Assembly (NCBI GenBank): GCA_946811695.1
Contig: OX328123.1
Span: forward strand, 10,848,698-10,912,697
Direction of reading: 5' to 3'
Length of the DNA: 64,000 bases
DNA from: Gonocerus acuteangulatus
Lineage: Eukaryota; Arthropoda; Insecta; Hemiptera; Coreidae
How positions within the stretch are numbered: position 1 is the first letter of the stretch; every line of letters begins with the position of its first letter. A program made the translations under genes and the position numbers. The notes under the pieces were generated by a model that had not been told where the DNA came from, did not search any database, and saw only the letters and a program-made list of their open reading frames with translations. Positions 1-64,000 of this stretch are shown here, one piece after another.

Positions 1-678
1 AATGTTGAAATTGCATTAGTTTAGGATAAGAAAATTTTGATATTATGTAAAATTAATAAATTTAATAATAATGGTTTTTGTATATTAAAATAAACTTATT
101 TCAATAAAGATCATTAGTTTAGCCTAAAATAAATTTGATAATCATAAAAATAATTTAAAATAAGTATATTAATAAAATACTGTATTCATATAATCAAAAT
201 AATTAAAAATTATGAAACGAAGTAAGCTATAAAAATTTAAAAATAATGTAATACACTTGACAATATTCTGTATTCCGAAACTCCAAATTAGAAAATTTCA
301 ATTTTAAATTTATATTTTATACCGGACTAAAAACATTTTTTTTTTAAATTTTTTTTTTTTTTTAGACAGGAGTGCAAATGTAATGATATATTACATTCTC
401 GAAAATATTTTTAAATTCAAATAACCATCGATATTTTGAAAAGCCCGCGCAAATCACAAACCATATATACAAATAACATCGTATTATATATGCTTTAAAT
501 TAATAATATTTTTGGACAATACTGGTGTACAATATATACATATTAAATGTACATTCAGGTGATAATAAATTAATTATTTGAAGTTACGAAAAATATAATT
601 ATTACTTTCATATATAAGCCGGCAAAACTGCGGAAGTGGGAAAAAAAAAGGAAGCCGAGTTTTCCCGCTGGCAAGGCG
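1..678. other. AT-rich noncoding stretch
   Basis: Very AT-rich with homopolymer T and A runs around 337-363. No exon-like stretch, tRNA or recognisable transposon end was seen. It may be intron of the DGK gene, whose 5' exons are not in the window, but nothing in the sequence proves that. Confidence 0.5.
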
Positions 679-925
679 TCAGTTGATTCCCAGCAGTCAT
701 GGAGTGTGGAGCTGGGGTCTGTCCTCTGTAAATTACAATAGTCAGTTGATTCCCAGCAGTCCTGGAGTGCGGAGCTGGGGTCTGTCCTTTGGAGTCAAGG
801 CAGTCTATTGGTAGCAGCCTTGGAGTCAAGTCAGTCTATAGCTATCCTCCGAGGAGTACGGAGTCAAGTCTATTCCCAGCAGTTGTCGAGTGTGGAGCTA
901 GAGTCTATAGCTAGCCACAGAGAAT
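679..925. repeat. Degenerate tandem repeat
   Basis: The phrase CAGTTGATTCCCAGCAGTC recurs at a spacing of about 64 bp (near 679 and 743), followed by shorter, more diverged copies built on GTCTATxxxCAGCAG and GGAGTGYGGAGCTxGGGTCT up to about 925. The block is more GC-rich than its surroundings. ORFs across it are by-products of the repetition. Confidence 0.7.
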
Positions 926-1323
926 ACAGAGTGCAGTCTATTGTTATTATTCATAGAAGATGGAGTGAGAAGACAACAGAATCCAGAATTCAAGATATCT
1001 ATTCTATGCACGAGACCTGGCAAGAAAGCGTATCACCTTGAAGTAGGAATTACTGAAGCGCAGTATATTGAAGCTTTATTGGTAGTAAATTAATTCAGAG
1101 GTAAAATTATTTTTTTGTAATTGTTAATTCTTTTATTGTCATTTGTATTTATTTTAATATTGGTGTTTGTATCTCAAGATTGTCTAAAAATAAATATTAT
1201 ATTATTCATTCACTCGGAACTTTTATCCCTGAGATTAAATCAAATTAATATAATAAAACTTATTAAAGTAATTAAAATCTTTTTATAAAAAATTAATCAT
1301 AACAATATATATATACAACAAAA

Positions 1324-1494
1324 ATTCGGTGCATCGACATCTAGGCCATTAGCGCCGACATCCAGGGTGCAGTGAGGAATTTTCTCAACGAGCCATGAGA
1401 TGAGAAAATTCCTCCCACCGGTGGTGATCGAACCCACCATCTCCTGCATATGAATCTAAGGCGTTAGCCAGTAGACCACAGGGGGACCCTCTTA
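1324..1494 (-). mobile_element. tRNA-derived SINE, family A
   Basis: Read on the - strand it has a tRNA-like head with an A-box-like GTGGTCTACTGGCTAACGCC and a B-box-like GGTTCGATCACC. A body with GAGAAAATTCCT and GCGCCGACATC follows (the complement is visible on the + strand). The same head, body and tail order is seen at about 2228, 44178 and 44767. The head is at the right end, so the element points left. Confidence 0.8.
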
Positions 1495-2225
1495 TTATTT
1501 TATTCTTCACATTTTTTTTTTATATATATATAACTTTGTTTTGAGATATGCATAACCAAGTTTTCCAATAAATACATTATTTATATTGGATAATGACTTT
1601 ATAACTTTACTGTTAGTTATTTCAGTAAATATTGTTTAAAGAATATAATTTACTCAAACATTGTAATATAAAAATACAAGTATCATTCAAATATAAACTG
1701 GAATTTTGTACTTCAAATTTATTGATCCATATGCAAATAAAAATGGATTGCTCTACATACCTTCCTTTTATAGTAATATATTCTCTCTGTGCGTAAAATA
1801 TGGACGCGAAACATGGGCGCTGACAAAAAAGAGTAAAGCTGTGTTGCTGGTATTGGAGTGAAAGATCCTGAGAAAAATTTTTGGCCCATTTAAAATTGGT
1901 GAATAATGGTACATAAGGAAGAATCAGGAGCTGAAGGATTTATTTTGCAAGCATGACATTGTTAATTTTATAAGTATGACGTATGGATCCAGAGAGGCTT
2001 CCAAGAAAGCTCATTTATGGTAAGCCTGGGGCAAAAGGATGGCTGCAGGCCTCCTCTCTGATGGCTGGATGGTGTGGAGATAGACTTGCGTGCTATGGAT
2101 GTCCGTTGCAGGAGATGACTTGTGCAGCGACAGAGATGAGTGGAACAGTCTGTTTGCTGAGGCTTTGGTCCTTCATGGACTGTAGTGCTCATGTCTACAT
2201 CCCTCTTCATTTATTTTTTTTTTAA

Positions 2226-2408
2226 GGCTCTTCAACGTCTAGGCCATTACACATTGGACATCCAGGGTGCAGCGAGGAATTTTCCCAACGAGCAGTGGAA
2301 TGAGAAAATTCCTGCCGCTAGTGGGAATCGAACCCACCATCTCCCGCTTATGAATCTAAGGCGCTAGCCACTAGACCACGGCCATCTAAGGCGATAGCCA
2401 CTGGACCC
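2226..2408 (-). mobile_element. tRNA-derived SINE, family A
   Basis: Second copy of the family seen at 1324, same orientation, with the B-box region GGTTCGATTCCC on the - strand. The head end is partly duplicated: the phrase GCGATAGCCACTGGACC follows a near-identical GCGCTAGCCACTAGACC, so the first ~30 bp of the tRNA-like head appear twice. Confidence 0.8.
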
Positions 2409-3004
2409 CTCTCTTCATTTATTTTCTTCAAATCTTTTCCCCCCTGAATAATTTCTCTTTTCAGAGGTCCAACATATGTATACATACATATAGACCAAAA
2501 TTAGATGACAAGACATCACTGTAAGGTTCATGAGGTAGCCGGTGTTATTTAATGATTTCTTCGGAAGCGAGAGCAGCTTATTGCAGGTGTGCATTGTGAA
2601 GGATATGTGAATCAGTTGACATTGTTGTTTGCGGTGATAACAAATCTTGGGGCCATCCAGCAATTGTTAGTTGTCACTCTGACAAATCTTTGATCTAATC
2701 GGATGTCAATGAGCATTACACTTCCAGCAATTCCGAAGAAATGTAGCTATTGAAGTTTTAATTTTGGTCTTCATTGATGTTCCCATCCAGTATTCTTCCT
2801 CTTGTTCTCTGGGGATAGTAAAATACCAATGTTTATTCGCTAGTCAAAAAAGCCTCCACTTAGAAGAAGTCAACAGATTTTTTCCACACATTCATGTCTG
2901 TCATGGTGAAAAGGTGAGATTTTCTTGCCACATTGTCCATGTTACTGCATAAATCAAATGAACAATGTTTCAGTTTGTATTTGAGTGACACTCAACATAG
3001 CCCC
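2409..3004. other. Unannotated noncoding stretch
   Basis: No exon-like, tRNA-like or transposon-end signal could be supported. Short ORFs here have no recognisable domain. Confidence 0.4.
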
Positions 3005-3009
3005 ATGTG

Positions 3010-3075
3010 TATATAAAGAGTCTGACAGACAGAAGGGACATTTCAGTGAAGTATGTTGGCAGCAGTGAGCATCAC
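3010..3075. repeat. Half copy of foldback family P
   Basis: Contains GTCTGACAGACAGAAGGGAC followed by TTTCAGTGAAGTATGTTGGC and AGCAGTGAGCATC. This is one arm of the palindromic elements at 18919-19089 and 55878-56037. The second arm is absent, so this is a truncated or solo-arm copy. Confidence 0.7.
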
Positions 3076-4070
3076 GCCTAGGGGAGGGAGGAGTGACAAC
3101 CCAGCAAGACCGTCATCGGCTAGAGGTGCCTCCACCTTCCCCTACCATGACCGTATATAGGAAATAATAGGACCGTATATAGGGCCGAGACCTTTTCCGG
3201 GGTATGGAATACTAACAATGTAGAACATGGAATACTTTAAAGCAACTAAAACGCTGTTACACTTCAAATAAAATATTTTTTATGAACTAAATGATCATAT
3301 TTAATTTATTTTAAAGGGTTTTATGACATATTTTTACCACCAAATCAAAATTTCTGGGGGTGGGGCTTCAGCCCCCCCTTATATACGCCCATGTCCCCTA
3401 CCTGTCCACAGCCGAGTTACAAGTTATATCTCTTCCAGTATAGTTCAATTGAACGGAAGAATAGCTCAAAACTTGGTAGAAACTTGAACTTTCATGCTAT
3501 TAGGTTCAAACATGCCTACCATGAAAAAATTGCCCAAGTAGCAACTATTATTATTATTATGGGGTGTGTTCTTCTCAGTTTCCTGGGGTAAATTCTTTCG
3601 GGAGCTATTGCCAACCCAAAGAATTGTTGTTTTTATTATTTATTTTTTTAATTATTATTTTTTGTATGTATCTTATCACGGGCGTTCGTTTAAGAATTTT
3701 CGAACTATTCTCGCAGTACCGCTTGTTACGCGTCTTTAATCAGTTCCTCTGAGATTTTCAAGTACTTCGTAGCTCTAACTGAGGTCTTTGGGATGAGTCC
3801 ATTAGCCGATATAATAATAGCTGTTACCCTTGCGGAATCTAACTTATACAGATCTTTCAACTCTATAGCCAAGTCGTATAAATCATGTATTATTATTATT
3901 ATAATTATTACTTTAATTTAAGCTTTATTATTTAAAATAGAGAGAAAAGTGTTTGGTAGAGGTTTAGAATAAGAAATTGCTTGGCTAATAAATAATCTGA
4001 GACAGTAAGATGTTATTGAAATAAAAAATAAAAAGTTTCAGATGATTGAAACATTCACAATGTAAAATAT

Positions 4071-4443
4071 CAGGACCTTGGAAGAAAGAGGGCAAATCTG
4101 AAAAATCAACTTTTTTTAAATTCTTTTTTCTGAGTCGCCTTGTTTCTCTGGTTCGCCTTTAGTTCTCTCAAAGTATCAAGTTAAAGTGGACAGCACCATC
4201 ATCCGATTTCATGGGCGAATCCTAAGTCTGAAACTCCCATCCTAACATTTTGTTACCCATAAATCACTCGTATAAATTAAAATTAAAACATTGAATTATA
4301 ATTGTATACTTTTTCAACCAGGTGTATAAACATAGAGTGAACATTCGACTTTGTTATCCTGAAGCACTTTCAGAACTTTGACTTCAATTTCCCAACATCC
4401 AGATTTCGAGAATCGCCCTTTCTCTTCCAACGTCCTAATATCT
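4071..4443. mobile_element. MITE family L (inverted-terminal DNA element)
   Basis: The left end TATCAGGACCTTGGAAGAAA is the inverse complement of the right end CTCTTCCAACGTCCTAATAT. The interior has no coding capacity. A full-length relative lies at 58467-58860 and a truncated one at 23025-23265, so this is a local non-autonomous DNA transposon family. The superfamily is not clear. Confidence 0.75.
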
Positions 4444-4830
4444 TGTATTAAATGATGCGTACAGTAAATTTATTAATGTAGAATATTTTTGGCATCATTC
4501 CAGTTGTGGTTTTCTGCTTCTTATGAGCTCCCAAAGTTTTGACTATTTCTTATAATAGTCAAATTTTTCTTTACAAGTGATTCTTTATTGTAACATCGAT
4601 GAAATAAGTATGATTTTTTTTATTTATTTTTACTAAAATGGCTGATTGTAATGTAGCATCTCAATTATATTTTTCCCCTTGTTTTTTTTTTGTTAGTATT
4701 TTATGTAACTGTTTTACTCCTTCAACCATTACAGCATGATCATAGTGTGTTACACACATAAATACTTTTTAATGAGTTGTTGGTGATAAGTGATTATGCC
4801 TTATTTAGACTGTTTGATAACTATTTCTTA

Positions 4831-5012
4831 GAGGCCGTGAGTGTTAAGGCATGAGGCCTTAACACTCCGTGCCAAGGGTCGTGGGTTCGATTCCCACTGG
4901 GGGTGGTGGCTTTTCTTTGTAAAAAAGAAAAGGCATCAGCCCTATCCTGGCTAGAAAAGGGTGGTTGGTGACCTACACATAATCCGTCATTTTTTTTATA
5001 TAAGGGTTGGAT
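4831..5012 (+). mobile_element. tRNA-derived SINE, family B
   Basis: Head GAGGCCGTGAGTGTTAAGGC, B-box-like GTGGGTTCGATTCCCACTGG, then a body with GGTGGTGGCTTTTCTTTGTA and CAGCCCTATCCTGGCTAGAA. Same family as the copies at 27697, 37663, 46030 and 57429. The 3' tail is shorter than in other copies. Confidence 0.85.
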
Positions 5013-5404
5013 AAATGGAATATGGAGGTCGTTATGGACAGTCAAATTGGAGACAAAGAATGGAGTGTCGGTTATTTTACAGAGGATTTTAGACTGTAAT
5101 TATTGAATTTTGTATGAGTTAGAGGGATTTGTCGATCCTCGGAGTTCTATGCCATAAGTCCGCATTGGTCTGAGTATTGTCAAGTAAATGAGTATTTTGT
5201 TATTAAGTGTAAGCTCTGATTGTTGGACAAGTAAGTGTAGTTGTTCTATTCAGAATTTAAAAAATGTTTAGGTGTGCTCAAAAAAAACCTTGAACCAGGG
5301 TAATGTTCAAGCAAGTACAGATAGCGAAGACACCAACGCAACTTTGTCATGAGGTAAACCTCAATTTTCATAGTTATTTTGATCTAAAGAGTCAAAATAG
5401 AAGG

Positions 5405-5535
5405 TTTCAAGACGAATTTTAAATGGAACTACTTCAGAACCTTCGAGTTTGAAGACCAGTTTTAAATGGAACCACTCCGGAGCCTTCGAGTTTGAAGAGA
5501 AATTTTAAATGGCTCCGCTCCTGAGCCCTCAAGCG
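5405..5535. repeat. Short tandem repeat, about 58-bp unit
   Basis: About two and a quarter to three diverged units contain TTTTAAATGGAACCACTCC and AGCCTTCGAGTTTGAAGA. A short TA microsatellite follows at about 5557-5571. Confidence 0.7.
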
Positions 5536-5955
5536 CAAACGGTTAATTTAAATTTATATATATATATATATATTACATATAGGATTGTATATAAGAAGTT
5601 TTTTATGTTAAGCAAAATATGAACCTTCCCATTAGCGAGCTGCTGAACATTGAACTAAAACCTTCATATATTTTAATAAAATTACAAGTAAACACCAACT
5701 TAAGTTCTGACATAAATAAACATTTAATGAAAAGAGTTTATTTTCAAAAATATCTAATCCGAAGATTTTCTATCGACGAAGTACCTTCTTTCCATAATAA
5801 AAATACTCAACTACATTGTCAAATTGCTTTTATGGTAAATTTATTTCTTTCAACCACCTGCCCTCCAAAAAAATAAAATTGTCATTTATTATTGTACTTC
5901 TCTATACGTGTAGCCTCTTCCTTTGATTCATTGCAATCATTTTCATATTTACTTT

Positions 5956-6110
5956 TGAGCAGGGCCTCCAAGAGAAATTACAGGCACCTGTCAAAATAAC
6001 TTCACGGGCCCTTAACCCCTTCTCCATTAATATTACCAAAAATGATTAATGGAATCATTTAAAACTGACTTCGCTCTGAAAACAAAATTAAATAAATTTG
6101 CAATTGAATA
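5956..6110. repeat. Dispersed repeat related to 35045-35215
   Basis: Begins CAGGGCCTCCAAGAGAAATT and continues through AATAACTTCACGGGCCC and ATTACCAAAAATGATTAATG. The block at 35045-35215 has the same order of phrases. Probably an old DNA-element fragment. No terminal repeat was confirmed. Confidence 0.6.
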
Positions 6111-6724
6111 TAGTGAAAAATTTACTTATTGCCTAAGGTACATTGGCACTTCCTGGGGCTACAGATTTTTGGACTGACAATATTTAAGAGCTAGCTTATT
6201 TATTAGAAATAGATAATTTAGAAAATTATCCATTGGTTGTTCTCAGAAATAATTATGTGAACTATACTGACTTTTAGCATTTTCCTCCGAAGAAAAGTAG
6301 CTATTTGTTATTTCAAATTATAATGTGAGTAAAAAAATGATACCGGGTCCCCTGACCTATAGTTCTACGCTCCTAAAATTTTACCCTCTCACAATCCTTC
6401 CCTTTCTTACATCCTTCCTTGAATCCTTGTAGCAATCATTCAATCTTTTCTTAAATTTTATTTATTTCATTTTTATTTTTGCTCTTTTGCATGAGTTTTA
6501 GAATTTCGCATAAATTATCAACTAAAAATACATTAATTACAACCTAAATATTCTGATTCTTTTGACTCAGAAAGAATTATTAACTTTTCTGTACAAAATA
6601 CATTTTAAATAAAAATAAGTGATAAAAAGTTGATCCTTTGCCTGCAACCTTGCCCTTTCCTTAAATGAAGTACTTAGTTCAAACATAAAATTACTCCAAA
6701 ATAAAATACAATATTCATTACTAG

Positions 6725-6851
6725 GCTCAACAAGTGAAGAAGTATCCTCAGTCATGGTTATGAACAATTACTTTGGAATCGGAATTGACGCTGACCTATG
6801 TTTGGACTTCCACAATGCTCGAGAGGAAAATCCCAATAAGTTTAATTCAAG
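6725..6851 (+). CDS. DGKQ: DGKQ exon: start of visible accessory domain
   Basis: Encodes [20 protein letters not shown] and on to NPNKFNSR. The acceptor after TTACTAG puts the exon start at 6725. A second possible acceptor (TCCTCAG) would start it at 6752. I prefer 6725 because the extra in-frame residues resemble the acidic/serine linker before the NNYFGIG motif. The donor is AG|GTATAT at 6851. Confidence 0.82.
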
Positions 6852-9800
6852 GTATATTCCAAAATATATGAATATTTGTTTAAAATTTCATTTAATGTAT
6901 AAACTTATTAATGCATTTTTACATCGCTCCAATTTCTTTTAACATAGATTGCATAATAAGGGTGTTTACGTGAAAATGGGATTGAGAAAAATGGTCGGGA
7001 GAAAGATGTGTAAAGATCTTCAGAGAGAAATACAACTGGAAGTAGACGGGAAAAAAGTTGACCTTCCTCCTGTTGAAGGAATTATCATCCTTAACATACT
7101 CAGGTTAGATATATTTGCATGTCGCCAGTTTATTATGTATTCATAAAAAACTATAAAATTAAATTTTTAAATATGATTTAAATTTTAACATCCCGAATGA
7201 TTTGCAGTAGTCCGAGAGCCAGCAACGCACTTTCCATGAAGTGTTTTATGCATCTTGATTTTTTGCTATAATGTACATCTTGGATATATAAGAAGGTATA
7301 TATGTGTTTCCTGGACATACCTTGAAACACCAGGTAATGCGCATAGGGGAAAGGTACAAAAAATATTTCCCAAAAATAAAGTTTTATTCAGAAGCCAACT
7401 ATCTTTAATGTAAAATTTAGACAATTTTACAATGAATAATAATTACGGCAGACACTTTTAAGGGGTATAACTCGTAAAAAAAAAAAAAAAAAATTAATTG
7501 TCTTTATTCTAATATTAAATGAGAGTTTTATTCACGCTGCCATTAAAACCGGAACCTTTGTACAAGATCATGTGAGCAAGAACCAATGAAAGCACAGAAA
7601 ACAACCAACACTGCGCGGTCATCTCATGCACTCTTACGGTTACGCGCAGTGTATTGCAGTCTATCATAGGCAACATTTATTTTTATGTTTCCTGATAATT
7701 ATACCTCACAAAAGTGTCTGCCCTTTTGCAATTATTTTCAAATATGTTTACTGAAGACGCTGTTTAAATCACAGCGTGAATAAAGCACTTCATTTAATAT
7801 TAAAAATAAAAACTAGGTACTTTGTTGTTTTTTTTTTAAATTTACATTTTAAGCCCCTTAAAAGTTCCTGCCTTATTTATTATTAATTTTAAAATTGCCC
7901 TAATTTGTAATTTTTTTTCATTAATAATAGTTGGCTTCTGAATAAAAAACTATTTTTGGGCAATATTGTTTTGCACCTTTCCCCTATGCGCAGTACCTGG
8001 TGTTCCAAGGTATGTCCTGGAAACACATACTTACCTTCTTATCTACCCAAGAGGTACACTATAGCAAAATTTCAGGGTGCATAAAACATTTCATGAAAAG
8101 TGCGTTGCTGGCTCTCCGACTACAGGAACTCCTAGGCAATGATAGCCAGTACATAAACACTACACTGACCAACCTCAATTGCACAGGACAATATAATCTT
8201 ATTTGATGACTATAAGCACTGTTGACTTAAAAACAACTATCATACTTCCATAGATACTAAGTACAATTTATCGGAAAACTCTTCACACAAAGTCTTTCAC
8301 AGTTACAATTTTAGAAGTTACAATTATATTACCAATGCTGATTTTGTAGCATAAATAGTTCACTGTTCTTGTGTTGACCGCCAATGAAGCGGAACGCACC
8401 AAGTATATAAATATGATATAAATCATTTCTCTGAGGAGTTGCCTTGAAGGAAAGAGGTAACTGAGGTAGTTTTGACATCGTTGCAGAATGAACGAAGACC
8501 TACATCCACATAAGAGTTTTGAGGCACGGCCCACTGTACGCCACCCACGTAAAGGCTGCCTCGGGATCAAGATGGTCAGTGATCTTGGACCGAAGCACCT
8601 CCACGCTTAGATAAACAAAAGAGGATGACAAAAAGAAATTTTTTATGTGATTTGTTGCAAGAAATGAAGGACCAGATTTATATGGGGGGGGGGGGGCTTG
8701 CAAATAAAGGAACCTTCGAAATGTTTAAAAGTTTTCAAGTCATACTAACATTTTTAAGAACTTTGTCAAAAAATATAAGCTGTTTAAATGAGAAAGAAAA
8801 AACATTCAACAGTAGCAATAAAACTACAAACAGAAATTAAGTTATTTTCAGGTTAGTGGAAGCCTAAGCTTAAAGACAGACATAACTCTTTCTAAATACG
8901 ATTGTAGAGGTATCGAGGTAAGTGCACCTTTATATGAAATTATTTATTATCAAATCAGATATTTAAAACTGTTTAATCATTAGAAGACTTCCTTTACAAA
9001 AGGCCCATCTTACGCTTTGTACAATTTATTGAATATGGTGTTTTTTATGTGTTCTTTTAGTAAATGTGTTAACAATTCTTTTTTCAGCTGGGGCTCTGGA
9101 GCCAATCCTTGGGGCGTAGAGAAAGAAGACCAGTTCTCTAAGCCGAATCATTGGGATGGAATGTTGGAAGTTGTTGGTGTCACTGGAGTTGTTCACTTGG
9201 GCCAGATACAATCTGGCATGAGATCAGCCATGAGGATAGCACAAGTAAATGAAATTATTTCTTGTTGCACAAGTCATTCATATGTTTAGTTGTGTCGTGG
9301 TTATACAATATTTTCTACTCCAATTAAATATAACTGTTATTCATTTCGGAAGTCAGTTCAAACAGTCGTTCATCCAGTAGTTGTCATTCTTTTAACATTA
9401 CTTGGTCATTACTTTTTAAGTCCTAATATAAGCTACAAATATAATAACTTTTAGTTTAACATTCACTTAATGATATAAATATCGGTTTTGTAAAGTCTTC
9501 CGGAGTTGAATTATGATTTTGGTTAATTTTAAGTTATATTTTCAATATAAATTAAAATATCCACTTACAACAAGTACAGATATACCAACAAAAAACTAAA
9601 ATTGAAAAAAAGTGGCCAAGTTCCAGGCCCCTCCCAATAGCAGTTTTCCTATGAAAGTTATGATGTAGTATTCGGCCGAGTTATATGCCCTTAATACCTT
9701 GTCAAGAACCTAATAATACCCTCTCACTTAATTATGCCTTTCCAACTTGGTCAGTTTTCATTGAATGATGACCATTTTAATTTACATAGAGTCATACAAT

Positions 9801-12333
9801 CCCGACCCTTTTAAGTCATCAGAGAGTTTATAATAACACTGACTTGTTACCCTAAGGGCCTGAATCTTTAAATGCCAGACATTTTATAAAAACCCGATCA
9901 TTATAGCGGCCATTGTTTAACGAAAACCGGCCAAATTGGACATGCACAAACGAGTGAGAGGGTATTATTAGGTTCTTGTCAAGGTATCAAGGACCTAAAA
10001 TTCGGCCTAATACTATGATATCATAACTTTCATAGGCTATCTGTTTTTGTGAGAGCCTGGAACTTGGCCACTTTTACTAGGATTAAGAATTAAGGTTATT
10101 TAAAGATTTTCTTGCCAGGATGTTCCTGAAGCCTTTACTTTCTTTGAAGGGAAAGCCATCTCCTCTTGTGGGAATCAAACCCATGGCCCGGGTGGGGGTA
10201 TATCGAAGCTAAGTTCAATTTCTTTCCTCTGCCAAGATTAATACGAAATACTTATACATACTCTCTATGAGAACCCTTGCCAGCAATAGGCTGCTGTACT
10301 TTGGTATGAAATAATTATGTCTACAATGTTACCTGGGCAAACCCAAACGATCTGATGCTTTTAGTAAGAGCCCCGGCATCTCTTTGGGTATTTAAGGATA
10401 CTTAAATCCCAAAAAACCATAAGGGTCTTAGTAACCAAAAAAATGGCATCCTCATAATTATAATCAGAGTTCAGTCATGTGGTATCTTAAAAAAACTACA
10501 TTTTTTATAATAAAATGCGTTTTACTTTTGCCCACGTTTTGGCTAGAAATTCAAGCCTTCATGAGGGCTGTAAAACAATGAGAACAGAGTTAATTATAAT
10601 TCATATAGAGAAGGAATGAAAGGAATACATTGTACAGTAATCCGGTGTCTTTGGGACCGGGGTACAGTTGGATTAGAGAAAACGCTGGATTAGAGAATTC
10701 AGTTAGAAGCAGGTACTTAAGTATTTGAAAAACTATATTATTTGAGGATATAATAATATGTACCATTTTTACCAGGGGGCTGCTGTCACCCCTTTATCAA
10801 GCTGTTCAAGACCTCTTAATTTCTGCTGGATGGACAGAAATGCCATAACAGAGCAAATTAAAAAAAAAAAAAAATTAAAACTTGCACTCCACTCGCAATG
10901 AATGTTCGAATTAGACTGGCTAACATTTATTTTCTTAGTATAAACACAAGTTCCATTAGGCATTAGATGATGGGAAACATGTATAGTTATTTTAATAAAC
11001 TCATTGAAGACCGCATTGCAAAATTGTATTTCTCAAGTATGGAATGGCTTTTTTTTTAATTGTTAATTAAGTATATTATTTATTAAATACATAAATTGTT
11101 TTTAAATTATGCCGACCGGTGTACAAGCGGTCCCCAAGTAAAACATGTCGTGTGCCCACCGTGTTGTTGCGGAGTAACCGATGGGTATGCGGTCATTAAC
11201 ATGTTAAGTTAATTTGGATTTTTATTAATTGATCTTCTGCCTACACATGAAAAATTGTTAAGATTTGGGTCACTATTTATTTTAATATTTATTGTTTACT
11301 TTATAAGGGAGGACACATCAAAATCCACATCCATGCCGACATGCCAGTGCAAGTAGACGGTGAACCATGGGTTCAGGCTCCGTGTGATGTAGTAGTTCTC
11401 AAGTCAGCTCTCAAGGTACTATATCTCATTAATGCAGCACTAGTAGTGTAGTTCTCAAGTAATTCTCTTTCAAATGAAGAATATTTAACCAATATTTAAG
11501 GAGTTACATAAATTGTGTTTATACTCTTATTAAGAATCAGTGCTGGGTATAATCATAATTAAGATTACGATTATAATCACAGGCTTTCGGGATGTGATTA
11601 CGATTACGATTATAATCGTAATTACAAGAGTGATTACAATTACACTTGTATTCACACCTATGATTATAATTACACTCATAATCACTACATTTTTCTGTAA
11701 TTACAATTGTAATCACAGCTGCTTCTGTGATTATGACTGTAATTATAACTATTTTTTTCTGTGATTACAACCATAATCAAATATTAATTCTGTAATCACA
11801 ACTGTAATCATAACCTATCTGTGACTACGAACATAATCACAGCAATATTTATTACATAATACCTCTGTAATCCCAACATCTTTTATTTATATAAATTAGG
11901 ATACTATTACTGGATTCTTACCGGTATTTACCGTAATACCAATGGATGACCAAGTCTCAACTCTTCATATCTATGACTCATTATTTTGATGCAAATAGTT
12001 TTCCAATTCTCCTGCTCAGATTTGTTTTGTGTTTGAGACTTTTCAGTCGTAATTACAGAAAAAGATGTGATTACGTTCGTAATCACAGAAAGCTTATGAT
12101 TACAGTCGTAATCACATAAAAAATTGTGAATAATGTTTTGCGATTACTATTGTAATTATGACCAAAGGTGTGATTACAAGTGTGATCTCAATAACTCTTG
12201 TAATTACAATTATAATCGTAATCATAATCACATCTTGAAAGCCTATAATTATATTCGTAATCATAAGTATGATTAAGATTATGCCCAACACTTATTATGA
12301 ATTACACTTTGTTTTTGTTTTGTTTTTTGTATT

Positions 12334-12365
<32 letters not shown>

Positions 12366-15300
12366 GTTTTTTTTTCTTTTTTGAGGAATCTTCTATGTTT
12401 TATATTTCTTTGATATTTATCAGAAAGCTTGAATGTTTCTCCATAAAACTATAGTTAAATCAATTACTTCATTAATGGAAGCTAAATTAATAATGAATTT
12501 GGTTAAATATTGGTTAAGTATATATTTTTGTTTATATATTTATTTTAAAATAAAATCAATAAAAGCTTCTGAGAATCAAAACATATCCTGAAAGGTGAAT
12601 AAAGTTCTTAATTTGAGTTTAATTAATTATATAATAGTGATGGGTTGCTATTAGCAGATCTGTTATTATTTAGCAGTTAATCACCATTACAGTTAGCAGG
12701 TGACTGCTAACGACCAGCAATAACAGATGCTGTTGTTAGCAGATTGTGAGCCCCTGGCAAAACTCTACAATCGCAATCGTAGCAGGTAGCAGTATGCTCT
12801 ATCGATTCTCATTCTCTGTACCGACAAACTTGTCCCACGAACTGCTAACCTGCTAATTTTATTTCTACTCTTGTCGTAATCACTCAAGCGCAAAGAATAA
12901 AGAATTTAATCATGAGAACTGTTGATTATTAGGGATAACAAAATTAATAAAACACAAATACAATTATTGCGCACGTTGGTTAAAACAATTAAAATGAAAG
13001 AAAAAAACATCTCAAATTAAATATTTTACAAATAATAATTAATTAAACAATATTTTCATTTTTATTGATGACTATAGTGCTCGTATATCTCAAGGAATTT
13101 ATTTATATAAATAAATTTTGGAAATTGGAATATAGTAACCAACATATTCTGTGAATACCGTGCTGTAGTACTTCCTAACATTCTATGAAACTGTTCAACA
13201 AGAATTAGCAGTTAGCAGTTGTATCTGTTATTTCTAACTGCTAATCATTATTACTATTAGCAGTTTGAGCAGTTAATAGAAAATAGCACTATTGCCCATC
13301 ACTGTTATATAGTTAACCCAGGAAAAAAAAACACATGTGACTGTTGAATGCTCTTGCACTCGTAATGCCAGAATCAATTCAAGTGTCGTTGCTTTTTACT
13401 TGCTGTGCTTTTGTACAGTGGAAAAATAAAAAATTCAAAAAACTACACTAGGCAGCAACAGACACATGTTTCTGTTCAAATCCCAAAAAAAGAAAAAAAC
13501 AAACAAAAAAAAGATAACCATTTTCCTTAACGCCCCCACTTTTTAATAATTTCATGAGATATAATCAATTACTTCAGTTTTAGATATAAGTATTTAAGGA
13601 TAAATATTATTTTAAGAATTTATTAGGAATTATAAAATTAAATTGGAGAAGGCCCAAGAGTAGCTATTTGGCAACAAGAGAAATAATTTCATTGCCAATT
13701 TTTCTGACTTTAGTATTTGTTGAATTTCAACTGCTTCAATAAAATAACAAGCCTGTCCTTGATAATAGTTTAAAAAATCAACTATTTGGAACAGTTGTAT
13801 ATTGTTTTTAATTTTTGTCCAAATCTCATGTAACATTTTAACATTAATAATTTTTCCTTCTAGAAGTAAAAATGGTAGATTTTCCTTTGTTTTTGTTTTT
13901 TCTTGCAGAGCAGTAATTTTTGTTAGTCAATTACTCATTATTATAGTTATCAATTAAATATTATCTGGCACAGTTGACAAAGTTATTTATTTAGAGATAT
14001 TTTCTGAATAATATTAAACCAAAAAACTGATTTTAGGAAATAAATTGTCATTTTCCTAGTTTCTTTTTCTTTTTTTGAATTATAACATGAAAGCAAGAAA
14101 ACTTCTGTACTATAAGCCCCTCCTGAAATCAGTTTTCATAAAAGATGTTAAAATAAGAAGCTAAGGTGTATTTCCTTTTGTATCTTTTCTCTTTTTCAAC
14201 AGTTTTCAATTGTCTCAAAAATGACAAAAGGAAATACAAAATTAAGACTTAAAATAGATATTAATATTTATTATGAGTACCGTAAAATAAGGTCACATTA
14301 GTACAGTGAGGTGAAATTGGTATGAGGATATTTTCATTTCAAACAGAAACCAAAGGGCCGAACTTTGCACAAAGAGTAGGAACAGAAAAATATATACCTA
14401 TATATTTGTCTGTTCGCTCTCAGACAAATATATGAGGCTTCGACTTTCCAAAAAGGACATGTCCAAATCGTAAAACTATTCAGGGAACACAAAAAACATC
14501 TAAGCTAGCATAATTCCTTTAAGAAATTAATATTTACGAGGCCATACTAACATACATTTTCTTATTTTTGATGATACAGTGGAACATGGATAATTCAAAC
14601 TTTGATATTTCGAAGTTGTCTTTAATTCGAATATTTCTCTTGGTCCCTAGAATTTTGGGCATAAACAATGTAAAAAAATCGTGGTTAATTCGAATAAAAT
14701 TTTGGATATTTCGAATTTTTTTTGAGTCTATGCCTCCACTGGGAAGTGGGCAGATAGGCGGCCGATCTCAAATCTTGAGAAAATATTCTCCCCTCGGGTA
14801 AGAAGGATAGTAAGATACGGATGTAGGGGTTCCAGGACGAGGAGCGCGGCGGTCTCATAGTCTAGTTCTTGGACTCTAGGAGTTCTGCAAAGTGGTGGGT
14901 CGCGCTTCCTCCCTTCCAGGGGTTGTAGTTACAAATACCATCCTGTCGTTTTATCCTAGAATTCCCTCCCACCATCCCTTTCCATCTTCAATTCTTATTG
15001 TGTTATAAGTCAGTCAGTGTCTACATCTGTTGTATTTTTTGTGCCTTGAATTTTTTATGTACAGTGCAGTTCAGTGAGTTGTTGATTTAAGATGACGAAG
15101 CCTAGAAGTTATAAAACTTTAATGTAGTCAGAGAAAATATCTGCGATTAAAAAAGGTTGAAAACGGCATAAAGAAAAAATTTGAAATTGCCAAGGACATT
15201 GGAATTCCTCCTAACACTTTACCAACTTACCTGAAAAATAAAGAAAAACATTTTGCCCATGAAAATGACTTTTTTGATAAATTATTTACTACTTATGTAC

Positions 15301-18300
15301 GTAATCATCAATTCATGAAATGTTTGTTTTTCTTTAAATAAAATGTTTTTTGTTTTTTTTTTTCAAATTAAAAATGTAAAAATATGAAGTTCGATTTTTT
15401 AGCCCTCTATTTTCAAAAACTTTTGTAATTCGGATTTTGGATAATTCAAACTTTTTTATCGGTCCCTAGGGGTTCGAATTATCCAAGTTCCACTGTATTT
15501 AATGAATTTCCAAAAAACAGTTTTTGCTGTAAGGAAAAAAAAGTTTTTAGAAAAGAAATTAATTTGATGACAAAATGGACTTCCTAACCCATTTTGAAAG
15601 TCTTTGCCTGAAATAAGCAGTATAGGTTAATGCCAATTTCACCACACTGTTCTAATGTAAGCCCATTTCATGGTATCAAGTTATGCAAGCATGCTCGACA
15701 AAAATCATGCATTGCTTTATTCCTAATACCATTACTTTAAGCATGATAAACCATAAGTAAACAACTAGAATAATCACTTAAAACACTGCTTTGTTAGGAT
15801 TAAAAGTCCTCTGAGAATTCCTATGAATAAAGATCTCTTCCCTCATGAATTAGTTTCATTTCCAACATTTTTTTTGTTTGTATAGATTATTTACTAGCAT
15901 TTTAGGTATTTTGTCTGATGTATAACTCTATTAATTAATTATTTAAGGGGTAATACCACCTTGTGCGATCAAAATCAAATTCATTTTCTTGAATTTATAT
16001 ATAACAAATCAATCAATATTTTTTGATTCTTTATATCATACGTTTTATACGGGATGTTAAAGTAACCAAAGAAAATAAGATCCATTCTTCGAGAAAAATA
16101 AATAGTAAATGCTTTGTCTGAGAACCCCCTTTTTTCAGGGCTATAGTCTGCCGGCAACAATTTTTAATCTTGGAAGAAAAACTAAAATTATTTCGAAAGA
16201 AGAAGGTTAAATCTAGTAAAGTACGTAGGATTTTTAATAAATATTAATTTTTTCAAAAATGGTGAACAATTATTCATTTTCTATTAAAAAATCCGCCGAA
16301 AATCGGTCATAAAATTGTTATAATTCTAAGAATCAAAAAAATCTTACATATTACACTGGCAAATATCATTAGGAAGCAGCAGTTAAAATTTGAAGTTGAT
16401 CGGGCAAAAATTGAACACACCAGAGTATCGCCCGATTTGAAAAACATAGTTTTGAGAAAACGATTTTAAAGTTTATTATTCTGAAATGTTCATATTTTTC
16501 CTATTTCATTGTTTTTCATACTTTATTGTAATAAAGATAAAAAAAAATGGGTTTTAATTTTTAAATGTATTAAAGAAAGACCAAAAAAAAAAAATCTTAA
16601 CAATTAAAAAGGGACCAATCGAAACTTGCTCAAAAAAGTATGTTCAAATCAGCATCGCTTTCACTCGGCATCGGGACTTCACTCGAAAAATCGTATTTTT
16701 GCACATTTAAAAAAAATTGGTCTTCGCATAAACACTCTTGGATATCATTTTTGATTAGTTAAGGAAAAATTTTAGCCCTTTTAACAAAAATGGTAAAAAA
16801 AAGAGTTACAAGGTAGTATTACCCCTCAAGAAGAAGGCTTGAAATATGTTAAGAATTGTAATAATATATGTTATCATTATTAATTAAGTAAAAATGTATA
16901 GACTAATAACTAAAGGAATTTCATTAGTTAGATCAATCAGAACCGTGAATCAAAAATTACTTCCTTTCAAGATGTTAACATTTAGTACTTTTATTAGTTA
17001 ATTTTAAACTATTAACTTTCTTCATTGTGTCATGAAACAAAATCCGAATTTGAGCGATTAGCCTTCTTCTCAACTTGAGAACCAAAAATGTATGCACCAC
17101 CTTGATGTACCGCTCAGATGAGACGGTAACTGTAACCCTATTCTCTCAAAGAAATAAGGACAGATGACACCCAATTTTGACACTGCACACCATACAGTTA
17201 CTTATAGTCCAGGCAACGAACAGTTATAGATGGAAATGTTTGGAACACAACTTTGACTTTGTAACTTTGTTTGGGCTGGATAGGAGGTGAACATATCAAA
17301 AGTCCCCGCCCGTAGCCTTTGTGCCGGGGGGTTTAGAAGGTCCCATTTTTCGGGTTTTCACTTATATCTCAGAAAACACGCGTCCTAGCGACATAACCAT
17401 TCTATAACAAATGAAAGCTGATTAAATTTGCTACAAGTTCTATTGTAGCAAACTGTCATGATAATCTTCTAGTCATTTAATTCTATTTTCTGAAGAGATT
17501 CTTTTAATAATTGCAAATAGTTGGTCTTAGATTTAAATATTTATTTATTATAATTTAACTTTCAAAACGCATGATGTTTTATATGCTTTCTGGCTCTCCT
17601 TTTAAATGCTGTTTTTATTTTATTTTTTTATTCTTATTGCTTTCCTCTTGTTTTTATTTGTTTTCTTTTTGAAGCAGCTGCTATCAATTAAGGGTTTTTT
17701 TTTCTTACCTTTATCATCATACACTATTACTTATTACTATGTCTTCTGAGTTCTTTTCATTTGTCTACAATTTGAGTAGTTTAACATTTGCTCATAGGAG
17801 TTCAAATGTTTTGTTATTTTTTTTTCTTCCAAAATTCTCGAAATAATATCATTTCAGCTGAAAGACTTTAATTAATTTATTAATGGGTACCTACAAAGGG
17901 GACAATCAGGCGGCCAGAGCATAGTACTGACCACACTATCTCCCTAGTGTGCTGTACGGTCAAGAATCAGATACTTCTACACTTCCTCTCGGAGACCGTG
18001 ATGGATAAGTGAATTCCGGATAAGGCAGAGTCTACTGTATATATATATGATATTTGGAGAACTCTTTATTCGACATCTGATACTAGCAACATTCTCCAGC
18101 TGCCAAAACCCATTGAACTGGATTGTTCTTTTATACTGGGCAACTCTCATCATCCAGCCCACATTAAATGTATCTTAATCACTAAGAATAACTCTTAATA
18201 ATAATCATTTTTATTTTATTTTTATTTTTTATTTTTTTATTTTTTTTTTTTTTTTTGTAGAAAAGTCACTAATTTAAATAATTTATTTTGTAATTTAACA

Positions 18301-20701
18301 TTTAAAGTTAATGTATAATACTGCATGAATTATACTTTTTATTTGCTTATTTAAAGCAAAATCTTAAATTACCGCAGGAGCACCAAAATCAGCATAGCAC
18401 GTCTTTCATTACAATTTTGCTTACGTAATGGGCTGTATTCTATTTGAGGCATATTTAGATTTTTTTCACGAGAGTTTTGAAAAAATATTAAATGGTCTCA
18501 TGATTCATGTTGAGTTTTCCACTCATAGGCAACTATGCTGAAGAAAATTAAGATGAAGAGAAGGAACACAGAGCCAAACATCGCCAATCCAGAATCAACA
18601 AAGAGCCAAGCAACAGAATAGGACTTCATTTTAAACGAACTTAAAAGTGAAACAAATATTTTTACTACATGAGTATTTTTAAACTCTTTACTCAAGTATT
18701 CAAGATTTGTCTCATTCTTATGAATTTAGTGAAAGAGGATGTAAAGCTGATGTGAAATGGCGTGCTTTAAGATTAGGAAATGCTTTTATGTGGGTTACTA
18801 ATTTTGAGATTATTTCACTACATTCAGGAGCTGTTTCATATTTATCCGTATTCTATCACACGAGTTCCACTACAAATCATTTGTATCTTGTTTTCATTTG
18901 GTGACTCCGAAATAGGAGTCATATTAACCCCTCTTGTGTATAAAGTGTCTGACAGACACGAGGGAAATGTCAGTGACGTATGTTAGCAGCAGTGAGCATC
19001 TAGATTCTAGATGCTAACTGCTACCAACATACTTCACTCAAATTTCCCTTGTGTCTGTCAGACACTATACACACCAGGGGTTAATATGAAATTTTTCATT
19101 TCTTCAACAGTTTAAATATTGTTTTAAGTCAACTTTTGAACTTTTTTTTATTTTAAAGTAGTTCTATTTATTTATATGAGTAAAATATGTTTTACTAAAT
19201 TTTACATATAAAATGAAAAATATGTGACAGAATTTATTTTTTCTAATCTAATTTTTATGAATTGTAAAATGGAATAAAAATGATCTGTTCACATTCTGTT
19301 GTAAGGTTAAGGGACAAATAAATATTTAGAATTGAAACTGTAAGTTCTTTGTGTAATACAAAAGAGGTTAAGCTATTTTTTGTTTACAATATTAGTATGT
19401 TATACAGAAAACACAATGAATTACACAAGAGTTTTATGATTAAAATATTTTTAAAATATACCAAGAAACCTTGAATTAAGAGATTATTAGTTTTTGTGGA
19501 CATTTATTGAAAGAACATATTAAATTTTAAGGTTTATGGTTTATCATGCTTTGTTTGAGGAATACGTCATTGTAATATAACTATGTTCTAATTGTAGAAA
19601 TAAGATTTCAAAATAAAATTACATTATTATGCAAAACATACACTTTTTAGTCGGAGAGCTGGTAACACACGTTTTGTGAAGTGTTTTACGCATCTTTAAA
19701 TTTTGCTATATTGCATCTCCTGGGTGGATAAGAAGGAACCTAACTGTTGGCTAGCCTTACCTTGGGACACCAGGTACTGCCCATAAGGGAAAGGTTAAAA
19801 AAAGTATGGCTCAAAATAAGCATTTTATTCAGGAGCCAACAATGTTTAATGTAAAATAAAGGCAATTTTACAATGAATAATAAATAATGCAGACACTTTT
19901 AAGGGGCTTAACTTGTAAAAAAAAAAAAAAACTTTTTTTTTTTTTAATATTAAATGAAGTGTTTTGTTCTCACTGCGATTTAAACACTGTCTTCAATGTA
20001 CATTACAAATGGGCAGACAATTTTTGTGGGGTTTTATTGTGAGCTAACATGAAATTAAATGTTGTAATTAAACCCCACAAAAAGTGTCTGCCCTTGAACA
20101 AATATTTTCAATTATGTTAATTGAAGACGATGTTTAAATCACAACGGAAATAAAACACTTCATTTAATGTTCTAAAAAAACTTGGGTTTCTACTTTTTAC
20201 AAGTTAACCTCCTTAAAAGTGTCTGCTTTATTTAATATTCATTGTAAAATGGCCTTATTTTTACATTGAAGGTAGTTGGCTTCTGAAAAAACTCTATTTT
20301 TGGGCAATATTTTTTTGCACCTTTCCCCTAGTACCTGGTGTTCCACAGTAAGTCTAGCCAACACATACTTACCTTCTTATCTACCCAAAAGATGCACTAT
20401 AGCAAAATTTCAAGGAGCATAAAACACTTCATGTAACGTGCGTTACCAGTTCTCGGACTGTATAAAATGTCAAATATTCAGCAACAGTCATTAATTGATT
20501 GTTACTGGAACTAATTATAATTTTTAAAAATTGGGCTATGATCATTATTAGGCCACAATGCTGAAGAAGATGAAGGGGAAAATGAAGCGACGGAACACAG
20601 AGCCGTTTATGCAACAAGGCACCGGGCCCGGTGCAACCGGACTCAGCATCCCCGTTGTCACCGAAGCCTCTGAGAATGTCAATCATAACAACGAGTTCTA
20701 G
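6725..20701 (+). CDS. DGKQ: Diacylglycerol kinase theta-like, 3' part (multi-exon)
   Basis: Phosphorylates diacylglycerol to phosphatidic acid, ending DAG signalling. The window holds the C-terminal part of the DGK accessory domain in four spliced exons (6725-6851, 6948-7103, 9088-9244, 11308-11415), then alternative last exons at 18529-18621 and 20552-20701. All junctions are GT-AG and keep frame. Visible motifs, in order, are [69 protein letters not shown] and [13 protein letters not shown]. The HNKGVYV and SWGSGA wording points to type V (theta) rather than type II kinases; this is from knowledge of the family, not a search. The catalytic GGDGT motif, C1 domains and promoter lie upstream, outside the window. 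The gene is convergent with SPAG6. Confidence 0.88.
6948..7103 (+). CDS. DGKQ: DGKQ exon: HNKGVYV to ILNI segment
   Basis: The acceptor AACATAG|A completes the split Arg codon. The exon encodes [17 protein letters not shown] through [20 protein letters not shown] and ends at donor CTCAG|GTTAG. The intron before it is only 96 nt, far shorter than the others in this gene. Confidence 0.9.
7208..8122. mobile_element. Long foldback element, copy 1
   Basis: Nearly the whole 915 bp is an inverted repeat. The left end TAGTCCGAGAGCCAGCAACG is complementary to the right end CGTTGCTGGCTCTCCGACTA, and inner phrases such as ACCTGGTGTTYCAAGG pair across a centre near 7665. No protein is encoded. Copies 2 and 3 are at 19648-20461 and 32629-33521. 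It lies in a DGKQ intron. Confidence 0.85.
9088..9244 (+). CDS. DGKQ: DGKQ exon: [10 protein letters not shown] to RIAQ
   Basis: The acceptor TTTTTTCAG|C completes the split Ser codon, followed by [16 protein letters not shown] and [18 protein letters not shown], ending RIAQ at donor CAA|GTAAAT. This is the most conserved block of the accessory domain. Confidence 0.93.
9606..10077. mobile_element. Palindromic DNA element
   Basis: The left arm AAAAGTGGCCAAGTTCCAGG is complementary to the right arm CCTGGAACTTGGCCACTTTT. Further inside, GACAAGAACCTAATAATACC and CCCTCTCAC pair with GTGAGAGGGTATTATTAGG. Arms of about 130 bp surround a short unique centre. No coding capacity. Confidence 0.8.
10130..10200 (-). 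mobile_element. Fragment of SINE family B
   Basis: Short stretch with AGGGAAAGCCATC and GTGGGAATCAAACCCATGGC, the body and B-box region of a SINE-B copy in - orientation. Both ends are missing. Confidence 0.5.
11308..11415 (+). CDS. DGKQ: DGKQ exon: [13 protein letters not shown]
   Basis: 36 codons in phase 0: [20 protein letters not shown], then [16 protein letters not shown]. Acceptor TATAAG|GG, donor CTCAAG|GTACTA. Because it ends in phase 0, either downstream terminal exon can be joined in frame. Confidence 0.92.
11539..12292. mobile_element. hAT-like MITE full of ATTACGATTATAATC motifs
   Basis: The left end CAGTGCTGGGTATAATCATA is matched inversely by the right end TTAAGATTATGCCCAACACT. 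An imperfect 8-bp duplication (ttaagaat / ttatgaat) flanks it. The interior is a chain of degenerate GTAATTACGATTATAATCAC motifs in both orientations, so the element can fold on itself at many registers. hAT assignment rests on the CAGTG start and 8-bp duplication. Confidence 0.65.
12329..12372. repeat. Poly-T run
   Basis: About 36 consecutive T followed by an interrupted T tract. The length is likely polymorphic or assembly-uncertain. Confidence 0.9.
12635..13304. mobile_element. hAT-like MITE rich in GCAGTTAGCAG motifs
   Basis: Ends TAGTGATGGGTTGCTATTAG and (inverse) CAGTGATGGGCAATAGTG. Flanked by 8-bp duplications TTATATAA / TTATATAG (7 of 8 match). Subterminal CTGCTAA/TTAGCAG motifs repeat many times in both directions, as in hAT elements where transposase binds short subterminal repeats. 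No transposase ORF. Confidence 0.75.
14577..15495 (+). mobile_element. Tigger/pogo-like element, internally deleted
   Basis: Flanked by TA. The left end CAGTGGAACATGGATAATTC is the inverse of the right end GAATTATCCAAGTTCCACTG. The interior, from about 15092, encodes the remnant of a CENP-B-type helix-turn-helix (KPRSYKTL, then [14 protein letters not shown] and YLKNKEK) broken by stops and a frameshift. The DDE catalytic part is missing, so it is non-autonomous. Lies in the long DGKQ intron. Confidence 0.85.
15947..16825. mobile_element. MITE with GGGGTAATACCACCTTGT ends
   Basis: The left end GGGGTAATACCACCTTGT and right end ACAAGGTAGTATTACCCC are inverted repeats enclosing about 845 bp of noncoding DNA with many AAATCG/CGATTTT motifs. 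The superfamily is not clear; flanking duplications could not be fixed. Confidence 0.7.
16830..17877. other. Intronic DNA, no feature recognised
   Basis: AT-rich with a more mixed stretch at 17090-17400. No exon that fits the DGKQ frame and no recognisable transposon end. Confidence 0.4.
17878..17985. repeat. Dispersed repeat R
   Basis: Contains AATGGGTACCTACAAAGGGG, ATAGTACTGACCACACTATC and TCCCTAGTGTGCTGTACGGT. The same order of phrases occurs at 31427-31530, and related diverged phrases occur on the other strand near 34975 and 36538. Type unknown. Confidence 0.65.
18529..18621 (+). CDS. DGKQ: DGKQ alternative terminal exon a
   Basis: The acceptor CACTCATAG opens in phase 0 onto [16 protein letters not shown], then 14 more residues ending SQATE and TAG at 18619-18621. 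ATMLKK is the expected continuation after ...SALK in this family. A candidate AATAAA lies at 19273-19278. The paralogous exon b at 20552 starts with nearly the same residues, so the two look mutually exclusive. Confidence 0.85.
   Translation, partial: ATMLKKIKMKRRNTEPNIANPESTKSQATE
18919..19089. mobile_element. Foldback element family P
   Basis: A 171-bp near-perfect palindrome. The arm TCATATTAACCCCTCTTGTG pairs with CAGGGGTTAATATGA, and AAAGTGTCTGACAGACACGA pairs with GTGTCTGTCAGACACTATAC. The centre is CATCTAGATTCTAGATG. Family member of 55878-56037 and the half copy at 3010. It sits in the 3' UTR region of DGKQ exon a. Confidence 0.85.
19648..20461. mobile_element. Long foldback element, copy 2
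   Basis: Ends TAGTCGGAGAGCTGGTAACA and, inverted, the CGTTACCAGTTCTCGGACTG end. Inner arms again carry GCACCAGGTACTGC-like and AAAAGTGTCTGCC phrases that pair across the centre. It separates the two alternative last exons of DGKQ. Confidence 0.8.
20552..20701 (+). CDS. DGKQ: DGKQ alternative terminal exon b
   Basis: The acceptor ATTATTAG opens in phase 0 onto [18 protein letters not shown], then a Gly/Ser/Asn-rich tail of 31 residues ending HNNEF and TAG at 20699-20701. Base composition is clearly more GC-rich than the flanks, as expected for selected coding sequence. It lies about 90 bp beyond a foldback element (19648-20461). A candidate AATAAA is at 20911. Confidence 0.85.
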   Translation, partial: ATMLKKMKGKMKRRNTEPFMQQGTGPGATGLSIPVVTEASENVNHNNEF

Positions 20702-21839
20702 CTAATCACTTTTTCTGCCTTTTTTATAGGCACGCACTTAGTTAGCCATCTTTATTACCTAATATATACATATATATTTTCCTATAAATACATATATGTA
20801 TATAATTTCAGACCTCCATAAATAGGATTCTCTTCTTTTTTTTTTCTTTTTTTATTAATTTAATTATTCTTCCCTTTCCTTTCATTATGATTTAATGAGT
20901 AATATATAATAATAAATAACATAGAAATATTGTAAACTGTAATGTATTTATTACGATAAAGTATGGTAATTTTTTACCAAAAGCACAAGTTTTAATTCTA
21001 TCATATTGAATCTATGATAAAATTTTAATTGAGGATTCAATAAATTAGTCTACAAAACAAAGTAGTGGTCATTCAATGTGTTAAAAAGCATATTATCTAA
21101 CTTTTTTACATTTGTCGAATAATACCGAGTAGTAATAAATCTAAAATGACAGAAAAAAAAGGAAACCAAAAATTATTAAAGTAGAGGCTAATTCTGGTGG
21201 AATTATTTTTATGTGTGTATATTTGTTTATATATATATATATACACATTAATTTATATAATTGTTCGAGATTAACTAGAAAAGTGTAAATTTAATTAAAC
21301 ACTTAAACTCTAATGAGTAGTTAATCTGTAAATAATTGATAAAATATTAGGGGGAAAATTTACTGAGAAAATGACTAATACAAGAACGAGGGATACCATA
21401 TTATTCCTCAATAAACAAATAACTGTGACAAATGTTAAATTGGTACCTCAACAACATTACATTGAATGTTGAAGTTTGTGATTTTTATATATTGTTTTGT
21501 GTATAATTAGTATATATTTTAGATGATAATATAAATGCATATAAATACATAAATATATATATTTTTTATAGATTTTGATTAGGTAACATTGTTCTCATTT
21601 TCAAAGACACTATAAGTTTAGACTTTGTTTTAAAATTCTGTTATGTTTTTCATTGTGATTTATGTGAAGAAAAAAAAACAACAAACAAATCAAAAAGGTG
21701 ACTAACATTTCAATTTCTAGCATATACAAGAGAAATGCTAATGAAAAAAATACAAAAAAAACGAAGAGGTAATTATAGGATGAATGATTTCTTAAATGTC
21801 CAGAAATGCTTCTATCGATCAGTATAATGTTAGATTTAG
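20702..21839 (+). other. Probable 3' UTR / flank of DGKQ exon b
   Basis: AT-rich sequence after the exon b stop, with AATAAA at 20911 and short TATATA tracts (about 20760-20800 and 21227-21245). No further exon seen. Confidence 0.4.
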
Positions 21840-22390
21840 GAGCAGTTGTGAACATTCCAGAAATGGTTCAGGATCCAGAGCTCCTGAGGCAAGGCCTCAA
21901 ACAGGAAAATGGGTTTGAAGCACAGATGTTACTCTTAAGAATAGGGTATAACCGTCCGAGCCGGGCTGTGAGGATTGTTTATAGCGGCTCGTGACGATTT
22001 GTCGGTTTCGATGGCGAAATGCCTTTAACAAGAAATATTATTGCGTGAGAGTTTCGTAAAGTCTCGACTATGTAGATTGCGCCTGTTGGGGTCGGCCCAG
22101 GGCCTGGCTGAGTGAGATGTAATGCATTCAGACACATTACTGTAGTATCTAACCTGCGAGTTGTCTTGTACCCATTGCGATCGTGTCGGTAGTGACCGTA
22201 AAGCAAACTCCCCTTCCCTTCCTCGATCCCGATTCCCCATTGTCAACATGTCCCCCCCCCAATCCAGAAATGGAGGCGGAACATGAACCCAAAACGCGCT
22301 GTAGGTGTATGGGGCTCAGCCTGCCACAGTCGGCATGTTTCTGGAGCTTAACCGTGGTGGGCACACACGTTCAGTGCATTTTAAATACCT
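21840..22390. other. GC- and CpG-rich island between the convergent genes
   Basis: About 550 bp with far higher GC and CpG content (CGTCCGAGCCGGG, GCGATCGTGTCGG and similar) than anything nearby. ORFs in several frames on both strands reach 60-80 codons, but none has a recognisable domain or splice structure. Possible readings are a distal 3' UTR of DGKQ, a promoter-type CpG island, a noncoding RNA, or an insertion of different origin. The C10 run at 22251-22260 is notable. Confidence 0.4.
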
Positions 22391-23024
22391 CCATAACTCT
22401 ATTTTTATCGCTTTAGTATCACTATTGTATTTAAAGTATAAAAATATATATAAATATATATAAAATTAATCGGTTAATAAGAAAAAATGATTTAAAAAAA
22501 AAACAAAAAAAAAGGATATTATACATAAGCTCCGTACAATCTTTTCTCCAGAAAGGTTAACCATTCCGTTGCTGTTATTCTAAGAGAGATTTTAAAATTT
22601 TTGAGCAGATATGAGAATTTTAGAAAGAATTTAAGCAAGGAACTCCAAAAAACTTCCCGAGCACAATTCAATTGTGTATTTCACACTCTCCTCTCTGCGG
22701 GGTTCCTTTGCATTAAATACATCTCTAAGTACATTGTAACCCTTTATCTCTCAGATTATTATATATGTATATTATGTCATGTTGGTAAATAGACAAATTG
22801 TGAGTATATAGAGTAATAATAAATGTGACTCTGAAAAGCACAAAAAAGTGTTAATTCTTTTCACCTATTCCTAATCGCAGTTATCAAGCACAATATAAGT
22901 TAATGAATAAAAGCATTATACAAATTTTTGCATGCTTTCTTCAGCATCCTCATCCTCATATGTTACGAATAAGCCGGTGGTAGTGACGTACGAGTATAAT
23001 ACTCCTCAAGCTCTGCCATCATAT
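22391..23024. other. Intergenic, nothing recognised
   Basis: AT-rich with A runs. No supported gene or transposon boundary. Confidence 0.4.
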
Positions 23025-23265
23025 CAAGACCTTGGAAGAGAAAGGATGAATCCCGAAATCTGGATGTTGGGAAATCAAAGTCAAAGTTTTGAAAGTGCTT
23101 CAGGATAGCAAAGGCGGATGTTTACTCTATGGAATGGTAATTCATAAACCTGATTGGAAAAGTATGCATTTGAAATTCAATGTTATAAATACTAATGACT
23201 TCTGGGTAACAAAACGCTGTGAGGAGAGTTTCTGAGTCAGGATTCGCCCTTACTCCTCTAGTAAA
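23025..23265. mobile_element. MITE family L, truncated
   Basis: Starts at ACCTTGGAAGAGAAAGGATG and contains AAATCTGGATGTTGGGAAAT and GTGCTTCAGGATAGC, the inverse of phrases in the copies at 4071 and 58467. The other terminal repeat is missing. Confidence 0.65.
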
Positions 23266-24620
23266 AACGGACATTGAATTATTCTTAGGTGTCCTTTATC
23301 TGCTTCTTAAAACCAATGTTTTTCAAACGTTGATCAAAGGTCAATCAACAATTATCTGCTGATCTGAGATAAAAGGTTAAATTAGAAATTATTGTTGTCT
23401 GTTTTCAATGGTTAAAAGCAAATTTGATACCGAATACAACAGTCAGTGCCAGCAAATATCTGAAATTGTCAGAGGAATATTATCTCGGCAAGCAGTACTA
23501 CTCGTCACTGCTAGACTTGTTAGACATTTCCTAAATGCCCAAAATTAATAAATAAATATTTTTATAAATAAAAATAATCTTTACTGGTTGGAAATATCCC
23601 CCAGTAAAAATATTCTCCAGTAAGCTGAGACACTCCACCCCAATAATAATAGACATTTAAGAAATATGCAATCAAACACTGGCTTGAGCTTGGAGGAGAG
23701 TTATCCTTCTCCTACTCGTCAGAAATTGGCCAAGAAATACACAAAAACGCATGAAATAGACTGGAGACATGCTTAGTACACTCATGTATTAAATAACTTC
23801 ATATTTATTTATTGGTCTGCTTGTATGGAGTTCACTATCCAGGTTACAGGTTATACTAATGCCTAGTTTTTTTTTTGTTTTTTTTTTTTTTTTCTAACGA
23901 AGAATCAATGGTAATGCATCAGCTTCAGTCTGCCAATACAGTAACGTTTCCCAGGAAGACGCCAGGAATAAATAAGTGTAATTATTTCCAATATGTTCTT
24001 CTGCCCCTTTCACCCTTGATTCCAAAGTGTCCTCCAACCCAAAAAGTGTGTGTACCAAGTGTGGAAAGGATGGGTGGGACATCACCATTATCGTGTGAAA
24101 TTAAAGAAAGTTTTCAGAATAGCTCCTTCACGCTAAAGCACATTTATTGGTTTTGACTTAGAAATCAGAAAAAATTGGACTAAAAAAATATTTTTCTGAA
24201 ACAACGAGGTATCATTTTAAACTTTATTAAATAAGGTGACTTTTGAGGCAGAGGCAAACCTCTAAGTCTTCAAATAGCTGATTAAGAAAATATTGAATAA
24301 GTTAAGAAAACACTCATAACAATAGTTCACTTCTATATGGCTCTTAGTATAGCTTTTAATTTACATGAAAACATTTCAATAACGGTTGTTTCTTATTGGA
24401 AATTTGACGTAGATTCTAAAACTGTGGTCGTTATTTATGATACATAAACCAAAAATCCTGGAAACACAGTTTTTTGTAAAAAAAAAAAGCAAACAAGAGT
24501 TTTGAAATTAGACAAAAGTCCTGAAATTAGGACACTCATTTCTGTGTCCCTGAACTACACCTGAATGCAGAGCATCCTGTATAATATACCCTCGAATCCC
24601 TATATATAATGTATTAAGTC
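23266..24620. other. Intergenic, nothing recognised
   Basis: Mixed AT-rich DNA. A T-rich run near 23868-23894 precedes a 93-codon ORF (23875-24156) without recognisable features, so I do not call it a gene. Confidence 0.35.
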
Positions 24621-25725
24621 ATTTTTAACCCTTAAGTAGGGAGGTGGTTTACACTAACGTAAGTTGGGAGGTGGGGTGCTTACAAGACCCCAATGAAAAA
24701 CATCGCTCCCACAAAAAGGGGTCTTTAAAATTAGCATCTACTTAATTATTTCACGTTTTTAAACCCATTACCAATATTATATAACCAAATAATTCATTAC
24801 AATGCTCAAATATGGTATAAATGAGCATGTTTTAATAATAAAATTTGAATCGTTTTTGTTCATTTGTAATTTTGTTTTTATACAATTATCAAAAATGTGA
24901 CTTTGTTGAATAATGAAAAAAATTGAATCAAGTTTAATTTGATTATTAAGGGATAGAAGAAGACAAAACAAGTACTTAATTTATAATATTTTCTTGCAAA
25001 GTATACTAATTTAATCTGTGAAATAGTGCATATTTCTAACTCTAAATGTCCACAACAAATTTACTTCATGTCATTCATATGCAGAAATGTTTTTCAAAAA
25101 CAACAAAAAATCGTTGTTTTCCTATTTAAACTTTACTTTCTGTGTGTATTTAACAAAGGGTTTATCTACCAGACAGGCTGTGATCCGTTTTAGATGCTGG
25201 TTGTGGCGTCATCCTCCTGGTCATTTTGGCCGCCTGATATATTTAGGAATCCAAGATTCTGTTGGTCTCTTTTAAATTCGTAGTTTAATCAGTTTAGACC
25301 CAATATCTCTAAAGAACTCGACCCTCACCAGAGTTCGTAGTAGGATTATTTTCTACATATATTGCCTGACAGTCAATGCCGGCTTTTTGAAGGATTCTAA
25401 AGAAGACAGAGGACACGCCGAGCTACAGGATATGTAGTGTACATCTTGTCAATGATGTGTACATCACCTCTTGGTAGATTATAAAATGTTACTATTTCTA
25501 GCTTCTCATCTCAGCCTTCTATAGTGATTCTTCATCCGACTGTTCACTTCATGTTTCAAGGAATGGTTTTTCAAAAAAGCCTCTTTCCTCTTCATCCGAA
25601 TCAATAGACAACTTCTCCATCATCTTTACATACTTACTAAAAGGCCTCTTCATTCTTTCTTGATTTTCTTCATATAAAATGTCAAACGGTGGTCGAAACA
25701 AAAAATTATATTTTAAATTTTTGTT

Positions 25726-25945
25726 ACGTAAGTAGGGAGGTGGGGTGTTGTGAGCACCCCAAATCAATAAAAGGCCCGAAAGACGGACAAATAAGGTTTT
25801 TTCTGGTGCAAATACAACCTCAATGTGAACATAACTACTATTTAGGAAGGTACCAAGGAGATGAAAAAGATTGAAAATCATTAAATTTAAAATACATAGC
25901 TAATTAAGTCATGGGGTGCTGTGAACACCCCACCTCCCTACTTAA
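25726..25945. mobile_element. Short MITE with GTAGGGAGGTGGGGTG ends
   Basis: The left arm AAGTAGGGAGGTGGGGTGTT pairs with the right arm AACACCCCACCTCCCTACTT, with GAGCACCCC / GGGGTGCT continuing the pairing. About 150 bp lies between the arms. The sequence at 24633-24700 contains a related arm (GTAGGGAGGTGGTTTACACT). A 110-codon - strand ORF runs through it and beyond, with no known domain. Confidence 0.75.
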
Positions 25946-26470
25946 AGGTTAAACCGCAGTTTCTGAAATTCCTCGTAACCATGAAGGCAAAATTTAAGGA
26001 TCTTCTTCCTGCAAAGTGTAACAAGAAATTTGCATCCTTCTCCTCAGACAATCTACAATTAATTCTGTCAAATTTACGAACGTGCAGCAATATGGAGGCA
26101 GAAAACGTTTTTACATTTCTTGATATTTTTTCCATTTTCTTCTTCTTATCATTATATATCCTCCTACTTATAAAAGTAAGTCCATAAGGACCCTATCCGA
26201 CCTTTTTTGAAGTGGTAGTGTCAAGTTTAATGGTTTGGAGCTGCCTCCTTATTGTGCCATGTTCTATAAATAATCCCAAATTTACAGATTTTTCAACTAA
26301 AATGAACAAAATTTCCTTTTATTCAAATTTTTAATTTAGGAAGCTCATATGAGAATACAAAAAAAAATAACTCTTATGTTGGTATTTTTTATAGTTTCAA
26401 TTAGTTTTTAGAATCCCTATCAATAATAATTCGTTTAGAGCCTTCTGCTAAAATTCAGGAACATATATAT

Positions 26471-26626
26471 GCTTTAGGTCCACCCGACAAACCTATTTAA
26501 TGTACTGTATAACATACAGTCTTATTTTTCATACATGGCCACCGGACGGATGCGCGGTGGCCATGTATGAAGAAGAAGACTATATTTTATACAGCACTTT
26601 ACAAAGGTTTGTCGGGTAGACATAGG
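26471..26626. repeat. Short palindrome / foldback
   Basis: GTCCACCCGACAAACC pairs with GGTTTGTCGGGTAGAC, and the core CATACATGGCCACCG pairs with CGGTGGCCATGTATG around a GGACGGATG centre. Probably a minute foldback transposon. Confidence 0.8.
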
Positions 26627-27482
26627 CGTTCCACGCCTTGTGGCTCTGTTTCTATCAAATCATCATCGTCAGTTTAGCTGAAGGAGCTACATATTTTAAT
26701 ACATTGTAGAACGCCATCTCATTTAGTCCGACATATGTGTGAGGCTCATTACGGCATTGTATTTATCAGTTCTTAAGAGCAGAGGTGGCTGTAGGCAGAT
26801 GGAAAGTCAATAGTGGACTTCTCACATCGGGTTACTTGCTGTGATTCCACTATTGAAGTGACCAGATCTTCTTCCTTATTCCACCAGAAGATAGAAATGG
26901 TTTTTAAATCCATGATAATTTTCTGACCTGAAAATCCCCCAAAAATGGAGCTGCCTCCTTATTGCTGCATGCCCCTCAATTGTTATTATTATTTATATGT
27001 ATTCAATTTTCTAATCAAACATCTAGATTATCATTTAGTTACTTTTAATATTATCTGATAACGCAAAATGGCATAGGAATAAAATATTTATTTTTTGGAT
27101 ATTAATTTACTGTCTTTTGGCCATACCCTTACCTCGTACAATAATGCGTTCCTTCGCAAAGGAAAGGGGACTACCATACATAGAATGTGGTCCAATTGGT
27201 ACCTTTAACATATATTTTATTTAGCAAACATTTATTTAATTTAAATACATAAAGGAGGTATAAACAATTTTATAAGCAAATTAACTGTGATTCACCCTTA
27301 GCAATTCAAAAATGCCATAATTTTCTTATTTTATTTCAACCTGAATCAGTAGTATCCTTCACAAGGAAAAGCATGTACACAAACATAATAGTCCAAATAA
27401 TTTGTAAGAATTAGCCTTTAATACTGTAATGGTTTCATCATTTTTTAATTATATTTTATGAAAATAGAAGTAGGAAACAAAA

Positions 27483-27488
27483 TTTATT
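27483..27488 (-). promoter_or_regulatory. SPAG6 polyadenylation signal
   Basis: AATAAA on the - strand, about 32 nt past the SPAG6 stop codon, giving a very short predicted 3' UTR. Confidence 0.6.
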
Positions 27489-27519
27489 TTATCTCTCCGT
27501 TAATTACAAAAATGGCGAA

Positions 27520-27682
27520 TCATATGCAGGTTTCCCATTCTGATTTTGGAGGAATATTAAGTTCTGCGACAATTTCAGCATCTTCAAGATCTTCCACTTC
27601 AGCAATATTGTCTGTACGGATATCTGGTACAAAGTCCTCAACTTTTTGGAGTAGAGTTTCGGGATATCCAGGCGAATAATAT
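27520..27682 (-). CDS. SPAG6: SPAG6 exon 10, C terminus and stop
   Basis: [20 protein letters not shown], then an acidic stretch ([15 protein letters not shown]) and WETCI before TGA at 27520-27522. The acceptor TATTACAG at 27683 is directly preceded by a SINE-B target duplication, so the normal upstream splice context has been displaced. Confidence 0.93.
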
Positions 27683-28614
27683 CTGTAATATTATTATTAT
27701 TAAATTTTAATGTCCATTTATTATTAACTACGAATTTTACGATGGGTTATCTAGAGGTTACCATCCTATTATAGCCAGGATAGGGCTGATGCCTTTTCTT
27801 TTTTCTAAAGAAAAGCCACCACCCCTAGTGGTAATCGAACCCACGACCCTTTGGCACAGAGAGTTAAGTGCTCACGCCTTAACGCTCATGGCCACTGGAC
27901 CTCCTAAAGGTAATATTATTACCAAGATCAATTATTTATATTCATTATTAAATAAAAATGTACGTTATTTTAATTCCTAAAGTAGGCTTTTGTAGTGAAT
28001 CATTCTATTTATATGTAAGATAATGATAGTAACACAGGTCAACATTTGATCTAAAAAAAAAAAACAAAAAAAAAAAAAACACTTGGAGCAGTAGGGTCTT
28101 GGGATTTTTGGAGTTGCTGATTACGATGAGCGAGTTGGTTAACCTTCATCACATCAGATTCAAGGTCATTTGAAGGTTAAATATACAAGAATATAGAGAA
28201 AAAAAAAACGTACAATGGAATTTTAAAAATTTATAAAGCATTAAGGAGTGAGTTTCCAATGCTGATACTCTATAACTTGTGAGTACCCAATATCTTACTA
28301 CAAAAAAAAATCTTATCCCTGATAATTTCTCCTTCATGATTTTTTTAATTTCTAAAAAGCGGAAATTCCTAAATTTTCAACCACCAACTTTGGAGACCCT
28401 TTAGACTGGAAAGATTTGCACAGGGAATTATGGCTATGAAACAATATTGTAGGGGAGAAAGTACTGAAAATATGATGCCAGTTCCAATCTTGTAGCATGA
28501 TGCAGTCCAGAGATAATCAATTTAAATCAAATTTAATGCAAACGTCTTCAAAGCAAAAAACCGCTGCATAATTCCAAACAAAAATTGCCACCAAACATAA
28601 ACAATGTAAGTAAG

Positions 28615-28652
<38 letters not shown>

Positions 28653-31600
28653 TTATGAACATCCCGTTTGTGTAGTAAAAACATAAAAAAAGAGAACAAA
28701 TTTAAAAATGATCAAAGCAGCCAACTTACTGTTGTCATACCTGTCGGTGGAGACCGTCGTCACTGGCATCTGTGCGAGTACTGTGGGCCCACAGTGACGA
28801 CGCTCTCCACCGACAGGTATGACAACAGTATATTTACTGGCGGACCTAACCCCTTAGATTATTTACCAACCAACTTCCTTTTTTTTAAACATAATAATAA
28901 TACATCACATGACTCCTGAGGTCAACCTCATAAGGGGTTCCTCCCTATGGAGAGAGAGAGGAACCACGCTAAAAATAAAAATGAATTCAGTCTATTCTTT
29001 GATATGTGAATACATATTCACTGAAATACTGCCTCTGAGAATGTTAATGTTGAATAGCGATTCTTTTTGTAATTAAAGAACATAAAATACAATATACCTG
29101 ACTATATCTTCAGGGAAACAATTATTGATGATATTAATGTATTCCATTAATGTAGAGCCTGGAGCTGCGTTTATTTCTTGCAGCCTTTTCAGCGAGCCCG
29201 AAGAAACAAAAACTCTCCGAGCTTTTGCATTGTTTGGGAGTATCTAAACATTAAAGAGGAATTACTTTATTGATTTATTCTAATTATTAATTTGTATTCG
29301 CAGGAAAATTTGCGAATACAATTTTATTTGTATTTTTATATTTAATGTACATGAATACAAATAAATTTGTATTCACACTTATGAATACGAATTTATTTAT
29401 ATTTGAATTTACAAATATTTGAAGTACGAATAAATTCGTATTTTTAAAATGATGCCCATCTCTGCTTGGCTGGGTGTTAGTTTTAAATATTATTTTATTA
29501 ATTGAGTTACATATGTTGGTAATTTATTGTATTTAGTGCCAGTTACAATGAAAACTATTAAAAAAATATTGATATTTTCTAAACCTATTCCAGAAAAAAA
29601 TTGTAATAATAGTTTAAAAATAGTAGAAAAATTTGTATTTTTAAGATTTGTAATATAGTAATATTACATATAACCCATGATTTTAATTCCCAACAAAATT
29701 TCTGATCTTCCAATAATTGTCGAACGATTCATTCATTTATATTTTTTATTTACTGTATTTTTTCTTTTTTATATATATTTTTATACGTTTATTTATTTCT
29801 ATTAATTATTCATTTTCATTATTATTATTTATTTTATTTTATTCATTTTTATTTTTAATTTTTTAACGGTTGGACACCATATTATTAGATCGATTATTAT
29901 TATAATTAAAGATTTATTTATTACCTATCATCGGATTTTATTTAATTCTCAGAACATGAACAATTAATTCTTTAAACCCTTGATGTCAAGCTCTCCAAAT
30001 GAATACATAAATAAAGATAGAAGATAGAGAAATTCATTTATAAAAAAAGTTTTAAATATACCAAAATTGGTATGACATTTTTAGTTTCATTAGAAAAACT
30101 TTTGAAATAAAAATTTGTATTTAATGATTATAATACTTATTTTCAATCCCTGATTGTATGTGTATATTTATTCCCTTAAATCATTTTCAAAACTGTTAAA
30201 AATGTTCCGCTTCAAAAACTTATTAAAAAAAATGAATTAATTTTCTTTTACTTTTGTGTTATTAATTAATCATTTTTTCTACCTGAAGAAACATTTTGCT
30301 CGTTTTTCCATCAAAACAAATGTAAGAGTAATGAATGATTTATTTAATAAAGCAATTGCCAGTAATAAGGGCAGAGATCTCCTGAAAGTAGATTAAAAAT
30401 TTACTAGAAATATTACAGTGAAGAGGTTCTAGAGAAATCAATGTGAAACGTTACAGCCTACTGACCTAGTTTCTGCTTCATATTATGGGAACAAGTGGTG
30501 GCAGGTAGCTAGAAGTAGAACGACAGGCATTCTCTTCTCTGTCGATGTGCTTTCATGCAACAAATTACACGGTTTTGCAGCCATTCTTAAACTCGATGAA
30601 TAATATTCGCGTATAATTATGAATTTTGAAGTGTGCGGACATAAGATTACTTTTGCAAAAAAAAGTCGGGAAACAACCTATTTCCCTATTAGCAATCAAA
30701 GATTATTTAGAGTGGACTCAAATGAAGAAGAAGATATTGAAAGCAGTGATAACGAAGAAAAAGTAGTTAAATGTAAAGAAAACGTTAAAGAACCAAGAAG
30801 AAAAGCGAAGAACGAAAACATCCTCAAAAACATTCAAAATTTAAAAAATATTCATAAGAAATATAAAGAAGAAGAGCGTGATGTTCTTCCTATCACTAGT
30901 CAAACATACCCTAGTACAGTAATTCTTATGGATATTTGCAAAACTCAAAGGCGACCGATAGAAGAGGTAAAGAAATTTATAATATCTCAACCACAGAGAG
31001 AAGCGAAGAAGGATTTCTTTGAATCCATAAATTTAGATACGTATTTGTCGAAGGTTTATTTTGAACTCTATGAAGAGCACATCAACAATGTAAAAGATAT
31101 AATATTCAGATTACATTCATCACCAAAAAAGGCTTCAGATATGAAATATGAACAAAACAAAAGAGTGGTTTCTGCTCCAAGTTCACTGTAATGGAGGTAA
31201 GAATAATAATTAAAAAATCGCTTAGTGGCATTTTTGTTGAACTAAATATATATATATATATTCATAAATTTACCTCTCCTATATATTTTTTTCTTCCTCT
31301 TTTTGCAAATGCCTTATAGGTCAAAAATTGTTTTAAACATCTTTTTATAGCATTCTTTTATCTGTCGACACGTTTCTGGCTACTTATAAGGTAATTTCAA
31401 ATAAAATAAAATTAATTAATTAATTAATTAATGGGTACCTGCAAAGGGAAAAATCAGGCGGCTGGGACATAGTACTGACCACACTATCTCCCTAGTGTGC
31501 TGTATGATCAAGAATCAGATACCTCTACAGTATCAGCCTGTTTTGGGACTGATTTTTTTTTTTTATTTGATAATCGTTTAGTTATTTTTAATACCTATTA

Positions 31601-34600
31601 ATTGCAAGTTCTTTGAATAATGTTTCTATACGTCATTAAAGAATTTTAAATTCTTCCTTACTTATAACAAAGTCCGGTCAATACCATTCATTTGGGAATG
31701 CGGTTGGTATTATGCTAATTAGAAAGGGGAAAATTTTAAGGCAGCTGTTATTTTTATATAAAGTTTAAAATGATTACTATTGGGTTGGTGAAAAAATAAT
31801 TCAGGTTTTAATTAGACCAATTAGTTCCAGGTGGCGAACAACTGGTGAGTCGTCAACACCAACATGCCTCACAATGTCCTGAGTAGTTTGGCGAGGGATT
31901 TCTTCTACCAAAGCCATCAGTTGGTCATGAACAAAAGGTCTACCACGACTTTCCTAGTCTTCGAGATCAAAATCACCAAGAAGAAATTTCTGGAAATATC
32001 GCAGCACTGTACATTCACTGATGCTTCCTTCAGCCCAAACAACATTGATGTTACATGCAGTTCAAACAAGGAAAATCTTGTTTTGACATGGTGAATTTCA
32101 GAGGTCCTTACTCATAGAGAATGCAACACAATCTAAACTATTTTTTGAGGAAAAACGTTAAGACCAGTGTTTATAATCCAGTAACTAAATTTTAGATTAT
32201 CTTTGATACTTGCCTAAACAAAATAAATATTCAAATCCTGCTGAATCTTACTTTATTTATAATTTAAAATGTATCGATTGCCAAAGTTATTGGCACCAAG
32301 GCCTCTCCTGTGAGCCATACTTTTGAATGACCAGGTCAAGAGAGGTTTTAAACCATTTGCTGCAACTAACACAGAGCTGTGCACTTGGCGTGCGAGCCTC
32401 AGACGCTACTAACACAGATCTGTGCACTTGGCGTGCGAGCCTCAGATGCTACTAACACAGATTTGTGATACTGACCAATTGCTCCTCTCAAATATTTATG
32501 TGCCTCAGAACCGGCACTTAGTGGTTGGTATCTGAATCAAGTAGTAGACTCTTAGAATTGCCAGTGGATAATGTAGGCACCTCCCTTTTCAAACTATGCC
32601 AGACCATTAGACCTAAAACCTTTTCATAAAGTCAGAGAGCTGGTAACGCACGTTTCATGAAGTGTTTTATGCACCTTGAAATTTTCTTCTGTTTTCACAT
32701 TGAAAGTGTCTTCTTGGGTAAATAAGAAGGTAAATATGTATTGGCTGGACTCACCGTAGAACACCAGGTACTGCGCGTAGGGGAAAGGTGCAAAAAAATA
32801 TTGCCCAAAAATATTGTTTTATTCAAAAGCCAACTATCTTTAATGTAAAATCAAGGTAATTTTACAATTAATAATAAATAAGGCAGACATTTTTAAGGGG
32901 GTTAAAATTTAAATAAAAAAAAACCAAAGTACCATTTTTTTTTTTTTTTATATATATAAAATGATTTACTCATGTTGCGATTTAAACAGCGTCTTCAATA
33001 AACATAATTGAAAATAACCACAAAAGGGCAGACACTTTTTGTGGAGTTTAATTATCAGGAAACATGAAAATAAATGTTGCCTATGATAGACTGCAACACA
33101 CTACGTGTAACCATAAGAGTGAATGAGAGCACCGCGCAGTTGTGGTTGTTCTCTGCACTATCATTGGTTCTTGCTCACATGATCTTGTACAGCTGTCGCG
33201 GTTTAAATGGGAGCCTGAATAAAACACTCATTTAATATTAGAATAAAAACAACTTTCTTTTTCTTTTTTTGGGGGGTTTTGTTTTTTTATTTGTTATCCT
33301 CCTTAAAAGTGTCTGCCTTTTATTTATTATTCATTGTAAAATTTTCTTAATTTTACATTAAAGATTTTTTTGTGCCTTTCCCCTATGTGCAGTACCTGGT
33401 GTTCCACGGTAAGCATAGCCAACACGTATATACCTTCTTATCTACCCAAGAGGTACATTATAGCAAAATTTCAAGGTGCATAAAACACTTCATGAAACAT
33501 GTGTTACAAGTTCTTCGACTAATATCTGCTTTCAGAACCCAGTATTCGGTGGTTGTTTAGGCACCAGCCCTGTAGCATCCGGGCAATGACAAGCCTTTCA
33601 CTGCTCACAAGCAAATGGGTTAAGCCAGGAATGGGTGCTATACCTATGTGCAGTTAGATGTGTCATTCATTCTGGACAGACATGGCAGCAAAAAAAATTT
33701 GCAAATTTGTGCTTTGCGATTTTCTAGCAAAGAAATAACAATTTTAGTAATAAATAGCTTTACCTGAGTAAATTGACCAACAATATATTTCAATATCTCG
33801 GGTGGTGCAATGTGCAATAAAGGTTCTAAAGCTTCCAAGATTTTACATCTTTGAATAACTTGTTTCAGGGTTCCTTTACACTTCTGTTTGAGGTCCTCTG
33901 AATCAGTAGTAATGTATATCTTTAAAGAAATAAAGCACATGTATTATTGGTATGATACTTAATAATCCTTCTTGATGTCATTGTTCCATATTTATGTTAA
34001 AATATTCTGATCCAATCATAATTTCAGATTAAATTAGTCTTTTACATAAAGAAAAAATGTCATCATACAGGAGCTGCATAACTAAGGAAGGTGGTTAGCT
34101 TACGAGACATTGCTGAAGAGTGTGTCTCAAAATACCCCAGACATTTTCAATAATATTAAGTTCTGGATAATTAGCAGGCCAATCTAGTTTGTCTATATTG
34201 TTTTGGATGAACCATTCCTGAATGATTCCAATGGATTGGAGATTTTCTGAAAGACAAGTGAACCTACTGTCATGCCATTAAAAGTGTTTTTTTTTTTTTT
34301 TCTTCTTCTTATAAGTTTTCGATGCTCTTGTGAGTTTCCTCTTTTAGACAGAAACACCAAGTTCGGTTATCGGAAATGATAAATGAATACCAAGCGGAAT
34401 GATCAGCACATTGCATAGCCAGCAACCCAATAAAGCACGACAGCCTACCTTATTAATTATTTTCGTGAATAAAGTTTTCTTCTTCAAGTTCTATTATAAT
34501 TTTGTTTGCAGTTTGTATTCATAGTTAAATTCTGTATAATCTGCTTGAAATTGTTTTTCTGAAGAAGGCTGCTACTGAGGAAGTCAAAATGTTATAGATG

Positions 34601-35930
34601 AAGATTCTTCAGCCAATATTACCAGGCTTCTTAGCCAAAAACTAAAATTTGTCTTTGTTATCTCCGAAGGCAAACTAATCTCCACTTCACTAACAATTTA
34701 ATTTACATTAGATAAAGAGGAATCTTACCTCTAAGACATGTATGAGAATGTTAGAGTTGGCTACAATGCCTCCATGATCGGCAGAATGTTTGCCTATTTG
34801 TCCAATAGTCCATACTGCTGCAGCCAAAACATGAGGCGGGCAATCATTTTCTAGTATTTTGCCAAGGACCTCCACAGCCTTATGGAACATATAAACCAAA
34901 AACAATAATTAGTGACAACAAAACAGGGTAGTTTATTCATTTATGTTCAATATATTAATGTATTTATATACATATCAGTCCGGTAACAGTCCAGAAGGGC
35001 AGATAATATAGAGATATCTGATTCTTAATCATACGGCACATTCAGGGCCTCCGAGAGAAATTATGGGTCCCTCATTAACTTGGTAATTACAGGCCCCCGT
35101 ACAAATAACTTCATATGCCCCTTAACCCGCTCCAATAACATTACCAAAAACTAATAATGGAATAATTTAAAACTGAAATTTCCCTGAAAATAAAAATAAA
35201 TAAATTCACTGAGTGTGAATCTGATATCCACTCAACCAATTATGAGATTCTTACCCGGATTTAATGTTTTACTTTCAAAATTCAAAAATATGAAATTATA
35301 ATAGACCTTAAAATGCTTAATTTAAGACGCCTGAAAATGAAGCTATTTATGAAATATAACTTAATGTGATAAACAATTTTGGGAAGCAACTCCTGCTAGT
35401 GACTTAAAAAATCTATTGACAAAATTGACAAAGAAGTCATCTCCTCAACCTATTCCAACATTTTCCATATCCTCAAAGCCTCCCGTTAGGTAATCCCACC
35501 CGGTTCGTTGCCCTATTCCCACACACCGTCTGATCCTTCCTTGTACCTGCAATACCCACCGGCAAGTCCTTTATCTTTACCGCCGTCCCTCTGTCCTTAC
35601 TCCCAGGTCGACTTTCCCCAACCCCCTCACCCCCATCCTCTCCTGTCTAGCACTGGCCCAATCCTTCCCTGTACCTGCAATATCCATCGGCAAGTCCTTT
35701 ATCTTTACCGCGGTCTTTACCCTCTATCCTTACACTCAGCCCCACTCCTCTCCACCCCCTCCCCCCATTCTATACTGTCTAGCCCTGACCCATCCTTCCT
35801 GTCTTCAGAAATGTTCTCTTCTTGAAACGGGACAGTTCTCAATCTTCCCAATAGGTATGTTACTATGACACTTGTACTGTATTCGCTTGGATACCATATA
35901 CATGTATATTTATTTATATTGCTATTATTA

Positions 35931-35993
<63 letters not shown>

Positions 35994-36091
35994 TTGTATT
36001 TTCAAGCATATAGGTACTCATATTTATGTTAATGTTTCTAGCAATAGGTATGTCACTATACAGGTATTTTTATTTATATTGCTATTATTAT

Positions 36092-36160
<69 letters not shown>

Positions 36161-39100
36161 TTTCAAGCATATAGGTACTCATATTTATGTTAATGTTTCT
36201 AGCCTTTTTTTTTTTGTTATTGTTTCTGTCCTTACGATTGTTACACCATATATGTTTTTACAGCCCTGAAGATGGCTTGTATAGCAAGCCGAAACGTTGG
36301 CGGCAATAAATATACATTTTAGCAAATAAAATGTGTTTTATTGAATAAGAACACTGACCGAAACCCCGACGATCTACGCTTCCTACTTCTGAACGGTCGA
36401 CCATATCTTCTCAATAAAAAATCTATTCATCCTTCCCCACCTTCACCTTCAACTTACAAAATTAAATACATTAATAATCCTGAGACCACGGGCCCCTGAT
36501 CAATTGTCCTCTTTCTCCCCCCTCCGAGCGGAAGCCCTGGGCACACTACAGAGATAGCGGTGCTCTGGCCACCTGATTTTCTCCTTTGCAAGCACTGATT
36601 ATCACTAAGAACACCATGTTCAGACTAGGAAATTTCATGTTTCAGAACCCGTTTCATAGGTAATCGTTTTTAAAATGAATTAAATCATGTTTAAAGTGAT
36701 ATCTGTAACCATTAACAAGAAAAAAAGATACAAATAATTTTGAGTTTGGGTATTCGGAAAAGATTGATTCAGTTGAAACTTGTTCGTTTGACATCCATCT
36801 AATCTAAGATAATTAAATTTTGGTTCCGTTTGAAGTTAAGGAAGTACACTCCAGACGGATAGGTCACTTCGAGCTTTTCGACCAGTTAGTATCTCTGAGG
36901 AAGAAAATAGATGGATACAATTTTCTTTTCTTTTTTGGTATTATGTATTGTATTTGTTATAAATAAAGGATATTTTTTACAATAAAGATTAACTCACAGA
37001 CCCTAGTATAGATAGCAGCCATGGCAAGTTGATCTGAAGCTGCACAAATATAGCCAAGAGCGAGTATTGCAGGAAATATGGTGTTCGTTTCTGAAGTAGA
37101 AATCATCTGAAGAAGCCCTGCTAATCCTCCAGAATTCACTACTAGCTGTGAAAACTGTAATCGCATAGTGAATTAAAAAAAGAAATAATAAATGAATTAA
37201 ATTATATAAAAAAATATATGAGGAAATAAAAGATGTTTAATTAACTCGTAGACTTCCATGGCCCAAGTCATTACAAATATTAATGTCTTCTGGTATTGAC
37301 CGTGTCACAAACTTCAATGCCGATGTTTCACTAGTCATACTACCAGATTCCTCAGGACTTAGTCTGAGAATGAGGATGTTCTTCTTTCAAGGGCATAATC
37401 TGCTCTTCCATGTCTCTGATGGGTCGATTCCACTCTTCCTCGATCCTGGTTGGTGGGTTCCATCAGGACCTTCGATTGGCTGAATTTCCTTTCTTCTTTG
37501 TTCTCTAGGTTTAAATCACCGGCTACCATAATTTGCTGAGCATGTATCCATCTTCTTTGTGGAAATTCTCCGGCTGTCTTACTATTTCTATGGCTTCCCT
37601 AATTACCCGGTCTTGGTAGTTCTCTATTGTAGCCAGATGGCTTACTTTATCAAATTGGGTAATAGGAGGCACAGAGGACATGAGTGTTAAAGCCTGAGCA
37701 CTTAACACTACGTGCCAAGAGTCATGGGTTCGATTCCCACTGGGGTGGTGGCTTTTCTTTCGAAAAAAGAAAAGCCATCAGCCCTATCCTGGCTAGAAAA
37801 GGGTGGTAACCTATAGATAACCCTTCCTAAAATTCTTATTTAATAATAATGGACATTAAAATTTAAATAAATAAATAAATTGGATAATATGATTAGTGTT
37901 GCAAAAATGTTTTGCTACCACCAATTTTTCAATATTGCCATTATTGACAGTCTTCATATGTTCTGATATTCTGGTACATATCAATCTTCCTGTTTGTCCA
38001 ATATATTCTTTCCCACAGGAACATGGTATGCTATAGATGCCAAGTGATTTCAACTTTAAATCGTCCTTAGCGTTATTTATCATTTGGCTCATCTTACGGT
38101 CAGTGGTGTAAACTGTCTTGGTATCATACTTCTTTAAACTCTTTGCAAACTTCTCTGTAGTTCTTATCACGTAGTGCACGATTACATTTTTCTTATTTGG
38201 ATCTTCCTGAAATTGGTTGTGTGTTTTCTGATAACTTCGTCCGTGTACCCGTTTTTCCTTAGAGCTGATTTCAGGTGTCTTTCTTCTTTTTTCAGATGTT
38301 TCGGATGGGAGATTCTTATAGCTCAAGTTACCAGGGTAGTGAATAAGGTATTTTTCTGGGCTGGGTGGTTTATATATCTATCCGTATGAGTGGGTTTTCT
38401 ATAGACTGAATCTATGTCTATCAGCATAGACTGAATCCATGTCTATCAGCATAGACTGAATCCATGTCTATCAGCATAGACTGAATCTATGTCTATCAGC
38501 ATAGACTGAATCTATGTCTATCAGCATAGACTGAATCTATGTCTATCAGCATAGACTGAATCTATGTCTATCAGCATAGACTGAATCTATGTCTATCAGC
38601 ATAGACTGAATCTATGTCTATCAGCATAGACTGAATCTATGTCTATCAGCATAGACTGAATCTATGTCTATCAGCATAGACTGAATCTATGTCTATCAGC
38701 ATAGACTGAATCTATGTCTATCAGCATAGACTGAATCTATGTCTATCAGCATAGACTGAATGTTCCAGACCTTCTCTACCTTTACATCTAATAAAGTCTT
38801 CTTCAGATTCCATCGTAAACTTTATTTTGTCATGTATCTTGTTTATGTGTTGGAAAAAATGTTTTAATGTCTTGTTTCAATGAGGCCGAACCACAAAAGT
38901 GTCGTCAACATACCTGAACAAATGACTTTGTTTCCATTCCGCAGTAGCTATACTTATCTTCTCAAACTCCTCCATGTATAATTCTGCTGCCAATGGGTTG
39001 AGTGGTGACTCCATACCAGCACCTTCTATCTGTTTATAATATTTTCCATTGAACAAGTACGTTGTATGTAGCGTAGACCGTAGTATATGCTAATAGATAT

Positions 39101-39353
39101 TAGAGAGTTTTTCAGTCTAAATGGGAAATTGCATATTTTTTCATAGAATGGAAAGGTAAACCACTGTGTTCGACTCTCTGCATGTTTGGTAGGACCTATT
39201 TAAGTGAGCAGATGTTTTCCGTCAAGAAAATAAATAAGAACAAACATAAATAAATACAACGAATATGATCCATGGCATCAATGAGCTTGTCATCCTTGAG
39301 CTCAAAATAATTGCCCTCTTTTATAACTTTGATATGATTTTTAACAGCCGTAC

Positions 39354-39420
<67 letters not shown>

Positions 39421-42400
39421 TATAAAATTAATTAATTAATGTTATAATAATTCAGTACATTTTTTTTATTTGAATCTGGCCCACCTACACATTCTGAATT
39501 TAATATATGGCCCTCTGCAACATTGACTTTGACACCTTTGATGTAATGTAATGCCCTGTTTTACAAAGCAAATAAAAAAAAAAAAACTAATTTCCAAATT
39601 AGGAAATAATTTACAGACTGTAAAGGTAGGTAAGGTGCCTGAACTGAAAGGTAAAAGATGGTTCAGTTAGAAAATTAGATTATTTAAAGCAGAATTTACA
39701 TGTATGTGGTGTTTCACGATGTCACAAATAAGAGAAGCTGCAGCCTTTTTCACTTCATTATTGTCACTTCCCAAATTAAAGAGTGTTTCATTTACAATAT
39801 CTGCTTCAAGAACAATTTCAGCCATTTCTTCAGTGTGCTTAGCAATGTTGCTTAAGCAGCAAAGTACATTTTTCTAAAAGAATGATATATTTATTTGATA
39901 AAAGCTGAAATATAAACTTAGTCTTTTATATTAGATTATTCCTGAATCAAATCAACACACCTATTTTACCTCACCCTTTCTGATATTAATGAAATTTGGT
40001 ACACCAAATGTTGGGGCTAGGACAAAAAAAAATACCAAATTTCAAATTTTTATCTAAAAGGGTTTCCAAAATACAACCATGTAAAGTTTTCAAAAAGCAG
40101 TCAAAATCTTGCTGTGGCAAAACATTTAAATGGTCATAACTCCTCACGTGTATAAGTTACAAACATGAAAAAGGTGTCACGTTTTAGCTCTTTATATCCC
40201 CTTTTAAATGACATGCAACACATGATATGTAATGAGAAAATAATTTTTTTCAAAATCAAAAATAAAATTTTGACTTTCAATATCTTTAAAAATTTTCATA
40301 AAATTACATATAATAGTGTAGATGGATATAGTTAGCCGCTGTAGAGATACGAAGACAGGTATAGTTGGGATTCGGCTAGGAGAAAAACGTCAGACTTTCA
40401 AAAAGAGATCTGTATTCTGGACGTTTCGACTGCAACAATGGCAGCCTTCTTCAGCACTAGAGAATGCCTAGGGGGGGAGGGAGGAAGACCTCGAGGACAA
40501 CTTAGGTAACCATGGTTAGAAGTATGATACTTCTAACCATGCTTACCTAAGTTGTCCTCGAGGTCTTCCTCCCTCCCCCCCTAGGCATTCTCTAGTGCTG
40601 AAGAAGGCTGCCATTGTTGCAGTCGAAACGTCCAAAATACAGATCTCTTTTTGAAAGTCTGACGTTTTTCTCCTAGCCGAATCCCAACTATACCTGTCTT
40701 CGTATCCTTACATATAATAGGTCATATCATTACTAATTTGCATAGGAAATTTGGTTATGGGATTGCAATGGGTTCTTAGTCAAAATAATTTAAAACCGAA
40801 AGCAACTTTGGACTAATGCTGCAGCCCCCCCCCCTGAAATGTTGATTTGATAATAAAAATGTTTCATAAAACCCTTAAAAATAAATTAAATAAGATCAAT
40901 TAGTTCACAAAAAATATTTGTTTTAATAGCGTTTTAGTTGCCTAAATCTCTAAAAAGTTATAAATTATTAGTATTCCATACCCCGGAAATGGTACCAGCC
41001 CCCCCCCCCCTCCGAAATTTTACCAGCCCCCAAAATTATTTTCTATGTACGCCCATGATTTTGTGTCATATTATATCTGTGTAACTCATTTAACAATTTT
41101 TCTGGCATTTGTTTTTCAATTTTTATATTAATCAGGAAATTATTCAGTGCAAACATTTCTTTAACTTTCATCATTTCATTGACTGTTTTTTTTTTTTTTA
41201 AGGAGGAAATAAATAATAATAAAATTGTAATAATTAATTTTAAATTACCAAACATACTTGAAATTTAATCTTAAATTACAATTGATAAAACAAGAAGTGC
41301 ACCTTAAGCCTCGGACTTGGACTGATCATACATTTGGCTAAGCACGGCACACAGCCTGCATCAATGAGTGCCTGTGCGAGAGTCACATCATGTTTGGCCA
41401 AATCTCCAAGGGTAGAAGCAGCTATTTGTTTAAGGCATTGTTCTGGTTCCTGCAAAGCAAGTTTCAGGAGAGAGACTACACCTGAAAAAAATATTTCAAT
41501 CAAATATAAAGTCATATGAATATAACAATATCTGCCTTCCCAAAGTATCAATTAATAAATTAATTAAAGGCTGGGTTGGCCTAGGGACGGTCAGGGAGGC
41601 CGAATTCAACCCATGAACGAAGACACTAGAAGAAAAAATTTTTAGTGCTTGCTCGGGATCCTCCAGCTTATTAGTCCAGTGCTCTACAACTGAGCTAACC
41701 TCGTCTCCAATTTTATCTAATAACGGGAAATGTTATAGAAATGAAATATTTATATTTTGGATATTAATTTGCTGGTTTTCAAGAATTTTATTAGTTTATT
41801 TATATTTGTTGCGCTGTTGCCTAGTATTTCATCCAAATGTACAGGCAGTTGGACTTCATCTCTTTCCTTCTTAAATTTTATGTCATTCAGTTAGAATGTG
41901 TTTAACGGTTTGAGGGACTCCACAACTCTCACATATGGCCTGTTACTCTCTACACATCAAGTTTGTGTTCTCGTGAATGCCCTACGTGCAGTCTAGACAG
42001 CACCACCTCTTCTCTTCTGTTTTCCATGAAGGACGTTTTCCATGGTCTACCTTCTCTTTTAATTTCTCTTAGTTTGTTACTATCTTGCTTTCTATTCTCC
42101 TCCAGCTAAATTTTGCATAGAGCCCTCCCTGTCCTTGCAATTCATTGAATTTTTGGCCACTAGCTGGCTGGTGACTGACTACATTTAATCGAAAAATTGT
42201 CTTCTGCAATTAAAAAAAACTTCTCCAGCACATCGGCTCCTCTTCTTCTTTGCTGGGTGTCTGTAATGCCGAATTTGTTATGATATAGCCAATATTTGTG
42301 ATTTCCTGTTAAACGGTTTGGTCTTCCCATTCCTTGTGTTGAAAGTCCCTCGTAGTGGTGAGTCCAAGGAGAACTACATTCTCCTTGCGTATTTTCTGTG

Positions 42401-43089
42401 TGATCTTTGTCTTATCTCTCGTTTTTCTGGTTAATATATATATTTATACATATATAAAAATTTGAACCACCGTTACTTTCGTGATGTATAGATTATAAAA
42501 TGTGATATTTCATTTTCTAGTCTGCACTTCCGGATTGCGTCATGAGGTCAAAGTCATATGCGGGTTTCCACCCTATGGAAGGAAGGAAGAAACAAGCTAA
42601 AAATAGGTCATGTATCAGCCTAATAATAAAACACTTACCGAGTGCCAGCATTGAGGTAGTTTTACAAATGAAATCGATATATTAGTTATCTTAGTTCTTT
42701 TTATTTCTTCTTTCTTAAAAAACAGCTCTACACATTATTGTTAAATATTAAAAATATTTTGATAAGCAATCAATCTTACCTGCTGAGACAGCAGATTCAG
42801 CATGACTAACACTGTGTTTGATTATATGACCTACTGCCCATATTGAAGCCTCTTTAACGCCCGGATCAAAATCCTCCATGCACAGAAGTATTCCATCTAA
42901 AACTCCATGGTTCAGAAGCACTGTTGCCATTTCTGAAGAATGTTTAGCAATACCACGCAAAGCAAACATGGCAGCCTTTTTATAATATTTCTAAAATCAC
43001 AATAAACTTGTTAGCATATTACTTTAAAAAAGAAAGAATCTAAATTAAACTTTCATAAGTTTAAAAAAACAAAAAAGTGCAATGAACAA

Positions 43090-43166
<77 letters not shown>

Positions 43167-44764
43167 CATTTTTTTTATGACCAAAATAGGTAATTAACAA
43201 TTCTGTTTATCAAAACACACTTTTCATGTGAATAGTACTTGATGAAACAATTCACAAAGTTGTTACCACACAATTAAATAAAAAGTATCAGATCACCCCA
43301 TTAATAATGTCGGTTTTTAATATTCTGTTGTTTATGTTCCCTCCTTTTCAATTTATTTTTGTTTATTATAGCTTTAAATACACTTCAATTTATCATGTTT
43401 TGGTTGGTGAAACTTATTTATTCTGTGCTGAAATTTCATTGGAAATGGATCTCCCACTTAACTAACTAGCTTCAGCTAATCGAAAACTTGTATGTGGCAA
43501 AAATGTTACTAGTGAGCGACAAGTGCAGCAGGGGTTTGAACGATTTCGACCGGGATACCACAAGCTTGAAGACGAGCCTCATACAGGTCAACCAACAGAG
43601 CTTGATGACCAACTCCTGCAGGCTACTGTAGAAGAAAATCCTGTTGTGACAGTCAAATAGTTAGCAGAAAAACTTAGCTCGACACATTCAACAGTCCACC
43701 GTCATTACTTATGGGATGACCTGATAAATTTAATTTAATAATTTTGGAAAAGAACTTACACTTCTGTCATCAATTCCTTTTATTAGCTGTGGAACTAAAT
43801 TTAGTTCTATACACTCTTGAGCAGCCCTCATACTAGCATTAACCAGGCGACCGATAGCGACGGCTGCATACTGTTGAACTTTAAAAGAGGGATCTGCAAG
43901 TAGCGGAGCTAAGTGTACCATCGCTCCACACTTCATGAGGAAGTCAATATGCACCGGTCTTGTTGCAATGTCAGCAATTTGCTGGGCGAATGTGAGGCGA
44001 GCCTTCAGGTAATTATCAAACTCTAAAAATTGTACCAATCTTTAATTAATTTTAAAATCAAAAGTAGGCCTACTTTATTCCTTTTCTACATAAACTTCAC
44101 ATTTTACTAATATCATTCTTCATTATTACCATCTTAAATTATCAGATGGCAAAAATAATAAGGTTAATAACAAAAACGGGCCTCCCCGTGGTCTAGTGGC
44201 TAACGCATTAGTTTCTCATGCGGGAGATGGTGGGTTCAATTCCCACCGGAGGCAGGAATTTTCTCATCTCATGGCTCGTCGAGAAAATTCCTTACAGTAC
44301 CTTGGACGTCGGCGCTAATGGCCCAGATGTCGGTGTGCCGTAAAAAATAAAAGTAATTACTAAAAATAACCTCTCTGTTATTCTAAATAAAAATTGTAGA
44401 CAGATGAATCAAAAACTAATGATGGAGTAGAGGCTGCAAATTCAGCAATATTTCCTACGACAGAAAAGGTCTAATAAAATTAAAATTTACATTTGAACCT
44501 TTTTTGTAGAGCATTTCTTAAGATTTCATATAGACACCTCTAACCGTGATTTAACAAAATGTACAAAACATTCAGGACCTCTCTTGTCTATTAAAAAAAA
44601 AAAAAAAAAAAAAAAATGTTGTTCTAATACTTCCACTTCTTCAAAAGTAAACAACATTTATACAACTTAAGCAATTAGGGAATAGTTGGGATTCGGCTAG
44701 GAAACATCAATAAGATTTTTGTAAAATCTATATTCAGGATGTTTCGGCTACTCTTTGGTAGCCT

Positions 44765-44818
<54 letters not shown>

Positions 44819-46705
44819 GGCGCATCTACATTTAGGTCATTAGCGCCGACATCCAGGGTGCAGCGAGGAATTTTCCCAGCGAGCCCTGAGATGAGAAAAT
44901 TCCTGCCGGAGGCGGGAATCGAACCCACCATCTCCCGCTTACGAATCCAGCGCGATAGCCACTAGACCACGGGAGACCCCGGTAGCCTCCTTTGTTGTGA
45001 AAAAGCAAACACAAAACAGAATAATTATACCAATAGAACAATAAGAAAGGTCGACAAATAAAAATCGCTTAAAGGAAAATTTTTTATTATAAACAGTGTA
45101 AGAAGGTAAGTGAACAGTAGTTTTTTCAAAGAACTTAGTTCAGAGTATGGTCAGATTATCAAAAAACAATTTAAAATGAATTGAGAATAATGATATTTTT
45201 AATATTAAATAATGACTTAAATACTAAATACCAATGAATGCCGGGGGTGGAGAAAGACCAAAGTTAGCAGTTAAGTGACCATAGTGAAAATATAGAAAGA
45301 AGTTGGATTCTCCCAGAATATTTATGTAACTAGACACCAAGGATGGGGTGGGGGAGGTCGGAAAGGTCAATGAGGAATATGGGGAAATACTATGTAGGGG
45401 GCCTGGAGAGCTTGTGGAAAATATTGGAGTAAATAGGAGAAATGTCTAGTTTAGGTTTTTTAATTTGAATTTATGTGAAAACTTTCAGAGATCTGAGGTT
45501 TTTGTGATTTCGTTCTGTAGAAAGAATTTTAGTGTCATTGAAGTTGAATGTGTATTTTTGAGTAATAGCGTGCTTTTCAAGGGCAGCTCTGTTAATGTCG
45601 TTATTATTGATGGTTTGTTTGTGTTGTGAAATATAAGTTGTGCATATGAATATAAGTTTTGGTTTCTCCTTTGTATAAAGCATTACAGGAAGGGGTTCGA
45701 CGTGGGATTTGGTAAACATAGTGTTTGGCTTGTTCAAAAGGAATGGGATCTTTGAGTTCAGTGTAGATGTTTTTTAATCCAAAGTTTAGGGATGGGTTGG
45801 CTTTTTTTATGATCTTGGTGAATTTTTCAGTTAGTCCATGTGAGTTTGGCTTTCTCCATGTCAGGGAACGGAACAATTGGGTTCTGGAAGCGGGACTTTA
45901 CACAACTTACAACTTCTTAGTTTAAATGAACGTGGACAATTTTCAAAAAGAGTTGGAACTATAACAGAAAGAAGTTCTGTCATTTTAATTTTAGAGAATG
46001 TTAAAAAAATTTCAAAATTGAAAATGTATTTATTTAAATTTTAACGTCCGTTATAATTAACTCTGAATTTTAGGAAGGGTTATATATAGGTTACCACTCT
46101 TTTCTAGCCAGGATTATTTATGCCTTTTTTTCCAAAGAAAAACCACCACCCCTAGTGGGAATCGAGCCCACAACCTTTAGCACGGAGTGTTAAGTGTTCA
46201 CACCGCCTTGACACTCATGGCCAATGGGCCTCCAAAGTGAAAATTTAATGTTTAGAAGAAAAAACAAGATGTCCAAGGCTGACTCGAGGCCAACTGATAG
46301 TAGAGTTAAAACTGTAAATGCTTGTTAACTGTAATAATATTTTTCCTGGGCTCTAGTTTGATATTTAAAAAAGAAAGGAAAACTAGAGAATAAGGCAGTA
46401 GAAAAATTTGATTTAGTCTAACTAATAAAATAGAAGCTGTTTCTTAATTCTCTGCCTTCTTCTATATCATAAAGCTGAAATAATGAGAATTTCTAAAGGA
46501 CTAATCACAACAAACTGGGAAACTAAAGCAAAATGTCTTAGTAACTATTGGTTAAAAAGATCTGCTAGGTCAGGACTTTTTTTAAACCTCTCCTTTCTTA
46601 TAATAAATTTTTTTCTGGAGTTACCAACATTTACATATACTATTTAAGAAAGCATTCGTCATTAAAAATTAACCTGTTACCTTGTAAAATAGTTTTACTA
46701 GTCAT
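27520..46705 (-). CDS. SPAG6: SPAG6 / PF16 axonemal armadillo protein, complete gene
   Basis: Central-pair (C1 microtubule) protein needed for motile cilia and flagella. Ten coding exons on the - strand join in frame: 46705-46681, 44022-43760, 42990-42780, 41481-41303, 39873-39700, 37154-37002, 34878-34729, 33919-33764, 29243-29098, 27682-27520. The total is 1620 nt, 539 residues plus stop. All introns are GT-AG. Armadillo repeats run from about residue 10 to 435, with signature segments [38 protein letters not shown] and WTIGQIGKH. The C-terminal region has [14 protein letters not shown] and [15 protein letters not shown]. Spacing matches human SPAG6 (509 residues) without gaps over most junctions; an acidic tail of about 30 residues is extra. 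Introns are packed with transposons. Convergent with DGKQ. Confidence 0.95.
27697..27909 (-). mobile_element. SINE family B at the SPAG6 terminal splice acceptor
   Basis: SINE-B in - orientation, flanked by a perfect 12-bp duplication GTAATATTATTA at 27685-27696 and 27910-27921. The inner duplication ends next to the CAG acceptor of SPAG6 exon 10. Its AT-rich 3' tail now occupies the place of the polypyrimidine tract. Confidence 0.92.
28620..28648. repeat. Poly-A run
   Basis: About 28 uninterrupted A. A shorter A-rich stretch lies near 28052-28079. Confidence 0.9.
28728..28829. repeat. Near-perfect 102-bp hairpin
   Basis: ACTGTTGTCATACCTGTCGG pairs with CCGACAGGTATGACAACAGT, continuing through GTGGAGACCGTCGTCACT. 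The stem is about 38-41 bp with a GC-rich loop of roughly 20-25 nt. In SPAG6 intron 9. Probably a minute foldback transposon; a structured RNA is an alternative. Confidence 0.8.
29098..29243 (-). CDS. SPAG6: SPAG6 exon 9, residues 438-486
   Basis: [20 protein letters not shown], then [11 protein letters not shown] and NNCFPEDIV, ending with two bases of an Arg codon at donor GTATAT. Separated from exon 8 by the largest intron (about 4.5 kb), which holds an antisense ORF and several transposons. Confidence 0.93.
30619..31191 (+). CDS. Uncharacterised 190-codon intronless ORF
   Basis: I do not recognise it. It is far longer than background ORFs in this AT-rich DNA. It has an acidic stretch near residues 36-48 ([14 protein letters not shown]), a Lys-rich helical segment (about 50-90) and a region [26 protein letters not shown] that looks globular. 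No signal peptide or membrane segment. It lies inside SPAG6 intron 8 on the opposite strand. An in-frame TAA ends it, and a consensus donor GAG|GTAAGA follows 6 nt later, so a 3' UTR intron or a fused exon is possible. It could be a host nested gene, a retrocopy, or a transposon accessory ORF. Confidence 0.5.
   Translation: MNFEVCGHKITFAKKSRETTYFPISNQRLFRVDSNEEEDIESSDNEEKVVKCKENVKEPRRKAKNENILKNIQNLKNIHKKYKEEERDVLPITSQTYPSTVILMDICKTQRRPIEEVKKFIISQPQREAKKDFFESINLDTYLSKVYFELYEEHINNVKDIIFRLHSSPKKASDMKYEQNKRVVSAPSSL
31427..31530. repeat. Dispersed repeat R
   Basis: Second copy of the block at 17878: AATGGGTACCTGCAAAGGGA, ATAGTACTGACCACACTATC and TCCCTAGTGTGCTGTATGAT. Confidence 0.65.
31777..32130 (-). 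pseudogene. Mariner transposase N-terminal fragment
   Basis: The - strand reads [20 protein letters not shown], then DLED, stop, [18 protein letters not shown], the paired HTH region of a mariner transposase. At 31780 GGGTTGGTGAAAAAATAATT resembles a mariner terminal repeat. The catalytic part is missing and the frame is broken. Confidence 0.75.
32368..32470. repeat. Tandem repeat, about 44-bp unit
   Basis: CTGTGCACTTGGCGTGCGAG followed by CCTCAGAYGCTACTAACACA is present twice in full, with a third partial unit. More GC-rich than its surroundings. Confidence 0.8.
32629..33521. mobile_element. Long foldback element, copy 3
   Basis: Same family as 7208-8122. The arms carry AGTCAGAGAGCTGGTAACGC and the inverted GTGTTACAAGTTCTTCGACT. 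The unique centre (GCCTATGATAGACTGCAACA) is inverted relative to copy 1, so the elements inserted in opposite orientation or the centre flipped. In SPAG6 intron 8. Confidence 0.82.
33764..33919 (-). CDS. SPAG6: SPAG6 exon 8, residues 386-437
   Basis: [20 protein letters not shown], then [18 protein letters not shown] and VGQFTQ at donor GTAAAG. End of the armadillo region. Confidence 0.94.
34729..34878 (-). CDS. SPAG6: SPAG6 exon 7, residues 336-385
   Basis: [17 protein letters not shown], then [20 protein letters not shown] and [10 protein letters not shown], donor GTAAGA. Same spacing as the human protein between the flanking conserved motifs. Confidence 0.94.
34972..35215. repeat. Fragments of dispersed repeats R and the CAGGGCCTCC repeat
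   Basis: The first ~70 bp resemble repeat R in reverse (ATCTGATTCTTAATCATACG). From 35045, CAGGGCCTCCGAGAGAAATT and ATTACCAAAAACTAATAATG match the block at 5956. In SPAG6 intron 6. Confidence 0.55.
35500..35830. repeat. Pyrimidine-rich block with internal duplication
   Basis: C/T-rich + strand with CAATCCTTCCCTGTACCTGC and GATCCTTCCTTGTACCTGCA as diverged repeats about 130 bp apart, and GGCAAGTCCTTTATCTTTAC occurring twice. The open frame here is a composition effect. Confidence 0.55.
35850..36413 (+). mobile_element. Single-arm PLE-type terminal insert
   Basis: Starts AATAGGTATGTTACTATGAC, passes two (TA)n tracts (about 35932-35988 and 36098-36148), then CAGCCCTGAAGATGGCTTGT and the end CGACGATCTACGCTTCCTAC to CGACCATATCTTCTC. 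The same modules in the same order make up the right arm of the 48441-51473 insertion. No protein coded. In SPAG6 intron 6. Confidence 0.75.
36263..36301 (+). ncRNA. Hammerhead-like ribozyme motif (PLE end type 1)
   Basis: GCC, then CTGAAGA, one extra T, stem GGCTTG/CAAGCC with loop TATAG, then GAAACGTT and GGC. Read as a hammerhead: stem I GCC/GGC, stem II 6 bp, stem III only A-U and C-G without a loop, cleavage expected after GTT. The one extra base after CTGAAGA departs from the canonical core, so activity is uncertain. Confidence 0.45.
36538..36600 (-). repeat. Fragment of dispersed repeat R
   Basis: Reverse-oriented, diverged piece (GGCACACTACAGAGATAGCG, then CACCTGATTTTCTCCTTTGC) matching the middle of the block at 17878. 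Confidence 0.45.
37002..37154 (-). CDS. SPAG6: SPAG6 exon 6, residues 285-335
   Basis: [20 protein letters not shown] through [16 protein letters not shown], ending AIYTR. The donor used is AGG|GTCTGT. A stronger-looking GTGAGT lies 4 nt downstream but would break the frame with exon 7, and the alignment length supports AGG|GT. Confidence 0.9.
37663..37876 (+). mobile_element. tRNA-derived SINE, family B, nested in PLE
   Basis: Head GGAGGCACAGAGGACATGAG, B box TGGGTTCGATTCCCACTGGG, (AAAT)n tail. Flanked by 13-bp duplications AAATTGGGTAATA and AAATTGGATAATA (12 of 13), at 37650-37662 and 37877-37889. Splits the PLE GIY-YIG region from its C terminus. Confidence 0.92.
38401..38760. repeat. 25-bp minisatellite, about 14 copies
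   Basis: Unit ATAGACTGAATCTATGTCTA plus TCAGC, almost identical in every copy (two copies have CCATG for CTATG). Each unit holds a small inverted repeat (ATAGAC...GTCTAT). It lies within the PLE linker coding sequence. 25 bp is not a multiple of three, so the expansion destroyed the frame. Confidence 0.95.
39355..39420. repeat. (TA)n microsatellite
   Basis: About 65 bp of pure TA near the start of the PLE fragment, in SPAG6 intron 5. Confidence 0.95.
39700..39873 (-). CDS. SPAG6: SPAG6 exon 5, residues 227-284
   Basis: Read directly from the - strand: [18 protein letters not shown], then [17 protein letters not shown], ending HHIH at donor GTAAAT. 58 codons in phase 0. No open frame extends past the exon, so it would be missed by an ORF length cut-off. 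Confidence 0.92.
40420..40454 (-). ncRNA. Hammerhead-like motif (PLE end type 2, left arm)
   Basis: - strand CTGAAGA, extra A, stem GGCTGC/GCAGTC, GAAACGTC. Same layout as type 1 but with a different stem II sequence that still pairs. Mirror copy of the motif at 40598. Confidence 0.45.
40598..40632 (+). ncRNA. Hammerhead-like motif (PLE end type 2, right arm)
   Basis: CTGAAGAAGGCTGCCATTGT, then TGCAGTCGAAACGTC. Stem II GGCTGC/GCAGTC (one G-U), stem III AC/GU. Stem I is weak here (about 2 bp), so any activity might need a dimer. Confidence 0.45.
41303..41481 (-). CDS. SPAG6: SPAG6 exon 4, residues 167-226
   Basis: Acceptor TTTTCAG. Encodes [30 protein letters not shown] and [17 protein letters not shown], ending RLK at donor GTGCAC. 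Confidence 0.94.
41572..41706 (-). mobile_element. tRNA-derived SINE, family C
   Basis: On the - strand GGAGACGAGGTTAGCTCAGT followed by TGTAGAGCACTGG is a textbook A box. GGGTTGAATTCGGCCTCCC serves as B box. Different body from families A and B. In SPAG6 intron 3, about 90 bp from exon 4. Confidence 0.75.
41800..42130 (-). pseudogene. LINE 3'-end fragment (I/Jockey-like)
   Basis: The - strand reads [20 protein letters not shown], then VTGHM and a CESCG-like region followed by a degenerate HILTEC-like site. This resembles the C-terminal zinc-binding end of I/Jockey-group LINE ORF2. Several stops. Upstream (to about 42420) may hold a decayed RNase H region. Family call from pattern only. Confidence 0.55.
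42780..42990 (-). CDS. SPAG6: SPAG6 exon 3, residues 97-166
   Basis: Encodes [17 protein letters not shown], then [19 protein letters not shown], one of the most conserved segments of the family, ending AVSAG split after its first base at donor GTAAGA. Confidence 0.95.
43091..43164. repeat. (TA)n microsatellite
   Basis: About 73 bp of pure TA in SPAG6 intron 2. Confidence 0.95.
43485..43720 (+). pseudogene. Mariner transposase N-terminal fragment
   Basis: Reads [40 protein letters not shown] and, after a stop, [13 protein letters not shown]. This is the two HTH motifs of a mariner transposase. Ends 10 bp before SPAG6 exon 2. No catalytic domain. Confidence 0.8.
43760..44022 (-). CDS. SPAG6: SPAG6 exon 2, residues 9-96
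   Basis: The acceptor TTTTTAG|AG completes the Glu codon. Contains [16 protein letters not shown] and [16 protein letters not shown], the first armadillo repeats, ending DDRS at donor GTAAGT. Confidence 0.93.
44178..44348 (+). mobile_element. tRNA-derived SINE, family A
   Basis: GGGCCTCCCCGTGGTCTAGT then GGCTAACGCATTAG (A box), GGTGGGTTCAATTCCCACCG (B box), body GAATTTTCTCATCTCATGGC, and an AAAAAATAAAA tail. + orientation, in SPAG6 intron 1. Confidence 0.85.
44593..44616. repeat. Poly-A run
   Basis: About 24 uninterrupted A. Confidence 0.85.
44640..45880 (-). pseudogene. Second Penelope-like element fragment (GIY-YIG end)
   Basis: The - strand carries [35 protein letters not shown], then AKHYVYQIP with a [15 protein letters not shown] segment and [34 protein letters not shown]: a GIY-YIG domain of a different PLE lineage from the one at 37.3-39.2 kb. 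Frameshifted near 45600. Its 3' end (44680-44757) has the GGGATTCGGCTAGGAAACAT terminal sequence, but a SINE-A disrupts the hammerhead-like site there. Confidence 0.8.
44767..44980 (-). mobile_element. tRNA-derived SINE, family A, with long poly-A tail, nested in PLE
   Basis: Flanked by GGTAGCCTCC at 44757-44766 and 44981-44990. The 3' tail is a run of about 50 T on the + strand (44766-44816). The long pure tail and exact duplication indicate a recent LINE-mediated insertion. Confidence 0.92.
46030..46234 (-). mobile_element. tRNA-derived SINE, family B
   Basis: - orientation. CCACCACCCCTAGTGGGAAT and CATGGCCAATGGGCCTCC on the + strand. Approximate flanking duplication TGAAAATGTA / TGAAAATTTA. 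In SPAG6 intron 1. Confidence 0.82.
46681..46705 (-). CDS. SPAG6: SPAG6 coding exon 1 (25 nt)
   Basis: Encodes MTSKTILQ plus the first base of a Glu codon, then donor GTAACAG. Found by looking upstream for a phase-1 exon matching the family N terminus. With exon 2 it reads [17 protein letters not shown], the same length as the vertebrate N terminus. Too short for any ORF scan. Confidence 0.82.
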
Positions 46706-47189
46706 TTTAAATCAATAATAAAAATTGTTATCAACTCAAAGAAAAGTAACCTTTCCTAAAACAAAACAAAGTTTTAAAGCACTTTTTAAAAATTAAATGT
46801 TATCACATGTGTAGTGTACTTATATTTAGTATAATTAAGGACAACAAAAACTCTTGGTTTAAAAACATATTTTTCTGACTTTGAAATTAAAAATTTCTTG
46901 TTTTAAATAAATAAGTTCTTGGTTTGAAAAAAATGTAAAATAAATGATACAACAAATACATTTCTTTCATTATTTACTAAATTTTTTTCAATTGAAAAAG
47001 AAGAATACATCTAAGTTAGTTAGCGTTAAATTTATTCTTTCAGTCAATACACTATTATAGGTAGAAAAAAAACTTTCAGAATTGACATTAAGACACTGGC
47101 ATCCATATGGATTTCTGTGCAAAAATCAAATGGGCACAATCTTTCATTGACAATGAACATTCAAAAACACTTGCTGTTTTGTTGTCCAT
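46706..47189 (-). other. SPAG6 upstream flank
   Basis: AT-rich DNA directly upstream of the SPAG6 start codon. It must hold the 5' UTR, and perhaps the promoter, unless a further noncoding exon exists. No convincing TATA or initiator could be fixed. Confidence 0.35.
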
Positions 47190-47575
47190 TAATATTTGCT
47201 TTAATAGTGGAGATCACCAGGTAGAAAATCATCCATTGACATCTTCTTTAGAATTGGTGTCTTGTGTAAATCCTGTTTTAGTGTTTCTGTGGTTAAATTC
47301 TTTAAAATAATATTTTGTCTGTAAAACAGATTTTTGGTCGAGGAAAAATATTTTCTCGTAGGATCGTCTACAATTATTTTTTCAATTCCACACTCATCAT
47401 TGTTGCGAGTGATTTTATAATTGATAAGCAACAAGATTTGGTTAGTTCTTGGAGGATGGTTTCAACAGCTGATGGAATATTTCCATTGCAAACTAAATCT
47501 AATTTCCTTTGGATGCCTTCTGATTTTGGATATAACTCAGCAGTCAAAGGTTCTTTCATTCCTTCAAGCTGTGTC
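47190..47575 (-). other. Possible decayed - strand coding region, unknown
   Basis: Two overlapping - strand frames (77 and 61 codons) read like one protein broken by a frameshift: KEPLTAELYPKSEGIQRKLD, VETILQELTKSCCLSIIKSL, then IIVDDPTRKYFSSTKNLFYR and TETLKQDLHKTPILKK. I do not recognise the family. Position next to the 5' end of the Ty3 element suggests an older transposon or gene fragment. Confidence 0.35.
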
Positions 47576-48520
47576 TAAAAAGGAATTACCACTTCACCAA
47601 AGCTTGTAGCAGATTTTGCTTCTCCTAAAATATTCAGTGCCCACTAGTGAGTGGTATTATGACCTCCTAAGGAAGTACCCCTCTGTAACCCGTCCTACTA
47701 CAGTCCTACAGAAACCGAAGCACCATATCCAGCACTTCATCAAGACGAAGGGACCACCGGTCACAGCCAAAGCTCAACGCCTTCCACCAGAGCGATACAA
47801 AGCTGCGAGGGAGGAATTTCTCAAGATGTTAGACGAGGGTATCTGCAGACCATCTAACAGCCCGTATGCAAGCCCATTGCATATTGTTGTGAAGAAGGAC
47901 GGCAAAATCGCATTTTGCGGGGAATATCGCAGATTGGACGAGCAGACTGTTCCTGACAGATACAGCGTTCCGAACGTACAGACTCTCAACACCAATCTCA
48001 GCGGTAAGGTCTTTTTCAGCAAGCTGGCTCTGAACAGAGCATATTACCAAGTACCTGTAGCGGAAGAAGACATCAAGAAGACTGCAGTAATAACACCCTT
48101 CGGTCTTTTCGAGTTCCTGGTAATGTGCTTTGGCCTTCGCAACGCTGCCCAGACATTTCAGCGGCTCATGGACAGCATTCTGGCACTCCCGTATGTTTTC
48201 GTGTACCTAGATGACATATTGGTATCATCCACTACCAAGGATGAGCACCGCGTTCACCTGGACAATGTCTTCCGAATCTTGAGCGAGCACGGTTTGACCA
48301 TCAACCCATCAAAATCAGAGTTCTGCAAGACGGAGATTGAATTCTTCGGATTTCTCGTGAATTCACAAGGTATCAAGCCCCTACCAGCAAAGGTCCTTCG
48401 ACCCAGCAACAAAGGACAACTCCGTCGTTTCTTAGGTATGAAGCGTAGATCGTCGGGGTTTCGGTCAGTGTTCTTATTCAATAAAACACATTTTATATGC
48501 TAAAATGTATATTTATTGCC

Positions 48521-48559
48521 GCCAACGTTTCGGCTTGCTATACAAGCCATCTTCAGGGC
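48521..48559 (-). ncRNA. Hammerhead-like motif (PLE end type 1, left arm)
   Basis: - strand copy of the 39-nt motif seen at 36263: GCC, CTGAAGA, T, GGCTTG loop CAAGCC, GAAACGTT, GGC. Identical in all three copies in the window. Confidence 0.45.
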
Positions 48560-48671
48560 TGTAAAAACATATATGGTGTAACAATCGTAAGGACAGAAAC
48601 AATAAAAAAAAAAAAAAAAAAAAAAAAGGCTAGAAACATTAACATAAATATGAGTACCTATATGCTTGAAA

Positions 48672-49680
<1,009 letters not shown>

Positions 49681-49726
49681 AGATGGAACGGCATTTTTCT
49701 CCAGCGAAAATAGAAGCAGGAGGAGG

Positions 49727-49766
<40 letters not shown>

Positions 49767-49921
49767 CGCAATACCATCAGCGCTGCCAACGGACAGAATC
49801 CCAACTACACCAGGGAGCTTCAACACCATTCGTCCGCCGATACTGTGGCTAGAGGGGAGAAAAGGAGCCCAGATCGAGTAAAATGTCATTCCCTTGGCTA
49901 CCACCGAGGAAGAAACAAGTA

Positions 49922-49965
49922 CCTGGCTGAAGAAGATGGAGATGAATCCATCGAAATATTCCGGG
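49922..49965 (+). ncRNA. Hammerhead-like motif, tandem unit 1
   Basis: CCTGG, CTGAAGA, extra A, GATGG loop CCATC, GAAATATT, CCGGG. Stem I CCTGG/CCGGG (5 bp with one G-U), stem II GATGG/CCATC (5 bp), stem III A-U plus U-A with no loop, and a UH site directly before stem I. All spacing is as in a minimal type I hammerhead except for the one extra A after CTGAAGA. Confidence 0.5.
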
Positions 49966-50091
49966 AAGAAGTGAGGAGGAGTACCACCGCTGGAGAAAAA
50001 TGCCGTTCCATCTAAAAATACTATCCCAGCGACGAAAAATAACATCAAACATATAAAACCTTACGGCGAGGAAAATAGAAGCAGGAGGAGG

Positions 50092-50134
<43 letters not shown>

Positions 50135-50289
50135 CGCAATACCATCAGCGCTGCCAACGGACAGAATCCCAACTACACCAGGGAGCTTCAACACCATTCG
50201 TCCGCCGATACTGTGGCTAGAGGGGAGAAAAGGAGCCCAGATCGAGTGAAATGTCATTCCCTTGGCTACCACCGAGGAAGAAACAAGTA

Positions 50290-50333
50290 CCTGGCTGAAG
50301 AAGATGGAGATGAATCCATCGAAATATTCCGGG
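50290..50333 (+). ncRNA. Hammerhead-like motif, tandem unit 2
   Basis: Identical to the motif of unit 1. If the array were transcribed as one RNA, cleavage at each site would release about 368-nt monomers. Confidence 0.5.
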
Positions 50334-50460
50334 AAGAAGTGAGGAGGAGTACCACCGCTGGAGAAAAATGCCGTTCCATCTAAAAATACTATCCCAGCGA
50401 CGAAAAATAACATCAAACATATAAAACCTTACGGCGAGGAAAATAGAAGCAGGAGGAGGG

Positions 50461-50505
<45 letters not shown>

Positions 50506-50660
50506 CGCAATACCATCAGCGCTGCCAACGGACAGAATCCCAACTACACCAGGGAGCTTCAACACCATTCGTCCGCCGATACTGTGGCTAGAGGGGAGAA
50601 AAGGAGCCCAGATCGAGTAAAATGTCATTCCCTTGGCTACCACCGAGGAAGAAACAAGTA

Positions 50661-50704
50661 CCTGGCTGAAGAAGATGGAGATGAATCCATCGAAATATTC
50701 CGGG
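50661..50704 (+). ncRNA. Hammerhead-like motif, tandem unit 3
   Basis: Identical to the motif of unit 1. Confidence 0.5.
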
Positions 50705-50830
50705 AAGAAGTGAGGAGGAGTACCACCGCTGGAGAAAAATGCCGTTCCATCTAAAAATACTATCCCAGCGACGAAAAATAACATCAAACATATAAAACCT
50801 TACGGCGAGGAAAATAGAAGCAGGAGGAGG

Positions 50831-50868
<38 letters not shown>

Positions 50869-51023
50869 CGCAATACCATCAGCGCTGCCAACGGACAGAA
50901 TCCCAACTACACCAGGGTGCTTCAACACCATTCGTCCGCCGATACTGTGGCTAGAGGGGAGAAAAGGAGCCCAGATCGAGTAAAATGTCATTCCCTTGGC
51001 TACCACCGAGGAAGAAACAAGTA

Positions 51024-51067
51024 CCTGGCTGAAGAAGATGGAGATGAATCCATCGAAATATTCCGGG
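51024..51067 (+). ncRNA. Hammerhead-like motif, tandem unit 4
   Basis: Identical to the motif of unit 1. This unit lacks the TTACGGCG junction and runs straight into TATATATTTATATTTATATT of the right arm. Confidence 0.5.
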
Positions 51068-51215
51068 AAGAAGTGAGGAGGAGTACCACCGCTGGAGAAA
51101 AATGCCGTTCCATCTAAAAATACTATCCCAGCGACGAAAAATAACATCAAACATATATATATTTATATTTATATTTTCAAGCATATAGGTACTCATATTT
51201 ATGTTAATGTTTCTA

Positions 51216-51283
<68 letters not shown>

Positions 51284-51320
51284 CTGTCCTTACGATTGTT
51301 ACACCATATATGTTTTTACA

Positions 51321-51359
51321 GCCCTGAAGATGGCTTGTATAGCAAGCCGAAACGTTGGC
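51321..51359 (+). ncRNA. Hammerhead-like motif (PLE end type 1, right arm)
   Basis: Third identical copy of the 39-nt motif of 36263, about 100 bp from the right end of the insertion, downstream of a T run of about 65 nt (51219-51283). Confidence 0.45.
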
Positions 51360-53392
51360 GGCAATAAATATACATTTTAGCATATAAAATGTGTTTTATT
51401 GAATAAGAACACTGACCGAAACCCCGACGATCTACGCTTCCTACTTCTGAACGGTCGACCATATCTTCTCAAGTTTCTTAGGTATGTTAAATTTTTATAG
51501 ACGGTTCATACCTAATGCAGCGGAACACCAGCATACTCTCCATGCACTTGTTGGCAACTGCAAGAAAAGTGACTCGACAACAATGGAATGGTCTGAGGAG
51601 GCGGATGCTGCATTTCAACGGTGTCAGCAAGACATAAAATCGGCTCTCACATTGACCCACCCATCCGAGGATGCTGAACTCACTCTGGCATGAGATGCGT
51701 CGAACACAGCGATTGGAGCAGTTCTCCAGCAACGCGAAGGATCGGGATGGAAACCCCTTGGCTTCTTCTCCAAGACTCTCACGAATGCCGAACAACGTTA
51801 TTCTGCCTACGACAGAGAGCTGATCGCCATACACCGAGCAATCCGTCACTTTAGGCCCTCAATCGAAGGTCGCAACTTCGCTGTCCTCACAGACCACAAA
51901 CCCCTGACTCACATGTTCCGGCAACGCCAAGAAACGGCTACGCCCATGAGGATCCGGCTTGTAAACTTCATCAGCCAGTTTACAACCGATGTCCGCCATG
52001 TGTCAGGTAGTGATAATGTGGTCGCTGACACACTGTCGAGGATGGAGGAGATAACACTCCCAGACGACATGGAAAAAATTGCTGCGGAACAGGAAAACGA
52101 CCCCAACATTGCTGAGCTCCTTCGGAATCCGGCTCTGGCACTCAAATGGATGGGCGTTCCACACTCACCGAAACCACTGCTCTGTGAGACAAGCACTTCA
52201 AGAGTGCGTCCGTACCTGCCCGTATCATTGAGACAAGCCATGTTCCAGCAACTTCACAACCTCAGCCACCCCGGCATACGTGGGTCAAGGCGTCCCAACA
52301 ACAATACGTTGGGTCCTGTCCCAACGCTTCTTCTGGCCCAATATGAACGTGGACATTGCCACACAGGTGTGTGGCTTGCCAGCGGAGTAAAGTACAGCGC
52401 CATACCGTCGCACCTCCAGGAGTCTTTGCCCCAGTTGCTCGCTTCGAGCACATCCACATAGACATTATTGGTCGACTTCAACATCAGACTGCAAACGATA
52501 CTGTCTAACTATGGTAGATAGGTTCACTCGATGGCCCGAGGCTGAGCCAGTTGAAGACATTAGTGCGGATACAATAGTCAGAGCACTTTATAGGACTTGG
52601 ATTTGTCGCTACGGTGTCCCAGCCAAAATAACAACGGACCAAGGGCGGCAATTTGAGAGTGAACTCTTCCGCAAGCTGACACAGATTCTAGGGGTGAAGC
52701 GCTGTAGGACAGCCTCATAATATCCGCAAAGTAATGGCTGCATTGAACGATGGCACAGGACGCTAAAAACTGCCCTCACAGCTCACCTTATCAACGCATC
52801 AAGGTGGACTGATCTGCTACCTACAGTACTTCTTGGCCTGAGAGCAGCAGTGCGCGAAGATAACGCTAGCAGTGCAGCAGACCTTGTTTTTGGGCAGCCT
52901 CTATGTTTACCCGGTGAGCTGCTGGCAAGCAACGAACGACCAGAGGACCCTGAGGAGTTCCTGCGAAGGCTGAGCGACTACATGAAGGACTTACGACCAG
53001 CGCCTCATCGTTCCAGCAGTAGCCAAACTTTTGTCCCTAAGGATCTCAGGAACTGCAGTCATGTCTTTCTGCGAGATGATGCAGTGCGACAACCGCTCAC
53101 ACCACCATACTCCGGTCCCCATCCCGTAATGGACCGACAGCCGAAGACCTTCAAGATCCAGCTCCCGTCAGGACCCAGGACGGTCTCAGTTGACCGCCTG
53201 AAACCAGCCTACACCATCCAGGAGCCACCAGCACAGCAGACCACTGGACACCCTCAGAGAACACTGCCCTCCTCCGACCAATCTACAACCAGTAAATCAG
53301 CCGCCACACAAGCAGAACCACTTCATCGGACTTGTCGAGGAAGACTCATCCGACCTCCTGTCCGCTTCCATGACTCTGTCATTGGTGGGAGG

Positions 53393-53815
53393 TGATGTGG
53401 CAGCTAGCGAGATGTAAACACTAACCTGGTTAGTGTAACATCCTCCTGATATCAACCATACACGCCCACCGCCAGTGTTGCCAAAGTGTAAAGATAAGAG
53501 ACAAATTAATAATTTTACAGGGGGTACACTGCAAAGCAACCCTGCGTCACAAGACCTGTGAAAACCAGTGTGTTAATGGCGTCTACTTGTGCATGTGCTC
53601 TCGTGGTGTTCCAAGTTTCTTTATCAGACATTATTTATTCATTTATTATTATTACCTCGAAGAACGTTTTATTTTTGTTATCAGGTTTTATAATTTCTCC
53701 TTATTATTATCTTTTAATTTCGTCTGTGCAGAGTTAACTTATTTATTTTATCGAAGCATTATAGTGACTTTTATTTTACAAGTTTTATTATTTTATTATC
53801 CCGCTACCAGTACAC
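53393..53815 (+). repeat. Probable 3' LTR of the Ty3/gypsy element
   Basis: A purine tract GGTGGGAGG immediately precedes TGATGTGGCAGCTAGCGAGA, the usual TG start of an LTR, right after the pol stop. The end near 53815 is a guess. No second copy is in the window to confirm the borders. Confidence 0.55.
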
Positions 53816-53974
53816 TAAAACAGTAATATCATCATAAAGCATAAGAAATGTGTCAGCGTAAACAAATTAAGTAAAATGCATTGAAAAAATGGAAATTTTT
53901 GTCGTTTATCGTTGATTTGAGAAAATTTCGCTGATTCAGTGGCTGACTGAAAAGCCACAAGTCGTTGATAGAAA

Positions 53975-54202
53975 TGCAAAGTATCGAATGTGAAAAAACA
54001 CAATTTTCATTTGCAATCTATACTGATTGCTGTTGGACTGATGTATGGCAAATTCTCGAATCCACGTTCACTCAGTGCAAGGGGAAAGTAACCACTGTCA
54101 AAAAGGTCGAATCTGCCGACTATTTGACTGTCCAAAAGCAAAGTAATGAATAAAAGTTTTTTTACTCTGGAACGTGGTGATTTTGACATTCGATACTTTG
54201 CA
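53975..54202. mobile_element. MITE with TGCAAAGTATCGAATGTGAA ends
   Basis: The left TGCAAAGTATCGAATGTGAA is matched inversely by the right ACATTCGATACTTTGCA. 228 bp, noncoding. A second copy of the same family lies at 63771-63989. Confidence 0.8.
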
Positions 54203-54569
54203 TTGGTAATACGAAATATTGCCCATCCTTTTTACAGGAAAACCGGGACTTCGAGTCCCACCACCCCCGTCGACACCCTATGACTATTTTAATTTATTAG
54301 CGACCGTGGATTTATTTCAGCTAATATGCAAATAAGTATGCTCAAAAGCTAAAAGAAAAAACCCCAAGCTCCTCGTGTGGCAGCTTACTATTTCATTTCT
54401 AAAAACATTGTTAGGATTACTTTATTTAATGGGTCAGGTAGTTCTACCATCCGAAGTTCTTTATTGGAGTTCGGATTTTTTGTATAACCACCCACTCTTT
54501 CGAGATGTGATGCCACAAATAATCAAGAATAATTGTTACTTGTTATTCTAGAGGAACACCGGTAGCAAT

Positions 54570-54818
54570 ATGAAGCTACGGGACTTAAGGTACAAAGTAA
54601 TAAAGAGGCTGTTGGACCAGCAGGTAGCGCCATCTCAACCACCCCCGCAAAGCTTAGGAGTCCACCTCCCCATCAAGGTGGCCAGGTACTTTAGAAAACG
54701 TTGCAAGCAGTGCTACACAAGAACATCAGGAAATATGTTTTGTTTGTATGTAGCCACTGGAGAGCCAGGACTTTGCCTGGCAGATTATTTCCGGGTATAT
54801 CACAATTACCCTTTGTGA
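54570..54818 (+). pseudogene. piggyBac-like transposase C-terminal fragment
   Basis: An 82-codon frame with FRKRCKQCYTR, then NMFCLYVATGEPGLCLADYF and RVYHNYP before the stop. The Cys spacing (C..C, C, C) and terminal YFRVYH resemble the Cys-rich C-terminal domain of piggyBac transposases, with one expected Cys replaced (FCLYV). The rest of the transposase is not recognisable upstream. Confidence 0.6.
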
Positions 54819-55877
54819 AAATCATCAGCCATGTAAATAACCAATAGTCTGTATATATATTTTTTAACTTAAATATATGATAATAATCACAACTTCGTAT
54901 TTTTATTTCCTTTTTACCAAATATATAGAATAAAACTATTATGGTGGAAAAAAAAATTGGTAACTGATTCACTTTTACGAGTGTTGATGTTTTAATCTAT
55001 ATCATTAAAGTGAAATAAAATATGAGATTATCTTTCTTCATAAATTTTACTTGATAGATGTACACACAAGAAATGAAAGTATGGTACTTCTATTATTCTC
55101 AACTGCGAACTACGTAGTCTAAAAATTATATATGATAATAATTTATATTATTTTCATTGTTTCAAGACAAATTAGCTTGGGAATAAATGTCATAAAGAGG
55201 TAACTTATGAAGTATACCCCCCATGGGGGTACTTTAACAATTTGAAATCAATATAATATATTGATGGAATCTATATCTATACATATAATAAAAATGTAAC
55301 TCATCGCTCTGTGTACATGGAAGATATATGAGAAAAAATATTATTGGGGGCCTTTATCAACGGAATAGCACCCAAAACAATGATTGTTAGAAGTATTGTC
55401 TGTGCGTTTGTGCATTCTAATCTCCATTCTTCTTAGTGTTTATAATCCAAAATAAACCGAAAGATATATCCAAAAAATGCTTTAAAACTTTTTCGAAGTT
55501 ATTAAGTTAAAACTTGAAAAAGTTAATAACTTTTTCGACCCCTGCTTCAAAGGTGTTGGATCAAGAGTTTGGTTGTTAGGGTAATATCAAAAATGTATTA
55601 ATGAAAGAAATAGGTTTTTATTATTTTTTTATTTGATCACTACAGGTACATTGTACACAAGCAACAAATTCTAATATATTGGAAATAATAAATTAGTATA
55701 ATTCAGAATCATTATCTTAGAACATCATAAAACAAACAGAAACAATAAATATACTTGTAAGGCTGGGAATCAAAAAATATTCCAATCCTCCATGCCTCAC
55801 CGACAGGGTACAAGGCCTTTCCTAACAGCATTTCAAGTTAATCCTTATAGGAGAATAAATAAAATGTTCAAATGAAC

Positions 55878-56037
55878 TTAACCTCTGGGACGCAAGTGTC
55901 TGACAGAAACGAGGGAATTTCAGTAAAGTATGTTGGCAGCAGTGAGCATCTAGATTATAGATGCTCACTGCTGTCAAAATTATTCACTGAAATTTCCCTT
56001 GTGTCTGTCAGAAACTTTATACAAACCAGGGGCTAAA
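55878..56037. mobile_element. Foldback element family P
   Basis: GTGTCTGACAGAAACGAGGG pairs with CCCTTGTGTCTGTCAGAAAC. Centre CATCTAGATTATAGATG. Same family as 18919-19089. Confidence 0.85.
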
Positions 56038-56254
56038 GGTAAGAAACTAAAATCAAGTTCAATCAATAACTTTTATCATTTTACATAATGTGATCTCTTC
56101 TTCGATTTAAAACAGATAAGGCTTGTTGATATTAATTGAATCACTCTTCAAAAAAAGTAAGAATAATAAACATTTTTTTTAGAAGAAATACATTATTTAT
56201 TTAGTATTATGTGTTTCATACAAAAACAGTACATTTCAAAAGTTATTGCATATA

Positions 56255-57745
56255 TTGGATTGTAAAATAAGTTCGCAGCGTTTTTCAATTTAATTCTCTC
56301 TGTATTTATATAACATGTTTACTTGGTCAATTATGTAAACATATTCTAAAGCAGGATTAGTTAAGGTGCTTTAATGCCTCAGTTTCAACCGAGATTCCTT
56401 ATCTTTAAGTGGTATTTTGCTTCCTTAAAATGGAAGAGAAAAAAAAAATGTTTCATCATTTAATGCTTTTTTAATTGCGAAAAGGAAAATCCGGTGCACA
56501 CACGTTTATCAAAATTTGCAGTGTGTATGGCAATGATGCATTACGAGAAATCACCGTCCATAAGTGGTTTGCTAGGTTCAGAACCGGAAATTTTGACTTG
56601 GAAGACGCAAAGCGCTTGAGTCATCCTTCTACTGTTGATGACCAAATTCAAGCATTGGTCATAGAGAAGCTTCACTCTCTGACATGAGATTTTGCATAGA
56701 CGCTTAACATATCTCATTCAAGTGTCTCATCGTTTTGGGGCTGCGGGATATGTTTCTCGAAGTGATATATGGGTTTCTCACAATTTGACGGAAAATAATT
56801 TATTGGACCGCATTTCTATTGGATGATTCCCTCTTGAAACACAATGTTAATGATTCATTTTTTTAAAGAGGTTGGAAAAGTGGGTTCTATGCAATGATAT
56901 TGTGTTGAAAAAGTCCAAGGGAAAACGAAGTGACTCGCCATTAACGACTCTAAGAGCAGGATTACAGCCAGAAAATGTTATGCTGTGCATTTGGCGGGAT
57001 TGTAAAGGTGTCTTTTATTTTGAGCTCCTCCTGTCCAACCAATCATTAATTCTACAATATATCATGACCAATTGGAACAATTAAAGGCAGCGGTTGATCA
57101 AATGCGTCCAACATTGGCTAATCCCACAGGCAATGTCTTCCATCATGATAACACCCGTCCTCACGTGTCTTTGCAGGTCCGGCAGAAATTATTGGAGTTT
57201 GGCAGGGATGTGATCCCCACCCACCCTATTCCCCAGGCTTTACTTACAGATTTTCACTTATTTCAGGCCATTCAAAACTCTCTTAATGAGAAACACTTTA
57301 ATTCACTCGAGGACTGCAAAACGTGCAAACAGGAGTTCATTGCACAAAAATGTGGGAACTTCTGGGAGGACGGAATTAAGAACTAACCTGAAAGGTAGCA
57401 ATATGTAATAGATCAAAATGGGCCATATTATTATTTAATTTAAATTTTAACGTCCATTATTATTAACTAAGAATTTCACGACAGATTATCTATAGGTTAC
57501 CACCCTTTTCTAGCTAGGATAGGGCTGATGCCTTTTCTTTTTTCTAAAGAAAAGCCACCACCCCATAGTGGGAATCGAACCCACGTACATTGGCACGGAG
57601 TGTTAAGTGCTCACGCCTTAACACTCACAGCCACCGGGCCTCCAAAAAATGGGTCATATATAATTGATTAAAAATATTTACAAGAGTCTGAAGTTTTTAT
57701 TGAACTCACCAGTAAAAATTGCTACGAACTTATTTTACTACCTAA
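56255..57745 (+). mobile_element. Mariner element, near full length, inactive
   Basis: TA on both sides. Ends TTGGATTGTAAAATAAGTTC and inverse TTAGGTAGTAAAATAAGTTC. The transposase remnant spans about 56475-57386: HTH region (EITVHKWFARFRTGNFDLED, then HPSTVDDQIQALV), then the three Asp sites of a DD34D mariner (CIWRDCKG, HHDNTRPH, LLTDFHLF). All three Asp remain, but a frameshift and stops between 56687 and 56872, and near 57083, break it. A SINE-B sits between the coding end and the right terminal repeat. Confidence 0.92.
57429..57645 (-). mobile_element. tRNA-derived SINE, family B, nested in mariner
   Basis: Flanked by 14-bp duplications AAAATGGGCCATAT (57415-57428) and AAAATGGGTCATAT (57646-57659). 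- orientation with CCACCACCCCATAGTGGGAA on the + strand. Younger than the mariner copy. Confidence 0.92.
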
Positions 57746-58466
57746 TAATAAAAACAATAGAAATTTTTACGTAAACAGAACTTGAGATACATTTTATACA
57801 GAAATTAATCCTACAAAGACAAGAAACAATCGTACACCAATTTAGTACTGGTGACATTTTATCTCTCTAACATGATGAAGATTTTTCACACATAAAATTA
57901 ATATTTGTATGGTCCCATTTCGTAGGCAGAGATGAGGAATTCATCTCTTTTTTTTCTAAAAAATAGGAAGGAAGACAAATAAATGTCTTCTTAAAAAGAT
58001 TAATAAATTATGATTTTGACACATTAAATTATTCTTTGATTCAGATTTTATTATTGATGAAATCTTTCAAAACTGGAGCTTTTTTAATTGTAAATAAAAT
58101 GAAATATGCAGTATTTTATCTATTGTTAGTGATGGCAAGTGCCATTGGTATGAATTAATTATTCTGAGCAGAGCAATAATTCTTCACGACAAAAAGTTGT
58201 AGCCAACAGCAACCCAACCCTGGGTTCGAGTATCTACTAAACGTAACTAAGAGTATATTTTCTGGCTCAAAACACATTATTTGTCTGTGTTAATCAAAAT
58301 AGACTAGTTTCAGGATTCACCACAATTTCTTGTTTTCTTTTTCAAGACCTTCCTTAAGAAATATATATAAAAAAAAGGTAAAAGCTGTTCATTTATTTAC
58401 AATAAGTTGCTGTTGTGTCCTACTTTGTTTAAGTTTTTAGTGTACAAGGAAAATAATTGGAAAGAT

Positions 58467-58860
58467 ATCAGGACCTTGGAGGAGAAAGAGCCAATCTGTT
58501 TATTTTATTTTCCAATTCAGAAATATGTAGGTAACACAACGCTTCAACTTGTTTCTCTGGTTCCCCTTTAGATCTCTGTCAGTTTTAAGTGAATAGCCCC
58601 ATCATCTATGAAAAATTCAATGTCCCATTTCAAGGGCGAATTCCTCTCCTAGCATTTTGTTACCCATAAATCACTCGTATAAATTAACATTAAAACATTG
58701 AATTTCAATTTCATACTTCTTCAATCAGGTTTAAGAAACAGCATTCCATGGAGTAAACATCCGTCCTTTCTATCCTGAAGCACTTTCAGAACATTGACTT
58801 TGACTTCCCAACATCCGGATTTTGTGATTTGCCCTTTCTCTTCCAAGGTCCTAATATGCA
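58467..58860. mobile_element. MITE family L
   Basis: TATCAGGACCTTGGAGGAGA at the left and CTCTTCCAAGGTCCTAATAT at the right are inverted repeats. The inner phrases GTTACCCATAAATCACTCGT and TATCCTGAAGCACTTTCAGA match the copy at 4071. Confidence 0.8.
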
Positions 58861-59640
58861 TCATAAGGCATTTGATGGAACACATAATTGTATGTATATA
58901 AATAGGAACAAATGATAAATAATTTTTTATTATTTTTTTTATTTTTTGTTAGAGGAGTTTTATGTAACAAGACTAAAAATATGACCTAAAATAAGCATTC
59001 ACTATAATATCAATACCACTATATTGAGCATGATATTTACTGTGCAACTCTTAGATAGGCAGCTAATTTTATCAGAAGACAGTACATCTAAACTTAGAAA
59101 ACAGATATTATACAAGAAATAAATAACTGCATTAGGCTCTGTTTTTTTACTTGAGAACTTAAGCAAAACCCAATTTTTATATTAAAACAAATAAAAACTC
59201 TAATTCCTGTGACTTTAAAAAAAAAGAAGGTTGGAGTGGGTCAGTGAAATTCACTTCCAAAAGGAGAAAGATGCCACTGGAAAACGGCCAATTTTTGAAA
59301 AATTATGAGAGAATATTCATGTCCAAAAGATTTCATCTTAACGTAACTTGATTAGTGGCAACTTTCCCTTCATTCTATGAAAATTAAACAAATCTAAGAA
59401 TGCGGAGAACAAAAACTCTCAAAATCTAAAACTTATGTCTAATGGAGAGTCTGGTCTTAGTTTTTGGTCATTGCATTAATTTACCAAGAATTATTCAGTC
59501 CCACATACACATACAGAAATAAATCAGCCCTTAATTCACAATCATAAAGGTCTTGTACAGTCAGAAGCTACACAATAATCTACCTGTGGCAAATTACAGC
59601 AGACATGTAGGATGCACTAGAAACAACTTTGGTATAAGCA

Positions 59641-59910
59641 AATTAGTAATTTGGGTCCGGAGTAAACCCCCCTCTCCTAATGAACCGATTTAGTTTATTT
59701 TTAAAACACATTTTTCTTTTTAGATAATCACAACTATACCAAATTTTGTTACAATACACAAGAAAGAAAGGTTGGTACGCGCAAAGTATTTTTCTCTTTA
59801 GATGACCACAAGGAATACAAAGTTTTCGATGCAATGTAAAATAAAAAAAACTATGGCACGTATGATCAAATTAGTATTTTTGGGTCCAGAGTAAACCCCC
59901 ACCCTTCAGA
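59641..59910. repeat. Direct duplication, about 228 bp apart
   Basis: ATTAGTAATTTGGGTCCGGA plus GTAAACCCCC recurs at 59869 as ATTAGTATTTTTGGGTCCAG plus AGTAAACCCCC. Intervening TTTTTCTTTTTAGATAATCA and TTTTTCTCTTTAGATGACCA suggest finer internal repetition. Confidence 0.6.
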
Positions 59911-59970
59911 TGGATCAATTTTGGTGGTTAACGAACTCAATCAATCGTATGATAAGAGAATGCTATATAC

Positions 59971-60553
59971 CAGAGGGGGCCAACCTGCGGCTCTTTCGAG
60001 GATTATTTGTGGCTCTCGATAAATGTACCCTTTTCATTTTTGTACTAGTATATTTAAAAAAATATTTGTTTGGAATATAATAGCACAATATTTTAAACAA
60101 TTATTATTGTTCCGAATATGTTTCAAAATGTATTTTAAATTACTGACAACAAATGTAAAAGACTAAGTCCAACGTTGCAAAAAATTGCATTTCCGACCAC
60201 GTTAAGTATGATATGATTTATTGAAAACTGCATGAACGAACATAAACTGTGGTGTAAATTCTTATTGCAATGGACAGTTAACATTGTGCTGTAGAGGAAT
60301 TAATTTGTATCACTCTTGCTAAAGAATTATCAAGAGAAGTAAAATAAATTTGTTTAATTTTTAATATTTAAATTCCATACACATATTTTGTACTTTTATT
60401 TATATGTTTTCAATAAATATAATTTCTGTTAAAAAAAATATGTTTTTAATACTTTTTTTTGCATGCCTTTTAAATATGTATTGAATTGCGGCTCGCACAA
60501 AATTTCAAATTTTGAAAATTGCCTTGGACTATCAAGGAACTTGGCCACCCCTG
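59971..60553. mobile_element. hAT-like MITE with perfect 8-bp TSD
   Basis: Flanked by CTATATAC at 59963-59970 and 60554-60561. Ends CAGAGGGGGCCAACCTGCGG and inverse CAGGGGTGGCCAAGTTCC. GCGGCTC occurs near both ends. No transposase. The terminal sequence and 8-bp duplication are typical of hAT elements. Confidence 0.85.
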
Positions 60554-60561
60554 CTATATAC

Positions 60562-63540
60562 AGAGTTTTGTGATGAAAAAAAAACTCTGGCAGTTATTGT
60601 GTTAACAAGAACACGCACGCACACATAGATATATATACATAAATTTTAAGGGAGCATTTTCGGTATCTAGTAGGCAGGATCGAAGAAAATTTGAAGACAT
60701 TTTTCTAAAATTCTTTCATGAGTGCAACCTCAATAGCTACAATCCTTCGGAAAGTGCTAAAAGGTCACACATCACATCCCGTTGGCAAATTGTGTAAGTC
60801 AAGATTCTTACTGCCATATTCAAAGACTTTCTCAAGCACTCTCTGCTTGACTGTCCCGATATAAATGTACGACTACATCAATAAATCAAATTAAATTAAA
60901 AAAAAAAAAAAGGCTTCTAGTAGAATTAAGGTCAAGCAAATAAGGTATGGACTGGGTTAATGAAAGAATAAAGTAAAATTATAGCACTTGCAGAGAGGAC
61001 GTCATTTACATCCCTCGAGAAAACACATTTTGTGGAAATTTGACCTATCAAGAGCTGCCAAAACACTCATGTAGATACAGGTCATTTTCTTCCTATTAAG
61101 ACTGAAAACTTTCATTTTTTACCTTTAAAAACGTCCAGAGAACTTGAACTCGTTTATTGAACATAAACACATTTCTAAACGTTAAATCTGTGATAAAATT
61201 TATTTTTCATAATAGACTTAATGAACAAATATAAATTAATTCGAACAAATATTTCAATAATTGTGCAAGTAATAATATTGACAATTCTAAACCTGATTGT
61301 GCCATTTGCAACAACAAAATAAATTTCTTCCAGCATTGATAATGGTTTATATGAAACTTAGCCTATCTTGTGTAGTTGAACGTCCTATTGCAGTAATTCT
61401 CATGAATTACTCCTATTCCATTATTTGTTAAACATTGGACATCCACATTATATATAGAAACATCAGTTCCTGAGTTACGTACGTATTATCTATATCTTGA
61501 AGAGTCAGCTCAAAATCAAGAAAGAATCAGAAACTTTTAATTTCCAAGAAATATCAGGGTGTTAAATATCTACTGTTATTAGAATCAACAAAAAACCTAA
61601 AACAATTTTTGTGAAAAGATAATTAAAATTCTAGTTAAAAAAAAAAAACTTATACTTAATGACTAGCAAGATTTTTTCTGAAGGAAGAAAAATGGCATGT
61701 AATGATGCATCAGTGAAAACAAAGAATGTAACAATAACCTGATAAAATATTTTTTTTACAATAATCTCATTCTTATTAAAAATTGGAATAATTATAAAAA
61801 TGAAATAAATGTTCTCGTCACAATTTCCATAAATAAAAAATTGTAACAAAAATATGACTAGTAAAAAGAGAGGAATGGAACATACTGCCAAATGTTTTCC
61901 CTTAACCCTTTCATTGCTCTGAATGAGTTAACTCGTGGTCGACTGGAAGGGCTCCAGACGCTCCACGCGAGATAACTCGTGCTTCACTCTCTGAACCCCT
62001 GACGCTCCTCACGAGTTATGACTATTAATTTTTTGTAAAGGTTAATGTAATGGAGGCTTTATATCTTGATTTTCTTTGAATTACAAGTAGCATTCATTTT
62101 ATTATTTACAAATAGATTTTCACCCAATTCTTCAAATATATGATTTCCGATTTCATCATATGTTCTGCGTATATTAATTGAAATTATGCATTGTGAAAGT
62201 ATTTTATTAACTATAATTAAAAAAAAAAAAAAGAAAGTAAATTCATAAAATAAACATTGTTATGGATTGTTATGTTCAAGCCTATCGGGTTCTACACAGA
62301 CTTGTCTCTCTAATCCTATTATTGTTTATGTCTTTCAGTCACTAGTCGAATTTTGTTTTGTGTGGTCGGTCTAAATAACCTAATTATATCGTAATTTCTT
62401 AGCTGAGAGATTTTCTTTTCCACGATAGAAACTTTATTTTATTTTAATATAAAATTAGCAATATGGAGGACATAATAATTCCAAATCTATAACAACTGGA
62501 TGTCAAGAGAGACAAAAGAGTTGAATGAGATGAGGAGGGATTGAGCTTACGTTGGAAGCACATCAAGCGCAGTGAGTTATTTCATTAGCAGCAATGAAAG
62601 AGGTAAAATTTACTTTTTTTTTTTTTTTTTACTTCATTCCAAAAGATTTATATTGCACTAGTATTTCTATAGTGACACAATAACAAAGCTCAACTGAAAA
62701 TGTGTCACTCCTGCCTATGTAGGGGGAATATAGTATTAAGACAGGAAGAGTGACACAAGTGCCCTCTGGCGTACAAGCTCTGAAGCTAGATACATACAGT
62801 TTTGATGGTTGATAAAGAGATATTTACCATGCCTTTCATAGTCATAACTGAAAAACATCAATTTTTGACTTGTGCCACTTTAGAAATACTAGTAGGATGT
62901 GCTATGGAGGAGACAAAATATTTCCTGTGTTGACTAAACATTCCACTCTATCTCTGCTGACTAATGATGATCAAGAGAAAATAGATAGCGTATTTATTGT
63001 AGATATAAGTAATCTTGATTTAAAACAAAATATTTATCTCTCATTTCTATTAGTCTATAGGAATAGCTTTTGCACAAGTATTTTTGATGTAATAAAACTC
63101 TGCCTAATGAAAAAATTGTCATGACACTAAAACATTTAAAATACATGAACTAATCAGATACAACCTTACTCTACAACATTAAGCATTTACAGTCTTCTTC
63201 ATATAAAACATTCTCATATGAGATAATTTAAAATTATAACTCATTTAGATACATTTGTTTACAAGTAATTATTTATGTGCTTCTAAATGAGTTAATATTG
63301 GTTATTAGTAAAATTATTATTTTAATATTATCAATGATAACAGAAACATAAAAGAATTGCACCGAGGCAAACCTAGGGGTTTATAGTTTAATATTGGGCA
63401 AAGAATTAAAGGGGAAGAATTAATTCTTGTATTTATCTTTAAAAAAAAATAAAATAAAATACTTTTTTAATATATAAAGTTCTAATTAATGTGAGTATAT
63501 ACCACTCTTAGTGGATTTGATATTCAATATATTTTATTCT
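60562..63540. other. AT-rich stretch without recognised genes
   Basis: No ORF with a known domain, exon chain or transposon end could be supported. At 61925-62020 a GC-richer patch repeats GACGCTCC and ACTCGTG/ACGAGTTA motifs. Confidence 0.4.
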
Positions 63541-63542
63541 TC

Positions 63543-63546
<4 letters not shown>

Positions 63547-63605
<59 letters not shown>
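63547..63605. repeat. (TA)n microsatellite
   Basis: About 58 bp of pure TA. The next ~90 bp on the - strand read CTGATGAAGCACAATTCGAT and may be a decayed PLE-type end. Confidence 0.9.
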
Positions 63606-63608
<3 letters not shown>

Positions 63609-63770
63609 TGTTTTGATACGACATTCGCCATCGGTTGGCTTTTTTGCGTAATATTTCTCAGAAATCGAATTGTGCTTCATCAGACTGTTGTTCATATTTG
63701 TTTTTAAGTTTGTTATTTTATAATAACCTGTAATTGATTAATACTTATCATAACATATAGACAATACAAT

Positions 63771-63989
63771 TGCAAAGTATCGAATGTGAAAAGTGGTTTG
63801 GTACCTTATAGACGACTTATATTTCAATAAATTTTAATTAGACTTAATGCACATTTGTTTGTTTGATTTTCTGTAATCAAAAATTATTTTTCTTTAATTT
63901 TCGAGAGTTTACTAAAACGTACGTCAGCCCAACAGCAATCAGTATAGATTGAAAATGAAAAATGCATTTTTTCACATTCGATACTCTGA
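63771..63989. mobile_element. MITE with TGCAAAGTATCGAATGTGAA ends
   Basis: Second copy of the 53975-54202 family. The right end is TTTCACATTCGATACTCTGA. Shared inner phrase CAACAGCAATCAGTATAGAT (inverse in the first copy). Confidence 0.75.
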
Positions 63990-64000
63990 ATTTGTATCAA

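Follow-up and report, generated by a model that had tools for sequence, protein, structure and literature searches.

The systems closest to the repeat described here are the Penelope-like elements (PLEs) and the retrozymes. Copies of Penelope in the rotifer Adineta have their pLTRs arranged head-to-head, and one of the pLTRs may carry a 31-bp tail (PMC3846280). For the PLE of the anole, reverse transcription (RT) is described as starting at two adjacent internal sites, which define the tail; the enzyme cuts AT-rich DNA, extends both strands and uses uncut RNA in vitro. The ORF of that element begins at stem II of the hammerhead, and RT is initiated 111-118 nt within it; there was no difference in start sites between the strands, and the ribozyme required the protein of the element (PMC11167929). 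Animal retrozymes have units of 170-400 nt, those of mussels measuring 350-390 bp (Cervera & de la Pena 2020, PMC7229834). What mobilises them is treated as an open question in these papers (PMC7229834, PMC7761336). PLEs or other non-LTR elements have merely been proposed for this role (PMC7229834), PLEs on the grounds of shared hammerheads, tandem copies and co-occurrence (PMC7229834, PMC7761336).

In this work, we examine a tandem array of short hammerhead-bearing units, called family A, in a 64-kb stretch of DNA (the window), and compare it with its dispersed copies in the same genome. The sequence features discussed below make it likely that the array is a non-autonomous PLE, with a pseudo-LTR-like unit, a minimal type I hammerhead and two fixed RT start sites ca 35 nt apart.

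Family A resembles the PLEs of the Penelope/Poseidon clade in its minimal type I hammerhead, its head-to-head and tandem copies, an optional tail of 30-40 bp at one end, AT-rich targets and an ATG at stem II, as these are described for the anole and rotifer elements (PMC11167929, PMC3846280). Unlike the PLEs, it has no RT/endonuclease ORF, its unit is only 331-371 bp long and contains an A-tract, and its targets are mostly (TA)n. With the metazoan non-LTR retrozymes it shares dispersed, short, tandem, non-coding units with a type I hammerhead. These retrozymes, however, are described as carrying mostly canonical hammerheads, while that of family A has a loopless stem III of 2 bp; circular RNA has been shown for them (PMC7229834). 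The LTR retrozymes of plants are likewise non-autonomous and hammerhead-bearing (PMC4918200), but they have type III hammerheads, LTR/PBS/PPT and Gypsy machinery (PMC7229834, PMC7761336).

The comparison with both groups suggests that family A works as a retrozyme does, but with PLE enzymes as its mobilisers, and we have filed it as a non-autonomous PLE and not as a canonical retrozyme. A preliminary description of this DNA had called the array retrozyme-like. The hammerhead-type RNA, the tandem units of retrozyme size and the dispersed copies bear this out, but the motif is of the minimal PLE kind rather than canonical type I, and the structure of the insertions is Penelope-like.

The array and its hammerhead motif

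Four near-identical units, three of 365, 368 and 371 bp and a partial one of 344 bp, stand in tandem at positions 49706-51153 of the window, and for these TRF gives a period of 371, 4.0 copies and 98% matches. This agrees with the preliminary description, which had reported four units of ca 368 bp, each with a hammerhead-like motif and a long A-tract (36-43 nt as measured here). Absent from that description is the left end of the array, a 33-bp inverted piece of the family-A unit. The parts of the insertion are the following.

49674..51153, + strand: whole family-A insertion, a short inverted arm and the tandem array; both outer ends are unit 3' ends
49674..49706, - strand: inverted truncated arm of 33 bp, which covers unit positions 224-256 and faces the array head-to-head
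49706..50070, + strand: unit 1, 365 bp, A-tract of 38 nt
50071..50438, + strand: unit 2, 368 bp, A-tract of 41 nt
50439..50809, + strand: unit 3, 371 bp, A-tract of 43 nt after an extra G
50810..51153, + strand: unit 4, partial, 344 bp, A-tract of 36 nt, stops at the second 3' site
49922..49965, + strand: hammerhead motif 1, predicted cut after 49960
50290..50333, + strand: hammerhead motif 2, predicted cut after 50328
50661..50704, + strand: hammerhead motif 3, predicted cut after 50699
51024..51067, + strand: hammerhead motif 4, predicted cut after 51062
51119..51153, + strand: tail of ca 35 bp, reaching from one 3' site of the family to the other; the right end has it and the left end lacks it, and its limits are blurred by A/T

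The left end of the insertion lies at unit position ca 256 and the right end at ca 287, and both adjoin (TA)n or otherwise AT-rich DNA. An ORF check of the family-A unit found no RT + GIY-YIG ORF.

The 44-nt motif, CCTGG-CTGAAGA-A-GATGG..CCATC-GAAA-TATT-CCGGG, has the same letters in all four units of the window. The nine core positions (C3, U4, G5, A6, G8, A9, G12, A13 and A14) are all present, with U17 at the cut, and the stems are CCUGG/CCGGG (I), GAUGG/CCAUC (II) and AU/AU without a loop (III). The 5-bp stems I and II, the 2-bp loopless stem III and the UH cleavage site had all been noticed before, and we find them in each of the four units. The motif has thus the core of a type I hammerhead, in which A9 is followed by an additional nucleotide and stem III measures 2 bp; the looped helix III of a canonical hammerhead is missing.

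A descriptor of the motif (CTGANGA, 0 or 1 extra nucleotide, stem II of at least 4, GAAA, stem III of at least 2 bp, H17, stem I of at least 5), in which the optional extra nucleotide is a loosening made after the finding was known, matches exactly the four family-A motif places in the window. The same descriptor gives no match in 20,000 Markov-1 random units (one strand), and none in 60 random sequences of 64 kb (both strands). When the 56 nt around the motif are folded alone, the minimum free energy (MFE) structure consists of stems I and II (-16.3 kcal/mol, z -3.07), and 2 of 200 shuffles fold equally well. In the fold of the whole 368-nt unit, the centroid retains both stems, while the MFE structure has only stem II, stem I being broken. 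The preliminary description had named a comparison with the Rfam hammerhead models as a check, and this turned out negative: Rfam has no match in the window at gathering score, and its hammerhead models do not match the motif alone even at E <= 10. Judged from its letters and predicted fold, the family-A motif is hammerhead-type and a probable self-cutting RNA.

The extra A after CTGAAGA had previously been regarded as a departure from the hammerhead, and this view probably needs revision. In a wider scan, with stem I of at least 3, on both strands of the window and of loci L031-L052 (262,922 bases in all), 17 distinct motifs were found at 39 places, against 0 in the 60 random sequences of 64 kb. 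In all 17, CTGANGA is followed by a single extra nucleotide, and no motif is without it. Thirteen of them, at 33 places, belong to family A and one, at three places all in the window, to a second family (family B, see below); the others lie in L038, in L048 and, doubtfully, in L034. The motif of L048 stands 3' of a PLE-like C-terminus, which compares at 77.6% over 442 columns with the PLE relic of the window. With 17 of 17 motifs having the extra nucleotide, one of them after a PLE-like C-terminus, it seems to be customary for the PLE-type hammerheads of this genome, and the extra A is probably no defect. The active CChMVd (+) hammerhead, treated by De la Pena and Flores in 2001, reportedly has an extra A between A9 and G10.1. 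The place is the same as in family A, but CChMVd is a viroid ribozyme and not a retroelement.

Constraint on the unit was estimated from 19 divergent copies (pieces from L001-L030 of >100 bp and <95% identity, plus both copies of L011) by counting departures from the majority. There are 3/143 departures in the core nine, 4/160 in stem I and 0/72 in stem III. Together these make 7/375, compared with 225/2527 at unit positions 30-157 and 202-256, with p 1.1e-7 if the copies are treated as independent, which they are not. Stem II, with 12/170 departures, is conserved no better than the rest of the unit (p 0.48, on the same assumption), and loop II has 20/137. Hammerheads leave N7 free, and in family A this position departs in 8 of 16 copies, while the extra A does so in one of 16. 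Two copies, L008 and L018, have C17 in place of U17. The stretch at unit positions 202-229, which adjoins the motif, is also somewhat conserved (31/504), and the ribozyme is therefore not the sole constrained part of the unit. The rates at the three codon positions, 8.9/7.0/9.3%, are without coding signal.

Pairing was considered in 21 aligned motifs, an alignment that leaves out the minus copies of L005 and L021 and both copies of L025, all of which have deletions or insertions within the motif, as well as L035 and L036 (too decayed), and that keeps the core-decayed L034. In these, 97.2% of the stem cells pair, compared with 17.9-55.8% in slid controls. The 3' strand of stem I is CCAGG, Watson-Crick with CCUGG, in 15 of the 21, and CCGGG in the window. 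Between family A and family B, most pairs of stem II differ yet still pair. Among the 21 motifs, however, there is only one compensatory pair (L021, A-U to C-G), and 39-194 of 500 shuffles score as high across five measures of covariation. Of the copies elsewhere with stem covariation that the preliminary description had asked for, the copies are indeed found, as at least 58 BLAST pieces in the genome (1.1 Gb, 135 contigs), but the covariation is weak.

Insertion ends and nesting

The ends of family A were examined at 25 separate loci (L031-L050, L009, L010, L015, L016 and the window), and 17 of these have head-to-head arms. At 13 of the 17, both outer ends fall at fixed 3' sites, one near unit position 249-257 (site 1, CCATCTAAA) and the other near 285-294 (site 2, AACATCAAACA), ca 35 bp apart. 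Eleven of these 13 two-ended loci have one end at each site (p 0.011 with even odds). The exceptions, site 1 twice in L031 and site 2 twice in L041, make this a modest pattern, and the anole PLE, with its start sites alike on both strands, speaks against it. In each of the other four head-to-head loci, one outer end departs from the two sites: it lies at 154 in L034, at 229 in L016, and at a LINE in L050 and in L047, the left arm of which runs into the LINE. The remaining eight loci have a single arm, or arms in one direction, bounded on the other side by a truncated 5' end or by other DNA.

A TA run of at least 10 nt is found within the next 40 bases at 27 of the 39 outer ends at a 3' site, and not at the other 12; the background is 447 of 20,000 random 40-mers of the window (2.2%). 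No TSD of family A is readable in (TA)n. The inner 5' ends, 34 in number at the 17 head-to-head junctions, are scattered across the unit, and they do not cluster at the ribozyme cut, only one of the 34 being within 2 nt of it. This bears on the role of the ribozyme, as the 5' ends of the cDNAs observed here are not determined by the cut.

Family A combines the marks of a non-autonomous PLE, namely the minimal hammerhead, head-to-head arms with outward 3' ends, a one-sided tail of 30-40 bp and AT-rich targets. Its ATG lies in stem II, and the two 3' sites are ca 80-84 and 115-119 nt downstream of it.

In a family-A insertion of L038 (4641-5214), unit positions 277-311 are repeated ca 71 bp apart at the centre, such that the region of 3' site 2 is itself amplified.

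In the window, the array sits in the internal (TA)n of family B, a second hammerhead-bearing PLE-like element, the arms of which run inverted from 48441 on the left and to 51473 on the right. Family B repeats the design of family A, with a tail at one end only, and has in addition a readable TSD of 13 bp. Family B in turn interrupts a Gypsy pol, and a decayed PLE relic is found farther to the left.

37241..38377, - strand: decayed PLE relic, with a GIY-YIG-like ORF at 37856-38377; its hammerhead, also decayed, has CTGA at 37355
47610..48427, + strand: RT portion of a Gypsy pol that family B interrupts (Pfam RVT_1, E 1.1e-24)
48428..48440: left TSD of family B, 13 bp, TTTCTTAGGTATG
48441..51473: family-B insertion, head-to-head
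51321..51359, + strand: family-B hammerhead motif, with an extra U, an ACGU loopless stem III and a 3-bp stem I
51440..51473, + strand: family-B tail, 33-34 bp, at the right end only
51474..51486: right TSD of family B
51694..52461, + strand: Gypsy pol continued, RNase H (Pfam RT_RNaseH, E 3.1e-26)

From this nesting, the order of events would be Gypsy, then family B, then family A. Further copies of the family-B motif have their CTGA at 36266 (+) and 48556 (-), and Rfam gives no hammerhead match for this motif. The decayed hammerhead of the relic aligns with the better-preserved one of L048. The relic ORF has no Pfam GIY-YIG domain, the assignment being by eye. In the window and the loci examined, we found no autonomous PLE that shares the ends of the family-A unit and could be its helper.

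The window has some other repeats. An additional copy of family B lies at 36205-36402. At 38401-38761, a 25-bp tandem repeat (ATAGACTGAATCTATGTCTATCAGC, 14.4 copies, 99%) is placed by eye inside the PLE relic, between its RT-like and GIY-YIG-like parts. A near-perfect head-to-head palindrome at 40400-40700 has a weak hammerhead-like motif in each arm (40454 -, 40598 +), and is perhaps a third PLE-like family.

Proposed propagation and competing explanations

The non-autonomous PLE proposed here could move in five steps. The genomic array would be transcribed, probably by read-through, into a multi-unit RNA. In this RNA the hammerhead would fold and could cut after U17, with two units probably folding best together, as a dimer held by the self-complementary AUAU; dimeric cleavage of such small hammerheads is said to have been described by Lunse in 2017. 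Next, a PLE RT/GIY-YIG protein from elsewhere would bind the unit near the 3' sites, and the same protein would cut both strands of an AT-rich target, often (TA)n. Cutting of AT-rich DNA and use of both strands are activities shown for the anole PLE (PMC11167929). Each cut strand would then prime RT inside the RNA, usually one per site, as read from the ends of 11 of the 13 two-ended insertions, and both strands may be primed on one and the same RNA. Finally, the cDNA would pass at least one unit and the ribozyme site and halt at scattered points, and two cDNAs would join head-to-head; this step is proposed because the 34 5' ends are scattered and the tandem units are intact across the ribozyme. 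In the window, the target was (TA)n within family B, which had earlier split the Gypsy pol.

It is also conceivable, though we hold it only tentatively, that family A follows the canonical course of a metazoan retrozyme, in which hammerhead-cut transcripts are ligated to circles of ca 370 nt and reverse transcribed to tandem cDNA. The unit size and the tandem form are within the range given for animals (PMC7229834), and circles would likewise yield tandem units without ends at the cut. However, the ribozyme is of the minimal PLE type with its 2-bp loopless stem III, the outer 3' sites are two and fixed while the 5' ends are scattered, and the head-to-head arms require two cDNAs. The two explanations overlap, as a PLE could use circles. 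An ordinary satellite or tandem duplication with a chance hammerhead would agree with the missing Rfam match and the weak covariation, but is highly unlikely in view of the random sequences, which give no descriptor match, the pattern of constraint with a free N7, and the dispersed loci with their fixed 3' sites.

The constraint might instead be carried by an open frame, the unit being a repeated coding exon or C-terminus. One unit does have an open frame of 103 codons, and the lengths of several indels close to the motif are divisible by three. We rejected the C-terminal exon because of the codon-position rates, which are without bias, the stop codon, lost in several copies (TAA to CAA), and the unit length of 365/368, not a multiple of three, with 5-nt and 1-nt indels elsewhere; a coding origin is accordingly given very little chance, and the family-A unit is without a maintained reading frame. 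As the array is flanked by long inverted repeats and (TA)n, we have also considered an assembly artefact, in which reads would be collapsed or chimeric where (TA)n, poly-A and inverted repeats occur. This deserves hardly any credence, since the architecture recurs on different contigs with different break points, and the rotifer PLE insertions are described as having a like structure (PMC3846280).

The non-autonomous PLE reading can be extended to a bolder one, in which family A is a retrozyme moved by PLE enzymes, a paired enzyme starts at the two fixed sites of one RNA, one per strand, and the unit is in addition a dedicated landing site for a LINE. With two sites of one RNA used, one per target strand, there would usually be one end of each kind. 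Taken as a whole, we consider this extended reading rather doubtful.

A multi-copy hammerhead unit with a PLE signature, standing beside family B and a PLE relic that share its ribozyme design, makes the idea of PLEs as mobilisers testable. A purified-enzyme assay like that for the anole PLE can check each of three points, namely the two RT start sites, the (TA)n target and the tendency to have one end of each kind. Family A suggests how ribozyme repeats may spread through an animal genome.

A LINE in the family-A unit

At three loci, a LINE is found at one fixed position of the unit (rotated position ca 114-127), the target being (GA)AAATGTCAT(TC).

Contig C1, 164.29 Mb: L051 and L045
Contig C1, 14.03 Mb: L052 and L050
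Contig C31, 68.67 Mb: L047, more complex, with two LINE stretches

The LINE is ca 5 kb long and has endonuclease and RT domains (Pfam) and, by eye, a zinc-knuckle ORF. Its 5' junctions vary among the three loci, and its 3' end is poly-A. The best named relatives of the Gypsy and LINE proteins are from a spider, Oedothorax (54%, with 70% of the query covered), and a bug, Halyomorpha (47%, with 66% covered), respectively, the latter not being the nearest match of the LINE protein; both are arthropods, and the host is likely an arthropod as well. The fixed position makes this LINE a candidate site-specific inserter into the retrozyme unit, and the proposed landing site may be likened to those of R1 and R2 in rDNA; it is important to note that the LINE copies were reached through unit matches only, and copies elsewhere would have been missed. 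A different, truncated LINE lies near the same unit position in L043.

Unit position 116 was at one stage considered as a transcription start, as it seemed to be a recurrent 5' end joined to the poly-A of other RNAs. This was ruled out for L045, L047 and L050, where LINEs are inserted in the unit, and L043 has the other LINE nearby. Copies at three further loci, L016, L032 and L046, also begin at this position although no poly-A LINE is inserted there, and in L032 a G run precedes the start.
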